This document shows, piece by piece, positions 1 to 64,000 of a stretch of 64,000 nucleotides of DNA. Where the stretch lies: positions 1 to 64,000 of the forward strand of contig JAPLCP010000054.1 of NCBI GenBank assembly GCA_026392155.1. Direction: 5' to 3'. Both the position numbers and the translations under genes were made by a program. The notes beneath the pieces are model-generated. The model was given only the letters and a program-made list of their open reading frames with translations. It had not been told where the DNA came from and did no database searches. The DNA is from Armatimonadota bacterium (lineage in GTDB: Bacteria; Armatimonadota; Armatimonadia; Armatimonadales; Armatimonadaceae). Positions within the stretch are counted from its first letter, which is position 1. Each line of letters begins with the position of its first letter.

Positions 1-1
1 A

Positions 2-1579
<1,578 letters not shown>

Positions 1580-1580
1580 A

Positions 1581-1637
1581 GCCCTCCTCCCCCGGCCCCT
1601 CCTCCCAATCCTGGGAGGAAGGGTGGGGGAGGGGAGA
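1581..1637. repeat. C/G-rich palindromic element, copy 1
   Basis: Directly after ppdK a polypyrimidine run folds back on a polypurine run; the inner stem TCCTCCCA/TGGGAGGA is clear. The first 26 bases are identical to positions 37950-37975, which lie inside a coding sequence, and a related hairpin sits at 29900-29929. It may serve as the ppdK terminator, although no T-run follows. The rest of the gap to 1888 holds the hairpin-rich repeat at 1783-1831 and the vapB promoter; no gene was seen there. Confidence 0.7.
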
Positions 1638-1782
1638 GATTGCGGAGAAAGGCTGGAGGCGTTTGCCTCTGGCCTTTCTGTTTTGTGGGCCTGCTGTTCA
1701 TCGGGTGGCTAAAGCGACCCGCCGGGTACCCTTTGGGTGGTCGGCAAGAACCATAAATGGGCCTCCAGACACGGAGAGCTTC

Positions 1783-1831
1783 AGCGGGCTTTAGCCTGCT
1801 TGCCGAAACAGCGGGCCGCTTTAGCCGCCCG
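1783..1831. repeat. 49-bp direct repeat left of vapBC
   Basis: The segment is 42/49 identical by eye to 2656-2704; the first 23 bases are identical. It contains two short dyads around the tetranucleotide TTTA: AGCGGGC/GCCTGCT and GCGGGC/GCCCGC. The two copies bracket the toxin-antitoxin pair at 1889-2667, with matching ends 873 bases apart. Confidence 0.75.
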
Positions 1832-1843
1832 CAACCACGCCCG

Positions 1844-1871
1844 TTGATGTGCCCGTCCTCGGCGATATAAT
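1844..1871 (+). promoter_or_regulatory. Sigma-70-type promoter of vapBC
   Basis: TTGATG (1844-1849), 16-base spacer, TATAAT (1866-1871). The strong Shine-Dalgarno AGGAGG at 1877-1882 lies 6 bases before the ATG at 1889, so this transcript has a short leader, unlike many genes in the window. Confidence 0.7.
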
Positions 1872-1888
1872 GCCACAGGAGGTGCCGT

Positions 1889-2209
1889 ATGAGCGTTACA
1901 ATTGAGCTATCCGCCGAAACTACCGCGCGACTGCGAACACAGGCTGCCATGGTCGGGCTGGGGCTGGATGTCTATGTCGCACAACTGGTAGAGCGAAGTA
2001 GCGAGGGATCGCCGCTAGATCGAGCCTTGCGAACCTTAATGGAACGTACGCCTGACGAGCGCACCGCACTGCGCACCGCGATACTTGCCGCTTCACGACC
2101 TGCTAAGCCCTTGCTAGAGGGGAAGACTTTAGAGGAACTGGTAGTCGGAACCTGGCCCGGTGACGAATCCGATGCCGTGGTAGACGCCGCACTCAAAGAG
2201 CTCTCCTGA
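1889..2209 (+). CDS. Antitoxin of a VapBC-like module
   Basis: A 106-residue protein starting at ATG 1889 behind AGGAGG. The N-terminal segment (MSVTIELSAETTARLRTQAA) looks like a short ribbon-helix-helix-type DNA-binding or dimerisation region, followed by an acidic tail that could bind the toxin. Its TGA overlaps the ATG of the PIN gene (TGATG at 2207-2211), the coupling usual for type II modules, in which the antitoxin represses its own promoter and neutralises the toxin. The family was not identified; the role is inferred mainly from size and position. The unit lies between two 49-bp direct repeats. Confidence 0.65.
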   Translation: MSVTIELSAETTARLRTQAAMVGLGLDVYVAQLVERSSEGSPLDRALRTLMERTPDERTALRTAILAASRPAKPLLEGKTLEELVVGTWPGDESDAVVDAALKELS

Positions 2210-2667
2210 TGGCAAAGCCTCTCTACCTCCTCGATACCAATATCCTGGTTCATGCCTGCCGTCGCGATAGCTCGTGGGAAACGATCAAGGAACAATTCGA
2301 CCCCATGATGGCTGAGCCCCACCCGGTCTATAGCTTCGTCACGGACGGCGAGCTGCGCTCGCTGGCGCTCCAGTGGAGCTGGGGTGAGGACAAGATTGAG
2401 CAAATGGAGTATGTCCTCCAGTATTTTCTCCGGGCTACACTAGAAACCGCAGGCATAATCGAAGCCTACGCCACACTGGATGCACTCAGCCGTCGCCTCG
2501 GCTTCAAGATGGGCAAGAACGACCTCTGGATTGCTGCTACGGCTTATTGTCTGGATGCAACCCTACTCACGGAAGACGCAGATTTTGATTTTTTGAACGG
2601 CGTGTTGCTTGATGTCGTTCGTGTGAATGGAGATATTCGTAGCGCACCGGAGCCGAGCGGGCTTTAG
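2209..2667 (+). CDS. PIN-domain toxin (VapC-like ribonuclease)
   Basis: A 152-residue PIN domain. The N-terminal LLDTNILVHA carries the first acidic metal ligand, MGKNDLWIAATA the central Asp, and LLTEDADFDFL the C-terminal acidic pair. VapC toxins are Mg-dependent endoribonucleases that cut tRNA or rRNA when freed from the antitoxin. The gene overlaps the antitoxin stop. Its last four codons and its TAG lie inside the 23-base perfect part of the downstream repeat (2656-2704), so the repeat supplies the C-terminus. Whether an earlier C-terminus was replaced cannot be told from the sequence alone. Confidence 0.85.
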   Translation: MAKPLYLLDTNILVHACRRDSSWETIKEQFDPMMAEPHPVYSFVTDGELRSLALQWSWGEDKIEQMEYVLQYFLRATLETAGIIEAYATLDALSRRLGFKMGKNDLWIAATAYCLDATLLTEDADFDFLNGVLLDVVRVNGDIRSAPEPSGL

Positions 2668-2704
2668 CCTGCTTGCCGCACCCGCGGGCCCATTTATGCG
2701 CCCG
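2656..2704. repeat. 49-bp direct repeat right of vapBC
   Basis: Second copy of the element at 1783-1831. It overlaps the last 12 bases of the PIN gene and supplies its stop codon at 2665-2667. The right part again forms a GCGGGC...GCCCG dyad. Confidence 0.75.
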
Positions 2705-2769
2705 TGCTTCGACGGGTGTGAAGAAGGAGAGCGAGTACAAGCGGCGGGGATTAGGGGGATCGGAGCGGA

Positions 2770-3198
2770 CTAGGTGCCGCTCCAGTCCTCCGCAAGAAGC
2801 TCAGGCACCTTCCCAAAGTGGGCGAGGTTGCGGGTCAGAACCGTCGCCTCGTTTGCCAGAGCGATAGCGGCGATCTTCAAGTCCATCGTCCCGACCCGGA
2901 CTTTGGCTCGCTGAAGCTGCTCGAAAATATCGGCGGCTCCGGTGTCGAACGAGAGAAGTGGGATGCCCTCGAAGGTCTTGATATGAAGTTCGAGGCGAGA
3001 GTAGGCAGACAATAGTCGCTCACGCGTATCAGCGCGGGCGGCACGCTCTAGCCAGCCACGCATCTGCTCTTCATAGTTCACCACCGTGGTGAAGATACGC
3101 TCCTGAGGAATCCGCTCCAGTCTCATCTGAAGCGTGATAGAGTCTGCGCTATCCCACTCCAGCAAGCTGAGGTGATCGGTATCCAGGACGTAGATCAA
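2770..3198 (-). CDS. PIN-domain toxin, second module
   Basis: A 142-residue PIN-domain protein: IYVLDTDHLSLLE at the N-terminus gives the first Asp, VGTMDLKIAAIALA the central Asp, and TVLTRNLAHFGKVP is the typical VapC end. The start is TTG at 3198-3196, overlapping the TGA of the upstream antitoxin (TTGA); this tight coupling supports the unusual start codon. The expected activity is Mg-dependent RNA cleavage. The sequence is clearly different from the PIN protein at 2209-2667, so the two modules are not a recent duplication. Confidence 0.82.
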   Translation of the reverse strand: MIYVLDTDHLSLLEWDSADSITLQMRLERIPQERIFTTVVNYEEQMRGWLERAARADTRERLLSAYSRLELHIKTFEGIPLLSFDTGAADIFEQLQRAKVRVGTMDLKIAAIALANEATVLTRNLAHFGKVPELLAEDWSGT

Positions 3199-3392
3199 GC
3201 CGCCGGGTCTTCTTTCGGACGAAGTGACTCGCGGTACTCACGCCCTAGGCGCTCCGCTTCCGTGAACTCAGGGTCATCTTTATAGACCCCCACAATCTTT
3301 TTCCACCAGGCAGGCTTGGGGGAGGTAGGGGCAAGGGTTTCTATTTTCTGCTCCAGAATCGCCACACGTTCCTCTAAGGTACTCGTTGCCAT
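3195..3392 (-). CDS. Small antitoxin-like protein of the second PIN module
   Basis: A 65-residue protein with a short N-terminal coiled-coil (STLEERVAILEQKIETL) and a C-terminal part of the type WWKKIVGVYKDDPEFTEAE. Such VapB-like partners precede PIN toxins in cyanobacteria and related phyla (family knowledge). The ATG at 3392 has GAGGAG upstream and a -10 TAGAAT at 3419-3414 on the minus strand. It overlaps the toxin start by four bases. The antitoxin role is inferred from this position. Confidence 0.7.
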   Translation of the reverse strand: MATSTLEERVAILEQKIETLAPTSPKPAWWKKIVGVYKDDPEFTEAERLGREYRESLRPKEDPAA

Positions 3393-3489
3393 ATTCGTTC
3401 TCTCTCCTCGTCCATTCTACCGTACGGGAAGCGCCCCCGAGTACCCTTTGGGTGCGGATGATTTCCATCCTGGCTTGCGGGATAATCGG

Positions 3490-5370
3490 TTAGACTAGCG
3501 CCTCAGCATCGGCGGCGGTTTGTTCCCAATCGGCGAGTTTAGCCTCCAGCTGACCGCTAAGCTTCGTGTGCTCTGCCGCCAGCGTGATCGCATCGCCCTC
3601 GCCCGACGCCAGCGCGGCCTCGACGGTAGCAAGCTCTGTCTCTAGCTTTCCGATCTCCTCTTCCAGAGCCGCAACCCGCTTCTGGAGCCGCGCCCGCTCC
3701 TTGGAGAGCTGGAAGGCATTGGCTTTTATGGGCTCAGGCTCGGCTTTGCGCCGGGTCGTAGGAGCTGTGGGGAGAGGTGTCGCTTTCGTCGCCCGGTAGA
3801 CTGCGTAGCTGCCCTCATGAAGCGCGACTTTCCCATCGCCCTCAAAGGCCAGCGTGTGGTCGGTTACGGCATCGAGCAAGGCGCGGTCATGGCTGACAAC
3901 GAGCAGCGTGCTGGGAAACGCCTTCAGGGCATCGGTGAGCGCGTCGCAGCTCCAGACATCTAAGTGGTTGGTCGGCTCATCGAGGATCAGTACGTTGGCA
4001 GGTGAGAGCACCATCAGCGCCATACGAAGCTTGCTCCGCTCGCCGCCTGAGAGCGCGGAGATCGGCTTGAAGACATCGTCACCCGTGAAGAGAAACTTCG
4101 CCAAGTGGCTTCGTGCCTCCGCAATGGTCTGCCCCGAGCGCTCGTAGAACGCCTCCAGAACCGTCTCCTCTCCCTCGAAATCGTCTTCGTCCTGGCGGTG
4201 TACAGCAACCGTCACACCATGCCCGAGCTTCAGAAACCCTGAGTCGAGCGGCTGCTCACCTAGAAGGATCTCTAGCATCGTGGTCTTGCCCGTGCCATTA
4301 GGGCCCACAATCCCGATCTTCTGGCCGCGACGCAGGATAAAGTCCGCTTTATCGAGGATCGGCTTGCTGCCAAAGCTCTTGGACGCCTTCTCTGCCACCA
4401 CCACGTTCTCACCGCTCCGCCCTGAGCTGGCGAGCTTTGCCTTTACCCCCTGCGCCTCTGCATCGGGGCGCTCCAGGCGCTCCAGTCTATCGAGCCGCTT
4501 CTGCCTGCCCATCGCGATGCGCGTGTTCTGCCCGGCTTTATTGCGCCGAATGTACTCCTCCGTGCGGGCGATCTCGGCCTGCTGGCGCTGGTAGAGCTCT
4601 AGCTGCTCGGCCCGCACTCGCTCGCGCTTCTCCTTGTAGAACGCATAGCCGCCGGAGTAGGGGGTGACGCCAGTCGCCTCCACATCCCAGATCGCATTGG
4701 CCGTGTTCTCTAAAAAGCGCCGGTCGTGCGAGACTAGCAAGACGGCACCGGGGAAGCGCTGCAAAAATCCCTCCAGCCACTCCACGGCGCGAATGTCTAA
4801 ATGGTTGGTCGGCTCATCGAGCGCCAGCACATCGGGCGTGGTGGCCAGCAGCTTTGCCATCGAGAGCCGGGTCTTCTCGCCGCCCGAGAGCACCGAGACA
4901 GGCTTGTCCCAGTCTTTCTCGGGGAGCCCCATCGCCTCCAAAGACGCCAGCAGTGATGCCCGCGCCGACTCTCCACCAGAGAACTCGTAGCGGTCCTGGG
5001 CCGCGCCGTAGGCATCGAGCAAGTCCTCGTTCTCCGGCTCGCTTGCCAGTGCAAGCTCCGTCTCACGCAAGTGCGCCTCCGCATCGGCCACACTCGCTAG
5101 GGCCGTCTCCGCCTCCTCTAAGATCGTCTTAGACTCATCCAGCCGTGCAATCTGCGAGAGATAGCCAATCCGCACGCCCCGCGCCACCCGGATATTGCCG
5201 CGCGTCGGCTCCTCAATGCCTAGAAGCAGCCGCAGCAGGGTCGTCTTCCCGCCGCCGTTCTTGCCCACAATCCCTACTTTCTCTCCCCGCGCCAGGCGCA
5301 GCGAGATGCCATCGAGAATCGTGTGAGGGCCGTAGTCTTTACCAAGTTCAGAGATTGTAATGAGGCTCAT
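3490..5370 (-). CDS. uup: ABC-F ATPase, Uup-like
   Basis: A 626-residue soluble protein with two ABC ATPase domains and no membrane segments. Walker A motifs GKNGGGKTTLL and GPNGTGKTTML, signature LSGGE in both halves, and Walker B runs ending LDEPTNHLD in both. The two domains are joined by the long charged ABC-F linker, and the C-terminus (from about residue 555) is a coiled coil like the DNA-binding tail of Uup. ABC-F proteins act on ribosomes; Uup is linked to ribosome assembly and transposon excision. Uup fits better than EttA because of the C-terminal coiled coil. The ATG at 5370 follows a -10-like TAAAAT by nine bases with no Shine-Dalgarno. Confidence 0.9.
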   Translation of the reverse strand: MSLITISELGKDYGPHTILDGISLRLARGEKVGIVGKNGGGKTTLLRLLLGIEEPTRGNIRVARGVRIGYLSQIARLDESKTILEEAETALASVADAEAHLRETELALASEPENEDLLDAYGAAQDRYEFSGGESARASLLASLEAMGLPEKDWDKPVSVLSGGEKTRLSMAKLLATTPDVLALDEPTNHLDIRAVEWLEGFLQRFPGAVLLVSHDRRFLENTANAIWDVEATGVTPYSGGYAFYKEKRERVRAEQLELYQRQQAEIARTEEYIRRNKAGQNTRIAMGRQKRLDRLERLERPDAEAQGVKAKLASSGRSGENVVVAEKASKSFGSKPILDKADFILRRGQKIGIVGPNGTGKTTMLEILLGEQPLDSGFLKLGHGVTVAVHRQDEDDFEGEETVLEAFYERSGQTIAEARSHLAKFLFTGDDVFKPISALSGGERSKLRMALMVLSPANVLILDEPTNHLDVWSCDALTDALKAFPSTLLVVSHDRALLDAVTDHTLAFEGDGKVALHEGSYAVYRATKATPLPTAPTTRRKAEPEPIKANAFQLSKERARLQKRVAALEEEIGKLETELATVEAALASGEGDAITLAAEHTKLSGQLEAKLADWEQTAADAEALV

Positions 5371-5379
5371 GCAGAGCGC

Positions 5380-5385
5380 ATTTTA
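5380..5385 (-). promoter_or_regulatory. -10-like box close to the ABC-F start
   Basis: TAAAAT on the minus strand ends nine bases before the ATG at 5370, giving a predicted leader of about two bases. Confidence 0.45.
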
Positions 5386-5444
5386 CCGCGAATCGAGCCG
5401 CCCAATGGAATTAGGCGTCAAGGTAGCCTCGTCCCTCGGCTGCA

Positions 5445-5494
5445 AAGCCCGTGCCGGGCTACACCACAGCAAACCCTCAGCCCGGCACGGGCTT
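5445..5494. repeat. Perfect 16-bp inverted repeat
   Basis: AAGCCCGTGCCGGGCT (5445-5460) and its exact reverse complement (5479-5494) flank an 18-base loop. A second dyad, CCGGTT/AACCGG, follows at about 5519-5532. It lies between the divergent ABC-F gene and the small gene at 5559. No T-run follows, so it is more likely a REP-like element than a terminator. Confidence 0.7.
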
Positions 5495-5546
5495 CGCGGC
5501 ACTTGCGCCGTTGCAGACGCCGGTTTTCAACCGGTGGCCTTGGCGG

Positions 5547-5552
5547 TATAAT
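5547..5552 (+). promoter_or_regulatory. -10 box six bases before a start codon (leaderless type)
   Basis: A consensus TATAAT is followed by six bases and the ATG at 5559, so transcription is expected to start at or next to the A of the start codon. Confidence 0.6.
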
Positions 5553-5558
5553 TTGCCC

Positions 5559-5795
5559 ATGACGACCGCCCGCGCCGACGGTGAAATCATTGACCTGCTC
5601 GCCACCGCGCCGCATGTTCTGGAGTTCAAACCCCGCGACGAAGCCCGTGCCCGTGTCTGGGACTTGGTAGCCCATGAAAAATCCAGCACCCTTACCGACG
5701 AAGAAAAGAGCGAATTAGATCACTACGCCCAGTTCGAGCATCTCATGCGCCTCGTCAAAGCCCGCGCCCGAAAACACCTCCAGCAAGCCGCATGA
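5559..5795 (+). CDS. Small hypothetical protein
   Basis: A 78-residue acidic helical protein without signal peptide or membrane segment; not recognised. The start at ATG 5559 (MTTARADGEIIDLL) is chosen because TATAAT lies exactly six bases upstream. The longer in-frame reading back to 5451 would run through the inverted repeat. The C-terminal half (DEEKSELDHYAQFEHLMRLV) is probably one amphipathic helix, resembling small proteins with repeated charged helices found beside toxin genes, but no function can be assigned. Confidence 0.65.
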   Translation: MTTARADGEIIDLLATAPHVLEFKPRDEARARVWDLVAHEKSSTLTDEEKSELDHYAQFEHLMRLVKARARKHLQQAA

Positions 5796-5829
5796 GTGTC
5801 ACTTATATCTCAGCCGTGTTGCAAAAGGC

Positions 5830-5835
5830 TAGAAT
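5830..5835 (+). promoter_or_regulatory. -10 box five bases before a start codon
   Basis: TAGAAT is followed by five bases and the ATG at 5841. This decides between ATG 5841 and the GTG at 5796 that abuts the previous gene. Confidence 0.5.
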
Positions 5836-5840
5836 TAAAA

Positions 5841-6494
5841 ATGGATATTGATCGAGCAGTGCCCACTTTCTCGGCCATAGAATATAACATTACAGGATAT
5901 GTCCGTGTGGGACTCGCCTTGGAGACGCTTCCCACCTTCCTATCCGAAGCGGAGAAAATTGCGCTAACCTGTCAGTGCCAGCGGCGTCCTCTCCTAACGC
6001 GAACGAAGCCAACGTACATCCCGGTGGATTGGCAGAATCGTTTTTTCTGGGAGGAGGAGGCACTACGCCTGCTGCTTGAACTATTGGACGATCTGGGTAG
6101 CTCCGATCAACAGGCATCCAGAGCGCTTAGTATGGTAATCCAATCGCTCGATTTTCTCTGGGATATTCCTGATCACTACACTCCTCCCTCCGATGCACCT
6201 CCGATGGGGCCGATGCTCTCGATTGTGTGGGTCGGGCTAGAGGTCGTCTCGTGGGAGTCTGCTGAATTGCTCTCCGCACACCCTGAGGCAAGCGCCGAGG
6301 GAGTCTTTCACCCCATGGAGGCAACGGGAACAGGCAACCATGATGGCTTGTGGGAATTAGGAGCACTCGCTGGTTTTCTGCCGCTTCTTCGCCAAAACAA
6401 CGCGCCCTTCGAGAACATGAGAATGCACCTGGAAGCACTCTGGTGGGAGTTTTACCCACCGGTTGAAAGTAGCGCTACTGAATCCCTGGAGTAG
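5841..6494 (+). CDS. Hypothetical protein
   Basis: A 217-residue soluble protein from ATG 5841; an alternative GTG at 5796 would couple it to the previous gene. It is acidic and rich in Leu and Trp, with segments such as RFFWEEEALRLLLELLDDLG and the Pro/Met-rich PPMGPMLSIVWVGLEVVSWE. There is no signal peptide, no membrane span and no catalytic signature. It was not recognised. Its 3' end overlaps, tail to tail, the truncated DUF4062 gene on the other strand by 20 bases. Lying near broken and toxin-antitoxin genes, it could be accessory or an immunity-type protein, but that is a guess. Confidence 0.6.
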   Translation: MDIDRAVPTFSAIEYNITGYVRVGLALETLPTFLSEAEKIALTCQCQRRPLLTRTKPTYIPVDWQNRFFWEEEALRLLLELLDDLGSSDQQASRALSMVIQSLDFLWDIPDHYTPPSDAPPMGPMLSIVWVGLEVVSWESAELLSAHPEASAEGVFHPMEATGTGNHDGLWELGALAGFLPLLRQNNAPFENMRMHLEALWWEFYPPVESSATESLE

Positions 6495-6708
6495 TGGAGC
6501 CGTAGCGGTGGGCGATGAGGACGACGTAGTAGTCGCTCTGATCTATCTGGCGCTGGATGATCTTCCATTGCTCCTTATCGGCGGCGCTGAACTGCTCCAT
6601 GCCGACGGGGATATGGCCCATTTCGAGGATGGTGCGCATGACCTGCTGGCGTTCTTCAATGAGATCGACGTAGGTGGAACTGACGAAGATTTGATACTTT
6701 TTGTCCAT
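6475..6708 (-). pseudogene. Truncated DUF4062 gene
   Basis: A 77-residue frame beginning MDKKYQIFVSSTYVDLIEER and ending RYGSTTPGIQ. This is the N-terminal part of DUF4062, a TIR-like/Rossmann-type domain found at the front of much larger, often STAND-type proteins. In the family the text continues after GSTTP with a conserved region; here a stop comes three codons later, and the sequence merges with the 3' end of the gene on the other strand. The upstream part of the long open frame (6709-7146) is not protein-like. It is read as a remnant left by a deletion or insertion; a short standalone form is possible but unlikely. Confidence 0.6.
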
Positions 6709-6889
6709 TGGAATGCGGCCTGTGTCGGTCGTGGTTGGCTCGGCGAGGAGTTTGAAATTCCTCGCGGGAGACGCTTCGCACCGAACGTCCTGCCGGACGG
6801 ATGAGGTGCCCGTGAGGGCATTCGGCGTTGAAATGAGTCTGGCATGGTTCTTGTATTTTCTCACTTTTTGTAGAGTGGGAGAAAAGAAC

Positions 6890-7642
6890 ATGAAAAGAAT
6901 CGTATTTTTAGCGCTGGTAGGTTTGGTGGCCGCCCGTTCACACGCACAGTCTCTCACTACCGTACCCAGTGCCAACGCCGCCGTTGAAGGTAGTAATGGG
7001 CTTAGTACCATGATCCGGTCCCTGCCCCGCAGTTTGCAAACCGTAATCAGCGCCTCAGAGCTGACCTCGGTGCTCAATGGACAGATCACCGGACTGACAT
7101 TTCGGTTAGATAATACAGCGTTTACAGCACAGCCGGGTGCTGCCATTAACTTTGCAAACTACGATATTTATCTTGGGCAGGCGGCAACCACGCCAAGTAC
7201 GCTGAGCAACACGTTTTCTAGTAACTACGTTCCTGGGACGAAGACGCAAGTGCGCGGTGGTGCGCTGAGTCTGGCATCAGGTTACTTCCCACGCACCAAC
7301 CCGGCGGGGCCAAATGACTTTGCGGCGATTATCGGCTTCAACTTGTTGGGAGGGAACTACAGCTACACCGGGGGTAACCTTGTGGTAGAGCTGACTCATA
7401 CAGGAAACGGCGCGACGGACTTTGGACTCGATGCACAGACGAATAGTGCTCAGGTCGCGTCGGTTGGTTCTGTTGGGTACAACGCCGCGACAGCGGATGG
7501 GATCAACGCCTCCTTAGCACCTGTGATGCGCTTGCAGTTCACTCCTGCGATGACAGCGGCACCTGAGCCAGGAACGCTGGCGTTACTGGGAATGGGAGCG
7601 CTTGGTCTAGGACTGGCGCGTCGTCGGGCGCGACAGGCGTAG
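6890..7642 (+). CDS. PEP-CTERM sorting-domain protein
   Basis: A 250-residue secreted protein. The ATG at 6890 follows GGGAG. It has a signal peptide (MKRIVFLALVGLVAARSHAQ), a beta-rich Ser/Thr/Asn/Gly body, and a C-terminal tail APEPGTLALLGMGALGLGLA followed by RRRARQ, the tripartite PEP-CTERM signal. Such proteins are exported, cut by an exosortase at the PEP motif and attached to the surface or exopolysaccharide. No exosortase gene is in the window. The last 36 bases overlap the convergent glycosyltransferase gene. Confidence 0.85.
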   Translation: MKRIVFLALVGLVAARSHAQSLTTVPSANAAVEGSNGLSTMIRSLPRSLQTVISASELTSVLNGQITGLTFRLDNTAFTAQPGAAINFANYDIYLGQAATTPSTLSNTFSSNYVPGTKTQVRGGALSLASGYFPRTNPAGPNDFAAIIGFNLLGGNYSYTGGNLVVELTHTGNGATDFGLDAQTNSAQVASVGSVGYNAATADGINASLAPVMRLQFTPAMTAAPEPGTLALLGMGALGLGLARRRARQA

Positions 7643-8323
7643 TCGCCAGACCATCCCAACCGCTTCAAAGACGATCCGCTTGCTCATCTTCGACACGCCG
7701 TCCACGCGATCCGTGAAGACGATGGGCACTTCGGTGGCACGAAAGCCTGCTTGGAGCGCTCGCCAGGTCATCTCGATCTGGAACGAGTAGCCGTTGGAGC
7801 GGATCTCGGGCAGGTTCACGGCTTCCAGCGCAGGCCGTCGCCAGCACTTGAAGCCTCCGGTGAGGTCTTGCAAAGAGAGCCCCAGAATCGTGCGGGCGTA
7901 GAGGCAGCCACCGCGTGAGAGAATCCGGCGGCTCAGCCCCCAGTTCACCGTGCCCCCGCCCGTAACATAGCGGGATCCGATTACCAGATCGGCATCGGCG
8001 GCGAGCAGACGTGGGACATCGGCAGGGCTGTGGGAGAGATCCGCATCCATCTGCACCAGCCTGCTGTAGCCGTGGGACAAGCCCCAGGAAAAACCTGCCA
8101 CGTAGGCGCGCCCTAGGCCATCTTTGGTGGTGCGGTGCAGAACATGAACCTGAGGATCGCGGGCTGCAAAGCCATCCGCCATAGTCCCTGTGCCATCGGG
8201 GGAGCCATCGTCTACGATCAGCAAGTGCGCCTCAGGGACACTCTGACGAAGCTGGGAAACGAGAGTGGAGAGGTTCTCCTTTTCGTTGTACGTAGGGATG
8301 ACAATTAAAATCGAGTCGGGCAT
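7607..8323 (-). CDS. GT2 glycosyltransferase, polyprenol-phosphate mannosyltransferase-like
   Basis: A 238-residue GT-A glycosyltransferase from ATG 8323 (MPDSILIVIPTYNEKENL). It shows the nucleotide-sugar motif IVDDGSPDGTG, the metal site VQMDADLSHSP and the acceptor loop DLTGGFKCWRR with RSNGYSFQIEM, all characteristic of the DPM1/Ppm1 family, which transfers mannose or a related sugar from GDP-sugar to polyprenyl phosphate at the membrane. It is the soluble single-domain form without C-terminal membrane spans. It overlaps the PEP-CTERM gene tail to tail and is divergent from metF. A -10-like TATACT lies 12 bases before the start. Confidence 0.88.
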   Translation of the reverse strand: MPDSILIVIPTYNEKENLSTLVSQLRQSVPEAHLLIVDDGSPDGTGTMADGFAARDPQVHVLHRTTKDGLGRAYVAGFSWGLSHGYSRLVQMDADLSHSPADVPRLLAADADLVIGSRYVTGGGTVNWGLSRRILSRGGCLYARTILGLSLQDLTGGFKCWRRPALEAVNLPEIRSNGYSFQIEMTWRALQAGFRATEVPIVFTDRVDGVSKMSKRIVFEAVGMVWRLRLSRPTTRQS

Positions 8324-8351
8324 AACAATCCCACCAGTATACCGTCTGCGA

Positions 8352-8357
8352 TAGAAT
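8352..8357 (+). promoter_or_regulatory. -10-like box close to metF
   Basis: TAGAAT ends eight bases before the metF ATG at 8366, giving a predicted leader of one or two bases. Confidence 0.45.
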
Positions 8358-8365
8358 AGAGAACC

Positions 8366-9229
8366 ATGCGTATTGACGAGCTGTTTCTTTCTGGGGGCGA
8401 GCGCCCCACCATCTCTTTCGAGTTCTATCCCCCGCAAAATGATGCGGGTGCGGAGACTCTTTTCCAGACGATTCACCAGCTACAAGCGCTAAAGCCCGAC
8501 TTTATCTCGATCACGCGAACGGGCGGCGGTACGGAGCAGACTCTGGAGCTGACCCTTCGGATTCAGCGCGAGCTGGGAATTCGGACGATGTCGCATCTGA
8601 CATGTCTGCACCACAACAAAGACGAGATGGCGGCGCACCTGGCGACACTCTGGGAGGGCGGTATCCGCAATGTCTTGGCTCTGCGTGGCGATCCCGAGAA
8701 CGGCCAGCTTGTCTTTAAAGCACCCAAAAATGGGTTTGCCTATGCCAATGAGCTAGCCGCTTTTGTCGCCGCACGCCAAGATTTTTGTATCGGTGTGGCG
8801 GGCTATCCCGAAGGACATCCCCAGTGCTTGAATCGCACACGCGACATTGAGACGCTCAAGGCCAAGCTCGATGCCGGGGGACGTTTTATCATCACCCAGC
8901 TTTTCTTTGACAACGCCGATTTCTTTGTTTGGCGGGATCAGTGTCGTGTGGCAGGGATCACCGTCCCGATTGTCGCAGGTATCATTCCGATTGAAAATGT
9001 CGCCCAGATCAAGCGCTTTGTCACCCGCTGTGGTGCCAAGATTCCGCAAGAGCTGCTCCTGAAGCTAGAAGCCGTCGAAAACGATCCTGCGGCGGTCTAC
9101 GAGGTAGGGATTGGTCATGCCATCGCCCAGTGCCGCGAGCTGATAGCAGGTGGTGTGGACGGTCTTCACTTCTACACTCTTAATAAAAGCAAAGCGACGG
9201 CTCATATCTGCGCCGAGCTGGGAAACTAG
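8366..9229 (+). CDS. metF: 5,10-methylenetetrahydrofolate reductase
   Basis: A 287-residue TIM-barrel flavoprotein, close to the 296 residues of E. coli MetF. The N-terminal ISFEFYPPQNDAG contains the catalytic Glu region; RTMSHLTCLHHNKDEM, LRGDPENG and AGYPEGHPQC are conserved FAD/folate-site segments. It reduces 5,10-methylene-THF to 5-methyl-THF for methionine synthesis. The start ATG lies eight bases behind TAGAAT without a Shine-Dalgarno. Its stop overlaps by four bases the end of the convergent small membrane-protein gene. Confidence 0.93.
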   Translation: MRIDELFLSGGERPTISFEFYPPQNDAGAETLFQTIHQLQALKPDFISITRTGGGTEQTLELTLRIQRELGIRTMSHLTCLHHNKDEMAAHLATLWEGGIRNVLALRGDPENGQLVFKAPKNGFAYANELAAFVAARQDFCIGVAGYPEGHPQCLNRTRDIETLKAKLDAGGRFIITQLFFDNADFFVWRDQCRVAGITVPIVAGIIPIENVAQIKRFVTRCGAKIPQELLLKLEAVENDPAAVYEVGIGHAIAQCRELIAGGVDGLHFYTLNKSKATAHICAELGN

Positions 9230-9708
9230 CGCCGAAGCTGCTTGAGGGTCTGGAGCGCGATACGGGCGATCTTACCGAGCGGGGCAAGCCGAACCAAAAC
9301 GGGGGGGAGCAGTCCGAGTCTCTGCGCCATGGAGACAGGCAGCTTCTTTTTCGATGCCAGCTTTTTGCCTACGGGCCGCTGGCGGTACGCCGCAAGAAAT
9401 CCCGCGGCTTGCTTGAGATGGCGAGGCTCGATCCACATCCCTTGGGGAGGCTCGCTCACTCGCAGCCTCCTGCGGATGGTTCTGGTGCGAGAGACGAGCG
9501 AGATTATCTGAACTTTAAGCCGTGCAACAAGCTCCGTACTGCGCGTCGCCAGGAGCTTACCGGCCTCCGTCAGCGGGATAATTTGGTTCTGGAGCTGTGT
9601 AATAGGGCCTTTTTTGATCTTCCAGGCAGCCCCTGCCACGCAAAACCAGCCCACAAGCTGTGCGATAAAGACCGCCACCACAATGAGATCCAAAACGCTC
9701 CACGTCAT
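9226..9708 (-). CDS. Hypothetical single-span membrane protein
   Basis: A 160-residue protein with one N-terminal hydrophobic span (residues about 5-28, LDLIVVAVFIAQLVGWFCVA) and then a strongly basic, helical remainder (LVSRTRTIRRRLRVSEPP; GKKLASKKKLP). It resembles small DUF948/DUF1049-like anchored proteins in outline but was not recognised. The ATG at 9708 follows a -10-like TACACT by seven bases. It is convergent with metF and divergent from mreB. The basic body suggests a membrane-bound protein touching phospholipid heads or nucleic acid. Confidence 0.7.
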   Translation of the reverse strand: MTWSVLDLIVVAVFIAQLVGWFCVAGAAWKIKKGPITQLQNQIIPLTEAGKLLATRSTELVARLKVQIISLVSRTRTIRRRLRVSEPPQGMWIEPRHLKQAAGFLAAYRQRPVGKKLASKKKLPVSMAQRLGLLPPVLVRLAPLGKIARIALQTLKQLRR

Positions 9709-9715
9709 AGGGATC

Positions 9716-9721
9716 AGTGTA
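9716..9721 (-). promoter_or_regulatory. -10-like box seven bases before a start codon
   Basis: TACACT on the minus strand ends seven bases before the ATG at 9708; no convincing -35 was seen. Confidence 0.4.
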
Positions 9722-9799
9722 CCGTGCCGTGGCTGCTTTGTTCTAGTGACACTGGCAGGAATAGAGGGATCTGGAAACGGAAACGTGACGGAGACATGA

Positions 9800-9805
9800 T
9801 ATAAT
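9800..9805 (+). promoter_or_regulatory. Candidate -10 box of the mreBCD operon
   Basis: TATAAT about 85 bases before the mreB start. No good -35 is visible. This is one of the few first-in-operon genes here with a long predicted leader. Confidence 0.4.
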
Positions 9806-9857
9806 TCCCCCTAGCGTCTCGTCCCGTAGCGTCTTTCTGCAATGCCAGAGAGAGTGA

Positions 9858-10934
<1,077 letters not shown>

Positions 10935-10958
10935 CTCCAAGGTAAAGGGAGGTAGGCT

Positions 10959-11852
10959 ATGGGGCAGAAACGGCTGAGAGGGGGCTGGAACCCCCGCGTT
11001 GAGCGGCGTGGTCTGAAGATCGCCCGAGGCACTGTCGTCGGTATGCTCGTTGTCGGCGCAGTAGGGTTGGGAGTTATCAATAACCGCCTTACTTCCCAGG
11101 GTAAGCCCAATCCCATTATTAGCGGCACCCAGACGATCGTCCTGCCTGCGCAGGTTGTCGCAGCACGGACAAAGCAAGGGGGCTCCTCGACGTGGCATGG
11201 TTGGTTTGGGGGTGTCGCACTAGAGCGGGAGAACCAGGCATTGGCGCAAAAAGTCTCCGCTCTTGCTCTTGAAGTGGAGAAGCGGAAAGCGGTTGAGGCG
11301 GAGAATATCCGCCTTCGTGGTTTATTGGACATTGTCGCTACCAAGAATCCCAAGCCACAAGTTGCGGAAGTCGTGGCCTGGCTTCCTTCGCCTCTCGAGC
11401 AGACTGTGATTATTGCTCTGGGAACACGCCAAGGTCTCCACCGTGATCAAGTCGTACGAACGGCTGAAGGGCTTTTGGGAAAGATCATCGAAGTCGGGCC
11501 ACTGAGCGCAAAAGTCCGCCTCCTGACCGACCCAGACTCGGGTGTGGGAGCGGTCGTAGGCGCAGGGAAAGCCTTCGGGATTCTAAAGGGCATCGAAGAG
11601 GGTGATGGTAAGCTGAAGCGGCGCTACAGCATTGATCTGGTACATCTGGATAAAACGGCAGATATCAAGCCCGGCGATACGGTTGCTACCTCGGGGCAAG
11701 GCGGGGTTTTTCCTCCAGGGATTCCGATTGGGGTTGTCGAGTCGGTACATGAGGATCAGACACATCTCGTCAAAATTGCCCGTATTCGTCCCCATGCCCC
11801 ACAGCCGGGGATGGTACGTGAGGTGCTTGTGCTGGCGGCACCGCGGCCATGA
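10959..11852 (+). CDS. mreC: Rod-shape determining protein MreC
   Basis: A 297-residue protein with a short basic cytoplasmic N-terminus, one membrane span (GTVVGMLVVGAVGLGVINNR), a periplasmic coiled coil (EKVSALALEVEKRKAVEAEN region) and two beta barrels. Conserved MreC segments are visible: DQVVRTAEGLLGKIIEVGP, LLTDPDSGVGAVV and GDTVATSGQGGVFPPGIPIG. It links MreB to RodA and PBP2. The ATG at 10959 follows AAGGGAGG. It overlaps mreD by four bases (ATGA). Confidence 0.93.
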   Translation: MGQKRLRGGWNPRVERRGLKIARGTVVGMLVVGAVGLGVINNRLTSQGKPNPIISGTQTIVLPAQVVAARTKQGGSSTWHGWFGGVALERENQALAQKVSALALEVEKRKAVEAENIRLRGLLDIVATKNPKPQVAEVVAWLPSPLEQTVIIALGTRQGLHRDQVVRTAEGLLGKIIEVGPLSAKVRLLTDPDSGVGAVVGAGKAFGILKGIEEGDGKLKRRYSIDLVHLDKTADIKPGDTVATSGQGGVFPPGIPIGVVESVHEDQTHLVKIARIRPHAPQPGMVREVLVLAAPRP

Positions 11853-12361
11853 GCCGAGGGACTTTGGGGGGCACCGCTGAGAGAGAGATCTCTTGGCGTG
11901 CCCTCATACTCTATCTGATCTTATTAGCGGCTGGGATTGGCCTTCAGTCGTCGGTGGCGGTTCATCTGACGTTCTTGGGCGCTCAGCCGGACTTTTTACT
12001 CACACTGGCCCTCTGTGTCGCACTGCTCACCGAAGCCTTGATTGGAGCGGGTGCAGGCTTTATCTCCGGCTTGGTGACTGCCGCCATTGCGGGGCCAACA
12101 CTGGGAACGTTTTTAATCACGCGAATCGTCGCCGCATGGGCAGTGGGTGCTCTACGGCGACGATTTGTCCGAGTCGGTGTGGGAGTGACTCTCTTGGGTG
12201 TGGGTGCAGGAAGTGTCCTGTCCGGGGTGCTCTACGGCTTCTCTAACCCGCGCATTGGCCTGGCCCACTGGCTCTCACTTACTTTTGTGGGAGCTCTGCT
12301 CAATCTCTTAATCGCTCTGCCCGTAGCAGTCCTAGCACGCTGGAAAACCGTTCGCCTGTGA
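11849..12361 (+). CDS. mreD: Rod-shape determining protein MreD
   Basis: A 170-residue very hydrophobic protein with about five predicted spans, for example LILYLILLAAGIGLQSSVAV and a charged loop LRRRFVRVG. It has the MreD-like start (export of lipid-linked wall precursors is not its role; it is a scaffold with MreC). ATG 11849 overlaps the mreC TGA. Identification rests on position and topology, since MreD sequences are poorly conserved. It ends the operon; a dyad at 12382-12425 follows. Confidence 0.85.
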   Translation: MSRGTLGGTAEREISWRALILYLILLAAGIGLQSSVAVHLTFLGAQPDFLLTLALCVALLTEALIGAGAGFISGLVTAAIAGPTLGTFLITRIVAAWAVGALRRRFVRVGVGVTLLGVGAGSVLSGVLYGFSNPRIGLAHWLSLTFVGALLNLLIALPVAVLARWKTVRL

Positions 12362-12381
12362 GTTGAACGGGTTCATGTTTT

Positions 12382-12425
12382 GAAGTAAAACGCATAATCG
12401 TTATCGGAAAGATTCGCTTTACTTC
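12382..12425. promoter_or_regulatory. Dyad between mreD and sdhC
   Basis: GAAGTAAAACG (12382-12392) pairs with CGCTTTACTTC (12415-12425), 10 of 11 positions, around a loop that contains a smaller ATAA/TTAT dyad. There is no T-run. It overlaps where the -35 of sdhC should be, so it could be an operator for sdhCAB or a weak terminator for mreBCD. Confidence 0.4.
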
Positions 12426-12441
12426 TGACTGGTTGGTCGCC

Positions 12442-12447
12442 TATAAT
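12442..12447 (+). promoter_or_regulatory. -10 box six bases before sdhC (leaderless type)
   Basis: A consensus TATAAT, six bases, then ATG at 12454. This decides the sdhC start against the in-frame upstream alternative at 12433, which would overlap the -10 box. Confidence 0.65.
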
Positions 12448-12453
12448 AGAGCC

Positions 12454-13233
12454 ATGGCAACAACAACCATTGAACGTGGGCAGCCAGGAAGCAAGTCATT
12501 TTTTAAAGACAGCTACCTTCTGCATAAGCTTCACTCTCTTTCCGGAGTGATTCCTATCGGGGCGTTTTTGATCTTTCACCTGACGATCAACTCCTATAGC
12601 CTTCGTGGTGACGGCGAGGCAGCCTTCAATACGGCGGTGAAAGCGATTGGCTACGCGCCTTTTGTGATCCTGCTGGAGCTGGGCGCGATTATGTTGCCTA
12701 TACTTTTTCATGCGATCTACGGCTTGATGATCGTCGCCGAAATGCCGGGGCCTGGTGGCAACATAGCGCACTATGGCTACGGACGAAATTGGCTCTATAC
12801 GTTTCAGCGGTGGTCAGGTGTACTCGCGGTTGTCTATATTTGCTACCACATCTACGACACTACGGTGCTGAAGTACACCTGGGAGCTTACGGCAGGTGAG
12901 GCGGGCAAAGAGCTAGGCTTCCAGTCCATCAGCTACCGCGCGATGGCATGGCGCTTTGCCGATCCTCTCTACCTGGCGTTTTACTTGTTAGGAATCGCCT
13001 CCGCGTGTCTGCATCTGGGCAATGGCGTGCTGAACTTTGCAATCCGCTGGGGCCTGGCCATTGGCAAGGAGGCGCAGAAAGTCATTGCTATCCTCGGCTG
13101 GGGGCTGGGAATCGCTCTGACACTTCTGGGCTCGGCAGTGGCGATTAATTTCTCCGTAAAGGGTCACGCCGACCGTCAGGCACAGCCTGACCACAAGGCT
13201 TTCGTTAAGATGTTGGTTCAGGAGGCTAAGTAA
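12454..13233 (+). CDS. sdhC: Succinate dehydrogenase cytochrome b558 subunit
   Basis: A 259-residue membrane subunit with five predicted helices, the fused single-subunit type B form found in Bacillus and Bacteroidetes. Likely haem ligands are histidines in LLHKLHSLSGVIPIGAFLIF, ILFHAIYGLM, CYHIYDT and CLHLGNGV. It anchors SdhA and SdhB to the membrane and passes electrons from succinate to menaquinone. It starts the sdhCAB operon; sdhA begins five bases downstream. The start at 12454 (MATTTIERGQPG) is fixed by the -10 box just before it. Confidence 0.93.
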   Translation: MATTTIERGQPGSKSFFKDSYLLHKLHSLSGVIPIGAFLIFHLTINSYSLRGDGEAAFNTAVKAIGYAPFVILLELGAIMLPILFHAIYGLMIVAEMPGPGGNIAHYGYGRNWLYTFQRWSGVLAVVYICYHIYDTTVLKYTWELTAGEAGKELGFQSISYRAMAWRFADPLYLAFYLLGIASACLHLGNGVLNFAIRWGLAIGKEAQKVIAILGWGLGIALTLLGSAVAINFSVKGHADRQAQPDHKAFVKMLVQEAK

Positions 13234-13238
13234 TAACT

Positions 13239-15062
13239 ATGGCAGGATCTACAAAAGCAAGAGTGATCGTGGTGGGTGGCGGCCTTGCCGGGCTCATGAC
13301 CACGGTGAAGATCGCCGAGGCAGGGGGCAGCGTGGATCTGTTCTCGCTCGTGCCAGTCAAGCGTAGTCATAGCGTCTGTGCACAGGGGGGAATTAACGGC
13401 GCGGTAAACACCAAAGGCGAAAATGATAGCCCAGCACTGCACATTGACGACACCTGCTACGGTGGAGACTTTCTCGCCAACCAGACACTGATCAAGAATA
13501 TGTGTGATGCGGCCCCAGGAATTATCAATCTCCTGGACCGTATGGGGGTGATGTTTAACCGAACACACGAAGGCCTCCTAGACTTTCGGCGATTTGGAGG
13601 AACTCTTAAGCACCGCACGGCCTACGCTGGAGCCACGACGGGGCAGCAGTTACTCTATGCACTAGACGAGCAGACTCGCCGCGCTGAGGTCGAGGGCAAA
13701 GTCAATAAGTTCGAGTTCTGGGAGTTTCTTGGAATTGTACGTGACCAGGGCGGTGCCGGAAAGTGCATTGGGATCGTCGCGCAGGATCTTCGGAGCATGG
13801 AGATCAAGGCGTTCCATGCCGACGCGGTGGTGCTGGCGACGGGTGGTCCCGGCATGGTCTATGGCAAGTCTACCAACTCGGTGATCAATACGGGGACGGC
13901 AGCGGGGGCGATTTTCCAGCAGGGCGTGCACTATGCCAATGGCGAGTTCGTGCAAGTCCACCCCACCGCAGTGCCCGGAGAAGACAAGCTGCGCCTGATT
14001 TCTGAGTCCGTTCGCGGTGAGGGCGGGCGGGTCTGGGTTCCCAAAATGCCCGGTGATCCGCGTCCTGGTCAGGACATCCCTGAGAGCGAGCGGGACTATT
14101 TTTTAGAGGTTAAGTACCCCAAGTACGGCAACTTAGTGCCACGTGATATTGCGACCCGCGAGATCTTCGCCAAGTGCGTAGACGATAAGATGGGCGTCTA
14201 TGGCGAGAACCAGGTCTATCTGGACGTGACACATATTGACCGTAAGAAGCTCGATGAGAAGCTACGTGGTGTGTTGGAGATCTACGAGAAGTTTGTCGGA
14301 GACGATCCGCGAGATGTCCCGATGCGTATCTTCCCTGCCGTGCACTACTCGATGGGGGGTATCTGGGTCAATGACGGCACCGATCCTGGCACGACGCCCT
14401 ACCATCAGACCAATGTCGAAGGGCTCTTTGCCGTGGGTGAGTGCGACTACCAGTACCACGGTGCGAACCGACTGGGAGCCAACTCGTTGCTCTCTTGTCT
14501 GACAAGTGGGCAGATCACAGGCCCTGCCGTGGTGAGCTATGTAGAGGGTCTTCGCAAGCACGTGGATGGCACCGAAGCGGAGCTGGGCGCACAAGAGCGG
14601 TCTCGCGTGGAACAATACGAACGCATTAAGACAATGAGTGGCACTGAGAATCCCTTCCTGCTTTGGCGTGAGTTGGGGACTATCATGACGGAAAATATGA
14701 CGGTGGTGCGCTACAACAAACGCCTTGAGCACACCATAGAGAAGCTCAACGAACTGGAGGAGCGATATGAAAATATCGGGATCTCGGACGTGGGGCAGTG
14801 GTCAAATCAAGTAATTCCCTTCACTCGTCAGCTTAAGAATATGCTCGTTCTCGGCAAGATCATGACCAAGGGAGCGCTCCTGCGCAACGAGAGTCGTGGT
14901 GCACACTACAAGCCCGACTTCGCTCAGCGCGACGATGAAAACTGGCAGAAAACAACTGTCGCAGAGTTCAATCCTGCTAACCCCTGTGATCCTAAGATCA
15001 CTCACGAAGCGATTGATTTGTCACAGGTGAAGCCTCGCCTTCGCAACTACACGTCGAACTAA
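13239..15062 (+). CDS. sdhA: Succinate dehydrogenase flavoprotein subunit
   Basis: A 607-residue flavoprotein. The N-terminal dinucleotide-binding site VIVVGGGLAGLMTTVKIAEA, the FAD attachment motif SHSVCAQGGINGA (with its flavin-linking His just before SVCAQGG), the active-site segment HPTAVPG and the C-terminal GANRLGANSLLSCL are all present. It oxidises succinate to fumarate on the cytoplasmic side. The length and the insert pattern fit the type B, menaquinone-linked enzymes that go with a single five-helix SdhC. It is the second gene of the operon. Confidence 0.96.
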   Translation: MAGSTKARVIVVGGGLAGLMTTVKIAEAGGSVDLFSLVPVKRSHSVCAQGGINGAVNTKGENDSPALHIDDTCYGGDFLANQTLIKNMCDAAPGIINLLDRMGVMFNRTHEGLLDFRRFGGTLKHRTAYAGATTGQQLLYALDEQTRRAEVEGKVNKFEFWEFLGIVRDQGGAGKCIGIVAQDLRSMEIKAFHADAVVLATGGPGMVYGKSTNSVINTGTAAGAIFQQGVHYANGEFVQVHPTAVPGEDKLRLISESVRGEGGRVWVPKMPGDPRPGQDIPESERDYFLEVKYPKYGNLVPRDIATREIFAKCVDDKMGVYGENQVYLDVTHIDRKKLDEKLRGVLEIYEKFVGDDPRDVPMRIFPAVHYSMGGIWVNDGTDPGTTPYHQTNVEGLFAVGECDYQYHGANRLGANSLLSCLTSGQITGPAVVSYVEGLRKHVDGTEAELGAQERSRVEQYERIKTMSGTENPFLLWRELGTIMTENMTVVRYNKRLEHTIEKLNELEERYENIGISDVGQWSNQVIPFTRQLKNMLVLGKIMTKGALLRNESRGAHYKPDFAQRDDENWQKTTVAEFNPANPCDPKITHEAIDLSQVKPRLRNYTSN

Positions 15063-15122
15063 CCTCACCCCGCCGCTAAGTCGGCCACCCTCTACGGCAA
15101 GCGAAGAGGGAAAGAGAAAAAT

Positions 15123-15890
15123 ATGTCTGAAGTTATTATTCAAGTCACTGTTTTGCGGCAAAAAGACCCTGACTCGGCCCCCTATGAGGAAATTTTTGAT
15201 GTTCCCTATAAGCCACGTATGAATGTCATCTCGGTTCTGATGGAGATTCAGGCTAATCCCATTAATACTAAAGGTGAGCGTGTGGCACCTGTGGCATGGG
15301 ATCAGGCCTGTCTTGAAGAGGTCTGTGGCTCCTGTACGCTCCGAGTCAACGGTAGGGTTCGCCAAGCGTGCTCTGCACTCATTGACCAAGTAGCACCTCT
15401 TCAGGGAAATACTCGCCGTCTGCATCTCGCCCCGATGAGTAAGTTCCCTAAAGTGCGAGATTTGGTTGTGGATCGCTCGATGATGTTTGAAAATCTTAAA
15501 AAAGTTCAGGCATGGATTCCCATTGATGGCACCTATGATCTGGGCCCTGGCCAGCGTATGTCGGCCAAAGAGCAACAGCTTGCGTATCACTTCTCGCAGT
15601 GCATGAGCTGCGGCTGCTGCGTGGAGGCATGTCCACAGGTCAGTGAGAAGTCCAACTTTATTGGCCCTGCAGCGCTTGGTCAAGTCCGGCTCTTCAACTC
15701 CCACCCAACAGGCAAACTCAACGCAACAGACCGCCTGGATGCGATCTCCGGTGATGATGGAATTGCAAGTTGTGGCAATGCTCAGAACTGCGTTCAAGTG
15801 TGCCCCAAAGAGATCCCCCTCACCCGCGCGATTGCGGAGCTTAACCGAGACACGACGGTCTACCGTATCAAGAAGTGGCTGGGTAAGTAA
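15123..15890 (+). CDS. sdhB: Succinate dehydrogenase iron-sulfur subunit
   Basis: A 255-residue protein with three cluster sites: the 2Fe-2S motif CLEEVCGSCTLRVNGRVRQAC, split as C-x4-CGSC-x11-C, then CMSCGCCVEACP for the 4Fe-4S cluster and CGNAQNCVQVCPKEIP for the 3Fe-4S cluster. It passes electrons from the flavin of SdhA to the haem/quinone site of SdhC. It starts 60 bases after sdhA behind a purine-rich leader (AGAGGGAAAGAG). The last codons and the stop lie in a 20-bp tandem duplication, and an intrinsic terminator follows. Confidence 0.95.
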   Translation: MSEVIIQVTVLRQKDPDSAPYEEIFDVPYKPRMNVISVLMEIQANPINTKGERVAPVAWDQACLEEVCGSCTLRVNGRVRQACSALIDQVAPLQGNTRRLHLAPMSKFPKVRDLVVDRSMMFENLKKVQAWIPIDGTYDLGPGQRMSAKEQQLAYHFSQCMSCGCCVEACPQVSEKSNFIGPAALGQVRLFNSHPTGKLNATDRLDAISGDDGIASCGNAQNCVQVCPKEIPLTRAIAELNRDTTVYRIKKWLGK

Positions 15891-15920
15891 GTCTAATCCG
15901 GGATAAGTAAGTCTAATCCG
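15881..15920. repeat. 20-bp tandem duplication over the sdhB stop
   Basis: Two adjacent 20-base units (15881-15900 and 15901-15920) differ at a single base. The first contains the last two sdhB codons and its TAA, so the second is a copy of the stop region. It looks like a recent slippage duplication. Confidence 0.85.
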
Positions 15921-15924
15921 AAAG

Positions 15925-15972
15925 AGCAGCCTCGCTGGAAGCTAAGATTTCAGCGGGGCTGCTTTATTTTTT
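15925..15972. terminator. Intrinsic terminator of sdhCAB
   Basis: Stem 15925-15940 with 15948-15963 (14 of 16 positions pair) around a seven-base loop, then TTATTTTTT at 15964-15972. The convergent gene stops at 15964, so the hairpin also follows that gene directly on the minus strand. Confidence 0.85.
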
Positions 15973-17136
15973 GGGTAGCGACTGAAGAACATCTACAAGC
16001 TTGTCTATCTCAGCGAGCGTGTTGTAGTGCGCCAGCCCGATGCGAACGGCACCCTCGGTCAGGCCCAGAGTCTCCATCACGCCGACCGCGTAGTAGTTGC
16101 CGCTCCACGCACAGATTCCCGCCGCGCCTAAAGCTTCGCAGACCGCACGCGGCGTGTAGCCGGCGATATTGAAGGCAACCGTTGGGACACGCTCTGTCTT
16201 GCCGGGGCCATAGATGGTAGCACCGGAAATATCTCTCAGACCATCCAGTAAGTATGCTCCCAGTGTCGCTTCGTAGGCTTGCATCATCTCTATACCGATA
16301 CTCTCGATGTACTCCACCGCCGCCGTCACACCTGCCAGGCACTCATGGTTGAGCGTCCCTTGCTCCCAGCAATGTGGGATCGTGTTCTTGGCGGGGCGGA
16401 CTTTATGGGGGGATAGACTTTCCAGGTACTGACGCTTCCCGTAGAGCACGCCGACATGTGGCCCGAAGAACTTGTAGGCGGAGCAGGCAAGAAAATCGCA
16501 GTCGAGGGCGGTGACATCGGTGGGGCAGTGGGGGACAAACTGCACGGCGTCTACATAGACCAGCGCCCCCACGGCATGGGCGAGCCTGATGGCCTGCTTC
16601 AGATCCGGGAGAGTGCCTAGTGCGTTGGACGCCGCCGTGATCGCTAGGAGCCGCGTCCTGCCTGGCTGGAGAGCTGCCTCCAGGGCTGCCATATTGAGCT
16701 GTCCCGTTTTGGGATCGAAGGGCACGCGACGAACCACCGCCCCTACCGCCTCTAGGTCTCGCCACGGCGCGACATTGGCATCATGGTCTAAGTCGGTGAC
16801 AATGACTTCGTCGCCCGGCTGGATCGTCTGGCCAAACGATCTGGCCAGGTGAAATGTCAGCGCGGTCATGCTCTGCCCGAAGACAATCTCATACGGGTCA
16901 GGTGTCCCTAACAGGCGTGCCATCGCAGCACGTGCGGCGGCGACCGTGGCATCGGTGCGCTGGCTGGTAGCAAAGGCTCCTCCGACATTGGCGCAGCTTG
17001 TTATCCAGTAGTGCGACATGGCGTCAATCACACGCCGTGGCACTTGTGTCCCGCCAGGATTATCAAAAAAGCTCAGGTCTGGGTTTTGCGCAAGGGCGGG
17101 GAACTGGGCACGGACAGTCTCAATGGGAAAACTCAT
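15964..17136 (-). CDS. Cysteine desulfurase-like class V aminotransferase
   Basis: A 390-residue PLP enzyme from ATG 17136. It shows FFDNPGGTQVPRRVIDAM near the N-terminus, the PLP-phosphate region FGQSMTALTFHLAR, the cofactor Asp in VDAVQFVPH and the Schiff-base lysine in CSAYKFFGPHVGVLYG. The closest group is the cysteine desulfurase-like family related to SufS/CsdA, but the usual loop Cys motif (RxGHHCAxP) is not evident; instead the end reads GICAWSGNYYAVGVMETLG. Persulfide donation is therefore uncertain; it could be a lyase of another amino acid. It is divergent from the thioredoxin gene. Confidence 0.8.
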   Translation of the reverse strand: MSFPIETVRAQFPALAQNPDLSFFDNPGGTQVPRRVIDAMSHYWITSCANVGGAFATSQRTDATVAAARAAMARLLGTPDPYEIVFGQSMTALTFHLARSFGQTIQPGDEVIVTDLDHDANVAPWRDLEAVGAVVRRVPFDPKTGQLNMAALEAALQPGRTRLLAITAASNALGTLPDLKQAIRLAHAVGALVYVDAVQFVPHCPTDVTALDCDFLACSAYKFFGPHVGVLYGKRQYLESLSPHKVRPAKNTIPHCWEQGTLNHECLAGVTAAVEYIESIGIEMMQAYEATLGAYLLDGLRDISGATIYGPGKTERVPTVAFNIAGYTPRAVCEALGAAGICAWSGNYYAVGVMETLGLTEGAVRIGLAHYNTLAEIDKLVDVLQSLPKK

Positions 17137-17163
17137 GCCTGAGCGTACCTGATTTTTGGGGGA

Positions 17164-17169
17164 TATTAT
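17164..17169 (+). promoter_or_regulatory. -10 box six bases before the thioredoxin gene
   Basis: TATTAT, six bases, ATG at 17176; no Shine-Dalgarno is present. Confidence 0.55.
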
Positions 17170-17175
17170 AGAGAC

Positions 17176-17631
17176 ATGAGCACTGTTTATAAAGCCGATC
17201 CCAAAGGCGTGATCTCGGTTTGTCCTGCGTGTGGCCAGAAGAACCGCCTGCCGTATGGCCGTCTTGCGACGGAGGGCACGTGCGGGAAGTGCCAAGAAGC
17301 TCTCTCCCTGGTAAACGCGCCCGTGGATATTCCTAGCGCTGGAGTCTTTAACGCCTTGATCGCCGAGAGTGTGCTTCCTGTGCTGGTGGACTTCTGGGCA
17401 GCCTGGTGTGGCCCCTGCAAGATGGTGGCTCCTCAGCTTGCTATCGTCGCGAAGCAAGAGGCGGGCCTCTCTTTGATTGTGAAAGTCAATACGGAGGAGC
17501 TACCAGGGCTCTCCGCGCAGTACGATATTCAAGGGATTCCGGCACTCTTGCTCTTTAAAAACGGAGCCCTGGTAGCGCAACAAGCCGGGGCAATGCCAGC
17601 CGCAGCGATACGCGAATTTCTCTATCGCTAA
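17176..17631 (+). CDS. trxC: Thioredoxin 2-like protein with N-terminal zinc site
   Basis: A 151-residue protein. An N-terminal zinc-ribbon, CPACGQKNRLPYG followed by CGKCQ, precedes a thioredoxin fold with the active site FWAAWCGPCKMVAP and the cis-Pro loop DIQGIPALLLFK. This is the architecture of TrxC, a cytosolic disulfide reductase linked to oxidative stress. The spacer between the domains is short. The ATG at 17176 sits six bases behind TATTAT. A GC-rich hairpin follows the stop within eight bases. Confidence 0.9.
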   Translation: MSTVYKADPKGVISVCPACGQKNRLPYGRLATEGTCGKCQEALSLVNAPVDIPSAGVFNALIAESVLPVLVDFWAAWCGPCKMVAPQLAIVAKQEAGLSLIVKVNTEELPGLSAQYDIQGIPALLLFKNGALVAQQAGAMPAAAIREFLYR

Positions 17632-17638
17632 AAATAAA

Positions 17639-17659
17639 CCCCACGAAATTTCCGTGGGG
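17639..17659 (+). terminator. Hairpin after trxC
   Basis: CCCCACG (17639-17645) pairs with CGTGGGG (17653-17659) around a seven-base loop, just after the stop. There is no T-run downstream, so termination is likely but weak. A second dyad GGAACC/GGTTCC follows at about 17691-17707. Confidence 0.5.
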
Positions 17660-17724
17660 CTGAGCCCCTGAGAACAAGCCTCTTAAGCCGGAACCCTCGT
17701 GGTTCCGCATACTTTTGTAATCTG

Positions 17725-19329
17725 TCAGTCCTGTTTGGGAGGCAGGCTGGCTAGCTTGCGGATACGGTCGAGGGCTAGCTTCTGAATCGCGGACGACAGG
17801 TCTCCCTTTCTCATGGCCTGGCTGTAGGAAGCGCGGGCGTCGGCGTTCTCTCCTGATCTTTCCTGTGCTTGTGCGAGGAGGAACCAGTCGGCTCCACTGC
17901 CACGGAGGCGCACAAGGTCACGGCGGGTGCTGATCTCCTCTTTAATGGCTCCGGTGAAGCGTAAGAGATGGGCTAGCCCGGTAAGTCCCACAAGCTCCGC
18001 TTCTTTCGATACAGAGGTGGAGCGCACCACGATCCCTGACTGCCCCCCGCCCGAGCTATGAATCCCCGTTCGGGCTCCCACAATATCGGCGCGGTAGCTG
18101 GCGATAAACTTCTCCGCCCAGCCTTCTGCGGCAATAGCCTGGAGAGTGTCTTGTGGGTAGAGCGAGGTCTCGTTGCTGAGTGCACGTTTAAGCTCCATCT
18201 CGGCGGCGGGGCGGTCGTTCTGATCCAGTAGGCTCTTGGCCAGTAAGCGCCGCCAGAGTGCCTCGTTTTCCGGGTCTTCTTGCAGGGCTTTTTGGAGCGT
18301 TTTCTGAGCCTCTACGGGCCGTTTTGCGGAGAGCTGCGCCTCGGCAAGGGCGCGCTGGAGGCTAGGACGAGCGGCAAAGAGCCCTCCTGCCTCGGAGAGC
18401 TTGAGAGCGGAGGTATAGGACTCTGCGGCCTCGCTATAGCTCCCGGCTCGCATCTGAATCTCTGCCAGTGCCGCGACGGGTGAGGGATCCTGTGGAGCAC
18501 GTCGGCGAGCATCCTGAAGACTGGTAACGGCATTGCCTGTCTGTCCTAGTGCCATGCTGGCCCGTGCTGCACCTGTTGCGGCGGGCACGGCTACCGAGTC
18601 AATCTTCAAGAGCTGCTGGTAGACCTTGAGAGCGCCTGCATTGTTGCCCGATTGAAGCTGCGCGTCTCCTAGTGCCAGTAGCGCCCGTGGGTTTTTAGGA
18701 TCCGACTTAAGGGCACCATCTAAAGCGGCGACGGCTTGGTTTGCCTTCCCCTGAGCCAGATACGAGAGACCCAGGTTGATCTGTGGTTTTGTCCAGAGGG
18801 GAGCCAGGGCACTGGCGCGGCGGTAGGCACGGCCCGCGTCGTCGAAGCGAAGCGCAACTTGGAGCGTATCGCCGTAGAGCAGGCTGAGGATGGGCGAGTC
18901 CGGGCGTTGCTTCAGGGCCGCCTCCAAGCGCTCCAGCGATCCTGAGGCGTCCAGGCCAGGTTTTCCCAGTCGAGTGAAGCGACGAACCGTATCCAGATAG
19001 ACTTGCTGAGATCCCCCTCGGTCGCCATACTCCTGGAGTGCTCCCTGAAGCAGAAGTGCGGTGATAAGGTCATCTTCCGCAATTCGTGTTGCTTCACGGT
19101 ATTGTTTGACGGCAAGCTCGAAGCGTCGCGAACCGGAGAGAGCAACCCCAAGCGACCAGCGTCCAATCAGAGAGTTCGGAGCGAGCTCAACGGCATGGGC
19201 ATAGTTCTGAATCGCCTCAGACAGCTCTCCTAGGCGCATGCTCTGATCGCCCTTCGCCAGATAGTTGAGTGTCGCTTGCGAGAGTCCCGCAGGGCGGATA
19301 TTGACTTGTTGAACGAGTGCGGGGGTCAT
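17725..19329 (-). CDS. Tetratricopeptide-repeat protein
   Basis: A 534-residue protein made largely of TPR units, for example AIQNYAHAVELAPNSLIGRW, AVAALDGALKSDPKNPRALL and ALKVYQQLLKIDSVAVPAAT. No signal peptide or membrane span is obvious. TPR solenoids bind partner proteins; no enzymatic domain is present. The gene overlaps the anti-sigma gene by four bases (ATGA at 19329-19326) and is third in an ECF/anti-sigma/TPR operon, so it may act in the same signalling or envelope-stress pathway. Confidence 0.8.
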   Translation of the reverse strand: MTPALVQQVNIRPAGLSQATLNYLAKGDQSMRLGELSEAIQNYAHAVELAPNSLIGRWSLGVALSGSRRFELAVKQYREATRIAEDDLITALLLQGALQEYGDRGGSQQVYLDTVRRFTRLGKPGLDASGSLERLEAALKQRPDSPILSLLYGDTLQVALRFDDAGRAYRRASALAPLWTKPQINLGLSYLAQGKANQAVAALDGALKSDPKNPRALLALGDAQLQSGNNAGALKVYQQLLKIDSVAVPAATGAARASMALGQTGNAVTSLQDARRRAPQDPSPVAALAEIQMRAGSYSEAAESYTSALKLSEAGGLFAARPSLQRALAEAQLSAKRPVEAQKTLQKALQEDPENEALWRRLLAKSLLDQNDRPAAEMELKRALSNETSLYPQDTLQAIAAEGWAEKFIASYRADIVGARTGIHSSGGGQSGIVVRSTSVSKEAELVGLTGLAHLLRFTGAIKEEISTRRDLVRLRGSGADWFLLAQAQERSGENADARASYSQAMRKGDLSSAIQKLALDRIRKLASLPPKQD

Positions 19330-20165
19330 TGGAAAAGACTCCTGGTATGCTGGGCATTCGACATCGCATCCGTGGGGGCAAAAGCCGCACGCTGTGGGGC
19401 TCCAAGCTCCTTGCGCTCCGTCTCCGTCACTTGGCGGTTCAGCTCTGCTGTCTGTGCCTCTTCCGTGATCCGGTGCATTCCCACTTCCATCACAGCAACG
19501 GCATGGCGCTGCGTGGGAGCGGAAATCTCTGTCTCCGGCTCGATTGGCTCGGGGAGGCGCTTCCAGCGAGTAAACTGTGCCACGCGAGGCAGCGAGCTGA
19601 GCGGACGTCGCGTGCTACCCATGCCAGCAGGCCGTTGCTTGCGGAAGGGATCTGGTGAGAGCTGCGGAGGCTTCGGTGGAGCTAGCTTCTCACTCTGCCG
19701 CGCCAGTTGAATTGCCGTCACAGGCTTAGGAGTAGGGCTTGGGAGTGACTCTGGCTCTGGCGTGGACGAAAACTTCGCTACGACGACAGGCGCTGGAGCT
19801 AACGGGAGAGGAGGGGCGGCTTTTTGAGGAGCTCGAACCACAAGGACCGCAGCGGCGGCGGCTCCTGCGAGAGCCAGCCCACCAAGGGGAGCGAGGCGAC
19901 GGAAAGGTGAGGGCGTAGGAGTGGCGATGGGAACCTCCGCTTGAATCGCAGCCTCAAGTCGCTCCCAGAGAAAGGGGGAAGGGGACTGTGCTTCCGGCGA
20001 GGCTCCACGCAGATAAGAGGCCATACGCTCCTGAGCTGCCCACTCACTCAGGCAGTCGGGGCAAGCACTTAAATGCCGCTCGACGCGACTTGCGAGGCCC
20101 TCAGGCAGCTCTTGCGAGGCAAGGGCCGCTAGTTTGTCTTGATAAAAGAGGCAAAAGATGCCCAT
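19326..20165 (-). CDS. Anti-sigma factor with zinc-finger domain
   Basis: A 279-residue protein. The N-terminal ZAS-type site is visible in RVERHLSACPDCLSEW (H-x3-C-x2-C). A membrane span follows around residues 88-110 (LAPLGGLALAGAAAAAVLVV), then a Pro/Gln-rich extracytoplasmic region. Such proteins hold an ECF sigma factor at the membrane until a signal triggers release. It starts two bases after the sigma gene stop and overlaps the TPR gene. The C-terminal region is low in recognisable motifs. Confidence 0.82.
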   Translation of the reverse strand: MGIFCLFYQDKLAALASQELPEGLASRVERHLSACPDCLSEWAAQERMASYLRGASPEAQSPSPFLWERLEAAIQAEVPIATPTPSPFRRLAPLGGLALAGAAAAAVLVVRAPQKAAPPLPLAPAPVVVAKFSSTPEPESLPSPTPKPVTAIQLARQSEKLAPPKPPQLSPDPFRKQRPAGMGSTRRPLSSLPRVAQFTRWKRLPEPIEPETEISAPTQRHAVAVMEVGMHRITEEAQTAELNRQVTETERKELGAPQRAAFAPTDAMSNAQHTRSLFQ

Positions 20166-20167
20166 AG

Positions 20168-20800
20168 TTAAAATGCTTCTCCTAGAACCGACCGAAGCCG
20201 CTTACAGGCGTAGTGCAGCCGAGACCAGACAGTGCCGACGGAGCAGCCTACGATCAGGCTGATCTCCTCGCATGATTTCCCCTCAAAATAATGCAGTTGA
20301 ACCACGACTCGCTGCTTTTCCGGCAGGTGCATCACAGCATTGCGGAGCTGGTGCTCCCGCTCTGCTTTCTGTGCTAGGGCTTCAGGATCACTCTCTGCGG
20401 AAGCCTGGAGCGCCTCAAGTCCCCCGCCCGTCTCATCGGTGGGCAAGGCCTGCTGAAGCTCGGACTTGGATCGCTGCTTGTACTTTATGGCCGTATTGAC
20501 CGCGATCCTATAGAGCCAGGTAGAGAACTGACTCTCTCCTCGAAAGCGCGGCAGGCCACGCCAAGCGCGTAAAAAAAGTTCCTGAACGATATCGTCTACG
20601 TCGTCTGAGCGACGGATCATGCGAGAGACAAGAGCGGCCATCGGTCGCTGGTAGCGTGCCACCAGAAGGCGGAAAGCTCCGGCATCCCCCTCGGCGGCGC
20701 GGCGTGCCAGCTCGGCATCTCCATGAAAACTTACATGGCGAGGAGATTCCGCCTCAGTCGTGGCTGAGGGAGTGCTGGTGCCGGTCATAGAGTAGGCCAT
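20168..20800 (-). CDS. ECF RNA polymerase sigma factor
   Basis: A 210-residue sigma-70 family protein. Region 2: DVDDIVQELFLRAWRGLPRF and FSTWLYRIAVNTAIKY; region 4: LPEKQRVVVQLHYFEGKSCE with VGTVWSRLHYACKRLR as the recognition helix. It heads the sigma/anti-sigma/TPR operon and is presumably held by the zinc-finger protein encoded next. ATG 20800 follows GGAAG by seven bases. An extra N-terminal tail of about 25 residues is not conserved in the family. Confidence 0.92.
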   Translation of the reverse strand: MAYSMTGTSTPSATTEAESPRHVSFHGDAELARRAAEGDAGAFRLLVARYQRPMAALVSRMIRRSDDVDDIVQELFLRAWRGLPRFRGESQFSTWLYRIAVNTAIKYKQRSKSELQQALPTDETGGGLEALQASAESDPEALAQKAEREHQLRNAVMHLPEKQRVVVQLHYFEGKSCEEISLIVGCSVGTVWSRLHYACKRLRSVLGEAF

Positions 20801-20885
20801 CTCATGTCTTCCGAAGAAACGGGCATCGTTCTCCTAGTCAGAGTCCTGTCGGAAAAGAATCCTTCAAAATCTGTTGTTTTTTTTC

Positions 20886-20914
20886 TTGATACCTGCGGGA
20901 TGTGTGTGTATAAT
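20886..20914 (+). promoter_or_regulatory. Promoter of the SigH-like gene
   Basis: TTGATA (20886-20891), 17-base spacer, TATAAT (20909-20914). The predicted leader is about 120 bases and contains a GGATAA/TTATCC dyad (20982-20987 and 21009-21014); no riboswitch class was recognised in it. Confidence 0.7.
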
Positions 20915-21040
20915 GCGGGGTGAGGAGTGAATAGCCAACAGCATGGAAGCAGGCAGTGACCTCAGGCGGGGACAACTCTCCGGATAACCCAAGCTGATGA
21001 CTTTTCATTATCCCACAAAACGTAGTGAGGACAACGTCGC

Positions 21041-21721
21041 GTGACATCCACGACGAGAGCCGGTATAGATTTTCCTCGCACCAGTCTACTTCGGTACGCC
21101 GAGTTTTCTGATCGCGAGATCGTGACACGAGCCCAGGGAGGCGAAGCGGAAGCCGCAGAGTACCTGCTCTATAAGTATCGTAACTTAGTCAAAACCAAGG
21201 TCAAGTCCTATTTTTTGGTAGGTGCGGAAAAAGACGACTTGCTCCAAGTCGGGATGATCGGGCTCTGGCAGGCCGTAGTGGACTTCCGCTGCGACAAGGC
21301 CATCTCTTTCCCCGCCTTTGCCAAGGTCTGTATCCAGCGACATATCATTACGGCGATCAAAACAGCCACGCGTCAGAAACAGCAGCCCCTGAACACGTCG
21401 CTTTCTCTGGAAAGCCCCTCGGAGGATCCGCTCGCTGACTGGAACCTCTCTGAAGTGCTCACTAGCGAGAACGCGATGGACCCAGAGGAAGTGGTTCTGC
21501 GCTGTGAGGACACCCGTGAGCTGAGGGATAATCTTCAGCGTCTTCTCTCGGACTTCGAGTGGATGGTGCTCTCGGGGTATCAGCTGGGTAAATCCTACCG
21601 TGAGATCGCCGATGAGCTCTCCTGTAAGACCAAGTCCGTAGACAACGCGCTGGCGCGCATCAAGCGTAAAGTCGCCTGTGTGGTTGTCGGGGATGCCGAT
21701 CTCTCCGAGCTGCGTTTTTAA
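21041..21721 (+). CDS. sigH: RNA polymerase sigma factor, SigH-like
   Basis: A 226-residue sigma factor. Region 2 reads LLYKYRNLVKTKVKSYFLVG, then EKDDLLQVGMIGLWQAVVDF and QRHIITAIKTATRQKQQPLN, almost the text of Bacillus SigH. MDPEEVVL and the region 4 helix KSVDNALARIKRK also match. SigH drives transition-state and competence or sporulation genes in Firmicutes; no sporulation genes are in this window, so the regulon here is unknown. The start is GTG 21041 with GAGG ten bases upstream. It has its own strong promoter and a long leader. Confidence 0.88.
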   Translation: MTSTTRAGIDFPRTSLLRYAEFSDREIVTRAQGGEAEAAEYLLYKYRNLVKTKVKSYFLVGAEKDDLLQVGMIGLWQAVVDFRCDKAISFPAFAKVCIQRHIITAIKTATRQKQQPLNTSLSLESPSEDPLADWNLSEVLTSENAMDPEEVVLRCEDTRELRDNLQRLLSDFEWMVLSGYQLGKSYREIADELSCKTKSVDNALARIKRKVACVVVGDADLSELRF

Positions 21722-21745
21722 GTCGTGTTTGTGTTGGCAAAGCGC

Positions 21746-21775
21746 TTGCCGTCAGAGAGCAGGTCAAGGTATACT
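21746..21775 (+). promoter_or_regulatory. Promoter of the TPR/YfhO pair
   Basis: TTGCCG (21746-21751), 18-base spacer, TATACT (21770-21775), about 50 bases before the TPR gene. It overlaps nothing coding. Confidence 0.5.
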
Positions 21776-21830
21776 CTGCGTAAAATTCCACAGTCCTAAA
21801 AATATGGGCGTGGTGCGGAAGGATGAGTGC

Positions 21831-22187
21831 ATGGCGGAAGACGTGGTGGCACGGTTCCAGAAAGCGGTTCAGCATCGAATCAATGGGGAGTACGATGAGG
21901 CGGTATCGCTGTTCAAATCCGTGATCTCGGAGCAGCCTAACAATGCGGACGCTTACCACGAGCTTGGGCTGGTCTTTAGTTTCCAGGTGACAGATGACTG
22001 TCTGCCGACTCTGGAGTACGCGTGCAAGCTTGCCCCTCATAACTTGCTCTATATCATCAGCTACGGAAAAGCCTTGGCGATGTTTGGGGAGTTTGAGCGG
22101 GCCAAGCAGATGTTCTTATGGGTGCTGAAGGCAGATCCCTTCAACGATGACGCCCAGCAGCAGCTCGATTTCCTTAAAGACTTTTAG
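21831..22187 (+). CDS. Small TPR protein
   Basis: A 118-residue protein of about three TPR units (FQKAVQHRINGEYDEAVSLF; ADAYHELGLVFSFQVTDDCL; AKQMFLWVLKADPFNDDAQQ). ATG 21831 follows AAGGA with good spacing; an in-frame ATG at 21804 is an alternative. It probably acts as a protein-binding adaptor. It lies between the SigH-like gene and the YfhO-like membrane protein and is two bases from the latter, so it is likely co-transcribed with it. Confidence 0.75.
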   Translation: MAEDVVARFQKAVQHRINGEYDEAVSLFKSVISEQPNNADAYHELGLVFSFQVTDDCLPTLEYACKLAPHNLLYIISYGKALAMFGEFERAKQMFLWVLKADPFNDDAQQQLDFLKDF

Positions 22188-22189
22188 CC

Positions 22190-24220
22190 GTGAAGCAACG
22201 CGGTCTGGTGGTGGCATTTCTTCTCCTTCTGCCTCTGCTTCTCTTCCACAGACCGCTCTTTCTCGGTGAGGCGTTTCTGCCTACCGACCAGCTCCGGCAG
22301 CTTTCTCCGTGGCAGAGTGATGGCCAGACAACGAGTGCTTGGAATGTCTTACGCTTTGATGGCATCACGCAGTTCTATCCCTGGCGACTCCAGACCGTAC
22401 GTGAGTGGCATGCGGGCCGCTTGCCTCTTGTCAATCCCTACGCGTTCTCGGCGGACGGTGGGACGCCCCTCCTCGCGAACTCCCAGTCTGCTCCGCTCTA
22501 TCCCCCAAATCTCGTACTAACCCTTTTAGGGGAGAAAAATGTCTGGTGGGGTTTTGGGTTTTCCGCGGCGCTACACTTCCTACTGGCCGCTGTGGGAATC
22601 TACCGCCTCGCCCGAGAGCTCGCCGTCTCCCACACGGGAGCGCTTCTCTCCGTGACGACGTTCTGTCTCTCCGCTCCGGTGATCTGCTGGATGGCACTCC
22701 CAACATTTCTTTGTGCTGCGGCATGGCTTCCTTGGCTCCTGCGTGCCATTCGCCAAGGCAAGGTGCTTCATGCTGGGCTTTGGGGTGGGCTCGTTCTTCT
22801 CTCGGGCCACCTGCAAGTGGCACTTTTTGTGCTACTCAGCGCCAGTGCCTACGCCATCACGCTTCATGGTCGCCAAAAACGTGGCTGGGGAGGTCTGATC
22901 GCTGCAGGCGCTCTCGCACTTTGCCTCGCCGCTCCTCAAGTGCTCCCCTCACTAGAGCTCTCCAAACAATCGCACCGCGCGGCGAACGGACGTCCCGATC
23001 TGGCGCTATTCGCCACGAAAAGTGCCTATGGTCTGCCCCCACAGAGCCTGCTGACTTTTACCGTTCCGAATTTTTTCGGGAATCCATCCCAGGGAGCGGG
23101 AATCTACTGGAATGCCAACCACTTCCCCGATGGCAAGATCGCGCCCAATAACTATGCAGAGTGGGCCAACTATGTGGGGATCGTCCCGCTTCTGCTTGCC
23201 CTTCTTGGTGCCTTTGCGGCTCGCCCCGCACGCTTTTTCGCCTTTCTGGCTCTCTACACCATCCTGATGGCCTTTGGAACCTGGGCTAATCTGCCGTTTT
23301 TCTTTTTAGTGCCAGGCTGGGCACAGACCGATAACCCGGGCCGTGTGCTTGTCGTCTCCGCGTTCGCCCTTGCGCTGCTGGCAGGCTTTGGCCTGGATGC
23401 TCTCAAGACGGCCTCGGTACGGCTTCGGGGTGGTGCCTTGGTGACGGTGATTTTCTCGATGACGATTGGCCTCACTCTCGCAATGAATCATGCCAGCACG
23501 TTACAAGTCAACTGGAGCACGGCGTTCTCTGAGGCACAACCAGGGCTCCTCCTTGCTCTGATCTGGCTCGCTCTGGGCACAGTGATTCTGTTTCTTGGGC
23601 CTCGCCAGAGTCTCGCACGACCCTTCGCCGTTGGAGTTACTCTGCTGGAGCTGCTCGCTTGGGGCTGGGGCTACAACCCGACAGCTCCTGCACGCGAGGT
23701 CTACCCCATCACTCCGGGTGTTGCCTGGCTCCAGCAAAACGCCAAAGACGCGCTGATTGCCCCGATCAACGACCGCTGGAGCAACAGCCACCTGCCTCCC
23801 AAAAACGCCGTCTTGCCGCCTAATTCTCTCACGGTCTATGGCCTCCATGACATCGCAGGCTACGACTCGCTGTTCTACAAAAAGTCCAAAGACCGGATTG
23901 AGGCGGCGACGGGGCGCAATCCCAGCCCCGAGGAGAACGGCAATATCGTCTTCATTAAGAGTGTCGAAGCCGCCGTCGCACTGGGGGCGAAGTATATCGT
24001 TGTTGCCCCCAAGCGCGAAATCACCACCGAACTGCCCATCGTCTACTCAGATACGGACATGGTGATCTACCATAACACGGCAGGCCAAGACGCTCCCAGC
24101 CCTGACCGAACCGTACCCGGCTCCGTAAAGCTCGGGCTGGTGCTCGCGGGGCTGGCGCTGCTAGTCTACATCTCTTTGAGCATTTCAAAGGCTCGTTCGA
24201 AGTCTTCTTCGGTGTTGTAG
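22190..24220 (+). CDS. YfhO-like multi-span membrane protein
   Basis: A 676-residue membrane protein with about 12 spans. It starts at GTG 22190, two bases after the TPR gene. N-terminal features are a span (VVAFLLLLPLLLFHRPLF) and an extracytoplasmic loop with TDQLRQLSPWQ and QFYPWRLQTV, as in YfhO/GT-C-fold proteins. The C-terminal third is a soluble domain (residues about 500-640, including GLHDIAGYDSLFYKKSKDRI). YfhO proteins are implicated in glycosylating lipoteichoic acid or other envelope polymers. The last 55 bases overlap the convergent aminotransferase gene. Confidence 0.8.
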   Translation: MKQRGLVVAFLLLLPLLLFHRPLFLGEAFLPTDQLRQLSPWQSDGQTTSAWNVLRFDGITQFYPWRLQTVREWHAGRLPLVNPYAFSADGGTPLLANSQSAPLYPPNLVLTLLGEKNVWWGFGFSAALHFLLAAVGIYRLARELAVSHTGALLSVTTFCLSAPVICWMALPTFLCAAAWLPWLLRAIRQGKVLHAGLWGGLVLLSGHLQVALFVLLSASAYAITLHGRQKRGWGGLIAAGALALCLAAPQVLPSLELSKQSHRAANGRPDLALFATKSAYGLPPQSLLTFTVPNFFGNPSQGAGIYWNANHFPDGKIAPNNYAEWANYVGIVPLLLALLGAFAARPARFFAFLALYTILMAFGTWANLPFFFLVPGWAQTDNPGRVLVVSAFALALLAGFGLDALKTASVRLRGGALVTVIFSMTIGLTLAMNHASTLQVNWSTAFSEAQPGLLLALIWLALGTVILFLGPRQSLARPFAVGVTLLELLAWGWGYNPTAPAREVYPITPGVAWLQQNAKDALIAPINDRWSNSHLPPKNAVLPPNSLTVYGLHDIAGYDSLFYKKSKDRIEAATGRNPSPEENGNIVFIKSVEAAVALGAKYIVVAPKREITTELPIVYSDTDMVIYHNTAGQDAPSPDRTVPGSVKLGLVLAGLALLVYISLSISKARSKSSSVL

Positions 24221-25323
24221 TAGGCCATCGAGAGGCGGAGGGCATCGAACTCCGGGACAGGGCGTAGGAAGGCTCGTTTTTCCTGAAGCATCTTGGCGGC
24301 AAACGCTCCGATCTGATCCCCCGTTTTATCGGTGATCTTTACGCTGGCGAGCGCCGAAGATTTCTCAAACTCCCATGGTGTGAGTAGCGTGAAGCGCTCC
24401 GGCATCTCTAACACGCGCTTCTTGACATACGCCGTGAGGCTTTTTTGCCGTGCCCAGATGTTCTCCAGTCCCAGACGCTCTAGCCAGTCGAGGGCCGCAT
24501 GCATCGTCGCCAGCACTTGTGCGGGCCTTGTCGCTGTCAGCTCAAAGCGGTGCGCTCCAGCTGACCATGCGCCGTGCTGGGAAAAATCCATTGTCCCCAT
24601 TCCGACCATAGTGGGGGTAAGCTCGCTCTCAAAGCCGGACTTGACGTAGAGCAGCCCGACTCCGTTGGGGCCGAAGAGCCACTTATGGCCGTTGGTGATG
24701 TAGAGATCGCAGCCTAGGGCGTGGAGGTCAATGGGGAACTGTCCTGCGGCCTGGGCACCGTCGATGAAGCTCACTATCCCATGGTTCTGTGCCCACGCCG
24801 CCAGCGCCTGGGCATCGGTACGCAGGCCGGTGTTGCAGCAGACATGCGATGCCACGAGAAGCTTGGTGCCCGGCGTGATACTCTGCTCCAGCGACGCTCG
24901 CACCACTTCCGTGTCCTCAGAGAGCACGTAGCGAATAAGCCGCGCCTTGCCGATCTTTTCCAAGTACCCAAAGACCATGTTGGTGGTCGGGTACTCGTGG
25001 TCGGAGATCAGCACGTCTATGGGTGCTCCACCACCCCAGCGCTCCCAGGGCAGGGAGAGGGCGACATTGAGACTAACACTGGCGTTACCGGTGAAGGCCA
25101 GCTCGCTCTCTTCGCAGCCGAAGAGGCTTGCCAAGCGTATCTTGGCACGAGCCGCTTTTTCTTGCATCTCACAGTAGCCGAGATAGCCACCGTATTCCAC
25201 GCGTCGCGTGTTCTCCAGCAGTGCCTCCACAACCGGCGCGGCGCAGATCCCCTTGGTGCCGGAGTTGACCTGTAAACTCTCGGTGAGAGCGGGCATCCCC
25301 GCCCGAATGGCTTCGATATTCAT
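24166..25323 (-). CDS. Class V aminotransferase
   Basis: A 385-residue PLP enzyme. It carries FTGNASVSLNVALSLPWE as the phosphate-binding region, FIDGAQAAGQFPIDL with the cofactor Asp, and the lysine in DLYITNGHKWLFGPNGVGLL. The pattern SFIDGAQ and NGHKWL resembles isopenicillin-N epimerase-like and cysteine desulfurase-like members; substrate unknown. It ends the minus-strand operon with the membrane protein, aroE and transglutaminase genes (six-base gap to the upstream one). Its 3' end overlaps the YfhO-like gene. Confidence 0.85.
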   Translation of the reverse strand: MNIEAIRAGMPALTESLQVNSGTKGICAAPVVEALLENTRRVEYGGYLGYCEMQEKAARAKIRLASLFGCEESELAFTGNASVSLNVALSLPWERWGGGAPIDVLISDHEYPTTNMVFGYLEKIGKARLIRYVLSEDTEVVRASLEQSITPGTKLLVASHVCCNTGLRTDAQALAAWAQNHGIVSFIDGAQAAGQFPIDLHALGCDLYITNGHKWLFGPNGVGLLYVKSGFESELTPTMVGMGTMDFSQHGAWSAGAHRFELTATRPAQVLATMHAALDWLERLGLENIWARQKSLTAYVKKRVLEMPERFTLLTPWEFEKSSALASVKITDKTGDQIGAFAAKMLQEKRAFLRPVPEFDALRLSMAYYNTEEDFERAFEMLKEM

Positions 25324-25329
25324 TCGCGT

Positions 25330-25998
25330 TTACACCCACTGGCGCTGGCTGAGAGGCGACTCGACGTAGGGAAAAAGGAGCCAGTAGGGAATCAGCTCGA
25401 TACCGGCTTGCTCACCGTACTCCGCGACGCAGGGGAGCACCATGCTGGTGAGATAGCCCGAGGAGAGCATGCCGGGGTGGAGAAACAAATCACAGCAGTA
25501 GACTTCGGAGCCATCGGTAAGTGTAAGGGGGAGCTGGTGCCGGCGGTAGCGCACTTTCCAATCCCGGTCGCGGGTCTGCTCTGCCCAGCGCTGGGCCAGA
25601 TGCAGCATGTAGTCTTTATCCCCCGAGACCTCTGGCTGAAAGCTGATAAGAACCTGACAGGGCTGGACGTGCGAGCCGGGGCGGTAGAGGGAATCGTGGG
25701 CACGTACCACGTAGGCATTGACCCGCTGGCCCCGCTCCACAATACGACGAACCGTCGCGGCGAGCCTCTGATCCCTGCGCACGGAAACAAGCTGCCAGAC
25801 ACCCCAACCAATCAGCCACAGCCCGAGCGGTAAGAACGGCGCGGCCACCAACCTGCGCCAGTAGTAGGCCAGTACAACGGCGACACCTAGAGTGAGAATC
25901 CCCGCAACAATACCAACAATGCCCCGAGTAGGACGGTTATCGGTGATGGGCTTGGCATCATCCAAGTAGGCAGTGAAGCGTTCGGTCAGGCTGGTCAT
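25330..25998 (-). CDS. Hypothetical membrane protein
   Basis: A 222-residue protein from ATG 25998. Two predicted spans at about residues 27-47 (GIVGIVAGILTLGVAVVLAY) and 55-72, then a cytoplasmic or periplasmic soluble domain with paired aromatic segments (GSEVYCCDLFLHPGMLSSG; YWLLFPYVESPL). Not recognised. Its start overlaps the aroE stop by four bases, and it sits six bases upstream of the aminotransferase, so the three genes are co-transcribed. Confidence 0.65.
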   Translation of the reverse strand: MTSLTERFTAYLDDAKPITDNRPTRGIVGIVAGILTLGVAVVLAYYWRRLVAAPFLPLGLWLIGWGVWQLVSVRRDQRLAATVRRIVERGQRVNAYVVRAHDSLYRPGSHVQPCQVLISFQPEVSGDKDYMLHLAQRWAEQTRDRDWKVRYRRHQLPLTLTDGSEVYCCDLFLHPGMLSSGYLTSMVLPCVAEYGEQAGIELIPYWLLFPYVESPLSQRQWV

Positions 25999-26861
25999 AG
26001 GGCTTTCTGTATTGTATCGGTTTTTCCTCGTAATTGTTTCACGGTCTGACGCATAATTTCTGTGGGGGCAGCCGCGCCTGTCCAGCGCGTGAACGCAAGT
26101 GCTCCTTGCTGCACCAGCATCTCGATGCCATTTTGGGTGTGGCAGCCCTGAGCCTGCGCCAGCGCCAGCAGGCGTGTCTGTGCCGGGTTGTAGATCAGAT
26201 CGCTCACAAATAGCTTGGGGTGAAGGGCATCTGTGGGAACGGGGGGGCACTCGGACTCATGGGGATACATCCCGATACTTGTCGTATTGACCAGAAGCGC
26301 TGCGGCTTTCAGCGCGGGGCGCAGCGCGTCTTCGGTGAGAGCAATCGCCTCACTGGCACCAAAGCGGTCAGCCAGCTCCTGGGCTCTCGCGATAGTGCGA
26401 TTGGCGACAATCACTCTAATTCCCGACTGCACCAGCGCATCCACCACTGCACGGGCACTGCCTCCCGCTCCTAGAACCACAGCCTGCATTCCTGGAGTGA
26501 TCGTAAACTCTGCCTGGTTGAGTGCGGCCAGAAACCCCGGCCCGTCCGTGGAGTCGCCGCAGAGCGCGTCGCCCTCCCAGAAAAGCGTGTTGACAGCCCC
26601 CAGCCTTGCGGCACGATCCGTGAGCTTGTCCAGAAACTCAGGGACGCGCTCTTTGTGGGGTACCGTGACATTGATACCCAGTAGGTCGAGTGCACGCACA
26701 CCGGCGACCGCGGCTTGGAGCTGCTCTGGGGCTACCGAGAATGGCACATAGGCGATGTCGAGGCCAAGCTCTGCAAAAGCTGCGTTATGCATGGCTGGGG
26801 AGGCGGAGTGCTTAACCGGCCAGCCCCAGACACCACAAACCCGCGTCGTCCCTCGGATCAT
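25995..26861 (-). CDS. aroE: Shikimate dehydrogenase
   Basis: A 288-residue enzyme. The N-terminal substrate domain shows GWPVKHSASPAMHNAAF and NVTVPHKERVPEFLD, with the catalytic Lys in PHK; DSTDGPGFLAAL supplies the substrate-binding Asp. The NADP domain has VVLGAGGSARAVVDAL and VANRTIARAQEL, and NGIEMLVQQGALAF is the conserved end. It reduces 3-dehydroshikimate to shikimate in aromatic amino-acid synthesis. It overlaps the transglutaminase gene upstream (ATGA) and the membrane-protein gene downstream. Confidence 0.95.
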   Translation of the reverse strand: MIRGTTRVCGVWGWPVKHSASPAMHNAAFAELGLDIAYVPFSVAPEQLQAAVAGVRALDLLGINVTVPHKERVPEFLDKLTDRAARLGAVNTLFWEGDALCGDSTDGPGFLAALNQAEFTITPGMQAVVLGAGGSARAVVDALVQSGIRVIVANRTIARAQELADRFGASEAIALTEDALRPALKAAALLVNTTSIGMYPHESECPPVPTDALHPKLFVSDLIYNPAQTRLLALAQAQGCHTQNGIEMLVQQGALAFTRWTGAAAPTEIMRQTVKQLRGKTDTIQKAL

Positions 26862-28345
26862 TGAATGCTGAGAACCTTAACTGTGTAGCGGCCCATATCG
26901 GCGGCGATACTAGCCACATCCGTGATCTCCCCTTCGGTGAGCTTTATATGGGTGGCATCGGCAAACGGGGCTCCCCAGGTCGGCTCTAGGGCAACCCAGA
27001 GGTCGGCACCGTTCTCATCGGTACCCAGCCAAACTTCCGGCCAAGCATGGTAGAGAAAGAGACCGTTGGCGTAGGCGATTCCGGTGCACTGCTTGGTGGG
27101 AAGCCCCACTGCGCGGGCGAGGGTTGCAAAGTAGGTCGTGTAGTCGCGGCAGACTCCACGCGGATCTTTACGGATGTCACCTGCCGTGCGAACAGCGGCG
27201 ATACTGGGATCAGGTTTGATGCTCTTATGCGTGTACGTCGCCAGAAGCTCAGCCACTCGGGCAGCGTCTGTCTCACCGCGAATCACTTGCCGGGCAAGCG
27301 CGATAAACGACGCATCGGTGCTGGGGACAAACTCGGTAGCCTTCAAGAACCGGCGTAGGCGCTCGGGGGCGGCTTCGGGGCTGGCAAAGAGCGCAACCGT
27401 GGTGCTGGTCGGAAGATCCAGGCTGGTGACCGTGATCTTCAGTGTCTTTTCGCCCTTCTCTCTCCCTGGAATCGGGAGCTCCTCCCAGCGCTGGACGGAG
27501 TCATTGGCGGGTAAGGGGCGGGTGACACTGCCAAGCTCGTAGGTGGCAGTACGCGATGCCCGGGCGATTTTTTCCAGTGATATTCCTGTCGGGCGGGTTC
27601 CCACCAGCTCCGCGAGGTCTCCCTTGCCATTAGAGCCAAGCGCCACCTCGCGCGGGACACGCCGAATCTCGATTCCCAAGGCGACGCGGGTCAGGAGCAT
27701 GGCGCCCGAGTCGTCCACGAAAGTTGTGGAGGGAACCGTGCCGAGCGACTGGATCTTATAGGCCATCACGGACTTGTTGCCCACGACGACAAGCTCTTTC
27801 TCACGGACGACGATCTCGGTGTCCACGAGGGTCTGGGTGTCTGCTGAGAAAGACTTCCCTTTGGTGTGGGTACCTGGAATCGGCTTGCTTCCTGGCGTGT
27901 CCGAAGGATCGCGCAGAAAAGTCTCACCCGGCTTCAGGGTGAGCGTCCCCGACTTTTTCGTCCCCTGAATATCCGCCACATAGCTTACCGAGCGCTCTGT
28001 GTAGGTCGCTTTCACCGTGGTCACCCGCCCCGATGCCTCCGTGGTCGAGTCCTCGGAGAGAGTCGCCCCGGTCTTGGGGTGCATAAAGACCGTCGCGCTG
28101 GTCTTGATCGTACTCTCGGAGCCCATCATGCCGATGTTCATCACGGAGCGGGCCATGAGCTTGTTGGCGGGCTTGCCGTTGTACGTGGCCTTTGTGTCCG
28201 TCTCCTGGTACATGTGCCCCAGCTTGAGATCCTTCAGATAGATACCAAAGTAGGTGCCTCTCTCCGCTGGGGGCGTGGTTTTTTGGGCATGGGCCGAGAG
28301 TGCGAGACAGCAAGCAGCGATAGCTAGGGTGAAGTAGCGGAGCAT
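26858..28345 (-). CDS. Exported transglutaminase-like protein
   Basis: A 495-residue protein with a signal peptide (LRYFTLAIAACCLALSAHAQ). The C-terminal third is a transglutaminase/protease-like core: GVCRDYTTYFATLARAVGLP holds the catalytic Cys, YHAWPEVWLG the His and DLWVALEPTWG the Asp-type partner. The N-terminal two thirds are beta-rich and unrecognised. Bacterial members are often peptidases or amide cross-linkers of the envelope. ATG 28345 follows TACAAT by six bases. It is the first gene of the operon that continues with aroE. Confidence 0.83.
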   Translation of the reverse strand: MLRYFTLAIAACCLALSAHAQKTTPPAERGTYFGIYLKDLKLGHMYQETDTKATYNGKPANKLMARSVMNIGMMGSESTIKTSATVFMHPKTGATLSEDSTTEASGRVTTVKATYTERSVSYVADIQGTKKSGTLTLKPGETFLRDPSDTPGSKPIPGTHTKGKSFSADTQTLVDTEIVVREKELVVVGNKSVMAYKIQSLGTVPSTTFVDDSGAMLLTRVALGIEIRRVPREVALGSNGKGDLAELVGTRPTGISLEKIARASRTATYELGSVTRPLPANDSVQRWEELPIPGREKGEKTLKITVTSLDLPTSTTVALFASPEAAPERLRRFLKATEFVPSTDASFIALARQVIRGETDAARVAELLATYTHKSIKPDPSIAAVRTAGDIRKDPRGVCRDYTTYFATLARAVGLPTKQCTGIAYANGLFLYHAWPEVWLGTDENGADLWVALEPTWGAPFADATHIKLTEGEITDVASIAADMGRYTVKVLSIQ

Positions 28346-28351
28346 GAAATT

Positions 28352-28357
28352 ATTGTA
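28352..28357 (-). promoter_or_regulatory. -10 box six bases before the transglutaminase-like gene
   Basis: TACAAT on the minus strand, six bases, ATG at 28345; no Shine-Dalgarno is present. Confidence 0.55.
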
Positions 28358-28366
28358 CCGTGCGAA

Positions 28367-29104
28367 TCAGGCAGGGAAGAAGAACTTCAGGGCATCCTGG
28401 ATATGCACATCCCAGTACTCCCAGGTGTGCGCTCCAGGGAACTCTTCGTATTCATGTGGGATTTTGTTCTCGGTGAGAAACTCCGTGAAGGCGCGGTTGT
28501 CCTCAATCAGAAAGTCCTCTGTGCCGCAGTCGATGCGTAGGGCGGGGAGGGTGCCTTCTGCTTTGTTTTTCAGGGCGAGGGCGTAGAGATCGTGGTCGCT
28601 TCCCTTGTAGTCTTTCCCGACAATGCGCTGAAACTCCGGTATTCGGGCATCGTCGGGGTTGGGGTCTTTGTGGCCAAAGCCCATCGCTCCGGAGAGGCTG
28701 TGCGCGGCGCGAAATGTCTCGGGGTAGGACAGTGCCAGCCGTGCTGCACCGTAACCGCCCATGGAAAGACCGGCGATCACGCGCCCCTCGCGGTTGGCTT
28801 GTGTGGGAAAGGTCTTATCTATCCGCGCCACCAGCTCCTCCCCGATTGCCTTTCCGTAGGCATAGCCCTCAGCGGCATCGGTGTAGAAGCCACGGCCCCC
28901 ATCGGGCATGACCACGATCACGCCAAGGCTTGCGACATAGCGCTCAATGCTCGTGCGCCGCAGCCAGATCGTGTGGTTGTCCGAGAGGCCGTGGAGGAGA
29001 TAGAGCACTGGAAACGGGCCCTCGCCGGTCTCGGGCAGCAGGACATAGGCGGCGGTCTGCTTGCCGAGCGCTTGCGAAAAATAGTGGTAGTCAAGAAATG
29101 CCAT
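28367..29104 (-). CDS. Alpha/beta-hydrolase esterase, FrmB/esterase D type
   Basis: A 245-residue esterase. The nucleophile elbow AGLSMGGYGAARLAL gives Ser114; Asp197 lies in IDCGTEDFLIEDN and His226 in FPGAHTWEYW. The oxyanion segment is YLLHGLSDNHTIW. The family includes S-formylglutathione hydrolase and tributyrin esterases; substrate not determined. There is no signal peptide. It starts nine bases after the preceding isomerase gene, and a -10-like TAAACT overlaps that gene's stop, so it may have its own leaderless transcript. Confidence 0.85.
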   Translation of the reverse strand: MAFLDYHYFSQALGKQTAAYVLLPETGEGPFPVLYLLHGLSDNHTIWLRRTSIERYVASLGVIVVMPDGGRGFYTDAAEGYAYGKAIGEELVARIDKTFPTQANREGRVIAGLSMGGYGAARLALSYPETFRAAHSLSGAMGFGHKDPNPDDARIPEFQRIVGKDYKGSDHDLYALALKNKAEGTLPALRIDCGTEDFLIEDNRAFTEFLTENKIPHEYEEFPGAHTWEYWDVHIQDALKFFFPA

Positions 29105-29110
29105 GGGAGT

Positions 29111-29116
29111 AGTTTA
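29111..29116 (-). promoter_or_regulatory. -10-like box six bases before the esterase gene
   Basis: TAAACT on the minus strand, six bases, ATG at 29104. The first three bases are also the stop codon of the upstream gene, so it could be accidental. Confidence 0.4.
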
Positions 29117-29887
29117 CCTAGTTTGGAGCCAGGCACGAACGGCGCTGGCATACTGGGGGAAGGCGAGCTCGGGCTCGGGGAGCTCGGGGTGCCAGCGCTT
29201 CTCCCACTCTAGCGAGATCGCCCCGGTGTAGCCGGAGTCTAGCGCGAGCGCGAGCATGGGGAAGACGGGCACATCGCCCTCCCCGAGTAGCGTGTAGCCC
29301 TTGCCTTCAACCCCATCTTTGATGTGGATATGACGAAGCGTTGGGGCGAGTAGGCGATGCGTGTCTTCGATGGCCTCGCCCTGACGGTACGGGTGGTGCA
29401 GATCCCAGAGCGAGAAGACGGCGGGATGGGCCGCTTCACTCAGAAGCGTGGCGACGGTCTCGCCGGTCGAGAAGTCATCGTGCGTTTCGAGCACCAGGCT
29501 CACGCCCGCCTCGGCGGCGGCATCGCCAAATGCGGCCAGATTGTTGAGGGCTAACTCGCGGCTCTCCGGCTTGCCGCCAAAGATACGGACATGGGGGGCT
29601 CCGAGATCACGTGCCAGCTCGCAGTGGCTCTTGACATGATCGAGGTTGCCCTGCGCGATCACCCCTGACGACGACACGCAGCAGACTGCGATCCCCGCAT
29701 CGGTGAGCTTGCGTCTTGTCTCGATACGGTTCTCTGGTGTGAACGGGGCAGCAAGGGGCAAGTCCATCACATCGAGGTAGCCGCGTAGCTCAATGGCATC
29801 GTAGCCGAACGCGACCGTATTGGTGAGAATGGTGTCCAAGTCCCAGGCGGGGCAGCCTAGGGTGGAGAAAGCCAGTGGGTTTGTCAT
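29114..29887 (-). CDS. Sugar phosphate isomerase/epimerase-like TIM barrel
   Basis: A 257-residue protein of the xylose-isomerase-like AP endonuclease-2 fold. Metal-site segments are LVLETHDDFSTGE (Glu/His), FSLWDLHHPYRQGE, LRHIHIKDG and AISLEWEKRWHPELPE. The initial GYDAIELRGYLDV is typical of this family of hexose, inosose or xylulose isomerases; the substrate cannot be told. It is transcribed from a -10 box that also forms the T-tail of the pnp terminator. Confidence 0.85.
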   Translation of the reverse strand: MTNPLAFSTLGCPAWDLDTILTNTVAFGYDAIELRGYLDVMDLPLAAPFTPENRIETRRKLTDAGIAVCCVSSSGVIAQGNLDHVKSHCELARDLGAPHVRIFGGKPESRELALNNLAAFGDAAAEAGVSLVLETHDDFSTGETVATLLSEAAHPAVFSLWDLHHPYRQGEAIEDTHRLLAPTLRHIHIKDGVEGKGYTLLGEGDVPVFPMLALALDSGYTGAISLEWEKRWHPELPEPELAFPQYASAVRAWLQTR

Positions 29888-29893
29888 ACCAAA

Positions 29894-29899
29894 ATAATA
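29894..29899 (-). promoter_or_regulatory. -10 box six bases before the isomerase gene
   Basis: TATTAT on the minus strand, six bases, ATG at 29887. It lies directly after the hairpin at 29900-29929, so the terminator tail and the -10 box share the same bases. Confidence 0.55.
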
Positions 29900-29929
29900 C
29901 CCCCTCCTCCCAGAATTAGGAGGAGGGGG
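29900..29929 (-). terminator. Terminator of rpsO-pnp; palindromic element, copy 3
   Basis: On the minus strand CCCCCTCCTCC, an eight-base loop and GGAGGAGGGGG form a perfect 11-bp stem, followed by TATTATTTT. Its sequence is related to the palindromes at 1581-1637 and 37950-37985. Confidence 0.75.
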
Positions 29930-29944
29930 CAGGGGGAGAAGGGA

Positions 29945-32289
29945 TCAGCGGCGCGGGCGGAAGCGTGCCTTCGGAAGATCGTCGCCGTCTTCCTCAACAG
30001 GCTGTACCACCGGGTCGAGACTCGGCGATGAGGCGGTTAGCTCCTCGCGACGTGGGCCACGGTCGCGGTCGCCACCACGGAAGCCACCACGGTCTCCGCC
30101 GCGATCACCACCAGGACGGGGGCCACGGTCACGGTCTCCGCCGCGTCCGCCTCGGTCTCTATCGCCGCCGGGGCGTGGGCCACGGGGGGGACGACCTGGC
30201 TCGGGGCTGGCTGGGTCGAAGGGAGAGTCCAGATCACGAGCCGTCGCGTTCACGCGGCCCTGGCTGTCAATCTCCGTGATACGAACCCGGATCGTGTCAC
30301 CGATCTTGAGGTTCTCCTCAGGACGGCTCGGAGGCGGATCGGAGAGCTGGCTGACGTGAACCAGCGCGTCTTTCCCACCCGGCAGCGCGACAAACGCGCC
30401 AAACTGGAGGAAGCGAACCACCTCACCGTCGTAGATCTCGCCGGGGCTGAGAGTCTTGGTCATGCCCTCGATAATGGCACGCGCCGCGTCTCCGGCGATG
30501 CCATCGGTCGCGGTAATGTGCACCAGACCGCTCTGCTCGATGTCAATCTTGGCACCTGTGTCCGCGGTGATCTTCTTGATCGTCTTGCCGCCGGGGCCGA
30601 TGATCATGCCGATCTGCTCGGGGTCAATCTGCACCGTGATAATGCGCGGGGCGTACTGGCTCGCCGTCGTGCGGGACTCAGGAATCGCCTCGGTGATCTT
30701 GTCTAAGATATAGAGACGGGCCACGCGAGCCTGCTCAAACGCGTCCACGAACACGTGGCGTGGGATGCCCTGGATCTTGGTGTCGAGCTGAAGAGCGGTG
30801 ATCCCCTCGGCGGTTCCTGCGACTTTAAAGTCCATGTCGCCAGAGAAGTCCTCCATGCCCTGAATGTCGGTGAGAACGGCGAACTTGTCGCCTTCGTTGA
30901 TCAGGCCCATCGCGATTCCCGCAACCGGAGCCTTGATCGGAACGCCCGCATCCATCAGCGCCAGAGTGGAGCCACAGGTAGACGCCATAGACGTCGAGCC
31001 GTTGGACTCCATCACGTCGGAGGTCAGGAGCATGGTGTAAGGCCAGTCCTTGCCCTCGGGGAGCACGGGAACCAGAGCACGCTCCGCGAGTGCGCCGTGG
31101 CCGATCTCACGCCGACCCGCACCACGCAGAGGACGAGCCTCCCCAACGGAGTAGGGCGGGAAGTTGTAGAAGTGCATGTACTTCTTCTCGCCGTCTTCCT
31201 CAAGGGTATCCACCATCTGGGCATCGCCCGGTGAGCCAAGGGTCAGGGCGGTCAGCACCTGGGTCTGGCCACGGGTAAAGAGCCCGGTTCCGTGCACACG
31301 CGGCAGGAGCGCCACTTCACACGTGATCTCGCGGATGTCTTTGGTGCCACGGCCATCGGGGCGCTTGCCCTCGGTGACAATCAGATCGCGCAGCTGCTCT
31401 TTGACCACTTTATCGGCCAGCTCTTTGAGGTCGGCGATGTTGTCCGGGTACTCAGGCTTGAGGGCGTCTACCACGCCATTGATCAGGATCGTCAGACCGG
31501 CCTCGCGGCTGGCCTTGTCGGGATCTTGTAGCCCGGCGCGCAGCTCAGCAGAGAAGCGCTCGCGGATGACTTCAAGAATGTCTTTGTTGTACTCGTGGAG
31601 CTTGATCTCGCGCTTGGGCTTGCCTGCAATCTCGCGTAGCTTCTCAATCGCGGCGCACTGGGTCTTGATGACCTCATGGGCGTAGTCAAAGGCTTCGAGC
31701 ATCTTGGTCTCGGAGACCATATTAGCGCCGGCCTCGATCATCAAGATCGCTTTGGCGGTTCCGGCGACAACGAGATCGAGATCACTGGTCGCGATGGCGT
31801 CTTGGCTGGGGTTGATTAAAAACTCGCCTGCCTCGTTCATCCCGACGCGCACACAGCCAATCGGCCCGGCCCACGGAATGTCGGAGATATGCAGCGCTGC
31901 CGAGGCTCCGAGAACGGCGTAGACATCGGGGAGGTTCTCCATCTCGACGGAGAGAGGCACTCGTTGCGCATGTTCTTGTCAAACAGCGGGCGCAGCGGGC
32001 GGTCAATCAAACGACAAGTCAGAATCGCCTTCTCAGAAGGACGGCCCCCGCGCTTGACAAAGCCACCGGGGATTTTTCCGACGGCGTACTTTCGCTCTTC
32101 GAAGTCGCAGGTCAGGGGGAAGAAGTCAAGGCCACTCTTGGGCTCGCCACTCATGGTGGCATTACACAGGACATAGGTATCGCCTACTTTGACGACGACG
32201 GAGCCATTGGCCTGCTTGGCCAGCTTTCCCGTCTCAAGGGAGACCACGCGCCCATCGGGGAGCGTGAACTCAACGGATTGTACGGACAT
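29945..32289 (-). pseudogene. pnp: Polynucleotide phosphorylase with interrupted reading frame
   Basis: The first frame (ATG 32289) encodes the N-terminal RNase PH domain as far as [14 protein letters not shown] at about 31962, then continues out of phase. The other frame takes up at GTG 31960 with [20 protein letters not shown] and runs to the end with the second RNase PH domain (YNFPPYSVGEA; GRREIGHGALAERAL), KH domain (IGMIIGPGGKTIKKI) and S1 domain (FGAFVALPGGKDALVHVSQL). Compared with remembered E. coli PNPase about five residues are missing between NEV and PD plus one base out of phase, consistent with a 16-base deletion. The C-terminal tail is rich in Arg-Gly-Asp repeats. Either a true mutation or an assembly error. 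Confidence 0.8.
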
Positions 32290-32347
32290 AGATTTTTATA
32301 CTCTTTTCTTACAACGCAATATGCCCAAAAGGGGCAGGAATGCACAA

Positions 32348-32380
32348 AGGGCGCGCCGCTTTATTGTCGCGGTGCGCCCT
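32348..32380 (-). terminator. Hairpin between rpsO and pnp
   Basis: AGGGCGCACCGC and GCGGCGCGCCCT (minus-strand reading) pair over 12 bases, one of them G-U, around a nine-base loop; TTTGTG follows. It lies 28 bases after the rpsO stop, where E. coli has an attenuating terminator before pnp. A -10-like TATAAA lies five bases before the pnp start. Confidence 0.65.
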
Positions 32381-32407
32381 CTGTACTCGGGTCGCTTATC
32401 GCGTCCC

Positions 32408-32683
32408 TTAAATCTTGGTGCGGATGGCAAGTCGCTGGCACAGGGTGCGGTAGCGCTCGATATCCGTCTTGGCCAGATACGCCAGCATTCGCTTGCGGCG
32501 TCCGATCAGCAGGAACATCCCTCGGCGGGAGTGATGGTCTTTTTTATTGACCTTCAGGTGCTCGGTGAGCTGGCTGATACGGGCCGACATCAGAGCGATC
32601 TGCACATCGGTCGAGCCGGTGTCGCTCTCATGGGTCTTGTAGTCGGCGATAACGCCTGCGGTCTTGTCTAACGGTAATGGCAT
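32408..32683 (-). CDS. rpsO: 30S ribosomal protein S15
   Basis: A 91-residue protein, the normal S15 length. Conserved text: [40 protein letters not shown] and [14 protein letters not shown]15 binds 16S rRNA helices 20-22. The start at 32683 ([10 protein letters not shown]) is chosen over upstream frames because it gives the normal length; GAGGAG lies 13 bases upstream, and between them is a two-codon start-stop (ATG TAA) at 32694-32689. The rpsO-pnp order is conserved in many bacteria. Confidence 0.95.
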
Positions 32684-32830
32684 GGGGGTTACATAACTCC
32701 TCAAAGGGTTTTTAATTTCGACCTGCGCTTCCGCCCCCCGGCGGTGAGCCGCACGCCCGCTCTCGAAGCAAGTGCTCCTGAACCTGAACAACATACCACA
32801 AGTAAGGGGAGCATGCAAATTTGGGCGAGG

Positions 32831-34153
32831 CTACCCCCGCACCGGCCCCCGCAGGCAGCGCTCGTAGAGTTTTGCCCACGCGTCAGTGTTGTCTTCTTTC
32901 CAGACGGAGAGGTGCACGCCACGGGGCTCGATGGGCTGGTTGCCTAGCAGGAAGTCCTCCCAGCACTGGCGGTTGGTGTCTAAGTGATACGCATTGGCGG
33001 CGTGCGAAAACGGGACGGCGGCGTGGTTGCCGAGGCGGTTCACTAAGTACGCGTAGTGCATCTGGCGGCCTGAGGGCCAGGAGATGGTGACGATATGCCG
33101 CCGCTCGGGCAGGTGATACGGGGGCTCCATGGCGTATTTCTCTAAGACGCTCTCATCAAACTCTACCCCAAGGCCGGGTGTCATGGGCACTTCCACAAAG
33201 CCGTCTTTGATCTTCAGCGGCGAGACAAGCAGATCGTCGGCGTAGTTGTTCATGCAGGTCACGGTGGGCCAGCGGGCGTGGGAGAGCACAGCCCCGAGGT
33301 GTGCGAGATAGGCAGTCATCAGGCCCACCCCGACTCCCTGGAGCCAGTAAGGCTTCTCAAACGCCGCGCAGAGCGCATTGACACGCTTGGCGTTGCTCAG
33401 GCCACACTCCGAGAGCACGAAGCCGTCGCAGTTCTCTTCCCGGAGTGCGATTTGGAGCGGTGGGACATCGGCGTGGGTGGCGATGGGCTTGACAATCTTC
33501 TCACGGAGCTTGCGGTAGCCTTCTAGGTCGCGCTGGGGGATGGGGCCTTCGTAGAGCGCGACTTTCTCGTAGGTGTCCAGCTCCTGCAAGATCGGTGCGG
33601 CGATTCCGGCGTGGAGAAGAAGATCGTTGAAGTCCATGTCCAGGCGAAAGTGCGACGGCGTGACGGCGGAGATGGCCTCGACCTGCGCGAACGTGTCCAG
33701 AAACGGGCGGGCCTTGATCTTGTGGAACGTGTAGCCTGCCGCCACGGCATCCTTGGCCTCTTCGGCAAGCACCTCAGGGTTCATCTCCGTGTTCCACCAA
33801 GCGATCGGCGTTTCTTCCCGCAACAATGGCCCACCGACCAGCGCCCAGACCGGGAGCCCCAGCGCCTTGCCCGCCGCATCCAAGAGCGCAATCTGCAAGC
33901 CTGCCCCAAGGCTATCGTCGTGGATCAGGGAAAGCGCGTTCTGCCCAACAATATTTTGCAGCATGGCATCGCTCGCCTTGGCCCAGGTGTAGTGCGGCAG
34001 CGACTCGCCCCAGCCCACGGTGCCATCGGCCAGGGTGACTTTGATGATCTCCACAATCCGCCACTGGCGTACCATCAGGGCGTTCCACTCCTCACAGCGC
34101 GGGGTGTAGGGGACATTGAGCACAAAGCGCTCGGCGCGGGCAATCTTTAACAT
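32831..34153 (-). CDS. Mandelate racemase/muconate lactonizing-type enzyme
   Basis: A 440-residue enolase-superfamily protein. The capping domain opens MLKIARAERFVLNVPYTPR; the barrel shows HKIKARPFLDTF with KxK-type lysines, FRLDMDFND (metal Asp), LYEGPIPQ (metal Glu) and FVLSECGLSNAKRV. The last 90 residues (from PPYHLPERRHI) are an unusual extension with WPSGRQMHYAY and two-histidine motifs. Activity is acid-sugar dehydration or racemisation of an unidentified substrate. It follows a degraded glycosidase gene. Confidence 0.82.
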   Translation of the reverse strand: MLKIARAERFVLNVPYTPRCEEWNALMVRQWRIVEIIKVTLADGTVGWGESLPHYTWAKASDAMLQNIVGQNALSLIHDDSLGAGLQIALLDAAGKALGLPVWALVGGPLLREETPIAWWNTEMNPEVLAEEAKDAVAAGYTFHKIKARPFLDTFAQVEAISAVTPSHFRLDMDFNDLLLHAGIAAPILQELDTYEKVALYEGPIPQRDLEGYRKLREKIVKPIATHADVPPLQIALREENCDGFVLSECGLSNAKRVNALCAAFEKPYWLQGVGVGLMTAYLAHLGAVLSHARWPTVTCMNNYADDLLVSPLKIKDGFVEVPMTPGLGVEFDESVLEKYAMEPPYHLPERRHIVTISWPSGRQMHYAYLVNRLGNHAAVPFSHAANAYHLDTNRQCWEDFLLGNQPIEPRGVHLSVWKEDNTDAWAKLYERCLRGPVRG

Positions 34154-34171
34154 GGCGTTAGATTCGCCACG

Positions 34172-34465
34172 TCACTCCTCACACTCCTCCCAGAGACGGG
34201 CCATGGCCAGCAGAGGATTGTGCCCTAAGTAGTCCGGCGACGGCCGATTAAAGGGTGTGTGGGGTTTACGAGTGCGGGTTCTAGGAGCTGTCGTGCCGCC
34301 TCAGGATGACCGAGGCGAATACAGCCACCCGCGGCCCAGAGGGTCATGGAGTTCCAGGCAGGCCCGCGCCACATACGCTTTTCGCGTTTAGCTTGGGTCG
34401 CAGAGACGGTGCGAATGTAGATTGCGCCCGGAACAAAGCCATCGTCTCGGGCTTGCCGATTCGGT
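34172..34465 (-). pseudogene. Glycoside hydrolase fragment, frameshifted
   Basis: Reading the minus strand, one frame gives ARDDGFVPGAIYIRTVSATQ and then MWRGPAWNSMTLWAAGGCIR, typical of (alpha/alpha)6 six-hairpin glycosidases related to GH63. About 34250-34265 the text switches to another frame, NRPSPDYLGHNPLLAMARLW ending EECEE at 34172. No intact upstream domain follows; the preceding bases belong to the GNAT-like gene. So only the C-terminal end of a glycosidase, with a frameshift, remains. Confidence 0.65.
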
Positions 34466-35221
34466 TCACCGCACTTCCTCTCGGAGTAGGTAGCACCGCC
34501 CTGAGTTCACCGGCTTGCCTGCTTCGAGTAACTCCAGCAGGCTACGACGCAGGTGCGTATCTCGGGGAGCCGTGGCAGGATCTACGTCTCGGTAGCCAAA
34601 GACAAAGTAGCAAGCGCTTCCGGGGCTATTGCCGCCCGGCAGAAGATGGAAGAGCTGCTGGAAGCGATCTAGGCTGCCTCCCAATCCTGCCGCCTCAGGC
34701 ACCCAGTCCCCCAGCATCCACGATGAGCAGACAATCGCTCTGGCAGGGGAGATCTCGGGGAAGTAGGTATCGAAGAAGGGAAACGCCGCGGCAAGAGACC
34801 TCTTGCATTCTTCGATGTCCAGCGGCGCTTCGGCGGGAATATGCATCCCCAGCACGCTGTCGCCCTGCACAAGCCCCGGCACATCCTCCCAAGTGTAGGA
34901 TTCGATTGCAAACTGGAGCCTCCCCAGACGGCACAGCTTCCCCGATGCGTGGAGCTTGAACCAGCCTAGGTGCATGTCCGCGATCCCATGCGTCCCACGA
35001 GTGCGCTCACAGTGCCGTGTCCAGATTCCCACATCCTGAAGAGTCGCTTCGGTGACCTCTGCCGGGATGCCGCGGCGTGCATGCTCGGCTCGCTCCAGAC
35101 GCGCTGCTTCCTCAACCACGCGCAGAGTCCACGAGTCATCCCATGCCGCAGGGAGCTCAGGGCGCTCACCACTACCGGCAAACCAGCTACCGAGCGCTGT
35201 GAGTGTTTCCTCGTTGTTCAT
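34466..35221 (-). CDS. Acyltransferase with GNAT-like C-terminal domain
   Basis: A 251-residue protein from ATG 35221 (MNNEETLTALGSWFAGSGE); an in-frame ATG at 35314 is possible. The second half has LGMHIPAEAPLDIEECKRSL, FFDTYFPEISPARAIVCSSW and RFQQLFHLLPGG, the pattern of the GNAT-C domain that follows an N-acyltransferase N-domain in proteins of unknown substrate. No membrane span. The direct contact of its stop with a glycosidase remnant suggests local deletion. Function in detail unknown. Confidence 0.65.
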   Translation of the reverse strand: MNNEETLTALGSWFAGSGERPELPAAWDDSWTLRVVEEAARLERAEHARRGIPAEVTEATLQDVGIWTRHCERTRGTHGIADMHLGWFKLHASGKLCRLGRLQFAIESYTWEDVPGLVQGDSVLGMHIPAEAPLDIEECKRSLAAAFPFFDTYFPEISPARAIVCSSWMLGDWVPEAAGLGGSLDRFQQLFHLLPGGNSPGSACYFVFGYRDVDPATAPRDTHLRRSLLELLEAGKPVNSGRCYLLREEVR

Positions 35222-35343
35222 AGAGTGCACGTTCGCCAAGTCTAGGTTGAAGTCCTTCGAAGGTGGGTACCATAGAGAAGCGATATGGTACGATGTGGGC
35301 AGATTCTGGCCCATTGAAATAATGGGTGTTTTGAGGGGGAGTA

Positions 35344-36078
35344 GTGGCAGATAAGGTAATAGGCAACTTTGTACTTTCAGTTCTAATTCCGGTTTATAAC
35401 GAGGAACATACGATTCTGGAAATTCTGGATCGGGTGCGTGCGGTTGATATCCCCAAAGAGATCATCCTTGTAGACGATGGGAGTAAAGATGGAACCCGCA
35501 CGATTCTGAAAGAAAAAGTCGAGGGAGCCTTTCCTGATGTGAAGGTGTTTTACCACGAAAAAAACCGAGGGAAGGGCGCCGCGATTCGCACCGCAATTGG
35601 TGAGGCAACGGGTGACTTTGTGCTTGTCCAAGATGCTGATCTTGAATATGATCCTGATGACTATTCGGTTTTGCTGAAACCCTTGCTCAGTGGCGATGCC
35701 GATGTTGTTTATGGTTCACGCTTCCTGGGAGGGACGCACCGGGTCTGCTTCTTCTGGCACCGCGTGGCTAATGCCTTGCTCACAAATCTCTCGAATATGA
35801 CCACGAACTTAAACTTAACGGACATGGAGGTCTGCTACAAAGTTTTTAAGCGTGAGGTGATTCAAGGCGTCAAACTGAACTGTAATCGCTTTGATTTTGA
35901 ACCGGAAGTGACGGCGAAGATCTCTCGCTGGAAACACCCAGAGACGGGGCGTAAGTGTCATATCTACGAAGTCCCGATCTCTTACTATGGTCGTGACTAT
36001 AGCGAGGGGAAGAAAATCGGACTTAAAGATGCTTTCTCTGCGGTCTGGACGATTTTGAAGTATAAATTTGTTGACTAG
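35344..36078 (+). CDS. GT2 glycosyltransferase, DPM1/GtrB-like
   Basis: A 244-residue GT-A enzyme: [49 protein letters not shown], and the acceptor-side [14 protein letters not shown] with [13 protein letters not shown]. This text matches transferases that move glucose, mannose or GlcNAc from a nucleotide sugar to polyprenyl phosphate. No C-terminal membrane spans. The start is GTG 35344 behind GAGGGGGAG. It is convergent (four-base overlap) with an epimerase gene. Confidence 0.88.
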
Positions 36079-36773
36079 CGGCCCATCTGCGGTTCCCAGC
36101 CGAGCAGGTGCTTTGCCTTGCTCATGTTCATGCGCTTTTGCTGCCAGTCGCCGGAGATCATGAAGGCCTGGTAGCTACCGAAGGAGTGCTCTAGTGCGGC
36201 GAGGAGGGCGTGGGCGACATCGCTGGCTTCTGTATGGATGTCCTGTCGTCCCTCTGCGGCGAGCGTCTGCCAGGTCTCTTCGGTGACGGGGAGGCAGAGG
36301 CGCAAGGCATTGATGGAGATTCCCCACTGTCGCCATGCCGCACGTGCGACTTCTTCCCCGAGGCGCTTGGTCAGGCCGTAGTGGTGGTGGGCATCGGGCT
36401 CGGCATCTTCGTCCCAGAAGAAGCGCTGGCCAAGCTGCTCATAGACCGACATGGAGCTGGTAAGGGCAGCATGCGTGATGCTTGCCTGATGGGCGGCTCG
36501 GAGCGCAAGATACAACCCCGTGACGTTCACATCGAACTGCGCGGTGGGGTTGGCGTTGCCGTCGTGGTTGCCCATGGCCATGTAGAGGAGCTTCTCGCAG
36601 CCCTGCGCCGCTACTTTCAGCGCCTCGAAGTCGCGGACATCGCCCTGAATCCACTCACCGAGCACGGGTTGTTTGAGATCGAAGACGCGAAGTGTGTAGT
36701 GCTCTGCGAGATAGGGGAGGATGAGGCCCCCGACGTGGCCGGAGCCACCGATGACCAGTAGCTTAGGGTTCAT
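36075..36773 (-). CDS. NAD-dependent epimerase/dehydratase
   Basis: A 232-residue extended short-chain dehydrogenase from ATG 36773. NAD-binding site [14 protein letters not shown], then [12 protein letters not shown] and the catalytic Tyr/Lys in [18 protein letters not shown]. The Ser of the catalytic set is in TSSMS. It overlaps by four bases with the second epimerase gene upstream and pairs with it. Sugar-nucleotide or uronate-type substrate; not defined. Confidence 0.82.
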
Positions 36774-37579
36774 GCAGATGCCCTCCAGCTCACCTTGGGC
36801 TGCCACCCGAGAAGCTCTTTGGCGACCCGGCAGTCAATCAAGCCGCGATAGGGACTCTCTGCCAGCCACTCGTCTTGGGAGATGCACCAAGGCACATCAG
36901 GGAGAAGCTTCTGAACCAGCTCTGCCGTAGGAGTGGCAGAGGTGGTATCGTCGGCGGCAAGTAGAAACGCATGAAAGCCAGACAGCTCGGGCTTGGTCAG
37001 TGCTAGTCGTGTTGCCTCCGCCACATCGGTGACATCCACGTAGCTGATAAGGTCGGGGACATAGCCATCGCCGCTACTCCATTTGGCGTAGTTTTCGGGG
37101 CTACTGACAAACACAGGGCGGGGGCAGAGAATGGTCATGTCGTGCTTCTGAGCAAAGTAGGTGCAGGTCACTTCGTTCACGTGTTTGGAGAGCTGGTAGA
37201 TGTTAAAAGAGCCGTGAGGGTAGTCATCGCCGCCGGGTAAGTGAACCACTTTCCGATCCACGCCAAACGAGCCAAATGCATTCACACTGGAGTAGGCCAC
37301 GACTCGCTTTACGCCGTGCTGGACGCAGGCAAGTAAGACATTATTAGTGCCTTGGACATTCACCGACATGACCTCGTAGTCCTTACCCGGCATTGCCCAG
37401 GGAATCGCCCCGAGGTGTGCGACGGCATCCACGCCTTCAACCGCAGCGGTCACTGCCTCGATATCGCGCAGATCGCCCTGCTCCTTGTCAAAGGGCCGAA
37501 CGGTGTGCCCATGTGCTTCCAGAAGCGCCGTGACGACTTTGCCTATCCGCCCCGCGCTGCCCGTTACCAGTATCTTCAT
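36770..37579 (-). CDS. NAD-dependent epimerase/dehydratase
   Basis: A 269-residue extended SDR from ATG 37579. ILVTGSAGRIGKVVTALLEA binds NAD, then VAHLGAIPW, VAYSSVNAFGSFG and the catalytic FNIYQLSKHVNEVTC (Tyr/Lys). It resembles uronate dehydrogenase- or UDP-sugar epimerase-like proteins. The stop overlaps the start of the second epimerase (ATGA). The two are similar enough in plan to be ancient paralogues. They lie downstream of the DUF1611 gene in the same direction with a ten-base gap. Confidence 0.84.
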   Translation of the reverse strand: MKILVTGSAGRIGKVVTALLEAHGHTVRPFDKEQGDLRDIEAVTAAVEGVDAVAHLGAIPWAMPGKDYEVMSVNVQGTNNVLLACVQHGVKRVVAYSSVNAFGSFGVDRKVVHLPGGDDYPHGSFNIYQLSKHVNEVTCTYFAQKHDMTILCPRPVFVSSPENYAKWSSGDGYVPDLISYVDVTDVAEATRLALTKPELSGFHAFLLAADDTTSATPTAELVQKLLPDVPWCISQDEWLAESPYRGLIDCRVAKELLGWQPKVSWRASA

Positions 37580-37589
37580 TGGGGCTATT

Positions 37590-38666
37590 CTACCCTGTAA
37601 GCACCGCGCGGAGAAGCTTCTCGCCGCCAAATCGCACGACATCCGTGGTTGGAAGGCCCGTCTCGGCTTCAGTCTGCTCACACGCGACTCTTGCCTCGTC
37701 GTCGGTGAGGTGGCCGCAGTTGAGCGCAATCCCGACAACCCGTGCAGGCAAGATCGGCGCACAAACCGCTTCGTAGAGGGCCGCGACTTCTTTGAGCGGT
37801 GGGAACGTTACCCAAGGCGCACGCGCAATGCTTTCCTGCCCGGCGCGGTGGCAGAGAATCAGATGCGTGGGCACGCTCCCACGGATCAGGGGCAGCCAGG
37901 CCGTCGATGCGGGATGGAGCGCGGAGCCTTGGCCCTCGACCCAGATCAGGCCCTCCTCCCCCGGCCCCTCCTCCCGATAACGGGAGGAGGGGAGTGTCTT
38001 GGCTGCTTCTAGCACTGCCCACTCGACACCGCCTGAGGCGAAGTCCACGCGTACAGCGTCTAGTGCGATTCCCGCCCCCGAGATGCAGATTCCGATCTGA
38101 CCCGTCGCGACAAACGCCGAGGTGAGATTTTGGCGTTGTGCCGCTTGGTGTAGCTCTAAACTGGCCGTCATCTTGCCAATGGCCATGTCGGTGCCGACGG
38201 TGAGAATGCGTTTCGCATTGACCTCCCACGCTCGCCCGAGGCCGTTCTCAAGACCAACTGGCTCCTGGCGCACATCCCAGATCCAGGCGTTTGGCGTGAG
38301 TGCGACGCGGAACTCAGGGGCGTCGGCCATGCGCTCGTGGAGGCCATTGACCAGCGACATCCCACCGCGCAAGCCCTCAATGACTTCCTCTCGCCACTCC
38401 GCAGGTAAGATCCCACCTGCGGGGGCAATCGCAGGAACGAGCGTGTCGGCCCCGAGCGCGCGTGCTTCTGCAATGCGGGCGACAATGGGGACACTTCGCG
38501 CAATGCCCGTGAGCGCGGCTAGGTCCTGTCCTGCTGTCTGTCGGTCAATGACGCAGGTGATCTGCGCATCGGAGTAGCGCAGTAGACCGAAGCCCATCTT
38601 GCCCCCGCTTCCTACAACCGCTTCGTGCATGAGAAGCGCGAGCTTGCGGTCGGCGGTGAGTTTCAA
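37590..38666 (-). CDS. DUF1611 protein, DgcN-like (candidate D-glutamate N-acetyltransferase)
   Basis: A 358-residue protein. The start TTG at 38666-38664 overlaps the stop of the enolase-superfamily gene upstream (TTGA), which fixes it; GAG lies upstream. The P-loop-like ILTVGTDMAIGKMTASLELH and SAFVATGQIGICISGAG are typical of DUF1611, and WVEGQGSALHPAS is the conserved core. In Pseudoalteromonas and others DUF1611 members (DgcN) acetylate D-glutamate and are encoded with DgcA, an N-acetyl-D-glutamate racemase; the same pairing occurs here. About 18 residues before WVEGQGS come from a palindromic element (37950-37985) and are not expected in the family. Confidence 0.75.
   Translation of the reverse strand: MKLTADRKLALLMHEAVVGSGGKMGFGLLRYSDAQITCVIDRQTAGQDLAALTGIARSVPIVARIAEARALGADTLVPAIAPAGGILPAEWREEVIEGLRGGMSLVNGLHERMADAPEFRVALTPNAWIWDVRQEPVGLENGLGRAWEVNAKRILTVGTDMAIGKMTASLELHQAAQRQNLTSAFVATGQIGICISGAGIALDAVRVDFASGGVEWAVLEAAKTLPSSRYREEGPGEEGLIWVEGQGSALHPASTAWLPLIRGSVPTHLILCHRAGQESIARAPWVTFPPLKEVAALYEAVCAPILPARVVGIALNCGHLTDDEARVACEQTEAETGLPTTDVVRFGGEKLLRAVLTG
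37950..37985. repeat. Palindromic element inside the DUF1611 gene, copy 2
   Basis: The first 26 bases equal 1581-1606. CCTCCTCCCG, a three-base loop and CGGGAGGAGG (37966-37988) form a strong stem. The segment is read in frame in the gene and encodes an Arg/Glu/Gly-rich insert (SRYREEGPGEEG) just before the conserved motif. Confidence 0.8.
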
Positions 38667-39727
38667 TTTCGTTTCACTCCCAAGCCCGGCACGTCGGTGG
38701 GGAGTACCTTGCCGTCTTTCCAAGCCGCACCGACAAAGGGGTCGTTCTTGAGATTGAGATGACTGTCTAAGTCCAAGTGGTCGAAGGCGGCTCCGATCTG
38801 TGCACCTGCCGTGATGGCCAGCGACGACTCGCCCATACAGCCGAGCATGGTGTGTAGGCCGTGGGCCTTTGCTACCGCGACAATGCGTAGCGCCTCGCGC
38901 AGGCCGCCGCACTTCATGAGTTTTACATTGACGCCGTCAATCATGCCCGCCACTTTGGGGACATCGGAGGCGACGCGGATCGTCTCGTCGAGGAAGATCG
39001 GGATTGGAGCGGGGCGTAGCGCGGCGAGACCGTCTTCGTTGCCTTGCTCCAGCGGCTGCTCGACGTACTCGACGCCGCGTGCGGCCAGCCAGGGGATCAT
39101 CTTCTGAGCATCCGCGACGCTCCAGCCGCCATTGGCATCCACGCGGAAAATAGCATCGGGACGGGCCGCTCCTTGGATAGCAGCAAACATCGCTTGGTCT
39201 GCGTCTGTTCCCTCAGGGCTGCCCAGCTTGATCTTGAGAACCCGTGCGCCGGTTCGCGCGTGCCAGTCCAAGGTCTGGCTTGCAGCCTCTTCCGGCGACT
39301 GAATGCCCACGGTAACGGATGTCTCGACGGTGCGCGTCGGGTCCAGTCCGTAGAGCTGCCAGACAGGCACACCTAGCTTCTTACCGAGCCAGTCGTGGCA
39401 GGCCATCTCAATGGCAGCCTTGACCGCACCGCCACCGCCCACACCGCCAAAACCCACTGCTGCCGACGGAAGCTCGCTCAGAACGCCCTCCACACGATCC
39501 AGCTCGCCGGGGGAGAGGGCAGAGAGGGGGGCGCGAAGGCTCTCAATATCTGCCTCGCCCGTGTGGGCCTTGTCGCCGCTGACACTATTGGGGCCAAGCT
39601 CGCCCAGCCCGACAATCCCGTCGTGCTCGATCGTGACAAATAAATTGGTTGCGTTGCCGCTCACGCCCCGGCTGATGCGTAGGGGGATAAGCTTTTCCAG
39701 CGTGATGCGCTCCGTCGTAATGATCAT
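38663..39727 (-). CDS. Dipeptide epimerase-like / N-acetyl-D-glutamate racemase-like (DgcA-like) enzyme
   Basis: A 354-residue enolase-superfamily protein. The barrel bears LKIKLGSPEGTD (KxK), FRVDANGGW (metal Asp), YVEQPLEQGN (metal Glu), FLDETIRVASD, and VKLMKCGGLREAL for the second catalytic Lys, then LGCMGESSLAITAGAQI and LDSHLNL. This is the L-Ala-D/L-Glu epimerase signature set. Paired with DUF1611 it may instead racemise N-acetyl-D-glutamate. The stop overlaps the DUF1611 TTG start; the stop of the dioxygenase gene abuts its start. Confidence 0.8.
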   Translation of the reverse strand: MIITTERITLEKLIPLRISRGVSGNATNLFVTIEHDGIVGLGELGPNSVSGDKAHTGEADIESLRAPLSALSPGELDRVEGVLSELPSAAVGFGGVGGGGAVKAAIEMACHDWLGKKLGVPVWQLYGLDPTRTVETSVTVGIQSPEEAASQTLDWHARTGARVLKIKLGSPEGTDADQAMFAAIQGAARPDAIFRVDANGGWSVADAQKMIPWLAARGVEYVEQPLEQGNEDGLAALRPAPIPIFLDETIRVASDVPKVAGMIDGVNVKLMKCGGLREALRIVAVAKAHGLHTMLGCMGESSLAITAGAQIGAAFDHLDLDSHLNLKNDPFVGAAWKDGKVLPTDVPGLGVKRN

Positions 39728-40573
39728 CTAGTTCCAGGGTTCCAATCCCAAAAGTTTTTTACCTAGCTCGGTTAGCTCAGCGGTTTTTCCGTATTTTTGC
39801 TCCCAGCCACGCGGGTCGCCGGGTGCCCAGCCCGCCTCGGGGCTACGTCGCTCCCGCCAGCGCATGACTCTGTCATCGCGCTCCGCTTGGTTGTCGTAGC
39901 GCTCCGGCCACATCGTGATGTACTGCGCCAGACGTGGCTGATCCGAGAGATTGCGGCCATTGCCGTGCAGTAGCCGCGTGTTCCAGATCACCAAGTCGCC
40001 CGCCTCGGCTGCAATCGGCACGATCTCAATCTCACTCTTATCTCGTGGCGAGCGCTTGCCTTCATCGGGGGCTCCAGGCACTTGTTCTCGGGTGGCGGCC
40101 CAGCGCTCGATCAATTTGTGGTGGCCGGGGACGCAGCAAAAGCCGCCGCGCTCGACGGGTGTGTCCGACAGATAGAGCACGCCCTGTACCCGAAACGGCG
40201 CGGTGTGCGCCTCCATCGGATCAATATCCCAGTGGATCATGCCCAGGTGGTCGTACTCTGGGTGGTCGGGGTGCACCGGCGGGTTGAAGTTCACGCGATC
40301 AAAGCTCACCCAGAGCTTTTCTGTACCATAGATCTGGGTGAAAGCGGCGTGGACACCGGGGTGTTGGCGCGTGTCCCAGAGCGCCTGGTGCTGATAAAGC
40401 TCCAGCATCCCGCCGCGCTTTAGAGGCTCCTGGTACCAGCCATCAGGGTTGGTGGGGGCAAAGCCTAGAAAGTCGTACTCTGCGGCAACTACTGCGTCGC
40501 AGAGCGATTTGGGAACGACACTTTTCACGACTACATAGCCGTTGGTCTCAAAAAAATCTTGGTCTAGTTCCAT
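39728..40573 (-). CDS. Phytanoyl-CoA dioxygenase-like oxygenase
   Basis: A 281-residue Fe(II)/2-oxoglutarate enzyme. The iron ligands are visible as GMIHWDIDPMEAHTAPF (H-x-D) and the distal His in NTRLLHGNGRNLSDQPR, with the 2-oxoglutarate Arg close by. It opens FETNGYVVVKSVVPKSLCDA, a family hallmark. It hydroxylates an unknown small molecule. It shares an operon with the dipeptide-epimerase-like gene (adjacent) and overlaps the upstream kinase gene by ten bases. Confidence 0.85.
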   Translation of the reverse strand: MELDQDFFETNGYVVVKSVVPKSLCDAVVAAEYDFLGFAPTNPDGWYQEPLKRGGMLELYQHQALWDTRQHPGVHAAFTQIYGTEKLWVSFDRVNFNPPVHPDHPEYDHLGMIHWDIDPMEAHTAPFRVQGVLYLSDTPVERGGFCCVPGHHKLIERWAATREQVPGAPDEGKRSPRDKSEIEIVPIAAEAGDLVIWNTRLLHGNGRNLSDQPRLAQYITMWPERYDNQAERDDRVMRWRERRSPEAGWAPGDPRGWEQKYGKTAELTELGKKLLGLEPWN

Positions 40574-41322
40574 AGGGTATAAAATGCCTCAAAAAGCCGG
40601 AGAGCCTCCACGCCGCCCTCCCAGCCGTAGCCACGAAGAAACGCGTCTTGGTAGTGAGGCGTCTTCGGGTCACCATTGCTATTGCGCCGTAGGCTCCAGA
40701 GCGCTGTCGCCAGATCGTAGCGCGGATCGGCCCAGCCGCCATCGCCCCAGTCCACAGCTCCGGTGATTGTACCCGTCTCGACCATAAAATTAGGCAGGCA
40801 GGCGTCGCCGTGGCAGAACGCGAGCTGCGAGGAGATATGAGGGCTCTCGCGCTCAACCCAGTCGGCGACATCGGCGTAGCGCTCCCCGGCAAACGGCGTG
40901 TAGCTCAGTTCGATGCTCTCCCAAAAGCGCTTCTCTGCCGTTGCCCGCACCCGAGCCAGGGCTTCATCGCGCCAGAGTGTTTCGGGTTTGGGGATTGGCG
41001 GCTCCCAGGTGTGAATCAGTTTGAGCGCCTTGCCAAAAGCCTCCGCCAGCGCCGTGCGCCGCTCAGGTGTCTGCTCAAATGCCTCGGCCAAGTTGATGCC
41101 AGGCAGCTCCGAAAAATACAGCGCGCCGCTCGCATCCTCGCCCCGAAACGCGGGAACCAACGGCTGATAGGCCGCCAAAGCGCTCACGACTTCACCCTCG
41201 CGGCAAGTCGCACCGAGTTTTTGAATGAGCTGTTGCCCGCCCTCCGTAACCACACGGTACACGGTTGCGTTTTCTCCTTGGAAGGCAAGAGGACCGAGTG
41301 AGATGACAGGATCGGAAAACAT
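40564..41322 (-). CDS. Aminoglycoside/fructosamine kinase-like phosphotransferase
   Basis: A 252-residue APH-fold kinase. It has the catalytic loop FCHGDACLPNFMVETG (HGD...N), the metal motif VDWGDGGWADPRYDLA, and the ATP-side strand TVYRVVTEGGQQLIQKLG. Relatives phosphorylate aminoglycosides, fructosamine, choline or homoserine; there is no evidence for antibiotic resistance. It is the first gene of the minus-strand operon leading through the dioxygenase to the DgcA/DgcN-like pair, and is divergent from the cupin gene. Confidence 0.82.
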   Translation of the reverse strand: MFSDPVISLGPLAFQGENATVYRVVTEGGQQLIQKLGATCREGEVVSALAAYQPLVPAFRGEDASGALYFSELPGINLAEAFEQTPERRTALAEAFGKALKLIHTWEPPIPKPETLWRDEALARVRATAEKRFWESIELSYTPFAGERYADVADWVERESPHISSQLAFCHGDACLPNFMVETGTITGAVDWGDGGWADPRYDLATALWSLRRNSNGDPKTPHYQDAFLRGYGWEGGVEALRLFEAFYTLWN

Positions 41323-41360
41323 AAAGCCTGGTTCTGTGTCGCGTACTGCGTTTCCTGCCG

Positions 41361-41366
41361 TACAAT
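41361..41366 (+). promoter_or_regulatory. -10-like box close to the cupin start
   Basis: TACAAT, nine bases, ATG at 41376; predicted leader of about two bases. Confidence 0.4.
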
Positions 41367-41375
41367 AGGGGCTGT

Positions 41376-41756
41376 ATGGACATTAAACCTGAAGACCTCC
41401 CCGTACGAGTCGAAAAACCCTGGGGCTATGAGATTTGGTACGCGTGGACCGACATCTATGTTGGTAAGATCATTCATGTCAATGCGGGCCAGAAGCTCAG
41501 CTTGCAGTACCATGACTTTAAAGATGAGACGAGCTACTTGCTCAAGGGGCGCATGAAGCTCACCAAGGGCGCGACGGTGGATACACTCACGGTCACGGAG
41601 ATCGCGGAGGGGCATCAGTGGCGCAACCGGCCTCTGGAGATCCACACCATCGAGGCCATTGAAGACTCCGATGTCCTAGAGGTGTCGACCCCACACCTCG
41701 ATGACGTCGTGCGTCTCCAAGATGCCTATGGTCGTGAGGGGACAAACAAGCCCTAG
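41376..41756 (+). CDS. Cupin protein, type II phosphomannose isomerase-like
   Basis: A 126-residue single cupin. KPWGYEIWYAWTD, GQKLSLQYHDFKDETSYLLK (metal His/Glu) and HTIEAIEDSDVLEVSTPHLD match the isomerase half of bifunctional mannose-6-phosphate isomerase/GDP-mannose pyrophosphorylase and similar standalone cupins. The product may isomerise a sugar phosphate. It stands alone and is convergent with the anti-sigma gene. Confidence 0.82.
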   Translation: MDIKPEDLPVRVEKPWGYEIWYAWTDIYVGKIIHVNAGQKLSLQYHDFKDETSYLLKGRMKLTKGATVDTLTVTEIAEGHQWRNRPLEIHTIEAIEDSDVLEVSTPHLDDVVRLQDAYGREGTNKP

Positions 41757-41762
41757 CTAGGT

Positions 41763-42020
41763 CTAGCCTCTCTTGAGCAGGCCCATGACGCGCTGGCGAA
41801 GCCCATCCGGGGCCTGCACCTGACCTACTTTTTCGCGTAGGGTCTTTAAGAGTGTCTCCTCAAAGTGAAACTTCTCGAAGCAGCCCTTGCACTGCTGGAG
41901 GTGACTCTGCACTAGTGTCTCTTCCTCCGGATGAAGCTCACGGCTGAGGAAGTCGTTGAGCCGCTCGACGGCTTGCTGGCATTGATTAAATTCTAGAGAC
42001 TCGATCGGAGCCTTATCCAT
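41763..42020 (-). CDS. Short zinc-finger anti-sigma factor
   Basis: An 85-residue protein from ATG 42020 (MDKAPIESLEFNQCQQAVER), 14 bases after the sigma gene. The ZAS site is in LVQSHLQQCKGCFEKFHFEE (H-x3-C-x2-C). No membrane span, so it is a soluble RsrA-like anti-sigma factor, possibly redox-controlled by its Cys residues. An in-frame ATG at 42065 is unlikely, since it would lie inside the sigma gene. Confidence 0.82.
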   Translation of the reverse strand: MDKAPIESLEFNQCQQAVERLNDFLSRELHPEEETLVQSHLQQCKGCFEKFHFEETLLKTLREKVGQVQAPDGLRQRVMGLLKRG

Positions 42021-42034
42021 GGTCGTATACAATC

Positions 42035-42643
42035 CTAGCGTGGGTTTTCTTCCGTAAAGGCCCACAGGGCGCGCTGGACAAGCCGTCGCCCTCGGGAGAG
42101 CCTGGAACGTACCGTACCAATCGGTATCTCCAAGATCTCACTGATCTCCTGATAGGAAAGCTCATTCAAGTCTGCAAGAATCACGGTGTCTCGGTACTCA
42201 CCTGGTAAGTTCCCGATGGCTTCTTGAATGGCTTCCACCTGAATTTTACCCATCACTGCCGATTCGGGAGTATCTGCCTTGCCGGAGACATAGGCATCTT
42301 GTAAGCGATTGTAGAGAAAGAAGTCTTCCATCTCATCGTAGGAAGTCTTCTCCGGCTCTCGCTTTTTCCGTCGGTAGTTATTGATAAATAAATTTGTTAG
42401 TATGCGAAACAGCCAGGCCCGTGCATTAGTTCCCACTTGAAATTTATCAATAAATTGGTAGGCACGGACAAACGTATCCTGAACCAAATCATCGGCGTCT
42501 TGAGCGTTGCGCGTCATCGAGAGCGCCGCACGGTAGAGCGAGTCGAGATGGGGGAGCATCTGGGTCTCGAAGAGGATATCCGATGAAGACTTAGCCAAGT
42601 CGCGCACCTGTGAGGGCCGCTCGGGCAGGGCTCGGGCTGACAT
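42035..42643 (-). CDS. ECF sigma factor, SigR/RpoE-like
   Basis: A sigma factor of about 202 residues. Region 2: ADDLVQDTFVRAYQFIDKF and RAWLFRILTNLFINNYRRKK; region 4: LPGEYRDTVILADLNELSYQ with PIGTVRSRLSRGRRLVQRAL. The text is close to actinobacterial SigR-type factors that pair with short ZAS anti-sigma proteins, as here. ATG 42643 would overlap the mtnP end by 53 bases; GTG 42607 is the alternative, with a shorter overlap. The exact start is not settled. Confidence 0.9.
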   Translation of the reverse strand: MSARALPERPSQVRDLAKSSSDILFETQMLPHLDSLYRAALSMTRNAQDADDLVQDTFVRAYQFIDKFQVGTNARAWLFRILTNLFINNYRRKKREPEKTSYDEMEDFFLYNRLQDAYVSGKADTPESAVMGKIQVEAIQEAIGNLPGEYRDTVILADLNELSYQEISEILEIPIGTVRSRLSRGRRLVQRALWAFTEENPR

Positions 42644-43385
42644 CGGGGAGCGTCTCGACGAGCTCGGCAAGTAGGCCTCGGAGGTTCTCGATGTTGGCGG
42701 CGAAGACTTCAAGTACGGCTTCGTGCGTGACGGCCTCAGCACTCTCGCTGACGAGGCCCGCATCATAGTCGGTCACCAGAGAGAGATTGAGATAGGGTAG
42801 CTCTAGCTCGCGGGCGAGGTAGGCTTCAGGATACTGGGTCATGCCAATAATGTCCCAGCCCATGTGGGTGTACCAGCGCGACTCCGCCTTGGTGGAGAAG
42901 CGTGGCCCATTGACCACGACAATCGTCCCGTTTTCATGGACGGTCACGCCGCGACGCTGGCAGACCCCTAGCGCGTGGGCTCGCAGAACCGGGCAGTAGG
43001 GATCTGCCGCGGAGACATGGGTGACGATAGGGCCGTCGTAGAACGTATCGGTGCGCCCACTTGTCCGGTCTATAAACTGATCGCACAGTACCACATGCCC
43101 GGGTTCAATGTGCTTTTGGAGCGAGCCGACCGCACAGGGCCCAATCACAGCGTCAACCCCCAGAGACTTCATAGCCCAGACATTGGCGCGGTAGTTGATC
43201 TTATGGGGTGGGATCGTGTGACCGCGTCCGTGGCGCGGTAAAAAGGCAACTTCTTTCCCCCCCAGCATCCCCAAGACGACTTTGTCCGAAGGCGGGCCGT
43301 AAGGCGTCTCAATCCAGCGTTCCTCAACATCGCCTGTCAGGAGCTGATAGAGCCCCGAGCCACCGAAAATTCCCACCTGTGCCAT
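42591..43385 (-). CDS. mtnP: S-methyl-5'-thioadenosine phosphorylase
   Basis: A 264-residue enzyme. It shows GIFGGSGLYQLL, FLPRHGRGHTIPPHKINYRA, GPCAVGSLQKHIEPGHVVL, NGPRFSTKAESRWY and IGMTQYPEAYLARELELPY, all MTAP-type. It cleaves methylthioadenosine to adenine and methylthioribose-1-phosphate in methionine salvage. A -10-like TATAAC lies seven bases before the ATG at 43385. The sigma gene overlaps its 3' end. Confidence 0.93.
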   Translation of the reverse strand: MAQVGIFGGSGLYQLLTGDVEERWIETPYGPPSDKVVLGMLGGKEVAFLPRHGRGHTIPPHKINYRANVWAMKSLGVDAVIGPCAVGSLQKHIEPGHVVLCDQFIDRTSGRTDTFYDGPIVTHVSAADPYCPVLRAHALGVCQRRGVTVHENGTIVVVNGPRFSTKAESRWYTHMGWDIIGMTQYPEAYLARELELPYLNLSLVTDYDAGLVSESAEAVTHEAVLEVFAANIENLRGLLAELVETLPDVSPSPARAALTGARLG

Positions 43386-43392
43386 GTCCTCT

Positions 43393-43398
43393 GTTATA
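43393..43398 (-). promoter_or_regulatory. -10-like box seven bases before mtnP
   Basis: TATAAC on the minus strand, seven bases, ATG at 43385. Confidence 0.45.
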
Positions 43399-43458
43399 CC
43401 CGAGTTCTTAGCGCTTTTTGCTTGCCTTATTCACCTCTTGATATTTCCTGGCAAGTGC

Positions 43459-43487
43459 TTGACATTCCTAGGGGCAGGGGTTATACT
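43459..43487 (+). promoter_or_regulatory. Sigma-70-type promoter of the excisionase-type regulator
   Basis: TTGACA (43459-43464), 17-base spacer, TATACT (43482-43487): the best full promoter in the window. Confidence 0.85.
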
Positions 43488-43540
43488 TGCCAAACAGGAT
43501 GCTTGCCATCCAGTTGAAAATAGGAGCAGTAAACGAGACG

Positions 43541-43747
43541 ATGGATTCGGAGAACCGGGAACTTTTGACAGTGGAGCAGGCAGCGAACTACCTGCAACTG
43601 TCTCAATCCAGCATCCGCTCGTATATCCGTCAGGGAAAGCTTAAGGCCTTTCGTGTTGCGGGAAAACGTAAAGTTCTCATTCACCGGGAAGACCTCCTCA
43701 AGCTCCTTGAGCCTGCCCGTGAAGAAGAACACGATACCGCTGAGTAG
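43541..43747 (+). CDS. Excisionase-family / MerR-like DNA-binding protein (BldC-like)
   Basis: A 68-residue winged-helix protein from ATG 43541 (MDSENRELLTVEQAANYLQL), with helix-turn-helix text SQSSIRSYIRQGKLKAFRVA. An in-frame ATG at 43499 is the alternative and would give 82 residues. Standalone proteins of this type regulate transcription (for example BldC) or act as phage excisionases; no integrase is nearby, so a regulator is more likely. It is followed nine bases downstream by the exporter genes, which it may control. Confidence 0.78.
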   Translation: MDSENRELLTVEQAANYLQLSQSSIRSYIRQGKLKAFRVAGKRKVLIHREDLLKLLEPAREEEHDTAE

Positions 43748-43756
43748 CCACGAGGC

Positions 43757-44668
43757 ATGAGCCTCCGAACTCTTCTTGAGGAAGCACGGGAAGCAGGGCG
43801 CTACCGTGAGCTACTGGATAATCTGGTTCGTCGCGAGCTGGATGTCCGCTACAAAAACTCCAAGCTTGGTGTCGCTTGGTCGCTGGCAAATCCCGTCGTC
43901 CGTGCGCTGATTCTCGCCGTTGTTTTTACCTACATTGTCCAGATCAAAATCGAGGGGAGCCCGTACTTTCCCTTCGTCGTGGCGACATTTTTCCCCTGGA
44001 CGTACTTTCTCACCGGTGTTTTGGATGCAGGTGACTCGGTCTCTAAGCACCTTCCTCTGATCCGTAAAGTCTACTTCCCGCGCGAGCTACTGCCTCTGGC
44101 AACCACGATTGCCAACTACCACCACTTTCGGCTGACACTTTTAGTGGTGGTGCTCCCTCTGGTGTTTTTTCTCTACCTCAGTGACTGGCTACGCAATGGG
44201 CACTTGACACTTCCTCCCGCAGGAATTCTGCTATTGCCGGTTTTGGTGATGATGCAGACACTGCTGATCGGAGGAATCGCGCTCTTTCTCTCTGCACTCA
44301 ACGTCTTTTTCGAGGACGTGAAGTTCCTGACCGCTGTCGCACTGGATCTGCTTTTCTATGGTATCCCGATTATCTATTTTTTAGAGATGGTGCAGTACTC
44401 CGACAAGATCCCCGCCTGGCTTCAAGGGCCGATCTATCAAGCCTACTTGCTCAATCCCATCGTGGTGATCGTCACCAGCTACCGTGCATTTCTGCTACAC
44501 CCCGTTAACATGCCCGCAGGGGCCTTGGGGCTTACCTCGCCCATCTCGGTGAACCACCCGGTGCCCTGGCCGTACTTTATATCTGCCTGTGTGGTCTGTG
44601 TTGCGACTTTTATCGGGGGCTATGCGTTCTTTAATAGCCGCAAGTGGCGCTTTGTGGAGCAAGTGTGA
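43757..44668 (+). CDS. wzm: ABC-2 polysaccharide exporter permease (Wzm-like)
   Basis: A 303-residue membrane protein with six predicted spans. Family text: LVRRELDVRYKNSKLGVAWSL near the N-terminus and the Wzm-typical middle ALNVFFEDVKFLTAVALDLL and LNPIVVIVTSYRAFLLHP. It exports a lipid-linked polysaccharide or teichoic acid-type polymer with the ATPase encoded next; GTG start of that gene overlaps the TGA here. ATG 43757 follows GAGG. Confidence 0.88.
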   Translation: MSLRTLLEEAREAGRYRELLDNLVRRELDVRYKNSKLGVAWSLANPVVRALILAVVFTYIVQIKIEGSPYFPFVVATFFPWTYFLTGVLDAGDSVSKHLPLIRKVYFPRELLPLATTIANYHHFRLTLLVVVLPLVFFLYLSDWLRNGHLTLPPAGILLLPVLVMMQTLLIGGIALFLSALNVFFEDVKFLTAVALDLLFYGIPIIYFLEMVQYSDKIPAWLQGPIYQAYLLNPIVVIVTSYRAFLLHPVNMPAGALGLTSPISVNHPVPWPYFISACVVCVATFIGGYAFFNSRKWRFVEQV

Positions 44669-45444
44669 GCCTGCCTGCCATTGAGCTTGCTCATGTTACC
44701 AAGCGCTTTCGGCTCCGCGAAGACGGTTATGCAGGGCTGAAGGGGAGGCTGGGCCAGCTCTCGAAAGGCATCAAGCCGACCTACAAGATCGTCGCGGCAC
44801 TCGAAGATGTCTCGCTGACGATCCACAAGGGCGAGACGGTGGCGCTTCTAGGGCGTAATGGCTCGGGGAAGTCGACGCTACTCTCGCTGATTGCCAACGT
44901 GATGAAGCCCGATGAAGGCACCGTGACGTTTCCTGCGTCTGCTGACCCCGCTCATCCTCGCCTCGCCCCGCTGCTGGAAGTAGGAGCAGGCTTTCACCCT
45001 GATCTGACAGGCCTGCAGAATATCACGTTCAACGGCTCGATCCTGGGGCTGACACGGGCTCAGATGGAGGAGCGTCGCGAAGAGATTCTCGCCTTTGCGG
45101 ACTTTGCGGAGCCCAAGTACTACAACATGCCCGTTCGCACCTACTCATCGGGGATGTTTGTGCGCCTCGGCTTTGCGGTCGCTGTCCACACCGACCCAGA
45201 GATCGTGCTGGTGGACGAGACTCTCGCCGTCGGGGACGCGCTGTTTCAAGAGAAGTGTCTCGCGAAGATCGCCCAGTTTCAGCAAGAGGGACGCACGATC
45301 GTGGTCGTGAGCCACGACATGGAGGCGGTCAAAAAAGTAGCGACCCGAGCCGTGTGGCTTGCACAGGCTCGGGTCGCCGACGATAGCACGGATGTTGGGA
45401 GTGTCATCCAGCGTTATCTGGACTCGCTCCACGAAACTCGCTAA
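44665..45444 (+). CDS. wzt: Polysaccharide/polyol-phosphate exporter ATPase (Wzt-like)
   Basis: A 259-residue ABC ATPase from GTG 44665, overlapping the permease stop (GTGA). Walker A ALLGRNGSGKSTLLSL, signature RTYSSGMFVRLGF, Walker B IVLVDETLAVGD and the switch VVSHDM are complete. The length is that of the short KpsT/TagH form; the C-terminal carbohydrate-binding domain of the long Wzt proteins is absent. It energises export through the permease. Confidence 0.9.
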   Translation: MSLPAIELAHVTKRFRLREDGYAGLKGRLGQLSKGIKPTYKIVAALEDVSLTIHKGETVALLGRNGSGKSTLLSLIANVMKPDEGTVTFPASADPAHPRLAPLLEVGAGFHPDLTGLQNITFNGSILGLTRAQMEERREEILAFADFAEPKYYNMPVRTYSSGMFVRLGFAVAVHTDPEIVLVDETLAVGDALFQEKCLAKIAQFQQEGRTIVVVSHDMEAVKKVATRAVWLAQARVADDSTDVGSVIQRYLDSLHETR

Positions 45445-45761
45445 GCGCCTGCCGCTTCGGGTTCTATGGTTCCGCCCGCTTCGCCGCGCTTGCCAATACG
45501 GGCCGCGACGCTCGAAGCGGACTCTTTAACACTGGAGGCGATGGTCGTGGTCTTCTCCTTTAGCGTTCCTCCGACCTCGGTTGCCTTGGTGCGTGCTTTC
45601 TCGTAGGTATCGGCTGTCTTCTCTTTCAGCTCGCCGCTTTTATCTTTCAGCTTGCCACGCGTCTCTTCGCCGCTCTGCGGGGCATAGAGCAGCGCCAAGG
45701 CCGCGCCCAGTGCGCCGCCGATGAGCAAGCCAACAAGGAAGTCACTTTTATTATTCGCCAT
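45441..45761 (-). CDS. YtxH-like protein
   Basis: A 106-residue protein. The N-terminal Gly-rich span (DFLVGLLIGGALGAALALLY) followed by APQSGEETRGKL is the YtxH signature; the rest is a charged Lys/Thr/Glu helix. YtxH-type proteins are linked to general stress. Its end overlaps the exporter ATPase by four bases and its start overlaps the next minus-strand gene's end by 11 bases. Confidence 0.85.
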   Translation of the reverse strand: MANNKSDFLVGLLIGGALGAALALLYAPQSGEETRGKLKDKSGELKEKTADTYEKARTKATEVGGTLKEKTTTIASSVKESASSVAARIGKRGEAGGTIEPEAAGA

Positions 45762-46197
45762 GATGAGGGTTCTCCATTACCGAAAGTTGGGGTTTATTTG
45801 ATTGTAGCACACTCGATGATGGTCTCGCACGAAGTGCCTTCGCACCCGCCGCGACACCGGCTAAGAGGGCATTGACGCTGACAAAAGGACTATGAATCGT
45901 TTTTTGCACCAGTCGCGAGGTGACCTCTGTCTTGGCCTCCACGGTCGCTGCAACTGCATCCCCGTGCGCCAGCAGGCTCTCCGTGGTGTCGCCAATCGTG
46001 GCGAGCTTCTCATTGGTCAGAGCGAGTGCCTGATCTGCTTTTTGCAAGAGCGGCTCGACCTGGAGAGTGAGTGCCTCCAAGCGGCTATTGACCTTGAGAA
46101 GTACCACAGTCAGTCCGACGACAACGAAAGTCAGGATCAGGGAGAGTCCCAGATACCAGATGATAACCAGATTGCTGGCGACAGGATTAAGGTTCAT
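45751..46197 (-). CDS. DUF948-like membrane-anchored protein
   Basis: A 148-residue protein from ATG 46197 (MNLNPVASNLVIIWYLG) with one N-terminal span (LSLILTFVVVGLTVVLLK) and then a helical region (LTLQVEPLLQKADQALALTN). DUF948 proteins often sit beside YtxH genes, as here. The C-terminal 40 residues are low in pattern. A -10-like TATTAT lies about 45 bases upstream. Confidence 0.75.
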   Translation of the reverse strand: MNLNPVASNLVIIWYLGLSLILTFVVVGLTVVLLKVNSRLEALTLQVEPLLQKADQALALTNEKLATIGDTTESLLAHGDAVAATVEAKTEVTSRLVQKTIHSPFVSVNALLAGVAAGAKALRARPSSSVLQSNKPQLSVMENPHHGE

Positions 46198-46294
46198 AGA
46201 AAAACATCCAAAATTTTTGCTCTCGATCGTATAGATAATACCGCCCCGCACCGAGAATAAGAACATCTCCTTTCTACCACTTAACTTGATAGCT

Positions 46295-46326
46295 GACCTG
46301 CGGAACTCTCCGCAGGTCGTTTTTTT
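46295..46326 (+). terminator. Intrinsic terminator (plus strand)
   Basis: GACCTGCGGA, a four-base loop and TCCGCAGGTC form a perfect 10-bp stem, followed by GTTTTTTTGG. No plus-strand gene ends near it; it may protect the region from read-through. Confidence 0.75.
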
Positions 46327-46340
46327 GGGGTTTAAGAGAA

Positions 46341-46377
46341 AAAAAATCCCCACTTGGCTCGTCCAAGCGGGGGGATT
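46341..46377 (-). terminator. Intrinsic terminator of the ParB-like gene
   Basis: On the minus strand ATCCCC...CTTGG, a five-base loop and CCAAG...GGGGAT form a stem followed by a run of T. It lies about 25 bases after the stop of the ParB-like gene. Confidence 0.75.
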
Positions 46378-46401
46378 GTCAATCTGTGATCGGGTAAACG
46401 G

Positions 46402-47580
46402 CTACGCTACCATTTTTAGTTTTGTCGCTTGCACATCAAACTTGGGCTTGTACATCGGGCAGCGGTAGCTCTTCGAGTGCTCTTTCGGGTTCTCTGCCTC
46501 CGCGACAAAGATCTTGCCTCCCGTGACCCCACATTTCTCAAAGTTGCGGTCGTAGTTGCCACAGTCGTAGCAGCGCCGCAGGATAGTCCAGCAGACCGAG
46601 CAGCGCACGGAGCCGATGAGCTCGACACGGCCACAGAGCGGGCAGTGGATATAGACCTCGCGGAACCCAAAGTCCTTGGTGGCCAGCGCATCCCGTAGCT
46701 TGGAGTTGAAGCTCTCTAAGTCTCGCTGGAGCTCCGCGGTAGTGGCCAGAAGCTGATTCATGTGCTCCGCCGTCAGAAACTCCCCAATGCGATCATCGAG
46801 CATGTCGGAAAGAACGGAGGCCTGTTTTTCGATTCCCTTGAGGTGCTGCTCGGCTGTTTGTGCCTTGTAGGGTTTCTTGCGCTCTTCGCGGGCTCCCAAG
46901 CTACGGAGCATCTGCTCCGTGACAGCTATGGAGACACGTAAAAACGCTTCTTTTTTCGCCGGGAACTGCTTGATCGCGCTGAGAATCTTCTCCAGATCTG
47001 AAATATTGAGCTTCTCGCCTTTTATTTTTTCGACGAGCCGGAGCTGGCAGACCGTATCCCCATTGATGGCGAGGAGGGCCCTGGCATGACCTTCCTGGAA
47101 GACAGCACCTTTGGCCGGATTTTGGATCAGCTCTTGCTGAATCTGCGATGGAAGCTCCAAAAGCTCCAGAGTTCGTCGAACCGTGGTCTCTGAGACACCA
47201 AGAGTTTTTGAGATCTTCTCATAGCTCATGTGCTGAAGAAGCCCCTGCATCGCGCGGGCCTTCTCGATAACGTTCATGTCCTCGCGCTGGTAGTTCTCCA
47301 GGAGGGCATCGGTGGCAGCATCTTCGTCGTTTAAATCCCGCACAATGGCCAGGATAGTCGGGAGGCCGAGCATCTTACAAGCACGATAGCGCCGCTCTCC
47401 CATCACAATCTCAAAGAAACCTTTATTCGCACCGACGAGGGGGCGAACCACGATGGGCTGCAGAACGCCACGTTCCTTTATAGAGGCGGCGAGTTCTTCC
47501 AGGGATTCCTGATAAAATGTTCGACGCGGCTGATTTTCGTTGGGACGAATCTTGTCTAGGGGAAGGTTCTCGGTAGCCAT
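46402..47580 (-). CDS. ParB-like CTP-binding-fold protein with C-terminal zinc ribbons
   Basis: A 392-residue protein. The ParB N-domain has IRPNENQPRRTF, ASIKERGVLQPIVVRPL, the C-motif MGERRYRACKMLG and the P-motif LLENYQREDMN; the HTH follows as ISKTLGVSETTVRRTLELLE. Instead of the usual short C-terminal dimerisation segment it ends in Cys-rich text: IHCPLCGRVELIGSVRCSVC, RCYDCGNY, EKCGVTGGK and YRCPMYKP, at least two zinc sites. No parA is adjacent, so the role may be a Noc-like or other DNA-sliding regulator rather than segregation. A terminator follows at 46341-46377. Confidence 0.85.
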   Translation of the reverse strand: MATENLPLDKIRPNENQPRRTFYQESLEELAASIKERGVLQPIVVRPLVGANKGFFEIVMGERRYRACKMLGLPTILAIVRDLNDEDAATDALLENYQREDMNVIEKARAMQGLLQHMSYEKISKTLGVSETTVRRTLELLELPSQIQQELIQNPAKGAVFQEGHARALLAINGDTVCQLRLVEKIKGEKLNISDLEKILSAIKQFPAKKEAFLRVSIAVTEQMLRSLGAREERKKPYKAQTAEQHLKGIEKQASVLSDMLDDRIGEFLTAEHMNQLLATTAELQRDLESFNSKLRDALATKDFGFREVYIHCPLCGRVELIGSVRCSVCWTILRRCYDCGNYDRNFEKCGVTGGKIFVAEAENPKEHSKSYRCPMYKPKFDVQATKLKMVA

Positions 47581-47635
47581 AGTTAGTCTCTATGTGAGAT
47601 TGTTGGATTTTGTGATAGGAAACTGGAGGTTGGAT

Positions 47636-48166
47636 ATGGGGGGCCTGAATGGGCTACTCGGTGGGCTGGTGCACTGGGTAGAGACACAGCCTGGTGTGGC
47701 ATTGCTGAGCTTAATACTAGTCAATACACTGATACTGATCCTGGTAGTCATGAGCCTCACCAAGATACAGAAGCTAAACCGCCGACAGACACTGATGCTC
47801 CGTGGCGTGGACGGAGGAAGCCTCGAAAACCTCTTGCTAGACTACTCTCAGCAAGTTCCTCGCTTCAAAGGCGGCTTGGAGCGAGCGCTGACGGTCGGTC
47901 AGGCCAATGAGACAGCCTTGCGACAGACTCTCCGTCGGGTGGGACTGTATCGCTACGATGCGTTTGCCAATGTTGGGGGAATGCAGAGCTTCTCGCTCGC
48001 GCTCCTAGACGAAGGAACAAACGGAGTTGTTCTGACGGGGCTCTACTCACGCCAAGACGTCAGAATCTACGCGAAGCCTATTGTTAAGGGCCGCTCGGAA
48101 GTGACGCTTACCCCCGAAGAGCAGCGTGCCATCTCCGAAGCGCGTCTGCCTGCGGAGCAAGAATGA
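47636..48166 (+). CDS. DUF4446 membrane protein
   Basis: A 176-residue protein from ATG 47636 behind GGAGG (spacing seven). One N-terminal span (VALLSLILVNTLILILVVMS), a linker with KIQKLNRRQTLML, and the DUF4446 core RVGLYRYDAFANVGGMQSFS, ALLDEGTNGVVLTGLYSR and RIYAKPIVKGRSE. Function unknown; the family occurs in Firmicutes, Armatimonadota and relatives. It overlaps the ECF gene by four bases (ATGA). Confidence 0.88.
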   Translation: MGGLNGLLGGLVHWVETQPGVALLSLILVNTLILILVVMSLTKIQKLNRRQTLMLRGVDGGSLENLLLDYSQQVPRFKGGLERALTVGQANETALRQTLRRVGLYRYDAFANVGGMQSFSLALLDEGTNGVVLTGLYSRQDVRIYAKPIVKGRSEVTLTPEEQRAISEARLPAEQE

Positions 48167-48777
48167 CCCTGACACCCTTGGAAGAAAAACAGCTCATTGA
48201 GCGGAGCCGCAAAGGCGATATTGCCGCCTTTGACAAGCTTGTGCGGCGCTATGAGCGCACGGTCTACAACGTGGCCTACCGCCTGAGTAACTCTCACGAC
48301 GATGCTTCCGATATTGCACAAGAGGCTTTTGTACGGGCTTGGAACAACCTTAAGTCATTTCGGGGTGAGGCACAGTTTTCGACTTGGATTCATCGAATCG
48401 TCACCAATGTTTTCCTCGATGACAGAAAGAAAAAGCGCTCACGACCGACAACATCACTAGAGGAGTCGGTTGATCTAGACGAAAACAGTGTCACTCGGCA
48501 GTATGAGGATACTTCCCCCAGCCCTGAGGCACTCATGGAAGGCGAAGAGCGCCGTATGATCTTGGAGAAAGCCGTCCAGACCCTCCCTGAGGCCCAGCGC
48601 GTGATGATCGTCATGTACCACAACCAGGGGCTTGCCTACGAAGAGATCGCCGAGATCACGGAGCTTCCCATTGGTACCGTGAAGTCGCGCCTTAATCGGG
48701 CACGGCTTGCGCTACGAGATCGGCTGGGTAAAGTGGCGGAACTTTTTGGAGTAGAGGGAAGTCCTACCCTCCAGTAG
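48163..48777 (+). CDS. ECF sigma factor, RpoE-like
   Basis: A 204-residue sigma factor. Region 2: DASDIAQEAFVRAWNNLKSF and FSTWIHRIVTNVFLDDRKKK; region 4: LPEAQRVMIVMYHNQGLAYE with ELPIGTVKSRLNRARLALRD. It overlaps the DUF4446 gene and is nine bases ahead of an anti-sigma-like gene. Third ECF factor in the window. Confidence 0.92.
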   Translation: MTLTPLEEKQLIERSRKGDIAAFDKLVRRYERTVYNVAYRLSNSHDDASDIAQEAFVRAWNNLKSFRGEAQFSTWIHRIVTNVFLDDRKKKRSRPTTSLEESVDLDENSVTRQYEDTSPSPEALMEGEERRMILEKAVQTLPEAQRVMIVMYHNQGLAYEEIAEITELPIGTVKSRLNRARLALRDRLGKVAELFGVEGSPTLQ

Positions 48778-48785
48778 GAACAAAT

Positions 48786-49709
48786 ATGGATAGCAAACAG
48801 TGGCGCGAGATCGCGTCTGAATACATCGAAGGAACTCTGTCTGCCGACAAGACTCGTGAGGTACGAGAGTTTCTGGCCATAAGCCTGGAAGCCCGTCTGG
48901 ACGAGCTAGCCCTGCGTGGGATCACACAAAACCTGAACGACTTGCCTGAAGTAGACCCACCGCTCTTCTTTGCAGACAATACTATCGCCCGGATTGAGCG
49001 GGAGCGAGAAGAAGCACAGCAGAAAAGCTGGCGCTCATGGCTCCCGAACTTTGGGCGCTTGGCACTGGGCTCTCTGGTGGCCGGTGGCGTTATGGCAGGA
49101 GTGGCCTGGCAGTTCTTCTTTCCACGTGCCAGTCAAGTCAGCCAAGCAGGCTTGGTAGGGGGACCTACAAACTCCGTACAACCCACAAGTGCTGCGCCAA
49201 GACCGATCCTGAAACTCTCGTCCGTCAAGGTTGAGGAGGCGACACTCACGTTTAATCTCACGCTGGAGAACGCCGAGTCTGCGATGGTGCTTGCCAGTGT
49301 GTCGGGCGGCCCCACGACAGGTGTCTCTTTGGGGGGCACCGAGCCGCCGACCCGTCCGCTGAAAGTCCCACTCGATCCTGCCCAAGATGTGCAGGTAGTC
49401 AAGCTGCTCTCCGCTGCAGGGGGCACCAAGGGTGAGCAGTGGCTGATTACACCTCTGATGAACTTGCAACCTGCTAGTGCCCGTCTCTCGTTTGGGATGG
49501 GGGAGCTCCCGCTGACACCGCAGGCACTCTCGGAGCTTGCCAAGCGATTTGGCCAGGCGATCACCGTGGTGGATGTCCCGCAGTCGGAGCGCCGGATTCA
49601 GTTCGACGCCCGCAATGAGACTCTTGAAGAGCTCCTGACACGCCATCTGGGGCCGCTTGGAATGACGGTAACCCGCGCCGAGAACCGTGTCGTCGTCTCC
49701 GCAAAATAG
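48786..49709 (+). CDS. Anti-sigma factor-like membrane protein with STN-type C-terminus
   Basis: A 307-residue protein. A cytosolic N-terminus of about 85 residues that resembles zf-HC2 anti-sigma domains in outline (WREIASEYIEGTLSADKTRE) but lacks the H/C/C zinc residues; one span (LGRLALGSLVAGGVMAGVAW); then an extracytoplasmic part. The C-terminus (about residues 243-307, LPLTPQALSELAKRFGQAIT ... LLTRHLGPLGMTVTRAENR) resembles the STN (secretin/TonB N-terminal) fold. So a signal bound outside may be relayed to the ECF factor encoded just upstream. Its 3' end overlaps tilS by 23 bases. Confidence 0.72.
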   Translation: MDSKQWREIASEYIEGTLSADKTREVREFLAISLEARLDELALRGITQNLNDLPEVDPPLFFADNTIARIEREREEAQQKSWRSWLPNFGRLALGSLVAGGVMAGVAWQFFFPRASQVSQAGLVGGPTNSVQPTSAAPRPILKLSSVKVEEATLTFNLTLENAESAMVLASVSGGPTTGVSLGGTEPPTRPLKVPLDPAQDVQVVKLLSAAGGTKGEQWLITPLMNLQPASARLSFGMGELPLTPQALSELAKRFGQAITVVDVPQSERRIQFDARNETLEELLTRHLGPLGMTVTRAENRVVVSAK

Positions 49710-51069
49710 CGCACTTTCCCCGCTTGCCCGCTCTCTGGTCACTTTTGTCCAGGAGCGGGCTTTGCTGTTTTCGGGCGAGCGCCCTCTCATCGCGCTCTCA
49801 GGGGGAGCCGACTCGTGCGCCTTGCTTCTGCTCTGGTGCGAGGCGGCTGAGAGAGGATTGTTGCCGCAGGCGGCGGGCGTCGCACACTTTCACCACGGCA
49901 TGCGGGGCCGCGATGCCGATGCCGATGCGGGCTTCTGTGGGGCGCTAGCCACACGCTATGGCCTGCCCTGTGTGATTGAGCTGGGCGCGCTCTCCCAAGC
50001 CAACGAGGCCGAGGCACGCGCTGCACGCTACACGTTTCTCGAAGAAGCGGCGCAAGAGCTTGGAGCGCACGTGATCGCCACCGCACACCACGCCGATGAC
50101 CAAGCCGAGACCGTGCTGATGCGTGTCTTCCGGGGCACCAGTGTCAGTGGGCTGGCAGGTATCCCCGTGCGCCGGGGAGATATCATCCGTCCATTGCTCT
50201 TTGCCCGCCGAAGCGAGATCGAAGCGTATTGTTTAGAGCAAGGCATCGCGCCGCGCCACGATCCCACCAACGACAACCCTCACTATCCCCGACGAAAAGT
50301 CCGCACCCTCCTCCCGGAGCTTGCCCAGAGCTTCAACCCTCGCCTTACTGAGGCCCTCTGCCGCCTCGCGGACCATGCGCGGGACGATGCGGCGTATCTG
50401 GATGAGCTGGCCGAGAAAGCTCAAGCCACCGAAGACTTGCGCGTACTGTCCCGCCCGATCTTGCGCCGCGTTCTCCTCAAAAGGCTCTGGGAGCTGAGCC
50501 AAGGCGACGATGCATTCCGTGAGGAGCTCGTCACCACTGCCTGGGTCGAGCGTCTTGAGCGCCTTCTGAATAACAATCAGGGCGTCTTGCAGCTGCCGGG
50601 TGGCTGGGAGGCACGAGCGCATCAAGGAAGCCTCCGTCTCCTGCCTAAATCGCACGCTCTCCCCCAAAATACCTGGCAGAGCGAGCTCACGGTTCCGGGA
50701 AAGATCGCACTTCCAGCGGGCAACTGGCTCGTGGCGCGCGTCGAGGCACCCGTGCACAACTCACAGCGGCACCGACGCTCGCTTCGTGTGGACTGTGGTA
50801 CAATCCCCGCAACTTTAACCACTCGCACCGTGCGGGATGGGGATCGGATCGCCCCACTGGGCATGGGCGGAAAAACACGCCTGGTACGAGACTTGCTCCG
50901 CGAGGCAGAGATCCCCGCCGATGTGCGCGGCTCTCAGCTGGTCGTGGAGGCTAAGGGCGAGATTCTGTGGCTCGTGGGAATCGCGCAGTCCGAGAGTACG
51001 CGCGTGCCTGAAGGAGCTGAACGCGTGCTTCTGCTCGAAGTCCACGGTGAAGAGCCATCGGAAAACTAG
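49687..51069 (+). CDS. tilS: tRNA(Ile)-lysidine synthetase
   Basis: A 460-residue PP-loop ATPase. The PP-loop SGGADS is at residues 38-43, followed by FHHGMRGRDADADA, ATAHHADDQAETVLMRVFRG and RPLLFARRSEIEAYC. The C-terminal domain contains GDRIAPLGMGGKTRLVRDLL. It converts the C34 of tRNA-Ile(CAU) to lysidine. The start GTG 49687 overlaps the previous gene; alternatives downstream would remove conserved N-terminal residues. The enzyme is essential in most bacteria. Confidence 0.92.
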   Translation: MSSSPQNSALSPLARSLVTFVQERALLFSGERPLIALSGGADSCALLLLWCEAAERGLLPQAAGVAHFHHGMRGRDADADAGFCGALATRYGLPCVIELGALSQANEAEARAARYTFLEEAAQELGAHVIATAHHADDQAETVLMRVFRGTSVSGLAGIPVRRGDIIRPLLFARRSEIEAYCLEQGIAPRHDPTNDNPHYPRRKVRTLLPELAQSFNPRLTEALCRLADHARDDAAYLDELAEKAQATEDLRVLSRPILRRVLLKRLWELSQGDDAFREELVTTAWVERLERLLNNNQGVLQLPGGWEARAHQGSLRLLPKSHALPQNTWQSELTVPGKIALPAGNWLVARVEAPVHNSQRHRRSLRVDCGTIPATLTTRTVRDGDRIAPLGMGGKTRLVRDLLREAEIPADVRGSQLVVEAKGEILWLVGIAQSESTRVPEGAERVLLLEVHGEEPSEN

Positions 51070-51076
51070 GAAAATA

Positions 51077-51427
51077 ATGAGTCTGCAAGAACAAGAACCC
51101 AAAGAGGAAGTACAGCCTTTTGGCATCACTCTGATTGCCGCACTGACGGCCATTATTCCACTGGTGGTCTTGCTACGGGGGAATGCCTACACGCTTAGTA
51201 TCTTTGCGGCACTCCTAGGAGTGGCGGCAGGTGTGGGGCTGTTTCTGCAAAAAGCGTGGGGCCGCTGGCTGACCCTTTTGTACTATGTGATAGCCGTAGT
51301 GCTTTTGTTCGTACAGAGTCGAGGGACTCCTCTCGCACTGCTCGCCTGCATCTTGCCGATCGTGATCCTTGTGTATCTGTTTCTGCCTGGTGTCGTCGCC
51401 TGCTTCGCTCCCAAAAAAGAAAGTTGA
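51077..51427 (+). CDS. Small hypothetical membrane protein
   Basis: A 116-residue protein from ATG 51077, seven bases after tilS. Three to four predicted spans (ITLIAALTAIIPLVVLLRG; FAALLGVAAGVGLFLQKAWG; LTLLYYVIAVVLLFVQ; LLACILPIVILVYLFLPG). Not recognised. It probably belongs to the tilS transcript. The next gene has its own promoter at 51424. Confidence 0.7.
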   Translation: MSLQEQEPKEEVQPFGITLIAALTAIIPLVVLLRGNAYTLSIFAALLGVAAGVGLFLQKAWGRWLTLLYYVIAVVLLFVQSRGTPLALLACILPIVILVYLFLPGVVACFAPKKES

Positions 51428-51452
51428 AAAGCTGTCTTGCTTGCGTCATACT
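51424..51452 (+). promoter_or_regulatory. Full promoter six bases before a start codon
   Basis: TTGAAA (51424-51429), 17-base spacer, CATACT (51447-51452), six bases, ATG at 51459. The first bases overlap the stop of the previous gene. This is the clearest complete leaderless-type promoter here. Confidence 0.65.
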
Positions 51453-51458
51453 AGAGGC

Positions 51459-52889
51459 ATGCAACGACGACAACTCGAAGAGCTGTTTCTAACCCGGCGC
51501 GAGCTTCTGGGACGCATGGGGGCGGGTTTTGCGGGGCTCGGACTGGCGGGGACACTGGCAAGCGCGGCGGAGGCTACCGAGGGCGACAATCCGATGCTGC
51601 CCCGAAAGCCTCACTTCCCGGCTAAGGCCAAGCGGGTGATCTTTCTGTTTATGAACGGTGGTCCCTCGCAGGTGGATACCTGGGACAACAAGCCCAAGCT
51701 CACCGAGTACCATGGTAAGGCACTGCCGCTGACGAACTACGGGACTGAGCGCAAGACCGGCGCTGGTCTGGGCTCCCCGTTTAAGTTCCAGAAGTACGGG
51801 CAGAGCGGCATCGAGGTCAGTGAGCTTTTCTCCAAGACGGCAGCCTTTGTGGACGACATGTGCGTCATCAACTCCATGCACGCCGATGTGCCCAACCACG
51901 AGCCGTCGCTGCTTTTAATGAACTGTGGGGATGCCCGCCAGATTCGCCCCTCGTTTGGCTCGTGGACGTGCTATGGCCTAGGAACCATGAACCAGAACCT
52001 GCCGGGCTACATCGCCATGTGCCCCGGCGGCTTTCCGATTCAGGAGACACAGAACTGGCAGGCGGGGTTTCTTCCTGGAGTGCTTGCCGGAACCTACATT
52101 GATCCCAGCAAGCGCGATGTTGAGCAGCTGGTGGAGCACATTCGGAGCCACTACGCCTCCAAAGAGCAGCAACGTGAGCAGCTTGATCTGATCCAGGCGC
52201 TCAATAAAAAGCACCAAGCGGCACACTCCAAAGATGCTCAGCTGGAGTCGCGAATCCAGAGCATGGAGCTGGCCTACCGCATGCAGAGCGAGGCGACCGA
52301 TGCCTTTGATATCAACCTAGAGAGCGAGAGCACCCGCGAGCGCTACGGCGAAGGGAACTTTGCGCGGGGCGTGCTCATGGCGCGGCGGCTGGCGGAGCGC
52401 GGCGTGCGCTTTATCCAGGTCTACTCGGGAGCCGGGCAGCCCTGGGACCTCCACGACGATCTGGCCGATGGCATGAAGCGGCTCTGTGGCGAGGCGGATA
52501 AGGCGATCTCCGCGCTACTCACCGATCTTAAGCAGAGCGGGATGCTCGAAGAAACTCTGGTGATCTGGGGCGGCGAGTTTGGGCGGACACCCGTGGTCGA
52601 GCTTCCAACACCCGGAGCCAACGCGGGCAAGATGAACGGGCGCGACCACAACCACTGGGGCTTTACGTACTGGATGGCAGGGGGAGGCGTGAAAAAAGGA
52701 ACGGTCTACGGAGCCACCGATGAGTTCTGTTTTAAAGCCGAGAAAGACCCCGTCCATGTCCACGACTTTCACGCCACCGTGCTGCACTTGCTGGGCTTTG
52801 ACCACACCAAGCTCACCTACCGCTACGCAGGTCGAGACTTCCGCCTTACGGATGTGGTGGGCAATGTGGTCAAAGAGCTGATTGCCTAG
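51459..52889 (+). CDS. DUF1501 protein with Tat-type signal
   Basis: A 476-residue protein of the sulfatase-like DUF1501 family. The N-terminus LTRRELLGRMGAGFAGLGLA is a twin-arginine signal. Core motifs: IFLFMNGGPSQVDTWDNKP, MNQNLPGYIAMCPGGFPIQE, VIWGGEFGRTPVVE and GRDHNHWGFTYWMAGGGV. The protein is expected outside the cytoplasm. In planctomycetes and relatives DUF1501 genes are usually coupled to DUF1549/DUF1553 cytochrome-like partners; none is here. Function unknown. Confidence 0.9.
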   Translation: MQRRQLEELFLTRRELLGRMGAGFAGLGLAGTLASAAEATEGDNPMLPRKPHFPAKAKRVIFLFMNGGPSQVDTWDNKPKLTEYHGKALPLTNYGTERKTGAGLGSPFKFQKYGQSGIEVSELFSKTAAFVDDMCVINSMHADVPNHEPSLLLMNCGDARQIRPSFGSWTCYGLGTMNQNLPGYIAMCPGGFPIQETQNWQAGFLPGVLAGTYIDPSKRDVEQLVEHIRSHYASKEQQREQLDLIQALNKKHQAAHSKDAQLESRIQSMELAYRMQSEATDAFDINLESESTRERYGEGNFARGVLMARRLAERGVRFIQVYSGAGQPWDLHDDLADGMKRLCGEADKAISALLTDLKQSGMLEETLVIWGGEFGRTPVVELPTPGANAGKMNGRDHNHWGFTYWMAGGGVKKGTVYGATDEFCFKAEKDPVHVHDFHATVLHLLGFDHTKLTYRYAGRDFRLTDVVGNVVKELIA

Positions 52890-52900
52890 CCCTAAGAGCC

Positions 52901-54001
52901 TTAAAGCGTCCCGCGCCGCTCCTGCTCGCGCTCAATGGCCTCGAAGAGGGCTTTGAAGTTGCCCTTGCCGAAGCTGCGGGAGCCGTGGCGCTCGATGATC
53001 TCAAAGAACACGGTGGGCCGGTCTTCAACGGGCGCGGTAAAGATCTGCAAGAGATAGCCTTCGTCGTCGCGGTCCACTAGGATGCCTAGCTCCGCGATCT
53101 CTTTGAAGTCCTCATCAATCTCACCCACGCGGGCCGGGAGGGCATCGTAGTAGGCTTGGGGGACGCGCAGGAAATTCACATCGTTGTTGCGTAGCTGGCG
53201 CACGGTCTGGAGGATATTCTTCGTGCCCATTGCGATGTGCTGGACGCCAGGGCCGTTGTAGAACTCCAGATACTCTTCGATCTGCGACTTTTTGCGCCCC
53301 TCCGCAGGCTCATTGAGCGGGAACTTGATACGCCCATTGCCGCCCTGCACCACCTTGCTCATCAGGGCCGTGTACTCTGTGGAGATGTCTTTCTCATCGA
53401 AGTGCACGAGCTGCGAGAAGCCTAGAATCTGCTCGTAGAAGCTTACCCACTCGTTCATCTTGCCCTCTTCGACATTGCCGACGATATGGTCAATGGCTTC
53501 CAAGCCGCAGCCGATGGCAGGTGTGTGGTAGCGATCGGGGTCGAGTGGCGCGTAGCCGGGCGCAAAGACGCCAGAGTAGCGGTCGTGGTTGACGAAGCTA
53601 TGGGTCGTGTCGCCGTAGGCCTTGATACTAGCAAACTCGACACTGCCGTACTGATCCGTAAGCGTGGTGGGCTCGATAACCCCCGTCGCACCGCGCTCTA
53701 GGGCAAGCTTGTAGGAGAGCGCCACGTCGTCCACTTCCAGAGCAATGTCCCGCACACCATCACCGTGGAGGCGCAGACGATCTGACTCAGGGTGCTCGGC
53801 ACGAAGGGGAGACTCTAGTACCAGCGTGATATTGCCTTGCCGCATCACATAGCCCGCCTCGGTCTGGTCGCCCGTTTCGAGCCCCTTGTAGGCCGCAATC
53901 TCAAAGCCAAAGGCATTACGATAGAAATAGGCCGACTGGCGTGCATTACCGACAAAAAAGCGGACATGGTGAACCCGTCGCAGGGGAATATCTTGAATCA
54001 T
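52901..54001 (-). CDS. hppD: 4-hydroxyphenylpyruvate dioxygenase
   Basis: A 366-residue two-domain VOC-fold enzyme. It has LRRVHHVRFFVGNARQ, the iron ligands in EAIDHIVGNV and VQHIAMGT, and the Glu ligand in the C-terminal segment TVFFEIIERHGSRSFGKGNF. It converts 4-hydroxyphenylpyruvate to homogentisate in tyrosine breakdown; the next enzymes of the pathway are not in this window. ATG 54001 follows a -10 TATGAT and a short leader with CGAGG. Confidence 0.95.
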   Translation of the reverse strand: MIQDIPLRRVHHVRFFVGNARQSAYFYRNAFGFEIAAYKGLETGDQTEAGYVMRQGNITLVLESPLRAEHPESDRLRLHGDGVRDIALEVDDVALSYKLALERGATGVIEPTTLTDQYGSVEFASIKAYGDTTHSFVNHDRYSGVFAPGYAPLDPDRYHTPAIGCGLEAIDHIVGNVEEGKMNEWVSFYEQILGFSQLVHFDEKDISTEYTALMSKVVQGGNGRIKFPLNEPAEGRKKSQIEEYLEFYNGPGVQHIAMGTKNILQTVRQLRNNDVNFLRVPQAYYDALPARVGEIDEDFKEIAELGILVDRDDEGYLLQIFTAPVEDRPTVFFEIIERHGSRSFGKGNFKALFEAIEREQERRGTL

Positions 54002-54019
54002 CTCGGAACCTCGTGTCTT

Positions 54020-54048
54020 ATCATACCCGGAATTGTTCAGACTGTCTG
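54020..54048 (-). promoter_or_regulatory. Promoter of hppD
   Basis: On the minus strand CAGACA (54048-54043), 17-base spacer, TATGAT (54025-54020), then an 18-base stretch to the ATG. Confidence 0.5.
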
Positions 54049-54075
54049 CATTTTATCGGTACTTTAAGAGCAGGG

Positions 54076-54081
54076 TACAAT
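54076..54081 (+). promoter_or_regulatory. -10 box seven bases before the MFS gene
   Basis: TACAAT, seven bases, ATG at 54089; no Shine-Dalgarno. Confidence 0.5.
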
Positions 54082-54088
54082 TAAAGCA

Positions 54089-55348
54089 ATGACCCGTAAG
54101 CCGCATCCGCCCGAATGGCTCTTTCTACTCGCCCTCTGCGCCGTTTCGGCCTTAGCCGAGCTGGGCTTTGTGATTGTCAATATCTCGGCGTTGCCTGTGT
54201 TTCTGAAGTTTGGGCTGCACCTGCCCAACCTACCGGGAATCGCTCTCGCTGCCTACTACCTAGTTGAGGCGCTGGCAAACTCCCCGATGGGGGCACTGGC
54301 GGATCGCCTGGGGCGACGGCGGCTGATGGTGATGGGAACCTGTCTTTCCATTGTCACCTGCCTTGCCACTTCCCAGATTCACGCTCCTGAGGGGCGACTT
54401 GTTGTCCTAGGAGTGACCGCACTTATCTTACTGCTACGCGCTTTCGATGGCATGGGAGCGGCGATGCTCTGGCCCAATGTCTACGCATCGGTGGCGGATC
54501 GGGTGGCACCGGAGCGTCGGGCACAGGCCAATACGCTCATTACCATTGCCTACATGGCGATGATCCCGCTAGGGCTGAAGCTCGGGGGCTGGCTTAACGA
54601 GAACTTTGGGCGAAACTTCACCGCGAGTGAGCCGGGACGCTATATTCCCTCGTTCCTCTTTGCGGCGGGCTGTTTTGCGGCGACCTCATTGCTTGCCTAC
54701 ATCGTCGCCCCTCGCCGCGATGCGCAGCGCACACCTGAAGAAGAAAGTGAAAATGCGCCTGTCAGCAAGAGTAGCCTGATGACGGCAATTCACCAGTACC
54801 CCTGGCTGCTCGCGCTGATCTTTCTCATCTTTATCGCCATTGGTCTGATTGCGCCGTATGTCAAGCCGTACTTCATGGAGCGCTTCGGGATCGCCGAGGA
54901 GACTTTTGGAAATCTCACGCTGGGGCCTGCGGTGCTGATCGGAGTTCTCTCTGCGCCGCTGGGAAAGCTGGTGGACAAGTGGGGCAAGCCCCAGGCCATC
55001 AAGCTGGGAACCGCACTGTGTGCTGGGGCGCTCTGGGGGCTGCTCTTTGCCACGCACCAGAACATGATCGTGGTCTTTGGCACGGTTCTCGGGATCGGCT
55101 TTGTGATGTCGTTTCCCGCCTACATGGCCTTTGTCTCGGAGATGGCTCCTGAGTCCGAGCGCGGTGGGATGATTGGTGCGGTGCGTATGGCCCAAGGTGT
55201 GGGGGCGATGCTGGGCTCCGTGCTTTCGTCGCCGCTCTACACCGCGGATTCCCAGCACCACACCATCTTCTACCTCGCCTCAGGCATTCTCACGCTGGGC
55301 TTCGTTCTCTCCCTCGTGGTCGTCAAAGCCCCGACGAAAACAAACTAG
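54089..55348 (+). CDS. MFS transporter
   Basis: A 419-residue carrier with 12 predicted spans. The loop 2-3 motif MGALADRLGRRRLMVMG is the MFS signature; a matching loop LGKLVDKWGKPQAIKLG occurs in the second half. Charged central loop PRRDAQRTPEEESEN. Substrate unknown; being divergent from hppD does not identify it. The last four bases overlap the end of the convergent gene. Confidence 0.88.
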   Translation: MTRKPHPPEWLFLLALCAVSALAELGFVIVNISALPVFLKFGLHLPNLPGIALAAYYLVEALANSPMGALADRLGRRRLMVMGTCLSIVTCLATSQIHAPEGRLVVLGVTALILLLRAFDGMGAAMLWPNVYASVADRVAPERRAQANTLITIAYMAMIPLGLKLGGWLNENFGRNFTASEPGRYIPSFLFAAGCFAATSLLAYIVAPRRDAQRTPEEESENAPVSKSSLMTAIHQYPWLLALIFLIFIAIGLIAPYVKPYFMERFGIAEETFGNLTLGPAVLIGVLSAPLGKLVDKWGKPQAIKLGTALCAGALWGLLFATHQNMIVVFGTVLGIGFVMSFPAYMAFVSEMAPESERGGMIGAVRMAQGVGAMLGSVLSSPLYTADSQHHTIFYLASGILTLGFVLSLVVVKAPTKTN

Positions 55349-56064
55349 CCCCGAAAAGGGCGTGTTTTGGGCAGGAGAAACGCCGCGCGTGCCGCCGCGC
55401 TGTCTTTGTCCGTGTGGGGGTAGAGGCCCTCGATGGCGTACTGAATCTGAATCCGCCGATCCGTGATGGTCTTGACTTGGGCCTGCGCCTCGGCGCGTTT
55501 TTGTGTGGCTGTCTGCTGCGCCCCGGCTTGCGCACTCTCGGCGTTCGTCCAGTCCGTGAGTGCCTGCTGTGCTTGGGCTAGAAATGCCGCGTCCAGACCC
55601 GGCAGGCTCTCCTCGGCTAGGTGCGAGAGAATCCCTGGTGCATACTGCGCCAGAGTCGCGCGGCTGTCGAGCAAGTTTGTCCCGATCCCGTACAGCGCCA
55701 GCTTGTGCTTGCTCTCCATGTCGCGGGCATACTTCTGGCTGGCAGCGGCTTGGATGCGCCGCAGAAACGCGATCAATGCCTTGTGCTTCTCGCCCTCGCT
55801 TTTGGTGCGTCCTTTATGGTCTTGGTCGGCATCAAAGGCGTCGTCCAGAGTTTGGTGGCAAGTGGCAATGTCCACCCGAAGGGTTGCCACAAACGCTGGG
55901 ATAATCTCCACACCTGTCAGCTTCGCCACAAAGGGCTCTCTTTGCGCGGCCTGGGCCACGGTGTCGGCTACCTGGAGTTCTTTCAGAGTGGCCGTACTCA
56001 GTGCACTACGTTTTGTCTTGGTCTGCTGTGTTGCCGCACCTGCTGAGGTCGTTTCCGTTTCCAT
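55345..56064 (-). CDS. Hypothetical protein next to the mini-LuxR gene
   Basis: A 239-residue, Ala/Gln/Lys-rich, mostly helical soluble protein without signal peptide, span or known motif (TLKELQVADTVAQAAQREPF; KHKALIAFLRRIQAAASQKY). ATG 56064 is behind AGGGAGAG. Coiled-coil or helical-bundle structure is likely, as in phage or conjugation structural proteins, but no family was recognised. It lies downstream of the mini-LuxR gene, separated by 66 bases holding three 21-bp repeats, and could be its regulated target. Confidence 0.65.
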   Translation of the reverse strand: METETTSAGAATQQTKTKRSALSTATLKELQVADTVAQAAQREPFVAKLTGVEIIPAFVATLRVDIATCHQTLDDAFDADQDHKGRTKSEGEKHKALIAFLRRIQAAASQKYARDMESKHKLALYGIGTNLLDSRATLAQYAPGILSHLAEESLPGLDAAFLAQAQQALTDWTNAESAQAGAQQTATQKRAEAQAQVKTITDRRIQIQYAIEGLYPHTDKDSAAARAAFLLPKTRPFRG

Positions 56065-56073
56065 TTTTATCTC

Positions 56074-56135
56074 TCCCTGATATGTTTGGTAAGCTCCCTG
56101 ATATGCCCGCTAAGTTCCCGGATACGCTTCTTAGT
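56074..56135. repeat. Three tandem 21-bp repeats
   Basis: Units at 56074-56094, 56095-56115 and 56116-56135 share TCCCTGATATG-type starts (third unit TCCCGGATACG) and TAAG/TTAG ends. A 21-bp period is two turns of the helix, as expected for a row of binding sites. They fill the space between the mini-LuxR stop and the ribosome site of the unknown gene. Confidence 0.75.
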
Positions 56136-56394
56136 TCACGGACTGTGGTGGCAGACAGACCCAGCCTGCTTTTAAGCTCATCAGAACCGCGCGGGTACGG
56201 TCACGGGTTCCCAGGCGCTGGTTAATGCGCGAGAGCTGGGTCTTGACGGTACACAGGCACACTCCAAAGTGTGCCGCAAGCTCTTGGTCACTGGTGATCT
56301 CTTTGTCTACCATGACTTGCAATATCTCACGCTGTCCCGATGTTAGCGGGCACTCTTCCCTCAACTCACTCTTTGCGACAACAATAGAAGGCAT
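56131..56394 (-). CDS. Mini LuxR-type helix-turn-helix protein
   Basis: An 87-residue protein from ATG 56394 (MPSIVVAKSELREE); ATG 56424 is the alternative. It is little more than a LuxR/GerE DNA-binding domain: CPLTSGQREILQVMVDKEIT, AAHFGVCLCTVKTQLSRINQ and RLGTRDRTRAVLMSLKAGWV. No receiver or ligand domain, as in GerE. It likely binds the adjacent 21-bp repeats. The last bases of the gene touch the third repeat. Confidence 0.8.
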   Translation of the reverse strand: MPSIVVAKSELREECPLTSGQREILQVMVDKEITSDQELAAHFGVCLCTVKTQLSRINQRLGTRDRTRAVLMSLKAGWVCLPPQSVN

Positions 56395-56458
56395 TGCTTC
56401 TCTCCTGAAAATAACAGTTAGCAATTATGCTTACGAGCGACAACGAATAGGTAAGCCA

Positions 56459-56486
56459 GAGCCTGGAGCCTGGAGCCTGGAGCCTA
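56459..56486. repeat. (GAGCCTG)4 heptanucleotide repeat
   Basis: Four head-to-tail heptamers, the last ending in A. They lie in the intergenic region about 65 bases upstream of the mini-LuxR start and 185 bases before the Rhs gene. The rest of 56425-56671 is AT-rich and holds several -10-like hexamers (TATACT at 56579-56584, TAGAAT at 56616-56621) without a convincing -35. Confidence 0.8.
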
Positions 56487-56671
56487 GAGTATTCTAGCGG
56501 AGTGGATTGTTAGCTGTCAAGACTCTAGGGAAAATAAAATTGTTAACCAAGATTAAGTTTCTGATTTCCCTGAAAATGTATACTTTTGGATGACGCGAAA
56601 TAATTCTGTACCCCGTAGAATAGGCCAATTGTTCCGGCATCAGTTTTGCCGTTTCTCTTGGAGGTGTTTTC

Positions 56672-59600
56672 GTGGAAGAAATGCAGTCTCGTGGCGCTCA
56701 AAAGCGCTCTTCTCGTCGTGAGTTTTTACAGAAAGCGGCTCTTGTGGGAGCAGGTCTTGCTGTTCCTGTATTTACAGCGGAAGAGGCACTGGCTCAGACG
56801 AAACCCTCACAACCCGTTGTCCCTTTGCACTATGGAAGCTCGCTCTGGGATGAAGTGGGGCGCTTGCGACAGCCTGTTTCCGAGAAACAAGTAACTGCCT
56901 GGCGTGATGAGCTGCGAAAACGCTCACTGCCCAAGGAGAGGACGGCACTCTTGCGGCTCTGGCTAGGGGAGTGGGAGCTTGATGCAGGACGTGCGCCTAT
57001 TAAGGCACGTGAGCACTTTGAAAAAGCTCTTAAGCTTGCCAAACCGGGTGAGACGCTACATGGTTGGGCACGCTACAACGCGGCAGTCGCTTGTTTCTTT
57101 GAAGGGAAGTATGCGGCAGCGGCAAAAGAGTTTCATACCCTCCTGCGTGACAAGAAAGAGCGGGGCTTCTCGCGGCAAGCAACGGCGCTTTGGGCACGTC
57201 ATGTCGGAGCCTGTGCAGCGGAGCACGCGGCGCTGGGGGATATGGGGATTCCCCGTCCTCGTGAGGTAGACCCTATCTGTGGGGCAGCGGCACTGGCCTT
57301 CTGTATGCGGCAGCTTCGGATGCCCATTACCAAAAAAGAGACACTGAGCAAAGTTGCCTACACCGGGCGTGGAAGCACGATGCAGGACTTGCTGGATGCC
57401 TGTCCCAAGTTGGGTCTATCTGGTCATGTGATCAAGGCGGATAGTGAAGCCCTGAAGCTCTTTAAAGGCAAGGTACCAATGGTGGCCTGGGTGGAGCGGG
57501 ATCACTTTGTGGCTTGCCTTCATGCCGACGAGGACGGAGTGCATTACTCCTGCTCAGACTGTGGGATGTGGCCGGGTGGGGTGAACGCAATTACCTGGAA
57601 GCAGTGGCAAGCAATGCGCCCTGGGGTTTATTTGGCGGTGGCAAAGCCGGGTAGTGAGGAAGACAAGCTTTTGTCACACCTGACCGCACCACGAAATAGC
57701 TCACTTGCTGTGCCTGGTGTGAAGGTTGCGATGGAAGCAGGCTCGGGGCAGGTGATCCAGAGCGCGATCCAGCTTTCTAGCCTCTACCGTAGCCTTGCTC
57801 CCCATGTGGTCGGATTTACGATGCTCATGGGAGTAGAGTGCGGCCTTTCTCCGATGGCGCTTCAGTGCCTGGTGGCACCTTGGGGGCCAGGCTGTCCTGA
57901 TATTGGAGGGCCTTGTGGGAACTGTGGGGAACCACTGGAGGGTGTTGAGGCGAATGCTGCCAATGGGCAGGTAGATGTTCCTGCACCGTCCCGGCTCGAT
58001 GTCCCGAATCCCAATGGGCCATCCGTGGACTTTGGGCCATCCTACAATAGCCTGCGTGGCCCGGATACGATGTACTGGAACAATGACTTCGGGCAGTCGT
58101 GGACGCATGACTACAAGATCTCGGTTTATGATGGGAGCGCGGTGCCTCCCGTTCCTGCCCCAACGGGACAAGTGCGTCAGGGCAACCCAACACCCAACCA
58201 GGTTCCGATTACGGGTGCGGTTGCTCCTGCGAACTCCAGCGTAACGTGGGAAGTCTACAAGGGCACTACTCTGGTCGCCGACTCGTCCCAGCCGCAGGGC
58301 TGGACTCTTCAGATGGGGTTCAGCTACGGAGGTGGTGGGGGATATGGAGGAGGCTACGGTGGTGGAGGGAGCAATAGCACGACAATGTCCGTGGCTGCCC
58401 CGGTAGATGCCCCGACAGGAAATGACTACTCGGCTCGCTATCATGGGGTGGTCTATCCCCAGGGAATCGCGACCAAGTCGGGGTCTTTTCAGGTGGTCTC
58501 ACATGGAATTAGCCCCTCGACGGCCCCCCGGTATCTGGTGATGCCCAATGGTGCACGGGTGGGCTTTTCAGCTTCCAGTGTGCCCAGTGCGACCAATCCC
58601 ACGGTTGGGTGTGCTGTTTCAACCGGCTTGCCCTATAAGATTGACCTTTGCTACGACCCGAACAACACGGGAGGGTACTACAAGATCACCCTGCCTGATG
58701 GGACAAGATGGACAACACAGGGAATTAGCCAGGTAGACACGATTTATGGCTACAGCGGCACCGCCTATGCCCTGCACTATGTTCTGGGAGCGATCACGGA
58801 CAAAGTGGGCAACTCGATCACGATGACCTATGCTCGCTTTAACAATGGGCTGGGAGTCAGTACACCGCCTGTGCTGACGAGTATCAAGGATGCCAGCACG
58901 AACACAGCACTTCTGACTCTTGGCCGCAATGGACAAGGGGAGATAATCAGCGCCTCAGATAACACAGGGCGCACGGTTCACTATGAAATCCAGACGTATC
59001 TTACTGGTGGGTATGTTCATCCTAGTGTGCGCGGCCTGACCAAAGTTTCTCAGGTTGTGCCAACAGGTACCCCTGCGGCTAGTGCTCCGATGCGATCCCA
59101 GTACGGTTACTCTCAGGTGCAGAACGGTATCTATGCCTATGGCGGCTACGAGACCACCCCGCAGCTTACATCAATTACCGTTCCGTCCCCGACAGGCACC
59201 GGTACGGCAACGGGCACCATTGAGTACGAAGATGGGACGTGCTATGTCAAGAAGCTGACGGGGGCTGATGGAGCCTCGGTGGAGTTTCAGCAAGTTAATG
59301 CCGATGGCACTCCTTGGGATCCTTATGGCAACTACCAAAGTGGAAGTTATGGGGGGGCTTCCCTCTTTACAAAAGTGATCACCAAGGCCAGCAATGGGGC
59401 TGTGATGACTTCGCAGACCATCGGGTTTGACTCCAACATGAACCAGACTGAGATAAAAACCGCCACGGGTAAAGTGCTCTCGACCTCGGTCTACGGTGAT
59501 CCCACTACCCCGTATCGCCCCACTGCGACGATAGATGGTATGGGGCGTACCTGGAGCATGACTTATGACGACATGGGCAATGTGCTTACTAGGACCACCC

Positions 59601-62242
59601 CACGCGGCGTGGTCACGACTTACACTTATGATTACAGCTTTGCCTCGGGATTGCTCACCAGCACCCAGGAAGGCAGCAAGCCCCCCGTTACGTTTAGCTA
59701 CCTACCTAATGGCCTGCTTCAGGGCGTGACCTACCCAGCCCCACACGGTAGCGGCGCGACCACCTGCACGATTGGCTCCACCTACACGACCAAGGGGAAC
59801 TTGGCGAGCATCAGCGGGCCGGGCAACAATGCCGCCGCCGCACAGACTGTCACGTTTGGCTACACCCAGGATGGCACCTACTCGCAGCCTGAGGCACTGG
59901 CCCGGCCTTTGACGATTACGGATGCCAATGGCAACGCCTCACACATGCGCTATGATTCACGCGGCAATGTGACCAGTGCCTGGGATGCGCTGGGCAATAA
60001 GACCGACAGCGAGTACAACGTGGCAGGGCAAGTGACAAGAACCTGGCTCCCCGCCGCCACTTCCGGTGCCGCCCGTGGCTCTGTGACCAACGATTACCGT
60101 TATCCCAGTGGGGTACAAAGCCGGACACGGGTCTGGCCAGCGGGTGGTGGGGGCGCTGCCTCTGACTCACAGTTCACGCACTACCCCAATGGTCTTCCCA
60201 GTGGTACTAACAATAATGGTATGCAGTATCCTTGGGGAACCAAAGATGCCGCCTGCCGTGTCACCGATATTCCCGACCCCAACGGCAACAACACGGACTT
60301 GGGCTACGACGACGACGGCTTCCCCAACGAAATCAGCTACCCTGGTGGCAACCTGGATGGGGATAAGACGACCTTCGGTGGCTACAACAACGCGGGCCAG
60401 CTTACGACCCGCACGGACGGCAACGGGAAAGTGGCGAACTTTACATACGCCGATCCCGAGGGTAAACTAACCGCTGTGAGCTTCCCCGCCTCGCCCGCCG
60501 ACAACGTCTCGATGACCTACGATAGCTTCGGTCGCCCGGCAAGCCGCACGGACAAGAGCGGGACGCAAACCTTCACGTACGGGAACTTGGACGAAGTGAC
60601 CAGCGTGACGACCCAGTACGTCGGGCTTCCTCCCCAAACTATCAGCTACACCTACCACCCCGACGGCAGCCGCAAAACCATGACCACGCCCGCCGGGACA
60701 TTTACTTATAATTACGACGCAGGCGGTCGGCCCACCAGCATGACCAACCCGTTTGGCGAGACCACCACCTGGACGTACCAGGCAAACGACCTGCTTGCCA
60801 CCCAGACAAGCCACAACGGACTCACGGCGGCTTACAGCTTCAATGGTCTCGGGCAACTGACCGCTTTAACCAACACCATCGGCGGCAGTGCGGTTGCCAC
60901 GTTCAATAACATGACCTACGATGCTGTCGGAAACCGCTTAACCCTCGCCGCCACCATCCCGATTGCCACAGCGCTTTCCGGTACGACGACGTATGGGTAC
61001 GATTCCCAGTTCCGCTTGACCGGCGAGAGCACGACGCGAGCGGGCGGCGCAGTCAATGTGTTCTCGTATGACAACGCAGGCAACCCGACGGTCTTCAAAG
61101 GGCAGTCAAGAAGCTACAACGCCAAGAACCAGCACAACGCCAGTGGCTTCGTCTACGACAAGAACGGCAACCCCACCACCTACAACGGCACGACAATTGT
61201 TTACGATGTCTTCGACAACCCCACCCAGTTTGGCAATGTGTTGAGCTGTGGCTATACTAGCGAAGGCTTGCGAGCCTGGAAACAGCCTACGAATGGCACC
61301 AAACGCTACTTCCTCTATGATAGTGTGATTCCTATTTGTGAACTCGATGTAAGCGGCAATGTAATAGCGACAAATAGCATGGGGGCCAAGGGGCTTGTCT
61401 CTCGTCAGGAATCTGGCACTGGCTCGGTGTTCTACGGCTTCGATGAGCGCGGAGGGACTACAGTCAGAACAAGTGCAAGTGGTGCGGCACTGAGCGTTCA
61501 TGGTCAAGATGGCTATGGCACTTTACTGGCTGGCATATATGGCTCTGCCGACCCGTATTCTGGCATGGGAGCACAGTGGGGATACTACAGCGAGCCTGAG
61601 ACAGGCTTCCAACTTTGTACATTTCGCTACTATGACCAAGCAGGCGGGAAATGGGTAAATAGAGACCCTATAGGATATATGGGAGGCATAAACTTATATG
61701 GCTATTGTGAGGGGAATCCAATAAATAAGAAGGATACATTGGGATGGTGCAGTGATAAACGTCATGATGATCCAAACTGCCCTGAGGATCTTTATGTTCT
61801 TCCATTTAATACCAAAGGGCGTATACAAGGCCCTGGGGAAGTAATTGGTGGGATTATTGGTGCTGTACTGGGTGCCCCATTAGGTGGACTAATACTTGGA
61901 GTACCATTTGGAGCACTTGGCGTGTTCATCGGTACGCCATTTGGTCCTTGGGGCCAAATTGGATTTGGATTACTTGGTATAGCCTTCGCTGAATTTATTG
62001 GTGGAGCAATTGGAAGTGGTATCGGATCTGGTATCGGATCTGCAATTGGCTCTCTAATTGAGGATTTGATTGAGTCATGGCGCCGTGGACACGGGAAAAT
62101 GTCACCATGTGACCGGAAATGGGCAATTCAGCATATGAAAGATGCCTTTGATCAAAGTGGTTGGGAAGGTCTTTTTGGTGGATTATTTGGTGGTTGGATT
62201 TTGGGGAGACTAAAACCGTTAGAGAAGTTGTTCACTAAATGA
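56672..62242 (+). CDS. YD-repeat (Rhs-type) protein with Tat signal and C39-like peptidase domain
   Basis: A 1856-residue protein from GTG 56672 behind GGAGG. Residues 12-41: twin-arginine signal (RSSRREFLQKAALVGAGLAV). About 90-165: TPR-like helices. About 195-330: papain-fold domain resembling C39 peptidases, with Cys203 in DPICGAAALAFC and His278 in ERDHFVACL. Then a Gly-rich linker and YD repeats (for example SMTYDDMGNVLTRTTPRGVV), ending at the Rhs core DPIGYMGGINLYGY...DTLGW (about 1665-1692). The final 164 residues are a separate module of Gly-x3-Gly hydrophobic repeats (GAVLGAPLGGLILGVPFGAL; GGAIGSGIGSGIGSAIGSLI) of lower G+C: a candidate pore-forming or membrane-acting effector. The role as a contact-dependent toxin is inferred from Rhs family knowledge. 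Confidence 0.88.
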   Translation: MEEMQSRGAQKRSSRREFLQKAALVGAGLAVPVFTAEEALAQTKPSQPVVPLHYGSSLWDEVGRLRQPVSEKQVTAWRDELRKRSLPKERTALLRLWLGEWELDAGRAPIKAREHFEKALKLAKPGETLHGWARYNAAVACFFEGKYAAAAKEFHTLLRDKKERGFSRQATALWARHVGACAAEHAALGDMGIPRPREVDPICGAAALAFCMRQLRMPITKKETLSKVAYTGRGSTMQDLLDACPKLGLSGHVIKADSEALKLFKGKVPMVAWVERDHFVACLHADEDGVHYSCSDCGMWPGGVNAITWKQWQAMRPGVYLAVAKPGSEEDKLLSHLTAPRNSSLAVPGVKVAMEAGSGQVIQSAIQLSSLYRSLAPHVVGFTMLMGVECGLSPMALQCLVAPWGPGCPDIGGPCGNCGEPLEGVEANAANGQVDVPAPSRLDVPNPNGPSVDFGPSYNSLRGPDTMYWNNDFGQSWTHDYKISVYDGSAVPPVPAPTGQVRQGNPTPNQVPITGAVAPANSSVTWEVYKGTTLVADSSQPQGWTLQMGFSYGGGGGYGGGYGGGGSNSTTMSVAAPVDAPTGNDYSARYHGVVYPQGIATKSGSFQVVSHGISPSTAPRYLVMPNGARVGFSASSVPSATNPTVGCAVSTGLPYKIDLCYDPNNTGGYYKITLPDGTRWTTQGISQVDTIYGYSGTAYALHYVLGAITDKVGNSITMTYARFNNGLGVSTPPVLTSIKDASTNTALLTLGRNGQGEIISASDNTGRTVHYEIQTYLTGGYVHPSVRGLTKVSQVVPTGTPAASAPMRSQYGYSQVQNGIYAYGGYETTPQLTSITVPSPTGTGTATGTIEYEDGTCYVKKLTGADGASVEFQQVNADGTPWDPYGNYQSGSYGGASLFTKVITKASNGAVMTSQTIGFDSNMNQTEIKTATGKVLSTSVYGDPTTPYRPTATIDGMGRTWSMTYDDMGNVLTRTTPRGVVTTYTYDYSFASGLLTSTQEGSKPPVTFSYLPNGLLQGVTYPAPHGSGATTCTIGSTYTTKGNLASISGPGNNAAAAQTVTFGYTQDGTYSQPEALARPLTITDANGNASHMRYDSRGNVTSAWDALGNKTDSEYNVAGQVTRTWLPAATSGAARGSVTNDYRYPSGVQSRTRVWPAGGGGAASDSQFTHYPNGLPSGTNNNGMQYPWGTKDAACRVTDIPDPNGNNTDLGYDDDGFPNEISYPGGNLDGDKTTFGGYNNAGQLTTRTDGNGKVANFTYADPEGKLTAVSFPASPADNVSMTYDSFGRPASRTDKSGTQTFTYGNLDEVTSVTTQYVGLPPQTISYTYHPDGSRKTMTTPAGTFTYNYDAGGRPTSMTNPFGETTTWTYQANDLLATQTSHNGLTAAYSFNGLGQLTALTNTIGGSAVATFNNMTYDAVGNRLTLAATIPIATALSGTTTYGYDSQFRLTGESTTRAGGAVNVFSYDNAGNPTVFKGQSRSYNAKNQHNASGFVYDKNGNPTTYNGTTIVYDVFDNPTQFGNVLSCGYTSEGLRAWKQPTNGTKRYFLYDSVIPICELDVSGNVIATNSMGAKGLVSRQESGTGSVFYGFDERGGTTVRTSASGAALSVHGQDGYGTLLAGIYGSADPYSGMGAQWGYYSEPETGFQLCTFRYYDQAGGKWVNRDPIGYMGGINLYGYCEGNPINKKDTLGWCSDKRHDDPNCPEDLYVLPFNTKGRIQGPGEVIGGIIGAVLGAPLGGLILGVPFGALGVFIGTPFGPWGQIGFGLLGIAFAEFIGGAIGSGIGSGIGSAIGSLIEDLIESWRRGHGKMSPCDRKWAIQHMKDAFDQSGWEGLFGGLFGGWILGRLKPLEKLFTK

Positions 62243-62299
62243 TCTTGATTCGGCTACGGGTATATACCTTGGGGTTTGCTCCGTGACCGCATGGAATGT

Positions 62300-62386
62300 G
62301 TGGGCATTTCTTAGAATGCCCACTTCTCCCAGAGCTTCGGCTCCCAGGCCGAAGTCTTACCAGGGATACCCCGGAGCTTGCTCCGG
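62300..62386. repeat. Three hairpins after the Rhs gene
   Basis: Dyads GTGGGCATT/AATGCCCAC (62300-62323), CTTCGGC/GCCGAAG (62335-62354) and CCGGAGC/GCTCCGG (62371-62386). No T-run follows the first two. They lie in the 194-base gap between the Rhs gene and the small AT-rich gene. Confidence 0.7.
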
Positions 62387-62436
62387 CGAGCGTCATTAGT
62401 TCTTGTAATTTATAACAGGAGTGGGGATAAGGCGAA

Positions 62437-62661
62437 ATGCATAATAAAAAAAATGAAAAATATAAATACTATGTAAAAATAATGATTTTTTCTTTCTTGT
62501 TGTCAATTATATTAAATTTAATAAAAATATTAGTTAGTTTTTTTAATAGAGGGCGTATTTATGATGATGTTGTTTATATATTTTCCGTTAATGTGCCAAT
62601 AATCGGACTTTTTATTTATTTGATGTGTATATTTTTGTTAAAAAAGAAAAATGATTATTAG
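62437..62661 (+). CDS. Small AT-rich membrane protein, candidate immunity protein
   Basis: A 74-residue protein with a basic N-terminus (MHNKKNEKYKYYVK) and two spans (IMIFSFLLSIILNLIKILVS; IFSVNVPIIGLFIYLMCIFL). The G+C content is roughly a quarter, far below the 58-60% of the chromosome, so it was acquired. It lies directly downstream of the Rhs C-terminal module. Small two-span proteins are typical immunity partners of pore-forming toxins; this role is an inference from position, size and composition. Confidence 0.65.
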   Translation: MHNKKNEKYKYYVKIMIFSFLLSIILNLIKILVSFFNRGRIYDDVVYIFSVNVPIIGLFIYLMCIFLLKKKNDY

Positions 62662-62674
62662 GTATCATATCCCT

Positions 62675-62852
62675 GCCTCGCCCGCCGACAACGTCTCGAT
62701 GACCTACGACGGCTTCGGTCGCGTTGCCAGCCGCACGGACAAAAGCGGGATGCAGACCTTCACGTACGGCAACCTGGACGAAGTGACCAGCGTGACGACC
62801 CAGTACGTCGGGCTTCCTGCGCAGACCATCAGCTACACCTACCATCCCGATG
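62675..62852 (+). pseudogene. Displaced fragment of a YD-repeat gene
   Basis: About 176 bases closely match 60488-60663 inside the Rhs gene (offset 2187, most differences third-position or single-base). It encodes ASPADNVSMTYDGFGRVASR and GLPAQTISYTYHP. It has no start of its own and is cut off on both sides, with the open frame ending at 62896. It is a relic of recombination or a displaced copy of the repeat region, not a gene. Confidence 0.8.
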
Positions 62853-62885
62853 TCTCACGTCCACAAGTGTACTGGGTGACGTTGC

Positions 62886-63089
62886 CTAACCGCTGAACAA
62901 AAACTCGACTACGTCACCGTCTTGCATGACGTAGTCTTTGCCTTCGGTGCGGAGCCAGCCTTGGTCGCGTGAGGCGGCGATACTCCTTGTTTCGACTAGC
63001 TTGGTTCAGTCAATCACGAGGGCGCGGATAAACGTGCGCTCCAGATCGGTGTGGATCACGCCCGCCGCCATGGGAGCCTTGGCCTGCAC
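62886..63089 (-). pseudogene. C-terminal fragment of ychF with an in-frame stop
   Basis: The minus strand reads VQAKAPMAAGVIHTDLERTF, then IRALVID, a TGA at 63008-63006, [20 protein letters not shown], and [19 protein letters not shown] to the TAG at 62886. This is the C-terminal TGS-type domain of the ribosome-linked GTPase YchF. The TGA sits where YchF proteins commonly have Trp, so TGG mutated to TGA. The GTPase domain is absent upstream; the sequence merges into an unrelated stretch toward 63126. Confidence 0.78.
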
Positions 63090-63126
63090 AAACTGTACTT
63101 CAATGACGACGAACTGAACCTCAATT

Positions 63127-63999
63127 CTAGCCCGACAAGTCTTTGGGCGTCTTCCAGAACTGGCCAAGCATCTTTTTCCAGATGCCTCGGATTGTCAGGC
63201 CGCAGAACGCCAGGTAGAACGTCGGCACAAAGAACCAGAGCCAGGCGGGGAACTCGCTGTTAGGGCCAAAAAGCGCCGGGCTGGTGAGGGCGGCAAAGAT
63301 CGCCGCGGCGGGGTTGAGCAAGTTGGGGAGCCAGGCCAACCAGTGGAACCACACCGGCGGGTTGAACGAAGTGCCCATGAGGCTCGCCAGAAGTGCCGGG
63401 GCGGCGTAGGTGATCGCCGTGAGGCCGGGCAGACCAAGAATCGGGACAATCGCCCAGCCGCCTGCGTTGCCCGACGCCTGCTGGCTTTTCTTACTGATCA
63501 GAGAACAGTAGGTCGCCATGCTCACGTTCAGAAGTGCGGTTACTAAAATCAGCAACTGCGCGGCCAGAAACCCCGTCCATGCCATGCCCGTGCCCAGCGC
63601 TGTGCAGAGGAGTGCGGGGAGCACAATGGCATAGAACATCACGATGGGGCGCATCGTGGCGGCGGCCTTACCGATCAGGATCTGGAGAGGCGTGTTGCGC
63701 GAGAGCAAGAGCGCGTTCCAGGTCTGTTTTTCTCGCTCCGACGTGATCGTCATGGCGGCTTGGAGCGGCATCGCGATCATCAGCACCAGCGCCTCAATCA
63801 CCACGAGAAAGCCGTGCATGCCCCAGAAAGCGGGCTTGGGATCGGTCGTTCCCGCGGCCAGAGACATGAGATAGAACATCCCTGCATAGAGCCCCAGAAC
63901 CGCCAGAATGCCAAGAGCTTTCTCCGTGACACGGGTTCCCGGCTGCTTCTTCTCTTGGACGCGGCGCTGCGCCAGAGTCTCTTTCTGAAAGACGGGGTT
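63127..63999 (-). CDS. ABC-2-type transporter permease (5' end outside window)
   Basis: An open frame of 291 codons that runs off the window edge; the residues before Met63879 (NPVFQKETLAQRRVQEKKQP, then TEKALGILAVLGLYAG) continue the domain, so the start is upstream on the minus strand. Six spans are predicted (IEALVLMIAMPLQAAMTITS with the ABC-2 motif SEREKQTWNALLLSR). It resembles permeases of Cu/NosY- or Na-exporter-type systems; no ATPase is inside the window. Substrate not identified. Confidence 0.82.
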   Translation of the reverse strand, partial: NPVFQKETLAQRRVQEKKQPGTRVTEKALGILAVLGLYAGMFYLMSLAAGTTDPKPAFWGMHGFLVVIEALVLMIAMPLQAAMTITSEREKQTWNALLLSRNTPLQILIGKAAATMRPIVMFYAIVLPALLCTALGTGMAWTGFLAAQLLILVTALLNVSMATYCSLISKKSQQASGNAGGWAIVPILGLPGLTAITYAAPALLASLMGTSFNPPVWFHWLAWLPNLLNPAAAIFAALTSPALFGPNSEFPAWLWFFVPTFYLAFCGLTIRGIWKKMLGQFWKTPKDLSG

Positions 64000-64000
64000 A

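Follow-up and report, generated by a model that had tools for sequence, protein, structure and literature searches.

The palindrome that lies in frame within a DUF1611/DgcN-like gene of an Armatimonadota bacterium is best explained as belonging to a family of REP/REPIN-like palindromes that is specific to the lineage, an explanation to which we assign a probability of about 0.8, taken jointly with the account of spread and selection proposed below. The copy was found in a 64,000-nucleotide stretch (the window), which lies in contig C139 of a 4.77-Mb draft genome; this genome (G000) was compared with a sister species of the same genus (G013) and with an outgroup (G041). Palindromic repeats that invade proteins in frame are best known from Rickettsia; here such an invasion is seen genome-wide in an unrelated bacterial genus that is apparently free-living and has a genome of ordinary size, affecting even genes that are normally essential, such as that for arginyl-tRNA synthetase.

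A dispersed palindrome family

The original prediction was built on 26 identical bases (GCCCTCCTCCCCCGGCCCCTCCTCCC) at 1581-1606, after a gene that it named ppdK, and at 37950-37975, inside the DUF1611 gene. This match was confirmed, and the similarity between the two copies extends to 43 nt with 88% identity. The related hairpin noted near 29900-29929 was recovered as well, at about 29901-29929, as a more diverged copy (Table 1). The stem of the DUF1611 palindrome comprises 11 bp, and all three window copies folded better than shuffled sequences as single-stranded DNA (z -3.2 to -3.5). In the sister species, another palindrome (CCCCCTAGCCCCCGTCCGACGGGGGG) stands directly past the stop codon of the ppdK-called gene.

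Table 1 Coordinates and composition of the palindromes and of their host gene (window positions unless a locus is given)
Feature	Position	Strand	Sequence or remark
DUF1611/DgcN-like gene carrying the palindrome in frame	about 37590..38666	-	start inferred to be the TTG at 38666
REP-like palindrome in the DUF1611 gene	37950..37992	+	CCCTCCTCCCCCGG-CCCCTCCTCCC-loop-GGGAGGAGGGG
5' tail of the DUF1611 palindrome	37951-37960		CCCTCCTCCC
Linker of the DUF1611 palindrome	between tail and stem		CCGG
First stem arm of the DUF1611 palindrome	37965-37975		CCCCTCCTCCC
Loop of the DUF1611 palindrome	37976-37981		GATAAC
Second stem arm of the DUF1611 palindrome	37982-37992		GGGAGGAGGGG
Second copy of this palindrome, intergenic, following the ppdK-called gene	1581..1640	+
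Third, more diverged intergenic copy	29901..29945	-	hairpin CCCCCTCCTCCCAGAATTAGGAGGAGGGGG
Family (c) in-frame REPINs in G000	L350 (C54), L353 (C135)		family (a) in the G013 orthologues

A strict form of the hairpin, CCTCCTCCC-N2-16-GGGAGGAGG, occurs 76 times without mismatch in the 4.77-Mb genome, against 3 occurrences of a reversed control pattern, and a relaxed form (up to three mismatches) gave 63 and 64 genome matches against none for the control. Among 60 relatives, only the same-genus G013 has the strict hairpin, three times. A census of 115 fetched stretches (550 kb), scanned for hairpins with up to three mismatches, returned 131 hairpins in 117 elements, 14 of which are close pairs; these counts come from a draft assembly and cover mainly one of several palindrome families. 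The original prediction was to be given up if the genome held no further copies; with about 130 hairpins, it stands on this point.

The family consensus reads CCCTCCTCCCC(C)xGC-CCCTCCTCCC-AATCCT-GGGAGGAGGGG and contains no stop codon in any of the six frames. Its C-rich 5' tail is a repeat of the stem arm, and the preferred loop, AATCCT or its complement, is present in 73 of the 131 hairpins. Some of the 14 pairs are inverted, with units about 60-100 nt apart, which is the arrangement of a REPIN; whole pairs of this kind lie at C35 and C200:27345 and are missing from the sister's orthologues. As with REPs in the general sense, most elements (90 of 117) are not in-frame and internal to genes. 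A GTAG or CGTC tag was not found beside the stem, the bases adjacent to 123 copies showing only a weak preference for A, T or G.

In-frame copies inside protein genes

Copies were called as in-gene when a dicodon coding score supported both flanks in the same open frame. This held for 33 hairpins, and after four terminal or spurious cases had been removed, 29 internal hairpins remained. They are spread over 27 sites, or 23% of the elements, and 25 genes; in-frame insertion in protein genes, as known from the Rickettsia elements, is thus present here. The hosts that could be named with Pfam include the 2-oxoacid dehydrogenase acyltransferase (E2), RecQ, DNA polymerase I, arginyl-tRNA synthetase (ArgS) and HemD, as well as QueG, AlkZ-like, MFS, FtsX-like, TauE, alpha-amylase/CBM48 and PSCyt1/PSCyt2 proteins. 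Many inserts are located between Pfam domains (RecQ, PolI, E2, PSCyt1/PSCyt2 and CBM48/amylase). The element is read in several frames and in both orientations, and the peptides encoded in this way resemble PSSQSWEEG, LLPILGGG or PPPNPGRR.

Copies that clearly break a gene were not detected when the census was searched with coding-potential scores, a search that could miss a few decayed genes. Same-strand copies whose flanks differ in frame, or share a frame that a stop interrupts, were considered as broken genes and rejected, because they mark the end or the beginning of a gene: the reading frame on the upstream side either ends no later than the element, or crosses it to a stop that overlaps the start of the next gene, with a start codon downstream. 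At one-in-three odds, the chance that all 27 sites are in frame is roughly 1e-13, which points to selection on frame rather than to a special insertion mechanism. The central idea of the original prediction, a small palindrome that can enter genes without breaking them, is thus borne out by the approximately 130 copies, by the 27 in-frame sites and by the sister species, in which several sites are cleanly empty. The host proteins accommodate a small piece of parasitic DNA within their loops.

In the DUF1611 gene, the insert encodes approximately residues L225-G239 (LPSSRYREEGPGEEG). Counted between the conserved DFAxGxxE and EGQGS motifs, the loop is 14-16 residues long in all but two of the 91 readable homologues (89 of 91) and 19 residues long in one; it has 24 residues in G013 and 28 in the window, making the window loop 13-14 residues longer than those outside the genus and four longer than that of the sister. 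An extra stretch had been predicted correctly, but its size (about 18 residues) was overestimated. Likewise, about 90 homologues from other genera lack such an insert, as had been expected, but the sister species has one too, its loop being nearly as long. A homologue with an insert of the same length and no palindrome was to count against the prediction; what G013 has is an insert of near-equal length made of a different palindrome, CCCCCGCCC-loop-GGGCGGGGG, so that the objection holds by half. The empty site that was to be sought in neighbouring strains is not there, since the only same-genus genome carries its own palindrome at this place, and a single insertion into an empty site therefore cannot be claimed at DUF1611. 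The G013 insert was rejected as a copy of a large exact family, because its exact pattern occurs once in G013; it resembles a degenerate family (c) stem (see below).

The solved homologues (PDB 2OBN and 7XRJ) do not have the insert. An AlphaFold2 model of the window protein reached a mean pLDDT of 89 and a TM-score of 0.91-0.95 against 2OBN, with the REP-encoded residues 229-235 below 50 in a loop between helix 207-222 and strand 239-243. This stretch is therefore predicted to be a disordered surface loop. Against the NCBI DgcN model, the protein scored 201 bits, below the cut-off of 480, indicating a DgcN relative rather than a called member.

In the linker between the PSCyt1 and PSCyt2 domains (L287, L159, L066 and L072), palindrome insertions were found repeatedly in several paralogues and in both species, at approximately one position downstream of a conserved HWAF motif.

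Empty, occupied and differently occupied sites in the sister species

Orthologues in G013 were found by means of a concatenated query of the gene flanks. All 29 flank comparisons between G000 and G013 were collinear, and the spacing differed by a multiple of three in each. Clean or near-clean empty sites were seen in G013 at C35 (the E2 linker), C179 (HemD), C200:6017, C200:27345, C122 and C152. This presence and absence at orthologous sites, which was observed between two species rather than between strains, suggests that the family is mobile. For intergenic sites, the sampled DNA of the sister species yielded only four pairs that could be compared.

At about ten shared sites besides DUF1611, G013 carries a different palindrome. 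Three families were distinguished: family (a), CATCCCTCCCCCxGCCCCTCCCTTC, whose exact half-site occurs 51 times in G013 and once in G000; family (b), around CCCTCTTCCC; and family (c), around CCCCCTAGCCCCCG, which is present in both genomes. An inverted repeat was significant in G013 at 7 of the 27 sites (control P <=0.02; about 0.5 expected), with several more that are weaker, and this test is conservative because the control pool itself contains such sites. In the reverse direction, 25 elements of family (a) were examined in G013, and 7 of them lie in frame in genes. G000 orthologues outside the sites already known from G000 were found for two of these seven, and both carry an in-frame family (c) REPIN at the same place (Table 1). 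At 16 comparable sites in the outgroup G041, the loops vary in length and no REP was found.

How, then, did different palindromes come to occupy the same sites? One reading, whose chances we put slightly below even, is that few loops are permissive and that these were invaded independently in each species. The same sites are variable linkers in the outgroup too, several G000 sites are empty or nearly so in G013, and the paralogous PSCyt1/PSCyt2 proteins were struck repeatedly at one linker, all of which agrees with independent invasion. However, this would demand much coincidence, given thousands of genes each with many loops: the sites with a significant G013 inverted repeat far exceed the expected number, and both testable cases from G013 to G000 hold a REPIN of a different family.

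The other reading, which we likewise consider nearly an even bet, is that the ancestor already had palindromes at these sites and that newer families replaced them in each species, by insertion into the old element or by conversion. Such turnover would fit the reciprocal shared sites with different families, the presence of family (c) in both genomes together with the likeness of the G013 DUF1611 site to a degenerate family (c) stem, and a precedent in two Xanthomonas species, where different REPs occupy approximately the same recB site (PMC3733652). On the other hand, half-replaced intermediates were not demonstrated, and the borders differ by some codons in a comparison of two species. If inherited occupancy with turnover applies, the loops may be long-lived docking sites that stayed occupied through speciation and whose resident was overwritten by the active family of each lineage, the loop sequence being set by the current selfish repeat; we propose this only tentatively, with the odds somewhat against it.

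It is improbable that the in-frame copies were selected for a function, either as flexible linkers or as mRNA hairpins that pause translation between domains. Many copies do sit at domain boundaries and the hairpins are still foldable, but orthologues with no palindrome or with another one look equally intact, different frames and orientations and hence different peptides are used, and the majority of the copies are intergenic. Finally, local GC-rich slippage or low-complexity expansion in place of a mobile repeat, although suggested by the CCTCC/GGAGG-like words of the element and by extra short copies at some sites, is refuted by the consensus common to unrelated loci, where the full-length tail-linker-stem-loop-stem recurs with its preferred loop while the reversed control pattern is absent.

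Proposed spread and relation to known repeats

For the REP/REPIN-like family that we favour, spread would take place by transposition of the hairpin-forming single strand, and an HUH-type (Y1) transposase is probably responsible. Insertion would be roughly blind to genes, and selection would remove any copy that alters the reading frame or falls in the protein core, so that those in loops and domain linkers persist. A protein site once occupied would tend to stay occupied, with the resident family changing between species.

Intact copies of the repeat were looked for beside the PF01797 genes of G000 (three) and G013 (seven), and none of these genes is flanked by one. The two intact PF01797 proteins of G000 were rejected as RAYTs (32-35 bits against the RAYT-model cut-off of 80) and score as IS200/IS605 transposases. 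A RAYT-mobilised REP, or REPtron, was thus found in neither genome.

Classical REPs and REPINs are extragenic. The present family shares with REPINs (Bertels and Rainey 2011, PMC3116915) the two inverted units about 60-100 nt apart and the species-specific families, but, unlike in REPIN/RAYT systems, the element was not found on the flanks of any RAYT-type gene. Further parallels are the GTAG and CGTC REPs described by Di Nocera et al. 2013 (PMC3733652), of which the ORF-internal cases come mostly from Opitutus terrae and Rickettsia conorii; these REPs have DNA repair genes and tRNA synthetases among their intragenic targets, and add about 20-30 residues as dimers. Like these, the present elements are short dispersed hairpins, often dimers, mostly intergenic, with some wholly in ORFs, and their targets also include DNA repair genes and tRNA synthetases. 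Unlike them, they have no tag, their C-rich tail repeats the stem arm, the host group is different, and many sites common to two species are held by different families.

The Rickettsia palindromic elements, nearly half of whose copies are in ORFs, are about 150 bp long and encode a conserved peptide (PMC10969869). The likeness to them that had been proposed holds in a functional sense, since palindromes lie in frame within protein genes in both, but not by descent, as the sequence differs and several element frames are used. Rather than one frame and a conserved peptide over about 100-150 bp, we found a unit that measures about 45 nt, or about 90-115 nt as a pair, and is read in various frames and from both strands.

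Intragenic REPs are therefore already known (Rickettsia, Opitutus); new here are the host group, the untagged family, the scale, a pattern that extends across the genus, and sites that different families have used in turn or in parallel. A literature search under the name Armatimonadetes returned no report of such repeats. With empty, occupied and differently occupied sites in two related species, a long-standing question becomes testable, namely by what route selfish DNA gives rise to new segments of proteins, and whether these are kept or merely tolerated.

The window also contains other repeats. A second palindromic family, AGCGGGCTTTAGCCTGCTTGCCG...GGGCCGCTTTAGCCGCCCG, is present near the ppdK copy at 1783-1831 and 2656-2704 (86% identity), and its core CGGGCGGCTAAAGCGGCC was seen again in sampled DNA of the sister species. 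Words like CCGGGTACCCTTTGGGTG, at 1719-1739 and 3434-3454, resemble the ACCCAGAGGGTACC core in the spacer of the family (a) REPINs of G013. At 5439-5500 lies an inverted repeat of 22 nt (GCTGCAAAGCCCGTGCCGGGCT), whose arms are 91% complementary and enclose a loop of 18 nt, and a similar word, AGCCCGGCACGGGCTTT, was found beside other palindrome copies elsewhere in the genome. Furthermore, a 181-nt direct repeat with 91% identity and a spacing of 2187 nt occupies 60483-60663 and 62670-62850.
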